From NCBI GenBank assembly GCA_016764115.1, contig JAESSM010000168.1:2749-14886 (forward strand): 12,138 bases of DNA. The letters are read 5' to 3'. The notes beneath the pieces were generated by a model. It saw only the letters and a program-made list of their open reading frames with translations. It did not search any database and was not told the DNA's origin. A program made the position numbers and the translations under genes. Below are positions 1 through 12,138 of the stretch, piece after piece; within the stretch, counting starts at the first letter, position 1, and every line of letters begins with the position of its first letter. The stretch comes from Bacteroidia bacterium. Its GTDB lineage: Bacteria > Bacteroidota > Bacteroidia > JAESSM01 > NORP286.

Positions 1-996
1 GGACATGTAGACAGCACGCAGTTGCGAATTTTTTCAAATGGGAAGATATATTCGATCAATAAAGGGTTAGCTCGTTTCATGAAAATGCAATATCAGCATG
101 AGGTGGAGCACAAAGCTAAAGTCCCGATGACAATTAGCTTGATGGATGGTGAAGACCGGGAAGGCAGAGGAGGAGATCATATACCATTTGGTAATTTAGG
201 TTACCGAGCCATTAGGTTTACGTCTGCTAATGAGCATGGAAATGGAAACCCCAGTGGTGGTGCTTATAAGGATAGACAACATTCCACAAGGGATGTGTTA
301 GGAATAGATACTGACAATGATGGCGTAATTGATAGTTTCTTTGTGGATTTTAACTATTTAAAAAGAAATACAGTGATCAATGGCGTTGGAATTGCTATGG
401 CAGCAATAGGCCCCAAAATGCCTGATGTAGATTTTATCAATAGCACTAACGGTATAACCGTGGATATTCTAACCGAAACTCAATATATGAAATACAAAGT
501 AGGTATCAGAACAGATAAAAATGATTTTGATGTGGTTTATACCTTTAGAGATGCATTATCTCATAATATTCCATCCATAGAGATAGATTCAACTTATTAT
601 ATCAGTATCGCCTCAGTTGATTCAGATGGTATTGAAAGCTTGTTTACAAAAGAAAAGCGATTTGTGGCAGACGGTACAGGATCAACAACTTATATTTTTG
701 ATGGCTCTATGAACAAAATTGGACACAATGTTTCTTTGTTGCAGAATAGACCCAATCCGTACAATCAATCAACAACATTTGAAGTTATTGTAAATGAGCC
801 GTTTTACTATGATGAAGCCTACATTGAAATAACTGATGTATTGGGTAAAATTGTAGATCGAGTGGATATAGATTTGTCCCAAACAAATAATTCTTTAGAG
901 TATTTTCCTTTGAATTTTCAGCCTGCAATTTATAATTTTGGCCTCATTATTAATTCCCAATTGATAAGGACCAATAGGATGGTGTTCTCTAAATAA
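1..996 (+). CDS. M28-family metallopeptidase, C-terminal part, with T9SS sorting domain (5' partial)
   Basis: The reading frame is open from base 1 with no stop, so the gene starts upstream; the TTG at 22 is an internal Leu codon, not a credible start. 331 residues are visible. Counting from base 1, residues about 1-135 resemble the end of an M28 (aminopeptidase Y/S-like) zinc peptidase: a GGDHIPF segment (about 57-63), GYRAIRFT, then QHSTRD near residue 94 (His codon at 280-282), where M28 enzymes carry the last zinc-binding His. The first zinc ligands would lie upstream, outside the window. Residues about 140-220 look like a fibronectin-III-type beta domain. Residues about 242-331 are a T9SS type A C-terminal sorting domain: LLQNRPNPYNQSTTF, a DVLGK turn, and a short end strand. 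The protein is therefore probably exported by Sec, crosses the outer membrane by T9SS and hydrolyses peptides at the surface or outside. Substrate cannot be told. Confidence 0.85.
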   Translation, partial: GHVDSTQLRIFSNGKIYSINKGLARFMKMQYQHEVEHKAKVPMTISLMDGEDREGRGGDHIPFGNLGYRAIRFTSANEHGNGNPSGGAYKDRQHSTRDVLGIDTDNDGVIDSFFVDFNYLKRNTVINGVGIAMAAIGPKMPDVDFINSTNGITVDILTETQYMKYKVGIRTDKNDFDVVYTFRDALSHNIPSIEIDSTYYISIASVDSDGIESLFTKEKRFVADGTGSTTYIFDGSMNKIGHNVSLLQNRPNPYNQSTTFEVIVNEPFYYDEAYIEITDVLGKIVDRVDIDLSQTNNSLEYFPLNFQPAIYNFGLIINSQLIRTNRMVFSK

Positions 997-2169
997 ATGG
1001 CTGAAACGGTTTCTTTTGATAATACGACAATTGCTTTTTCTGATAAATCTAATTTGGGTTTAAGGCAAAGTTATTGGATGTTCAAACTAATGAGCAACCA
1101 TGGACTGGTTAGTTTTAGTCAAAAAGCTGCTTTATTGGCTATTAATTTAGGTTTACCAATACATTGGATCATTAAGGCTACTATTTTTAAACAGTTCTGT
1201 GGAGGTGAGTCCATTGAGGGTTGTGAGAGTACAGTAAAAAAACTAAGTAAATATAATATTGGAGCAATTTTAGATTATTCTGTGGAGGGTAACAATACCG
1301 ATGAAGCTTTTGATGAAGCCTTGAAAGAGAAATTAAATAGCATCAGGAATGCAAAAAGTAATAAAGATGTTCCTTTTTCTGTTATCAAAGTTACAGGGAT
1401 TGCAAGGTTCGAGCTTTTAGCAAAAGTGAGCGCAAAAGATGAATTGACTACAGAGGAGCAGAATGAATTTAATAAAGGGTTAGAAAGGCTGGACCAGTTT
1501 TGCAAATTGGGATTTACATTTGATGTGCGTGTTTTTATTGATGCTGAAGAAAGCTGGATACAGGATGCTATTGATGGAATGGCCTTGCAAATGATGGAAA
1601 GGTATAACAAAGAAAAACCTATAGTTTATAATACCTTGCAAATGTATCGCCACGACAGGCTTGCATATTTAAAAAAGTCGCTGGAGTTTTGCAGAGAAAG
1701 AAATTTGAAACTCGGGATTAAAATTGTAAGAGGGGCATACATGGAACAGGAAAAGGAAAGGGCTGAGCAAAACGGTTACGATTCCCCAATTCAGACTTCA
1801 AAAGAAAATACAGATAAAGATTACGATGAGGCAATTGAATACTGTATCAAGAATATTGCGGATATTGGTTTGTGTGCAGCCACTCATAATGAGCAAAGTT
1901 GTTATAAATTAATAAGTCTAATTTCAGAGAATGGCTTAGACAAGTCAAACCCTGACATATATTTTGGCCAGCTATATGGTATGAGCGACCAGATTACCTT
2001 TAATTTAGCCTACTCGGGATATAATGTTGCTAAGTATCTCCCTTATGGACCTATCAAAAAAGTATTACCTTATCTTATTAGAAGAGCGCAAGAAAACACT
2101 TCTATTGCAGGACAAATGAGCAGGGAGTTGAGTTTGATTATGGCCGAGAAGAAACGTAGAGCTCAGTAA
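997..2169 (+). CDS. Proline dehydrogenase (monofunctional, FAD-dependent)
   Basis: 390 residues. It oxidises L-proline to 1-pyrroline-5-carboxylate with FAD and feeds electrons to quinone, the first step of proline catabolism. The PRODH barrel signatures are all present: LDYSVEG (92-98), KIVRGAYMEQEK (242-253), ATHNEQS (295-301), GQLYGMSDQ (324-332), YLPYGPIKKVLPYL (347-360) and the substrate-carboxylate RR pair with EN (R362, R363, E366, N367). Length and N-terminus fit the stand-alone Bacteroidota enzyme; there is no P5C dehydrogenase domain, so it is not bifunctional PutA, and no P5C dehydrogenase gene is in view. The ATG directly follows the TAA of the upstream peptidase gene (zero spacing), which suggests cotranscription and translational coupling. 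The purine-rich AGGATGG about 20 nt upstream is too far away to be a normal ribosome site. It ends 13 nt from the convergent SiaC-family gene. Confidence 0.95.
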   Translation: MAETVSFDNTTIAFSDKSNLGLRQSYWMFKLMSNHGLVSFSQKAALLAINLGLPIHWIIKATIFKQFCGGESIEGCESTVKKLSKYNIGAILDYSVEGNNTDEAFDEALKEKLNSIRNAKSNKDVPFSVIKVTGIARFELLAKVSAKDELTTEEQNEFNKGLERLDQFCKLGFTFDVRVFIDAEESWIQDAIDGMALQMMERYNKEKPIVYNTLQMYRHDRLAYLKKSLEFCRERNLKLGIKIVRGAYMEQEKERAEQNGYDSPIQTSKENTDKDYDEAIEYCIKNIADIGLCAATHNEQSCYKLISLISENGLDKSNPDIYFGQLYGMSDQITFNLAYSGYNVAKYLPYGPIKKVLPYLIRRAQENTSIAGQMSRELSLIMAEKKRRAQ

Positions 2170-2182
2170 AAAGTTGAATTAT

Positions 2183-2569
2183 TTAGTATTCTTCATAATA
2201 GATCAAATCCACTCGAACAGGTGACAATTCAGCAATTTCTTCTATCCACATTTTCATAATATCATCACTTTCTTTGCAGTAAAATTTGACAATAACTTCC
2301 TTGTCTTGTTTAGAGATGTTTTCCAGATTTATCAATAATTCCAGAAGTTCTTTTCCGCTCGAAGTGTTGATATAGTCTAATATTAACCTGAGTTCTGTAA
2401 GGGCATTTGGGTCTTCTGCGTATTCATTAAACCAATCCCTTATTTGATGATAAAAAGTTTGGGCATCTTCCGGTAAAGAACGACCCTTTATCTCAAATTT
2501 ATTTTGATCCTTATCAAGTAAAACTGAAGGAGATTCTTGTGTGGCTTCAAGTTCAAATCTTTGGGGCAT
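2183..2569 (-). CDS. SiaC-family regulatory phosphoprotein (DUF1987)
   Basis: 128 residues, the usual length of the family. Recognisable family pattern: a short beta N-terminus (ELEATQESPSVLLD), the FEIKGRSLPEDAQTFY segment (25-40), the LDYINTSSGKELL block (64-76), and an alternating C-terminal strand/helix KFYCKESDD...EEIAEL. In Pseudomonas aeruginosa the SiaC protein is switched by phosphorylation on Thr68, removed by the PP2C phosphatase SiaA and added by the kinase SiaB; dephosphorylated SiaC activates the diguanylate cyclase SiaD. Here Thr69 in the NTSS motif is the likely equivalent, by position; this is inference. Its ATG lies 4 nt after the stop of the large phosphatase/kinase gene, so the two are very probably one operon and SiaC is the natural substrate of that protein. 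Cytoplasmic. The downstream partner is unknown, since no GGDEF gene is in the window. Confidence 0.88.
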   Translation of the reverse strand: MPQRFELEATQESPSVLLDKDQNKFEIKGRSLPEDAQTFYHQIRDWFNEYAEDPNALTELRLILDYINTSSGKELLELLINLENISKQDKEVIVKFYCKESDDIMKMWIEEIAELSPVRVDLIYYEEY

Positions 2570-2573
2570 GTAG

Positions 2574-5500
2574 TTACTTGTTTACCTTTACATGGGTTGA
2601 ATATAGTGAAATTTTGTCATCAATTTGAGAAAACTCGAAAGAAAATTGATCGGAATAATCCTTGAATATTTTTATAAGTCCTAGGCCAGCGCCACCTTTA
2701 CTTGTATCTTTTTTTCTGATAGTTTCTTTGAAAAGGGACTGTAATTCATCTCTGCTTTTAGCTTGCAATGTTTCTACCTTAGCTCTTAGTTCATCTTCAT
2801 CATTTTTCTTAATGTAATTTGCACAATTAATAAAGTAATGTTCATCTGTTGAGCCAATATTGAAAATTCCTTCAGCATATTGATCAATCTCTGAGTACCC
2901 ATGTCTATATATATTTTGAAGCAATTCTACCAGTAACATGAAAACTTTCTTATCAATACTTGATTGACCAGAGGATTCAGTAAATCTATTTTCAATCATG
3001 TTTAATATCGGCAGAACAGATTCTTGCGAGAAATTTCCCTTATATATCATAGATATATTGCCTTCTTCCATCATTTTGTATAGTGCAATAGAAGCACTCA
3101 AAGGAACTTGAATAGCATTAGCTTCAGATTCTTTACTCTTTTGACTATCTAGTTTTAACTGAAAAAAGAAAATATTTTTATCATCACCTTCACTAGTGAA
3201 TTGATAATCTAATTTCTGCCCTGTTTTGCGGGCCATATCAATAAACCCTAATCCGGCACCACCAGAATCGGATAATTCAGTAGTTAACAATGATTCCTTG
3301 TATAACGATTTGATCTCTTCAGGTGATAGGTTATTGATCTCTTCAATTTTTTCAGTTATGATCTTAACGTTCTCTTTCTTAGTGTAGTTGGCAGATGATA
3401 TATAAATACTATCGCCAATATTCCGCGTTGCAAATAATCCCTTAATTCCATGGTGATCTTCATCAATATCTTTTTCTCCGTGCCTAATGATGTTTTGAAA
3501 AGACTCTATCATTAGATAGGAGATCTTTTTCTTTGCGCGTTTCAGATCTTTGGTTTCATCCAAATTGAACTCACTGAGTGATATTAATTGGTTAGTTAGG
3601 TCGTCATTAAATTCATCGTGAATGATCAAACTTAACCTGTCATTTTTTAATAGATCATGAATGTGGTGAATAGTATGTACTTTTTTCGGCCGTTTGGATT
3701 TGGGTTCGTTTTTACTTTCAGTTGGAGGTTTTTTTGATTCAATACCATTAAACCTAATACCGATCATTATTATATCATCGGTTTGCTCAAAATCGCCTCT
3801 CCAATTTTCCAATGTATCACCTATGGTTTTCTCCTGTGCTTCCATTCCCTTTTCCTGTACATCCAATAAAGTACCCTTCAATCTTCTCGACATGAACTTT
3901 TTATTATGCTTGCCTCCAAATTGATCTACGCAACCATCAGAGAAGATATAAATGATATCATTCTCTTTCATCTCTAATTTGTGATTGGTAAAAGTTCTTA
4001 CTTCTTCTTTTTGGTAGCCTCCAATTGAGTAGCGATCTCCTTTTACTTCTTTTAATTCACCATCTCTTAAAATTAAAAGCGGGCGGAAAGCTCCGGCAAA
4101 TTGTACTTCTCTTTTGGCGTATTTTATGGCACAAAGCCCAATGTCCATTCCGTCTTTGGTGTTGGAGTCTTCATCTGTTTGTTTTAAAGCTGTTAACACT
4201 CCAACGTGTAATTGCTCCAATATTTTTGCGGGTTCAGTTTGCCTGTTTTCGATTACAATTTGATTCAGGAGGTCATTTCCTATCATGCTCATAAACGCAC
4301 CTGGTACGCCGTGTCCTGTGCAATCCACTGCCGCGATAATAGCAATATCCTCATCATCTACAGTTATTTTAGAGAACCAGTAAAAATCGCCACTAACAAT
4401 ATCTTTAGGTTTGTAAAGAATAAAAGAATTCGGTAGAGCTTCATAAATTGCTTCAGTTCTTGGCAATATCGCTTCCTGAATTCTTTTGGCATACTTGATA
4501 CTATCAATAATGTCTTTGTTCTTTTGTGCTAGCTCAGCGTTTTTGTCTTTTAGTTCTACTGTTCTTTCCTCTACTTTGGCTTCAAGTATTCTTTTTGCTT
4601 CCTGTAATTTTTTTAACCGGATCTTAATAAACATTGAGATACTCACTACAGAAGAGATAACACAAATGAGATAGAACCACCAGGTTCTCCAGAATGGTGG
4701 GGTTATTGTGAAAGTGTAAGTGGTAGGTCCTTTATTCCATAACCCTTCATTGTTACAGGCAATTACTTTAAATGTATATTCTCCTTCTGATAAGTTAGAG
4801 TAGGTAATAAATGTTTCTTTGGTTACGGGAGACCAATCATTGTCAAATCCTTCTAATTTATATCTGTATCTTACTTTTTCAGGATTAGTCATGCTAATGC
4901 CGATAAAGTCAAACGTCAGGTGATTTTTATTATACTCGAGTGTGACAAATTGCGGCATCAAAGTATCTCTGAAAAACAACCTGTATCGAGTAATATGGGT
5001 AAGGGGTTCCGTAGTATTGGTAACATCTTCGGTAGGATCATACTGGATAGCTCCCCCGACTGTTCCAAACCACAAATTGCTCTCATTGTCCTTACAAACT
5101 GCATTTAGAGCTGCTTCTGTTCCAATTAAGCCTTCTGCTTTGTCGTAGTGTTTAACAATCACTTTCTCATTTCTCATAAATTCAAGATAATCGAATTTAT
5201 CTAGTCCTTTACTGCTGCCAATCCATAGGGTCGAATCATTGTCAAAAACCAAAAGGTAAATGTCGTCTGAACTGAGTCCTGTATTCGTAGTTATATTTGA
5301 GAAATAAGTAGTGTCATGTTGAGGCTCTCCATCTTTAATATATTGAGCTACTTTGAAAATGGATAGACCTCCATTAGTTCCTAACCATAAGTTACCTCGG
5401 GAATCCTCAAGAATGGAACGGACCAAATTATTGCCCAGCCCATTTGCTGAAGTTAACGTCTTGAATTGTGCATTACTTAATTCATTAATATTTAAATACG

Positions 5501-7196
5501 AAATGCCTCCTCCTTTGGTGCCAAACCAAATTAGGCCTCTGCTATCCTCCTTGATCGTATACAGGAAATTTTGCTGTAATCCATTTTCAGTACTATAGTT
5601 TTCAAAAACGTATTTGTTATTTTCATCTTTATAAAGTCTGGATGCACCGGATGCTGTAGCAAACCAAATATTAGCTTTAGAATCTTCATAAATACTGAGC
5701 ACTGTATTACTTGAAAGTCCATCATCAGTGGAAAAATATTGGATGTTACTCTTGTTGTTACGATCTAAAATTCCGGATAAATTACCAGACTTAGTAGGGG
5801 TATATTTTGTAATACCTTTTCTGAAATTAGCTATCCAAATATTACCATTTTTGTCTTCCAGTAATGGATAAGTATGATCATTTAACAGTCCATTTTCTTT
5901 AGTAATGTTGTAAACGAACCCTGTAGGTGTAACAGTATGAGGATCAATAGCATCGGTGATATTAAGGCTTTTTTTATTGGAATTAGGAACAAAGTAGGTA
6001 ATCCCTCCTCCAAAAGTGTTAAAAATGAAATTTCCAGCTTTATCTTGAACTATGGCCAAAACCAAATCATTTTTAAGACCGTTTTTTGTAGTATAAGCCT
6101 TAAACGCCAGACTATTCAATTTATTAACTCCAGATTCATCATTACCTATCCAAATTTTTCCTTCTCTATCTTCTAATAGTGATACACATAGATTGGAATT
6201 TAAGCCCTCATTTACAGAAAAGGATTGGATCTTCCATTTTCTATTTTTTAGATCAATATTCTTCTTGTAAATTTTAGAGATCCCTTGTCCATAAGTAGCG
6301 ATCCAGATATTTGACTTTTTATCTAAAATGAAATTTCTAACAAGCACTCCTTTTAATTCATTGATAGCCACTAATTCTTTATCTTCATTTAAAATAACTA
6401 TTGGCCCATCAATCGTTGCGCACCAAATATTACCTTCCTTATCCCGTAAAAGATCATAAAACCTTAAAGTATTAAGTTCTTCATAATCCGGAATTTCAGT
6501 AAACAGGTTATTTCTTGTTGAGTCAAAGGAGGTTAAGTTGAAATTGGATTGGGGAAGGAAGGACAAGCCGCTAAAAGTCCCTATCCACAAATTGCCTTCA
6601 ATGTCTTGCTCAATTGCCCAAACCCTGTCATTTATCAACCCATTTCTGGAAGTAAAATTGTGAAATAAATTTTTGGAATTTGCATCAGCCTTGGATTTTA
6701 TTTTAGTATGAACTTCAGAAGTAATACAAGCTAAACCTCCTCCGTTGGTCCCAACCCATATATTGTTATCCTTATCTTGAAATAATTTACGGATAACGTT
6801 GTTTTTTAGGCCGTTCTTTGTAGTAAGGTTAATGATCTCATACTTAGAAATACCTTGTGGAACACATTTCGATATTCCTCCTTCTGTTCCAAACCAAATA
6901 CTTCCGTTTTGATCCTCTAAAATGCTCATAACTGTATTGCCAGCTATACCATCAGAAGTTGTAAAGTTCTTAAATGACTTGCCGTCAAATCTTGATACTC
7001 CACCAGTCGTTCCGAACCAGATAAAACCTTTACTATCCTGAAAAATGTCTGGTACTTGCGATTGTACAAGCCCGTCATCAGTATTGTATTTCTTGAAATA
7101 ATAAGTTTGACCGAATGAACATAGCGGTTCAAGTAGCAGTACCGTTATGAGGATAATACTATAACAAAAAGGCCAATATGATTTTAGTTTGAGCAT
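2574..7196 (-). CDS. Fused sensor: signal peptide, 14 Reg_prop blades, Y_Y_Y, TM, SpoIIE/PP2C phosphatase, two SiaB-like kinase domains
   Basis: 1540 residues. Order: signal peptide 1-30 (cleavage near SFGQ); fourteen Reg_prop blades at about 36-719, each of the type GL..N.V..I..D..GNIWFGT.GG, enough for two seven-bladed propellers; Y_Y_Y beta domain about 732-832; one membrane helix about 836-857; charged coiled coil about 858-899; SpoIIE/PP2C phosphatase about 900-1150, with metal-binding acidic residues D958 (VDCTGHGVPGAFMS), D1018 (DGMDIG), D1087 (FSDG) and D1140/D1141 (TDDIIM); a Lys/Pro/Glu linker 1151-1177; then two copies of a SiaB-family (DUF6272) GHKL-like domain at about 1178-1350 and 1360-1540. 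Copy 1 has ESFQNIIRHG and GGAGLGFIDMARKTG; copy 2 has ELLQNIYRHG and GGAGLGLIKI. The sensor should sit in the periplasm and the enzymes in the cytoplasm. The likely role is to dephosphorylate and phosphorylate the SiaC protein encoded 4 nt downstream in response to a ligand. There is no histidine kinase, receiver or HTH domain, so it is not a classic hybrid HTCS. The start ATG has an AT-rich leader without Shine-Dalgarno. Confidence 0.9.
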   Translation of the reverse strand: MLKLKSYWPFCYSIILITVLLLEPLCSFGQTYYFKKYNTDDGLVQSQVPDIFQDSKGFIWFGTTGGVSRFDGKSFKNFTTSDGIAGNTVMSILEDQNGSIWFGTEGGISKCVPQGISKYEIINLTTKNGLKNNVIRKLFQDKDNNIWVGTNGGGLACITSEVHTKIKSKADANSKNLFHNFTSRNGLINDRVWAIEQDIEGNLWIGTFSGLSFLPQSNFNLTSFDSTRNNLFTEIPDYEELNTLRFYDLLRDKEGNIWCATIDGPIVILNEDKELVAINELKGVLVRNFILDKKSNIWIATYGQGISKIYKKNIDLKNRKWKIQSFSVNEGLNSNLCVSLLEDREGKIWIGNDESGVNKLNSLAFKAYTTKNGLKNDLVLAIVQDKAGNFIFNTFGGGITYFVPNSNKKSLNITDAIDPHTVTPTGFVYNITKENGLLNDHTYPLLEDKNGNIWIANFRKGITKYTPTKSGNLSGILDRNNKSNIQYFSTDDGLSSNTVLSIYEDSKANIWFATASGASRLYKDENNKYVFENYSTENGLQQNFLYTIKEDSRGLIWFGTKGGGISYLNINELSNAQFKTLTSANGLGNNLVRSILEDSRGNLWLGTNGGLSIFKVAQYIKDGEPQHDTTYFSNITTNTGLSSDDIYLLVFDNDSTLWIGSSKGLDKFDYLEFMRNEKVIVKHYDKAEGLIGTEAALNAVCKDNESNLWFGTVGGAIQYDPTEDVTNTTEPLTHITRYRLFFRDTLMPQFVTLEYNKNHLTFDFIGISMTNPEKVRYRYKLEGFDNDWSPVTKETFITYSNLSEGEYTFKVIACNNEGLWNKGPTTYTFTITPPFWRTWWFYLICVISSVVSISMFIKIRLKKLQEAKRILEAKVEERTVELKDKNAELAQKNKDIIDSIKYAKRIQEAILPRTEAIYEALPNSFILYKPKDIVSGDFYWFSKITVDDEDIAIIAAVDCTGHGVPGAFMSMIGNDLLNQIVIENRQTEPAKILEQLHVGVLTALKQTDEDSNTKDGMDIGLCAIKYAKREVQFAGAFRPLLILRDGELKEVKGDRYSIGGYQKEEVRTFTNHKLEMKENDIIYIFSDGCVDQFGGKHNKKFMSRRLKGTLLDVQEKGMEAQEKTIGDTLENWRGDFEQTDDIIMIGIRFNGIESKKPPTESKNEPKSKRPKKVHTIHHIHDLLKNDRLSLIIHDEFNDDLTNQLISLSEFNLDETKDLKRAKKKISYLMIESFQNIIRHGEKDIDEDHHGIKGLFATRNIGDSIYISSANYTKKENVKIITEKIEEINNLSPEEIKSLYKESLLTTELSDSGGAGLGFIDMARKTGQKLDYQFTSEGDDKNIFFFQLKLDSQKSKESEANAIQVPLSASIALYKMMEEGNISMIYKGNFSQESVLPILNMIENRFTESSGQSSIDKKVFMLLVELLQNIYRHGYSEIDQYAEGIFNIGSTDEHYFINCANYIKKNDEDELRAKVETLQAKSRDELQSLFKETIRKKDTSKGGAGLGLIKIFKDYSDQFSFEFSQIDDKISLYSTHVKVNK

Positions 7197-7257
7197 TAAT
7201 AACCCAATGTAATTTGCATAAAAATAATAAAAGAATTGGATTGTTATTACTAATCAG

Positions 7258-7370
7258 TGCCTGGAGTTTGGAATGCCTAAAGTGCCTAGAGTTATAATTT
7301 GTTATACTTGCATTCTAAATAATTTATTATCCATCTTAAAATGACTTTAGGCACTCTATACTTTAGCTCA
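7258..7370. repeat. Intergenic TGCCTrrAG motif in direct and inverted copies
   Basis: A 9-bp motif appears as TGCCTGGAG (7258-7266), TGCCTAAAG (7274-7282) and TGCCTAGAG (7283-7291) on the + strand, and inverted as CTTTAGGCA (7345-7353) and the diverged CTTTAGCTCA (7361-7370). The 10-mer TGCCTAAAGT at 7274-7283 is perfectly inverted at 7344-7353. An alternative longer pairing joins CTAAAGT/TAGAGT (7277-7292) with ACTCTA/ACTTTAG (7353-7366) around a 60-nt AT-rich loop. It occupies most of the 196-nt gap between the helicase stop and the sensor start. I infer a degenerate intergenic repeat (REP- or MITE-like). There is no T-run beside the stem, so a plain intrinsic terminator is unlikely. Confidence 0.6.
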
Positions 7371-7392
7371 CTTTAAGTATTTTTAGTTAGGA

Positions 7393-10300
7393 TTAAATCT
7401 CATCGCTTTCTACCAATTCGAGATCAACAGGTGCATCATAATTGTACTTTACAAAATTGCACCATTGGCACTTATCATCCCCGCAGCCATTTTCAAATTG
7501 ATGGTCCATAATTTTTTGGTAGGTATCTTTAATTTGAGATATTACTATTGATTTATCTTCATCGGTTACACTTAATTTTTGCTTAATAAACTCACCTTTA
7601 GCGTTTTTCTCCACAAAATCCATTTCTCCGGAAACCATCCTCCACTTTTTAGTTCTATCGTTATCCAGTAAGATCTTATAAAAAACAATCTGGCGCCAGT
7701 AATCACCACCATTAGGGTCTTTATCTGTTGGAGGATTTAATTTTCTTAGTCCATTTTCCGGTTTCCCGGTTTTATAATCTACTACATTCACATCGTTTCC
7801 ATCAAACTCAAGTTTGTCTACTGCTCCAGTTAAAGGAACTCCACTCACTTCAATTTTTTTAGTTCGGTATTCCGGTACTATTATTTTGTCCCAATGGTTG
7901 ATGTATTTACTGTAATAATCTGGCAAAATGGCCTGCCCATATTCTAACCTTCGATCAAATTGTTCTTTAGTGAAAGAGTTCTTTCTTCTGAACATATCGG
8001 ATTTAAAGAAACCATAGAATTCATCACTTCCAAGAAAAGTTCCATTACCGCTATCTTTCATTTTACTGAACAACTGTTCCAAAGCATAATGAACCGCAGA
8101 ACCAAATTCCATATATTCTGATTTTGCAATTGGTACTTTCACGATGTTTTCAAAATAAAAAGCAATTGGGCATCTCAAATATTTGTTGAGATGGGTAACG
8201 CTCATGGTGTACTTTTCTAAAATTGATGCTATAAATTCATGGTCTAGTAATTTTAGTAATGGCTCATTAACTTCAGTAAGAAGATGAGATTGGTATTCGA
8301 TAATTTCATTCCTATCCAGATGAACTTGATGATTGAATTGAGTTTGACAATCTCCATCAAGGATCTCAGAAATGAATTGGGTTTTTTCGATAGATTTACC
8401 ACCATTAGTTTCGGATGAATATGAAATATTGAGGTGCTCTTTTGCTCGTGTCATACCAACGTAAAAAAGCCTTCGTGATTCCTCGAGGTTGGAATCAGAA
8501 GCTTCATCGTTTGCAGGGGAAGCATTGATGGTATCAGGCAGCTTATATCCTCTGGTTGGTCCCTTTGATTCCCATGTTTTTGAATCACATCCGATCATAT
8601 AAACATGCTTGAATTCAAGACCTTTAGAAGAATGTGCGGTTAAAAAGTTAACTCCTTCGTTAGAATAGATGACTTGATCTATTTCTATAGATATATTGTG
8701 CTGTTCCATCAACTCAATGAGTTCAAGAAAGTCTTTGATGTTGAATTTTTTCTGTCGTGAAGATTCCGATTTAATAAAATCAAAAAGTGTGATCAGGGCT
8801 TCCATCAGCATAGTTTGATCTTTTGATTTCATGATGTAGTTGAGTAATCCTCCACGGGAAATGATCTTTTCAAAAAGATGCTGAAAAGTGATGTTGTATA
8901 CATTACTGATCCAATAATTCAGATTAGCTTCAAGGATTGAAATACCTTTTATTGATTCCAGATTGAGTCTAAACAATTTTTCTTTACTAGAGATGAGTTC
9001 CCTCCACGTATGTTTTGTCTTAGTATTGGGATTAAATCGACAAGCCTTTGATATTACAGCAATATCACGAGGGCTGATATCGAAAAAATCAAAATGCATT
9101 ATTTCAAAAAGTAAATATTCTGCACTGTGAGGTCTTTCGCATTCCAATTGCAGGTATTTCAATATTTTTATGAGCTTGTTAATGAATGGGAGCTCTAAAA
9201 TATTAAGCTTTCGTTTTAAGTTAATTGGGATTTCATTAATGGATAATACTTTAATTATGCTATCAACCTGTTTGTGTTTTCGATAAATAACAGCAATATC
9301 ATTAAGACTCACTTTATTTTCTTGTAGCTGTTCAATTTCTTTAATAAGCGAGGCTTCTTCATGAGTGGTATTGTAATATTCATTAATAACCGGAATGATC
9401 TCAGAAGCTGCAAATTCATCATTGTACGCAGCTAATTGTTTTGTGAGGTTAGGAATTTTGTTGATTAGCCTTTCATTGTTATAACTGATCAGTTGCTGAG
9501 ATGTATTTAAAATATTTTGGCTAGATCGATAATTTTCTTTGAGTACGATTTTTTTGAGATGAGTTTTGTATTCATCATGAAAATCCATCAAGTTCTTAAC
9601 ATTAGCCCCTTGAAATCGATATATTGATTGATCATCATCACCAACAACAAATACATTTGGAACTTCCCAAAAATTGGCTAGCAATTTTAACATTTCGTTC
9701 TGCGATCCATTGGTATCTTGATATTCATCAACTAGAATGTATTGGTATTGTTCCTGGTATCTTAATAGTAGATTTTGATTTTCTTTGAATGCCCTAATTA
9801 CCCATTGTATCATATCACTATAGTCATAACGACTGCTCTTTTTCATCAAATTTTGAAAAATATCACACTCATTAGAAGCGGCTTTAAGTTGCTTCATTCT
9901 TTTGGTTTCTTCCTCTATCTTTGCAGTTTTTAAGTCTCCTTTTTTATATTCTTTACTGTTACGCTGGTAAATGTATTCATCACGCATTGGTAATTCTTTA
10001 AGATATGAGTCAATGCATGTCTCAAGGTATTTAGCTGTCCAGCTTTCTTCTTTCATTTTCTTGAACAGATCCAAAAGCCTGTTCACCTCATAGTAGATAT
10101 TACCCGTGTATCTTATTAAAGGATGTTCTTTTGGAAATGATACGATCAATTGTTGGCATAATAATACTTGCTCCAATTCTGAGATGGGTTCTAGCTCTCG
10201 TTTTCCGAAATAGTCCAGATTTTCTTGTATTACCATATTACAGAATGAATGGAAAGTGTAAATGTGAACACGATAAGCTGTAGCACCAATAAAGTCTTCC

Positions 10301-10545
10301 AGTCGCTGTCTCATAGCAATGGTTGCCGCATCAGTATAGGTTAAGCATAGAATATTGTGGGGACCCACTTGGGTATCTGTAGAACTAAGGATGTTCCCAA
10401 TCCTTGCAGAGATGATCTGTGTTTTACCGGTGCCTGGCCCGGCAATAACAAGAACAGGGCCATCAATGTGATCGACTGCATCACGTTGATTTGGGTTAAG
10501 TTTTTTTAACTCTTCTTTAAAAGTAGAATCAAGGTTGGAATGCAT
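7393..10545 (-). CDS. UvrD/Rep-type SF1A helicase with C-terminal RecB/AddB-like PD-(D/E)XK nuclease domain
   Basis: 1050 residues from the ATG at 10545. A 3'-5' DNA translocase and nuclease for repair, replication or recombination. Helicase motifs in order: AGPGTGKT Walker A (K41), LTYTDAA (about 69-75), YTFHSFC (about 96-102), VDEYQDT Walker B (D273, E274), GDDDQSIYRFQGA (302-314), ENYRSS (337-342), TAHSSKGLEF (636-645) and RRLFYVGMTRAKEHL (691-705). The nuclease domain starts near 782: FGSAVH (H819), D910 in GAVDKLEF, the DYKTGK core (D923, K925), and Q952/Y956 in QIVFY. Cys792 (LRCPIAFYF) plus Cys1021, Cys1026 and Cys1029 match the one-plus-three cysteine plan of Fe-S nucleases such as AddB; the cluster is inferred. 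Start choice: an in-frame TTG at 10572 has AAGGA 8 nt upstream and would add 9 residues. I prefer the ATG because homologous helicases begin shortly before LNPNQRDAV, but the TTG is possible. No AddA/AdnA-like partner is next to it, so it may act alone. Confidence 0.93.
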   Translation of the reverse strand: MHSNLDSTFKEELKKLNPNQRDAVDHIDGPVLVIAGPGTGKTQIISARIGNILSSTDTQVGPHNILCLTYTDAATIAMRQRLEDFIGATAYRVHIYTFHSFCNMVIQENLDYFGKRELEPISELEQVLLCQQLIVSFPKEHPLIRYTGNIYYEVNRLLDLFKKMKEESWTAKYLETCIDSYLKELPMRDEYIYQRNSKEYKKGDLKTAKIEEETKRMKQLKAASNECDIFQNLMKKSSRYDYSDMIQWVIRAFKENQNLLLRYQEQYQYILVDEYQDTNGSQNEMLKLLANFWEVPNVFVVGDDDQSIYRFQGANVKNLMDFHDEYKTHLKKIVLKENYRSSQNILNTSQQLISYNNERLINKIPNLTKQLAAYNDEFAASEIIPVINEYYNTTHEEASLIKEIEQLQENKVSLNDIAVIYRKHKQVDSIIKVLSINEIPINLKRKLNILELPFINKLIKILKYLQLECERPHSAEYLLFEIMHFDFFDISPRDIAVISKACRFNPNTKTKHTWRELISSKEKLFRLNLESIKGISILEANLNYWISNVYNITFQHLFEKIISRGGLLNYIMKSKDQTMLMEALITLFDFIKSESSRQKKFNIKDFLELIELMEQHNISIEIDQVIYSNEGVNFLTAHSSKGLEFKHVYMIGCDSKTWESKGPTRGYKLPDTINASPANDEASDSNLEESRRLFYVGMTRAKEHLNISYSSETNGGKSIEKTQFISEILDGDCQTQFNHQVHLDRNEIIEYQSHLLTEVNEPLLKLLDHEFIASILEKYTMSVTHLNKYLRCPIAFYFENIVKVPIAKSEYMEFGSAVHYALEQLFSKMKDSGNGTFLGSDEFYGFFKSDMFRRKNSFTKEQFDRRLEYGQAILPDYYSKYINHWDKIIVPEYRTKKIEVSGVPLTGAVDKLEFDGNDVNVVDYKTGKPENGLRKLNPPTDKDPNGGDYWRQIVFYKILLDNDRTKKWRMVSGEMDFVEKNAKGEFIKQKLSVTDEDKSIVISQIKDTYQKIMDHQFENGCGDDKCQWCNFVKYNYDAPVDLELVESDEI

Positions 10546-10660
10546 AACATGGGTTTGCTTCAAATTTAGCAATAAATTAATCCTTTTTAATTGATAAGAG
10601 TTTTGACAGATCTAGCTATAACCCTTTCTTTATTACTGATCTGGTCATCCTGTGAAATAA

Positions 10661-10691
10661 TTGACTGTTTGCCATGTGTTAAATATATTTT
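10661..10691 (+). promoter_or_regulatory. Possible Bacteroidota-type promoter for the exported-protein pair
   Basis: In the divergent gap, TTG at 10661-10663 is followed after 20 nt by TATATTTT at 10684-10691. This is close to the Bacteroidota housekeeping consensus of TTG at -33 and TAnnTTTG at -7 (7 of 8 positions in the -7 box). Transcription would start near 10697-10700, leaving a leader of about 45 nt before the ATG at 10743. It rests on consensus match only; AT-rich DNA gives chance hits. I found no comparably good match facing the helicase gene. Confidence 0.35.
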
Positions 10692-10742
10692 ATCTTGTAA
10701 AATAGTTGAGTACAAATTGATGTTATCTAGTAAACCATTTTA

Positions 10743-11288
10743 ATGAGTTTGAATTTTAAGAAAATAAGTATTGTTGGGTTGATTTTTTTCTGGAGCTGTT
10801 CTGCCATTATTGCTCAAAGACTTGATGAAAGGCAGTTGTTTGGTTCTGCAAGCCTTGGAACTGGAGCGAAATATGGAATTATTGGATTGAACACTGAAAT
10901 GGGTTATCATAGATTTGGCTTGAATTTTGGGCTTGGTAAGGGAGTTAGGGCTAAGGTTGCCGTTGTAGGAGGGTTTAATTTCTATTATTATTTTATTAGA
11001 AATTACCCACTTTTTAGGGGAAGAACTGGACTGCATTTTGGCACAATTGAAAGGGAAGGTGATATTACTGTGGGGCCATTTGTAGCTACTGGATTTGAAT
11101 ACTGGTTTAGAAATTATCTAACATTTAATATTGATTTTAGTGTTCCATTTGTAAAGGATTACTATGCTGTGTCCCCTTCCTTGGGAGTAGGATATAACAT
11201 TACTTCTAATTTGCAAAATTCAAAAGTGCTTCGAGGTGCCAAAAGGGAGGATAAAAAAGCAAGTAAAAAACCTAAACCAACATTCTGA
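10743..11288 (+). CDS. Exported hypothetical protein, probable small outer-membrane beta-barrel
   Basis: 181 residues. A signal peptide covers 1-24: KK at 6-7, hydrophobic ISIVGLIFFWSC, cleavage at AIIA before Gln25. The Cys at 19 is not in a proper lipobox, so it is not called a lipoprotein. The mature part is rich in Gly and aromatics with alternating strands (GSASLGTGAKYGIIGLN, HRFGLNFGLGKG, GGFNFYYYFI, VGPFVATGFEYWF, LTFNIDFSVPF, PSLGVGYNI), the pattern of a small outer-membrane barrel of about eight strands. The last 20 residues are strongly basic (KREDKKASKKPKP) and look like a periplasmic tail. I do not recognise a named family. The next gene starts about 26 nt downstream on the same strand, so the two are likely cotranscribed and may work together in the envelope. 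The start is the ATG at 10743; no Shine-Dalgarno is present. Confidence 0.75.
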   Translation: MSLNFKKISIVGLIFFWSCSAIIAQRLDERQLFGSASLGTGAKYGIIGLNTEMGYHRFGLNFGLGKGVRAKVAVVGGFNFYYYFIRNYPLFRGRTGLHFGTIEREGDITVGPFVATGFEYWFRNYLTFNIDFSVPFVKDYYAVSPSLGVGYNITSNLQNSKVLRGAKREDKKASKKPKPTF

Positions 11289-11314
11289 TAAATATTTTAA
11301 AGTTGATTTCAGTT

Positions 11315-12138
11315 GTGAATAAAATATCATCCTTGAGAAACCATACATTTGGTATTTGGTACATTTTATTGTTCTGCTCTTTTGCGTTATTAGGTACTAA
11401 TTCTGCCGTAGCTGGTGGTTTTGAGATATTTGGTAAGATTCTCAATGAAAATAAAAAAGGGCTTGCCAATGTCACTATCCAAATTACTTCTAATGGAAAA
11501 ATTATTGTTACTGAAAAAACCTCACCCAATGGGAAATTTAGCTTTAAAGTACCGCTAAATGGAGAGTATATTTTCAAAGTTAGTAGTGAAGGGTATGTTC
11601 CCAAATCAGTAGAAATTTATACGTCTATGCCCGATAAATTATTAAAGGAAAATTACAAATTTGAATTTGATATTAAGATGATAAAACAAACTGCCGATAT
11701 GGATTTGGCAGCAATGACCAAGCCTGCAGGATTGGTTTTTTGGAATGATGAACGCAAATATTTTGATTATGAGAAAGGATTTACAATTGCCTATAAAAAG
11801 AAGCTGGATGAGGAGAAAAAGGAAGTAACCAAGAAAATCGAAACGGTTAAGAAAAAACCCGAAAAAGTACAACCTAAAACAGAGTCTACAAAAGATGAAC
11901 TGCCTGAGAAAGTAGAACAACCTATAAAAGTTGAAACTAAGAGTAAAGTTAAAACGAAATCTACGGCGACTAAAGTAGACCAAACCGATGAAAAAGGAAT
12001 TTCATCTTTTCAAAAAGAGCAAGATGAACAAAAACTAAAAGAAGCTGAAGGTAAATTTGCTAAGGAACAAGAAGTTCAGAAGATGTTGGAAGCCGCAAAG
12101 GAAGTAGATCGTGAAAACAAGATCAAAGCAGATCAAGC
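11315..12138 (+). CDS. Exported protein with carboxypeptidase-regulatory-like beta-sandwich and Lys/Glu-rich tail (3' partial)
   Basis: The frame stays open to the window end; 274 residues are visible from GTG 11315. There is no in-frame ATG before the hydrophobic segment, so the start is GTG 11315 (MNKISSLRN) or TTG 11303, four codons earlier. A signal peptide covers 1-33, with core FGIWYILLFCSFALLG and cleavage at NSAVA before GG. Residues about 36-103 form a CarboxypepD_reg/CNA-B-like fold: FEIFGKILNENKKGLANVTI, then TSPNGKFSFKVPLNGEY and VSSEGYVPKSVEI. A linker with FWNDERKYFDYEKG follows. From about 161 the chain is charged and low in complexity, rich in Lys, Glu, Thr and Pro (PEKV..., PEKVEQP), like a periplasm-spanning or wall-binding stretch; it turns into a likely coiled coil (KEQDEQKLKEAEGKFAKEQ). 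Function unknown; a structural envelope role is a guess. Probably in an operon with the barrel-like gene just upstream. Confidence 0.72.
   Translation, partial: MNKISSLRNHTFGIWYILLFCSFALLGTNSAVAGGFEIFGKILNENKKGLANVTIQITSNGKIIVTEKTSPNGKFSFKVPLNGEYIFKVSSEGYVPKSVEIYTSMPDKLLKENYKFEFDIKMIKQTADMDLAAMTKPAGLVFWNDERKYFDYEKGFTIAYKKKLDEEKKEVTKKIETVKKKPEKVQPKTESTKDELPEKVEQPIKVETKSKVKTKSTATKVDQTDEKGISSFQKEQDEQKLKEAEGKFAKEQEVQKMLEAAKEVDRENKIKADQ

Follow-up and report, generated by a model that had tools for sequence, protein, structure and literature searches.

The window, by which we mean the whole 12,138-nucleotide stretch analysed here, carries on its reverse strand a gene for a predicted membrane protein that joins a sensor, a phosphatase domain and two kinase-type domains, and 4 nt separate the stop of this gene from the ATG of a SiaC-family gene (Table 1). 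The pair is flanked by a convergent proline dehydrogenase gene (997-2169, forward strand) and by a gene for a UvrD-type helicase with a PD-(D/E)XK nuclease (7393-10572, reverse strand). The source genome is 69% complete and may hide partners.

Table 1. Features of the fused gene and of the adjacent SiaC gene in the window.
Feature	Position	Strand	Basis
Fusion gene, 1540 aa: signal peptide, Reg_prop propeller, Y_Y_Y, transmembrane segment, coil, SpoIIE/PP2C, SiaB, SiaB	2574..7196	(-)	ORF, Pfam/NCBIfam
N-terminal hydrophobic, signal peptide-like segment, residues ~1-30	7107..7196	(-)	hydropathy windows from 4-11, >1.6
Reg_prop beta-propeller sensor, residues ~31-760, presumed periplasmic	4917..7106	(-)	PF07494, 8 stretches, 2.3e-60
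Y_Y_Y domain, residues 770-831	4704..4889	(-)	PF07495, 6.6e-18
Single transmembrane segment, residues ~838-862	4611..4685	(-)	hydropathy windows from 838-844
SpoIIE/PP2C phosphatase domain, residues 931-1149; Asp motifs GDFYW, VDCTGHG, SDG, TDD	3750..4406	(-)	Pfam, 6k4e, motifs
Phosphatase-kinase linker, residues 1150-1177; 9/28 identical to P0002	3666..3749	(-)	pairwise comparison
SiaB domain 1, residues 1178-1352; E1231, Q1234-N1235, GGAGLG 1312-1317	3141..3665	(-)	Pfam, NCBIfam, 6kko_A, alignment, tree
SiaB domain 2, residues 1369-1540; E1424, Q1427-N1428, GGAGLG 1501-1506	2577..3092	(-)	Pfam, NCBIfam, 6kko_A, alignment, tree
SiaC-family protein, 128 aa; phosphoacceptor-like Thr69 in YINTSS (codon 2363-2365)	2183..2569	(-)	PF09345, 4.1e-29

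A first-pass annotation, made from motifs, had described the locus as a Sia module compressed into two genes, namely a 1540-residue chain with a PP2C/SpoIIE domain and two SiaB-like domains and, 4 nt behind it, a SiaC-family gene. The open reading frames and the profile searches agree with this description at every point; a signalling module of this type normally occupies at least three genes. Pfam identified SpoIIE in the large protein (3.8e-15, match 953-1149) and DUF6272 in two stretches (3.7e-62), and NCBIfam assigned SiaB_fam_kinase (NF038262; 224.9 bits, cut-off 85), again in two stretches; the small protein is a significant match to the SiaC family, PF09345, which is its only family match and bears on the question of a STAS-family substrate, a structural relationship between SiaC and STAS having been described (PMC8457831). 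The motifs of the phosphatase domain lie at residues 935 (SGDFYW), 957 (VDCTGHGVPGAF), 1085 (FSDG) and 1139 (TDDI), and those of the kinase domains at 1234 and 1427 (QNI) and at 1312 and 1501 (GGAGLG), while a REC domain was absent from the Pfam search of the protein. Against solved structures, the SpoIIE region (query residues 860-1155) matched SiaA-PP2C (6k4e, 2.8e-42), the SiaB domains matched SiaB (6kko_A, 7.6e-09 and 1.4e-08), and the SiaC protein matched 6k4f/6kko (about 6e-09), which makes the P. aeruginosa proteins SiaA-PP2C, SiaB and SiaC their nearest sequence relatives of solved structure. The equivalog cut-offs for the three P. aeruginosa proteins in NCBIfam were not reached (209.3/700 for SiaA, 94.2/225 for SiaB and 65.5/150 for SiaC), and the proteins of the window are therefore relatives rather than orthologues at that level.

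The SiaB pair is itself a common separate gene. A search with the pair returned 315 homologues at E<=1e-10, and each of the 120 listed is a separate protein, 313-398 aa long, that carries a pair of SiaB domains, with about 40% identity to the window pair at best; the idea that two SiaB domains are a peculiarity of the fusion was rejected on this basis. This tandem gene, of about 365 aa, usually stands beside SiaC, which adjoins it in 14 of the 15 tandem loci fetched (L085-L099, the exception being L097); two further loci fetched as possible tandems, L100 and L101, were left out because the profile gave no SiaB match, and L102 has a single SiaB. In a midpoint-rooted tree of SiaB domains, fused domain 1 falls within a clade of 135 exclusively copy-1 sequences (support 0.93) and fused domain 2 within a clade of 129 exclusively copy-2 sequences (support 0.89), with five copy-2 sequences on the copy-1 side. 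Unfused counterparts occur in the source genome, where contig C38 encodes a propeller-SpoIIE protein, three SiaB copies and SiaC, contig C67 encodes SpoIIE, two SiaB copies and SiaC, and contig C84 encodes a propeller-SpoIIE protein, SiaB and SiaC. Among the open reading frames of the loci searched, the propeller proteins of C38 and C84 are the two best BLAST matches to the window propeller other than itself (37% and 38%). Together with the order SpoIIE, tandem SiaB, SiaC at locus L085 and with the tree, these operons indicate that the fused gene unites components found elsewhere as consecutive genes, and we infer that it arose when a propeller-SpoIIE gene was joined to the tandem-SiaB gene behind it.

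One of the closest known systems is SiaABCD of P. aeruginosa, which resembles the window in its PP2C phosphatase, its SiaB kinase and a SiaC with a threonine in NTSS, but differs in having separate proteins, one SiaB and, as output, SiaD with a GGDEF domain. Its SiaA combines HAMP with two membrane segments (PMC7647112), whereas the window protein has a propeller sensor and two SiaB domains on one chain. In P. aeruginosa, SiaA-PP2C and SiaB act in vitro on T68 of SiaC, the threonine of LNTSS that SiaA and SiaB switch, and SiaB forms a 2:2 complex with SiaC (PMC7647112). The corresponding features are all present in the window: a SiaA-related PP2C with its Asp motifs, SiaB domains with Glu, Gln-Asn and the glycine box, and a SiaC with its Thr.

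We consider it likely that the window protein is the membrane receptor of a SiaC partner switch, with sensor, phosphatase and kinase pair on a single chain. The periplasmic propeller and Y_Y_Y domain would read a signal that passes through one transmembrane segment and a coiled coil to the cytoplasmic SpoIIE domain, which would thereby be set to dephosphorylate Thr69 of SiaC; the tethered SiaB-SiaB pair, possibly a covalent form of the SiaB dimer, would bind unphosphorylated SiaC and rephosphorylate it, and the phosphorylation state of SiaC would determine whether it can engage a coiled-coil protein downstream. By analogy with SiaABC, from which the expected activities, the direction of the switch and the partner are taken, the propeller receptor most likely sets the phosphorylation balance of SiaC by tethered opposing enzymes, which would make it a bifunctional switch. 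The source genome encodes ten SiaC genes, so that the neighbouring SiaC may not be the sole substrate.

We compared the catalytic residues of the two kinase copies across 138 tandem proteins (the 120 listed homologues, 16 from fetched loci and the two fusions). The Glu corresponding to E1231 and E1424 is invariant in both copies (138/138), and the Gln-Asn that follows is nearly so (97-100%). This Glu aligns with residue 62 of chain 6kko_A, taken to be Glu61 of P. aeruginosa SiaB since the chain index is seemingly shifted by one; Glu61 has been predicted to be catalytic (PMC7647112). The GGAGLG motif hardly varies in copy 1 (conservation per position 94-99%) and is looser in copy 2 (46-98%); the window protein keeps it intact in both. 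Departures from the family are Asp1194 in SiaB1, where 96% of copy-1 domains show Gly, and K1509/F1511/K1512 in SiaB2, at positions held mostly by D/E, A and R across the family, so that one copy may be weak or inactive. Judged by sequence, the main residues expected for activity are kept in the domains of the fusion protein, and both kinase copies may be active. An AlphaFold model of the pair, built with 53 sequences, has a mean pLDDT of 86.8 and a pTM of 0.87 over 370 aa, values that point to a defined arrangement of the two domains in the model. Its best Foldseek match is 6kko_A (4.4e-08); at E<=0.001 only the two SiaB chains from that structure match, each along the length of one domain.

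These same residues bear on a reading in which only the SpoIIE domain is regulated and active, the SiaB pair serves mainly to tether SiaC (or one copy is a pseudokinase), and free SiaB proteins from other operons carry out the phosphorylation. Such proteins could come from the six other SiaB domains encoded in separate genes of the genome (three on C38, two on C67 and one on C84), and the family-wide relaxation of the copy 2 glycine motif, with the departures of the window lineage in both copies, also counts in favour of this reading. Nevertheless, the aligned catalytic Glu, the Gln-Asn and GGAGLG are intact in both window copies, and SiaB1 is 92% identical (161/175) between the window protein and a second fusion protein, P0002; against the receptor with opposing enzymes, SiaB2 is less conserved between the two, at 84% (145/172). 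We regard this reading as unlikely, and retain a receptor in which kinase and phosphatase oppose each other.

The output of such a receptor probably differs from that in P. aeruginosa. When the two presence tables were compared by eye, SiaB and SiaC shared 40 of 60 class genomes and were both missing from the other 20, and GGDEF (PF00990) was found in none of the 60, the source genome (69% complete) included, whereas 8 of 14 control genomes were positive; 57 of the 60 genomes are >=90% complete and <=5% contaminated. Action of SiaC through a SiaD is thus unlikely in this class, and the downstream partner would seem to be something other than a diguanylate cyclase. In P. aeruginosa it is SiaC in its unphosphorylated form that binds the stalk of SiaD, through contacts that include V78, I81, S82, D83, R84, Y85 and Q86 (PMC8457831). 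On contig C84 of the source genome, the gene lying 3 nt after SiaC encodes a coiled-coil protein of 183 aa, which has a hydrophobic stretch and the motif V-SDRLQ; in all, seven members of this stalk family have [SG]DRLQ at the same place. The stalk gene is the next one after SiaC in six of the seven motif carriers (spacing between an overlap of 17 nt and a gap of 124 nt), while no SiaC lies within the 5.7 kb fetched around the carrier at L135. Among open reading frames of at least 90 aa in 140 loci (645 distinct, 212,411 aa), a sample biased by the inclusion of loci that had been chosen for their resemblance to the stalk protein, [SG]DR[LYFIM]Q occurs only in those seven proteins.

Against a simple rule of motif and position stand three loci: at L138 two stalk-family genes lacking the motif follow SiaC, at L114 a short coiled-coil protein with GDKAQ follows it, and at L137 a protein with SDKLE has no SiaC nearby. 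The stalk protein had no meaningful match in the PDB (best E 0.74) and four stalk proteins had no SiaD match in NCBIfam at E<=1, so that the resemblance to SiaD consists of a short motif and gene position, not a profile match. The window locus itself has no stalk-like gene. We treat these small coiled-coil membrane proteins, which carry the S/G-D-R-L-Q motif by which SiaD contacts SiaC, as candidate outputs. It is possible, and we propose it tentatively, that the Sia switch of this class works without c-di-GMP and that in some members SiaC, under sensor-phosphatase-kinase receptors, grips, by its coiled coil, a membrane protein encoded in the siaD position, with the contact motif kept and a membrane domain replacing GGDEF.

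Instead of a coiled-coil partner, the switch might control a sigma factor/anti-sigma pair as in RsbU-RsbW-RsbV, given that SpoIIE, GHKL-kinase and STAS-like logic is common to sigma partner switches and that the SiaB pair model also matches the SpoIIAB fold, weakly, in Foldseek. The best structural and sequence relatives are, however, SiaB and SiaC, whose known partner is the SiaD stalk, and stalk-like proteins with the contact motif come next after SiaC in six loci. The argument from the stalk is qualified by its distribution: of the 60 class genomes, five have nearly full-length matches, and these five also have SiaB and SiaC, which leaves 35 of the 40 Sia-positive genomes without a recognisable one, and two Sia-negative genomes have weak partial matches (E 2e-5 and 0.001). 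On balance, control of a sigma factor appears quite improbable, and a coiled-coil partner remains our preferred reading.

The fusion is rare. Searching with the SiaB pair among proteins of about 847-2695 aa (E<=0.001), a search that reaches only relatives sharing exact 5-residue words, returned two proteins, the window's own and P0002, a partial protein of 1371 aa from a Bacteroidia MAG with the same four domain families. The two are 87% identical over the SiaB pair, 93% (204/219) over SpoIIE and 481/590 over the propeller part, but only 32% over the 28-residue linker between SpoIIE and SiaB; high identity of the domains beside such a linker implies that the enzymatic portions of the fusion protein are under constraint. 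The fusion is thus conserved in a second lineage and is neither chance nor local misassembly. A chimeric gene without selection, whether it came from a phosphatase gene that by chance ran on into a tandem SiaB gene or from faulty assembly, would suit an architecture known from two proteins and the finding that no other SiaB frame exceeds 450 aa among the matches listed for the 60 class genomes, but is hardly credible beside a second, diverged protein with the same architecture, whose domains are conserved while the linker was free to drift, and we rejected a gene-fusion artefact on these grounds.

Related fusions exist elsewhere in the phylum. The SiaB Pfam model, which is positive in the source genome as in the other Sia-positive class genomes, gave matches over the cut-off in 22 of 395 phylum genomes, and besides the window two of these lie in frames of more than 400 aa (627 and 582 aa). 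Both are REC-SpoIIE-SiaB proteins with SiaC directly behind (L113, assigned to Candidatus Kapabacteria via P0123, and L114); they share with the window the fusion of SpoIIE to SiaB and differ in a REC input and one SiaB domain, and they probably have a separate origin. A homology search from one of them (Candidatus Kapabacteria) found only itself. A further ten SiaB matches in these genomes score under the cut-off; eight occupy long frames (564-1085 aa), and one of these, in G185, had no SpoIIE match. A contig scan for further fusions yielded 10 loci, with SpoIIE in all and SiaB in the same frame in none. A separate survey, left out of the fusion counts, found SiaB in 123 of 198 genomes. The first-pass annotation knew of no described case of the exact fusion, and searches of open-licence PMC papers likewise gave no description of the propeller-PP2C-SiaB-SiaB combination.

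What is already described is the principle of an opposing PP2C and kinase on one chain. HsbR/CrsR has one kinase domain; neither this domain nor the kinase of Rv1364c is known to be SiaB-type, and SypE combines a kinase and PP2C on one chain with a REC input and an RsbW-type kinase. By Pfam, NCBIfam and the SiaB fold match, the window protein likewise carries PP2C and a GHKL-type kinase on one polypeptide, as in the HsbR/CrsR kind. In HsbR/CrsR, PP2C and GHKL kinase/anti-sigma domains act from one chain on a small anti-sigma antagonist (PMC6482189), with a REC input and with HsbA/CrsA rather than SiaC as substrate. Rv1364c unites sensor, PP2C and kinase (PMC9138534), but has a PAS input and its substrate STAS domain on the same chain. 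PP2C-STYK proteins of Campylobacterota also place PP2C and kinase on one chain (PMC9239204), and SypE of Vibrio fischeri, a serine kinase by title, is a multidomain response regulator acting on the STAS protein SypA (PMC10120452, PMC3610818). HsbR/CrsR and Rv1364c are thus closer precedents than the bifunctional histidine kinases to which the locus had been compared. What is new is the combination of propeller sensor, PP2C and SiaB pair, with chemistry as in SiaABC and one-chain logic as in HsbR/CrsR and Rv1364c, and the window protein is the most compact form of sensor-phosphatase-kinase receptor seen in this analysis.

As a one-polypeptide system, it would allow sensing, dephosphorylation and rephosphorylation of SiaC to be measured together, and its natural covalent SiaB pair lends itself to testing whether a SiaB dimer functions asymmetrically. 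The analysis also exposes a gap, in that SiaB and SiaC are widespread in a class whose 60 sampled genomes show no GGDEF and to which the known output seemingly does not apply; the stalk-like membrane proteins offer a testable replacement output for part of these genomes. If this proposal is true, an envelope receptor would set the conformation of another membrane protein through a phosphorylated adaptor, without a second messenger.

A SiaC-contact motif resembling that of SiaD, S/G-D-R-L-Q, was found in small coiled-coil membrane proteins, the candidate SiaC partners that we call stalk proteins, at six loci (L049, L132, L133, L134, L136 and L113), and at all six the stalk gene immediately follows SiaC. 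Five of these loci belong to genomes of the class without a GGDEF match (60 genomes sampled), while L113 comes from a different class. The stalk proteins have a C-terminal membrane region that is a shared membrane domain: it occurs again following a REC domain and in a long protein rich in repeats (L139 and L140, on contigs C31 and C233 of the window's genome).

In the window's own genome (2.1 Mb, 69% complete), phosphatases far outnumber kinases, with 42 SpoIIE matches, some of them cut by contig ends, against 8 SiaB domains; SiaC proteins number 10. In three of these ten, the phosphoacceptor Thr is replaced by Ser, within the motifs NSRT (L051, contig C2), NSGS (L053, C160) and NSGS (L050, C155), and no SiaB gene was found anywhere in the stretches retrieved around these three SiaC genes. 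Duplicated SiaB-SiaC-SiaB-SiaC arrays were observed in two other genomes, at L138/L077 (G042, contig C53) and L067 (G047, contig C14), the L138 array being followed by two stalk-family genes that lack the contact motif. The single-chain fusions of L113 and L114, from two further genomes of the phylum, resemble HsbR in architecture and carry a kinase of the SiaB type.

Features discussed, by locus
Feature	Locus	Positions	Strand	Remark
Stalk protein gene, own contig C84	L049	3296-3847	-	SiaD-like contact motif
Protein with stalk-like C-terminal membrane region, own contig C31	L139	3159-3797	-	
REC-SpoIIE-SiaB protein	L113	3662-5539	-	SiaC immediately behind
REC-SpoIIE-SiaB protein	L114	3219-4940	+	SiaC immediately behind
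SiaC, response-regulator-like protein, SiaC cluster, own contig C205	L052	4779-5984		Response-regulator-like judged by eye
TerB-ABC-transporter protein	L047	295-3426	-	Pfam, about 1000 aa
TerB-ABC-transporter protein	L049	2-3049	+	Pfam, about 1000 aa

At nine distinct loci from eight genomes, SiaC has a gene for a TerB-ABC-transporter protein no more than about 800 nt away, on either strand; the protein was assigned by Pfam at L047 and L049 and by similarity at L085, L072, L064, L063, L056, L076 and L068, where the proteins are cut by the stretch. This protein is possibly an output or target of the SiaC switch.
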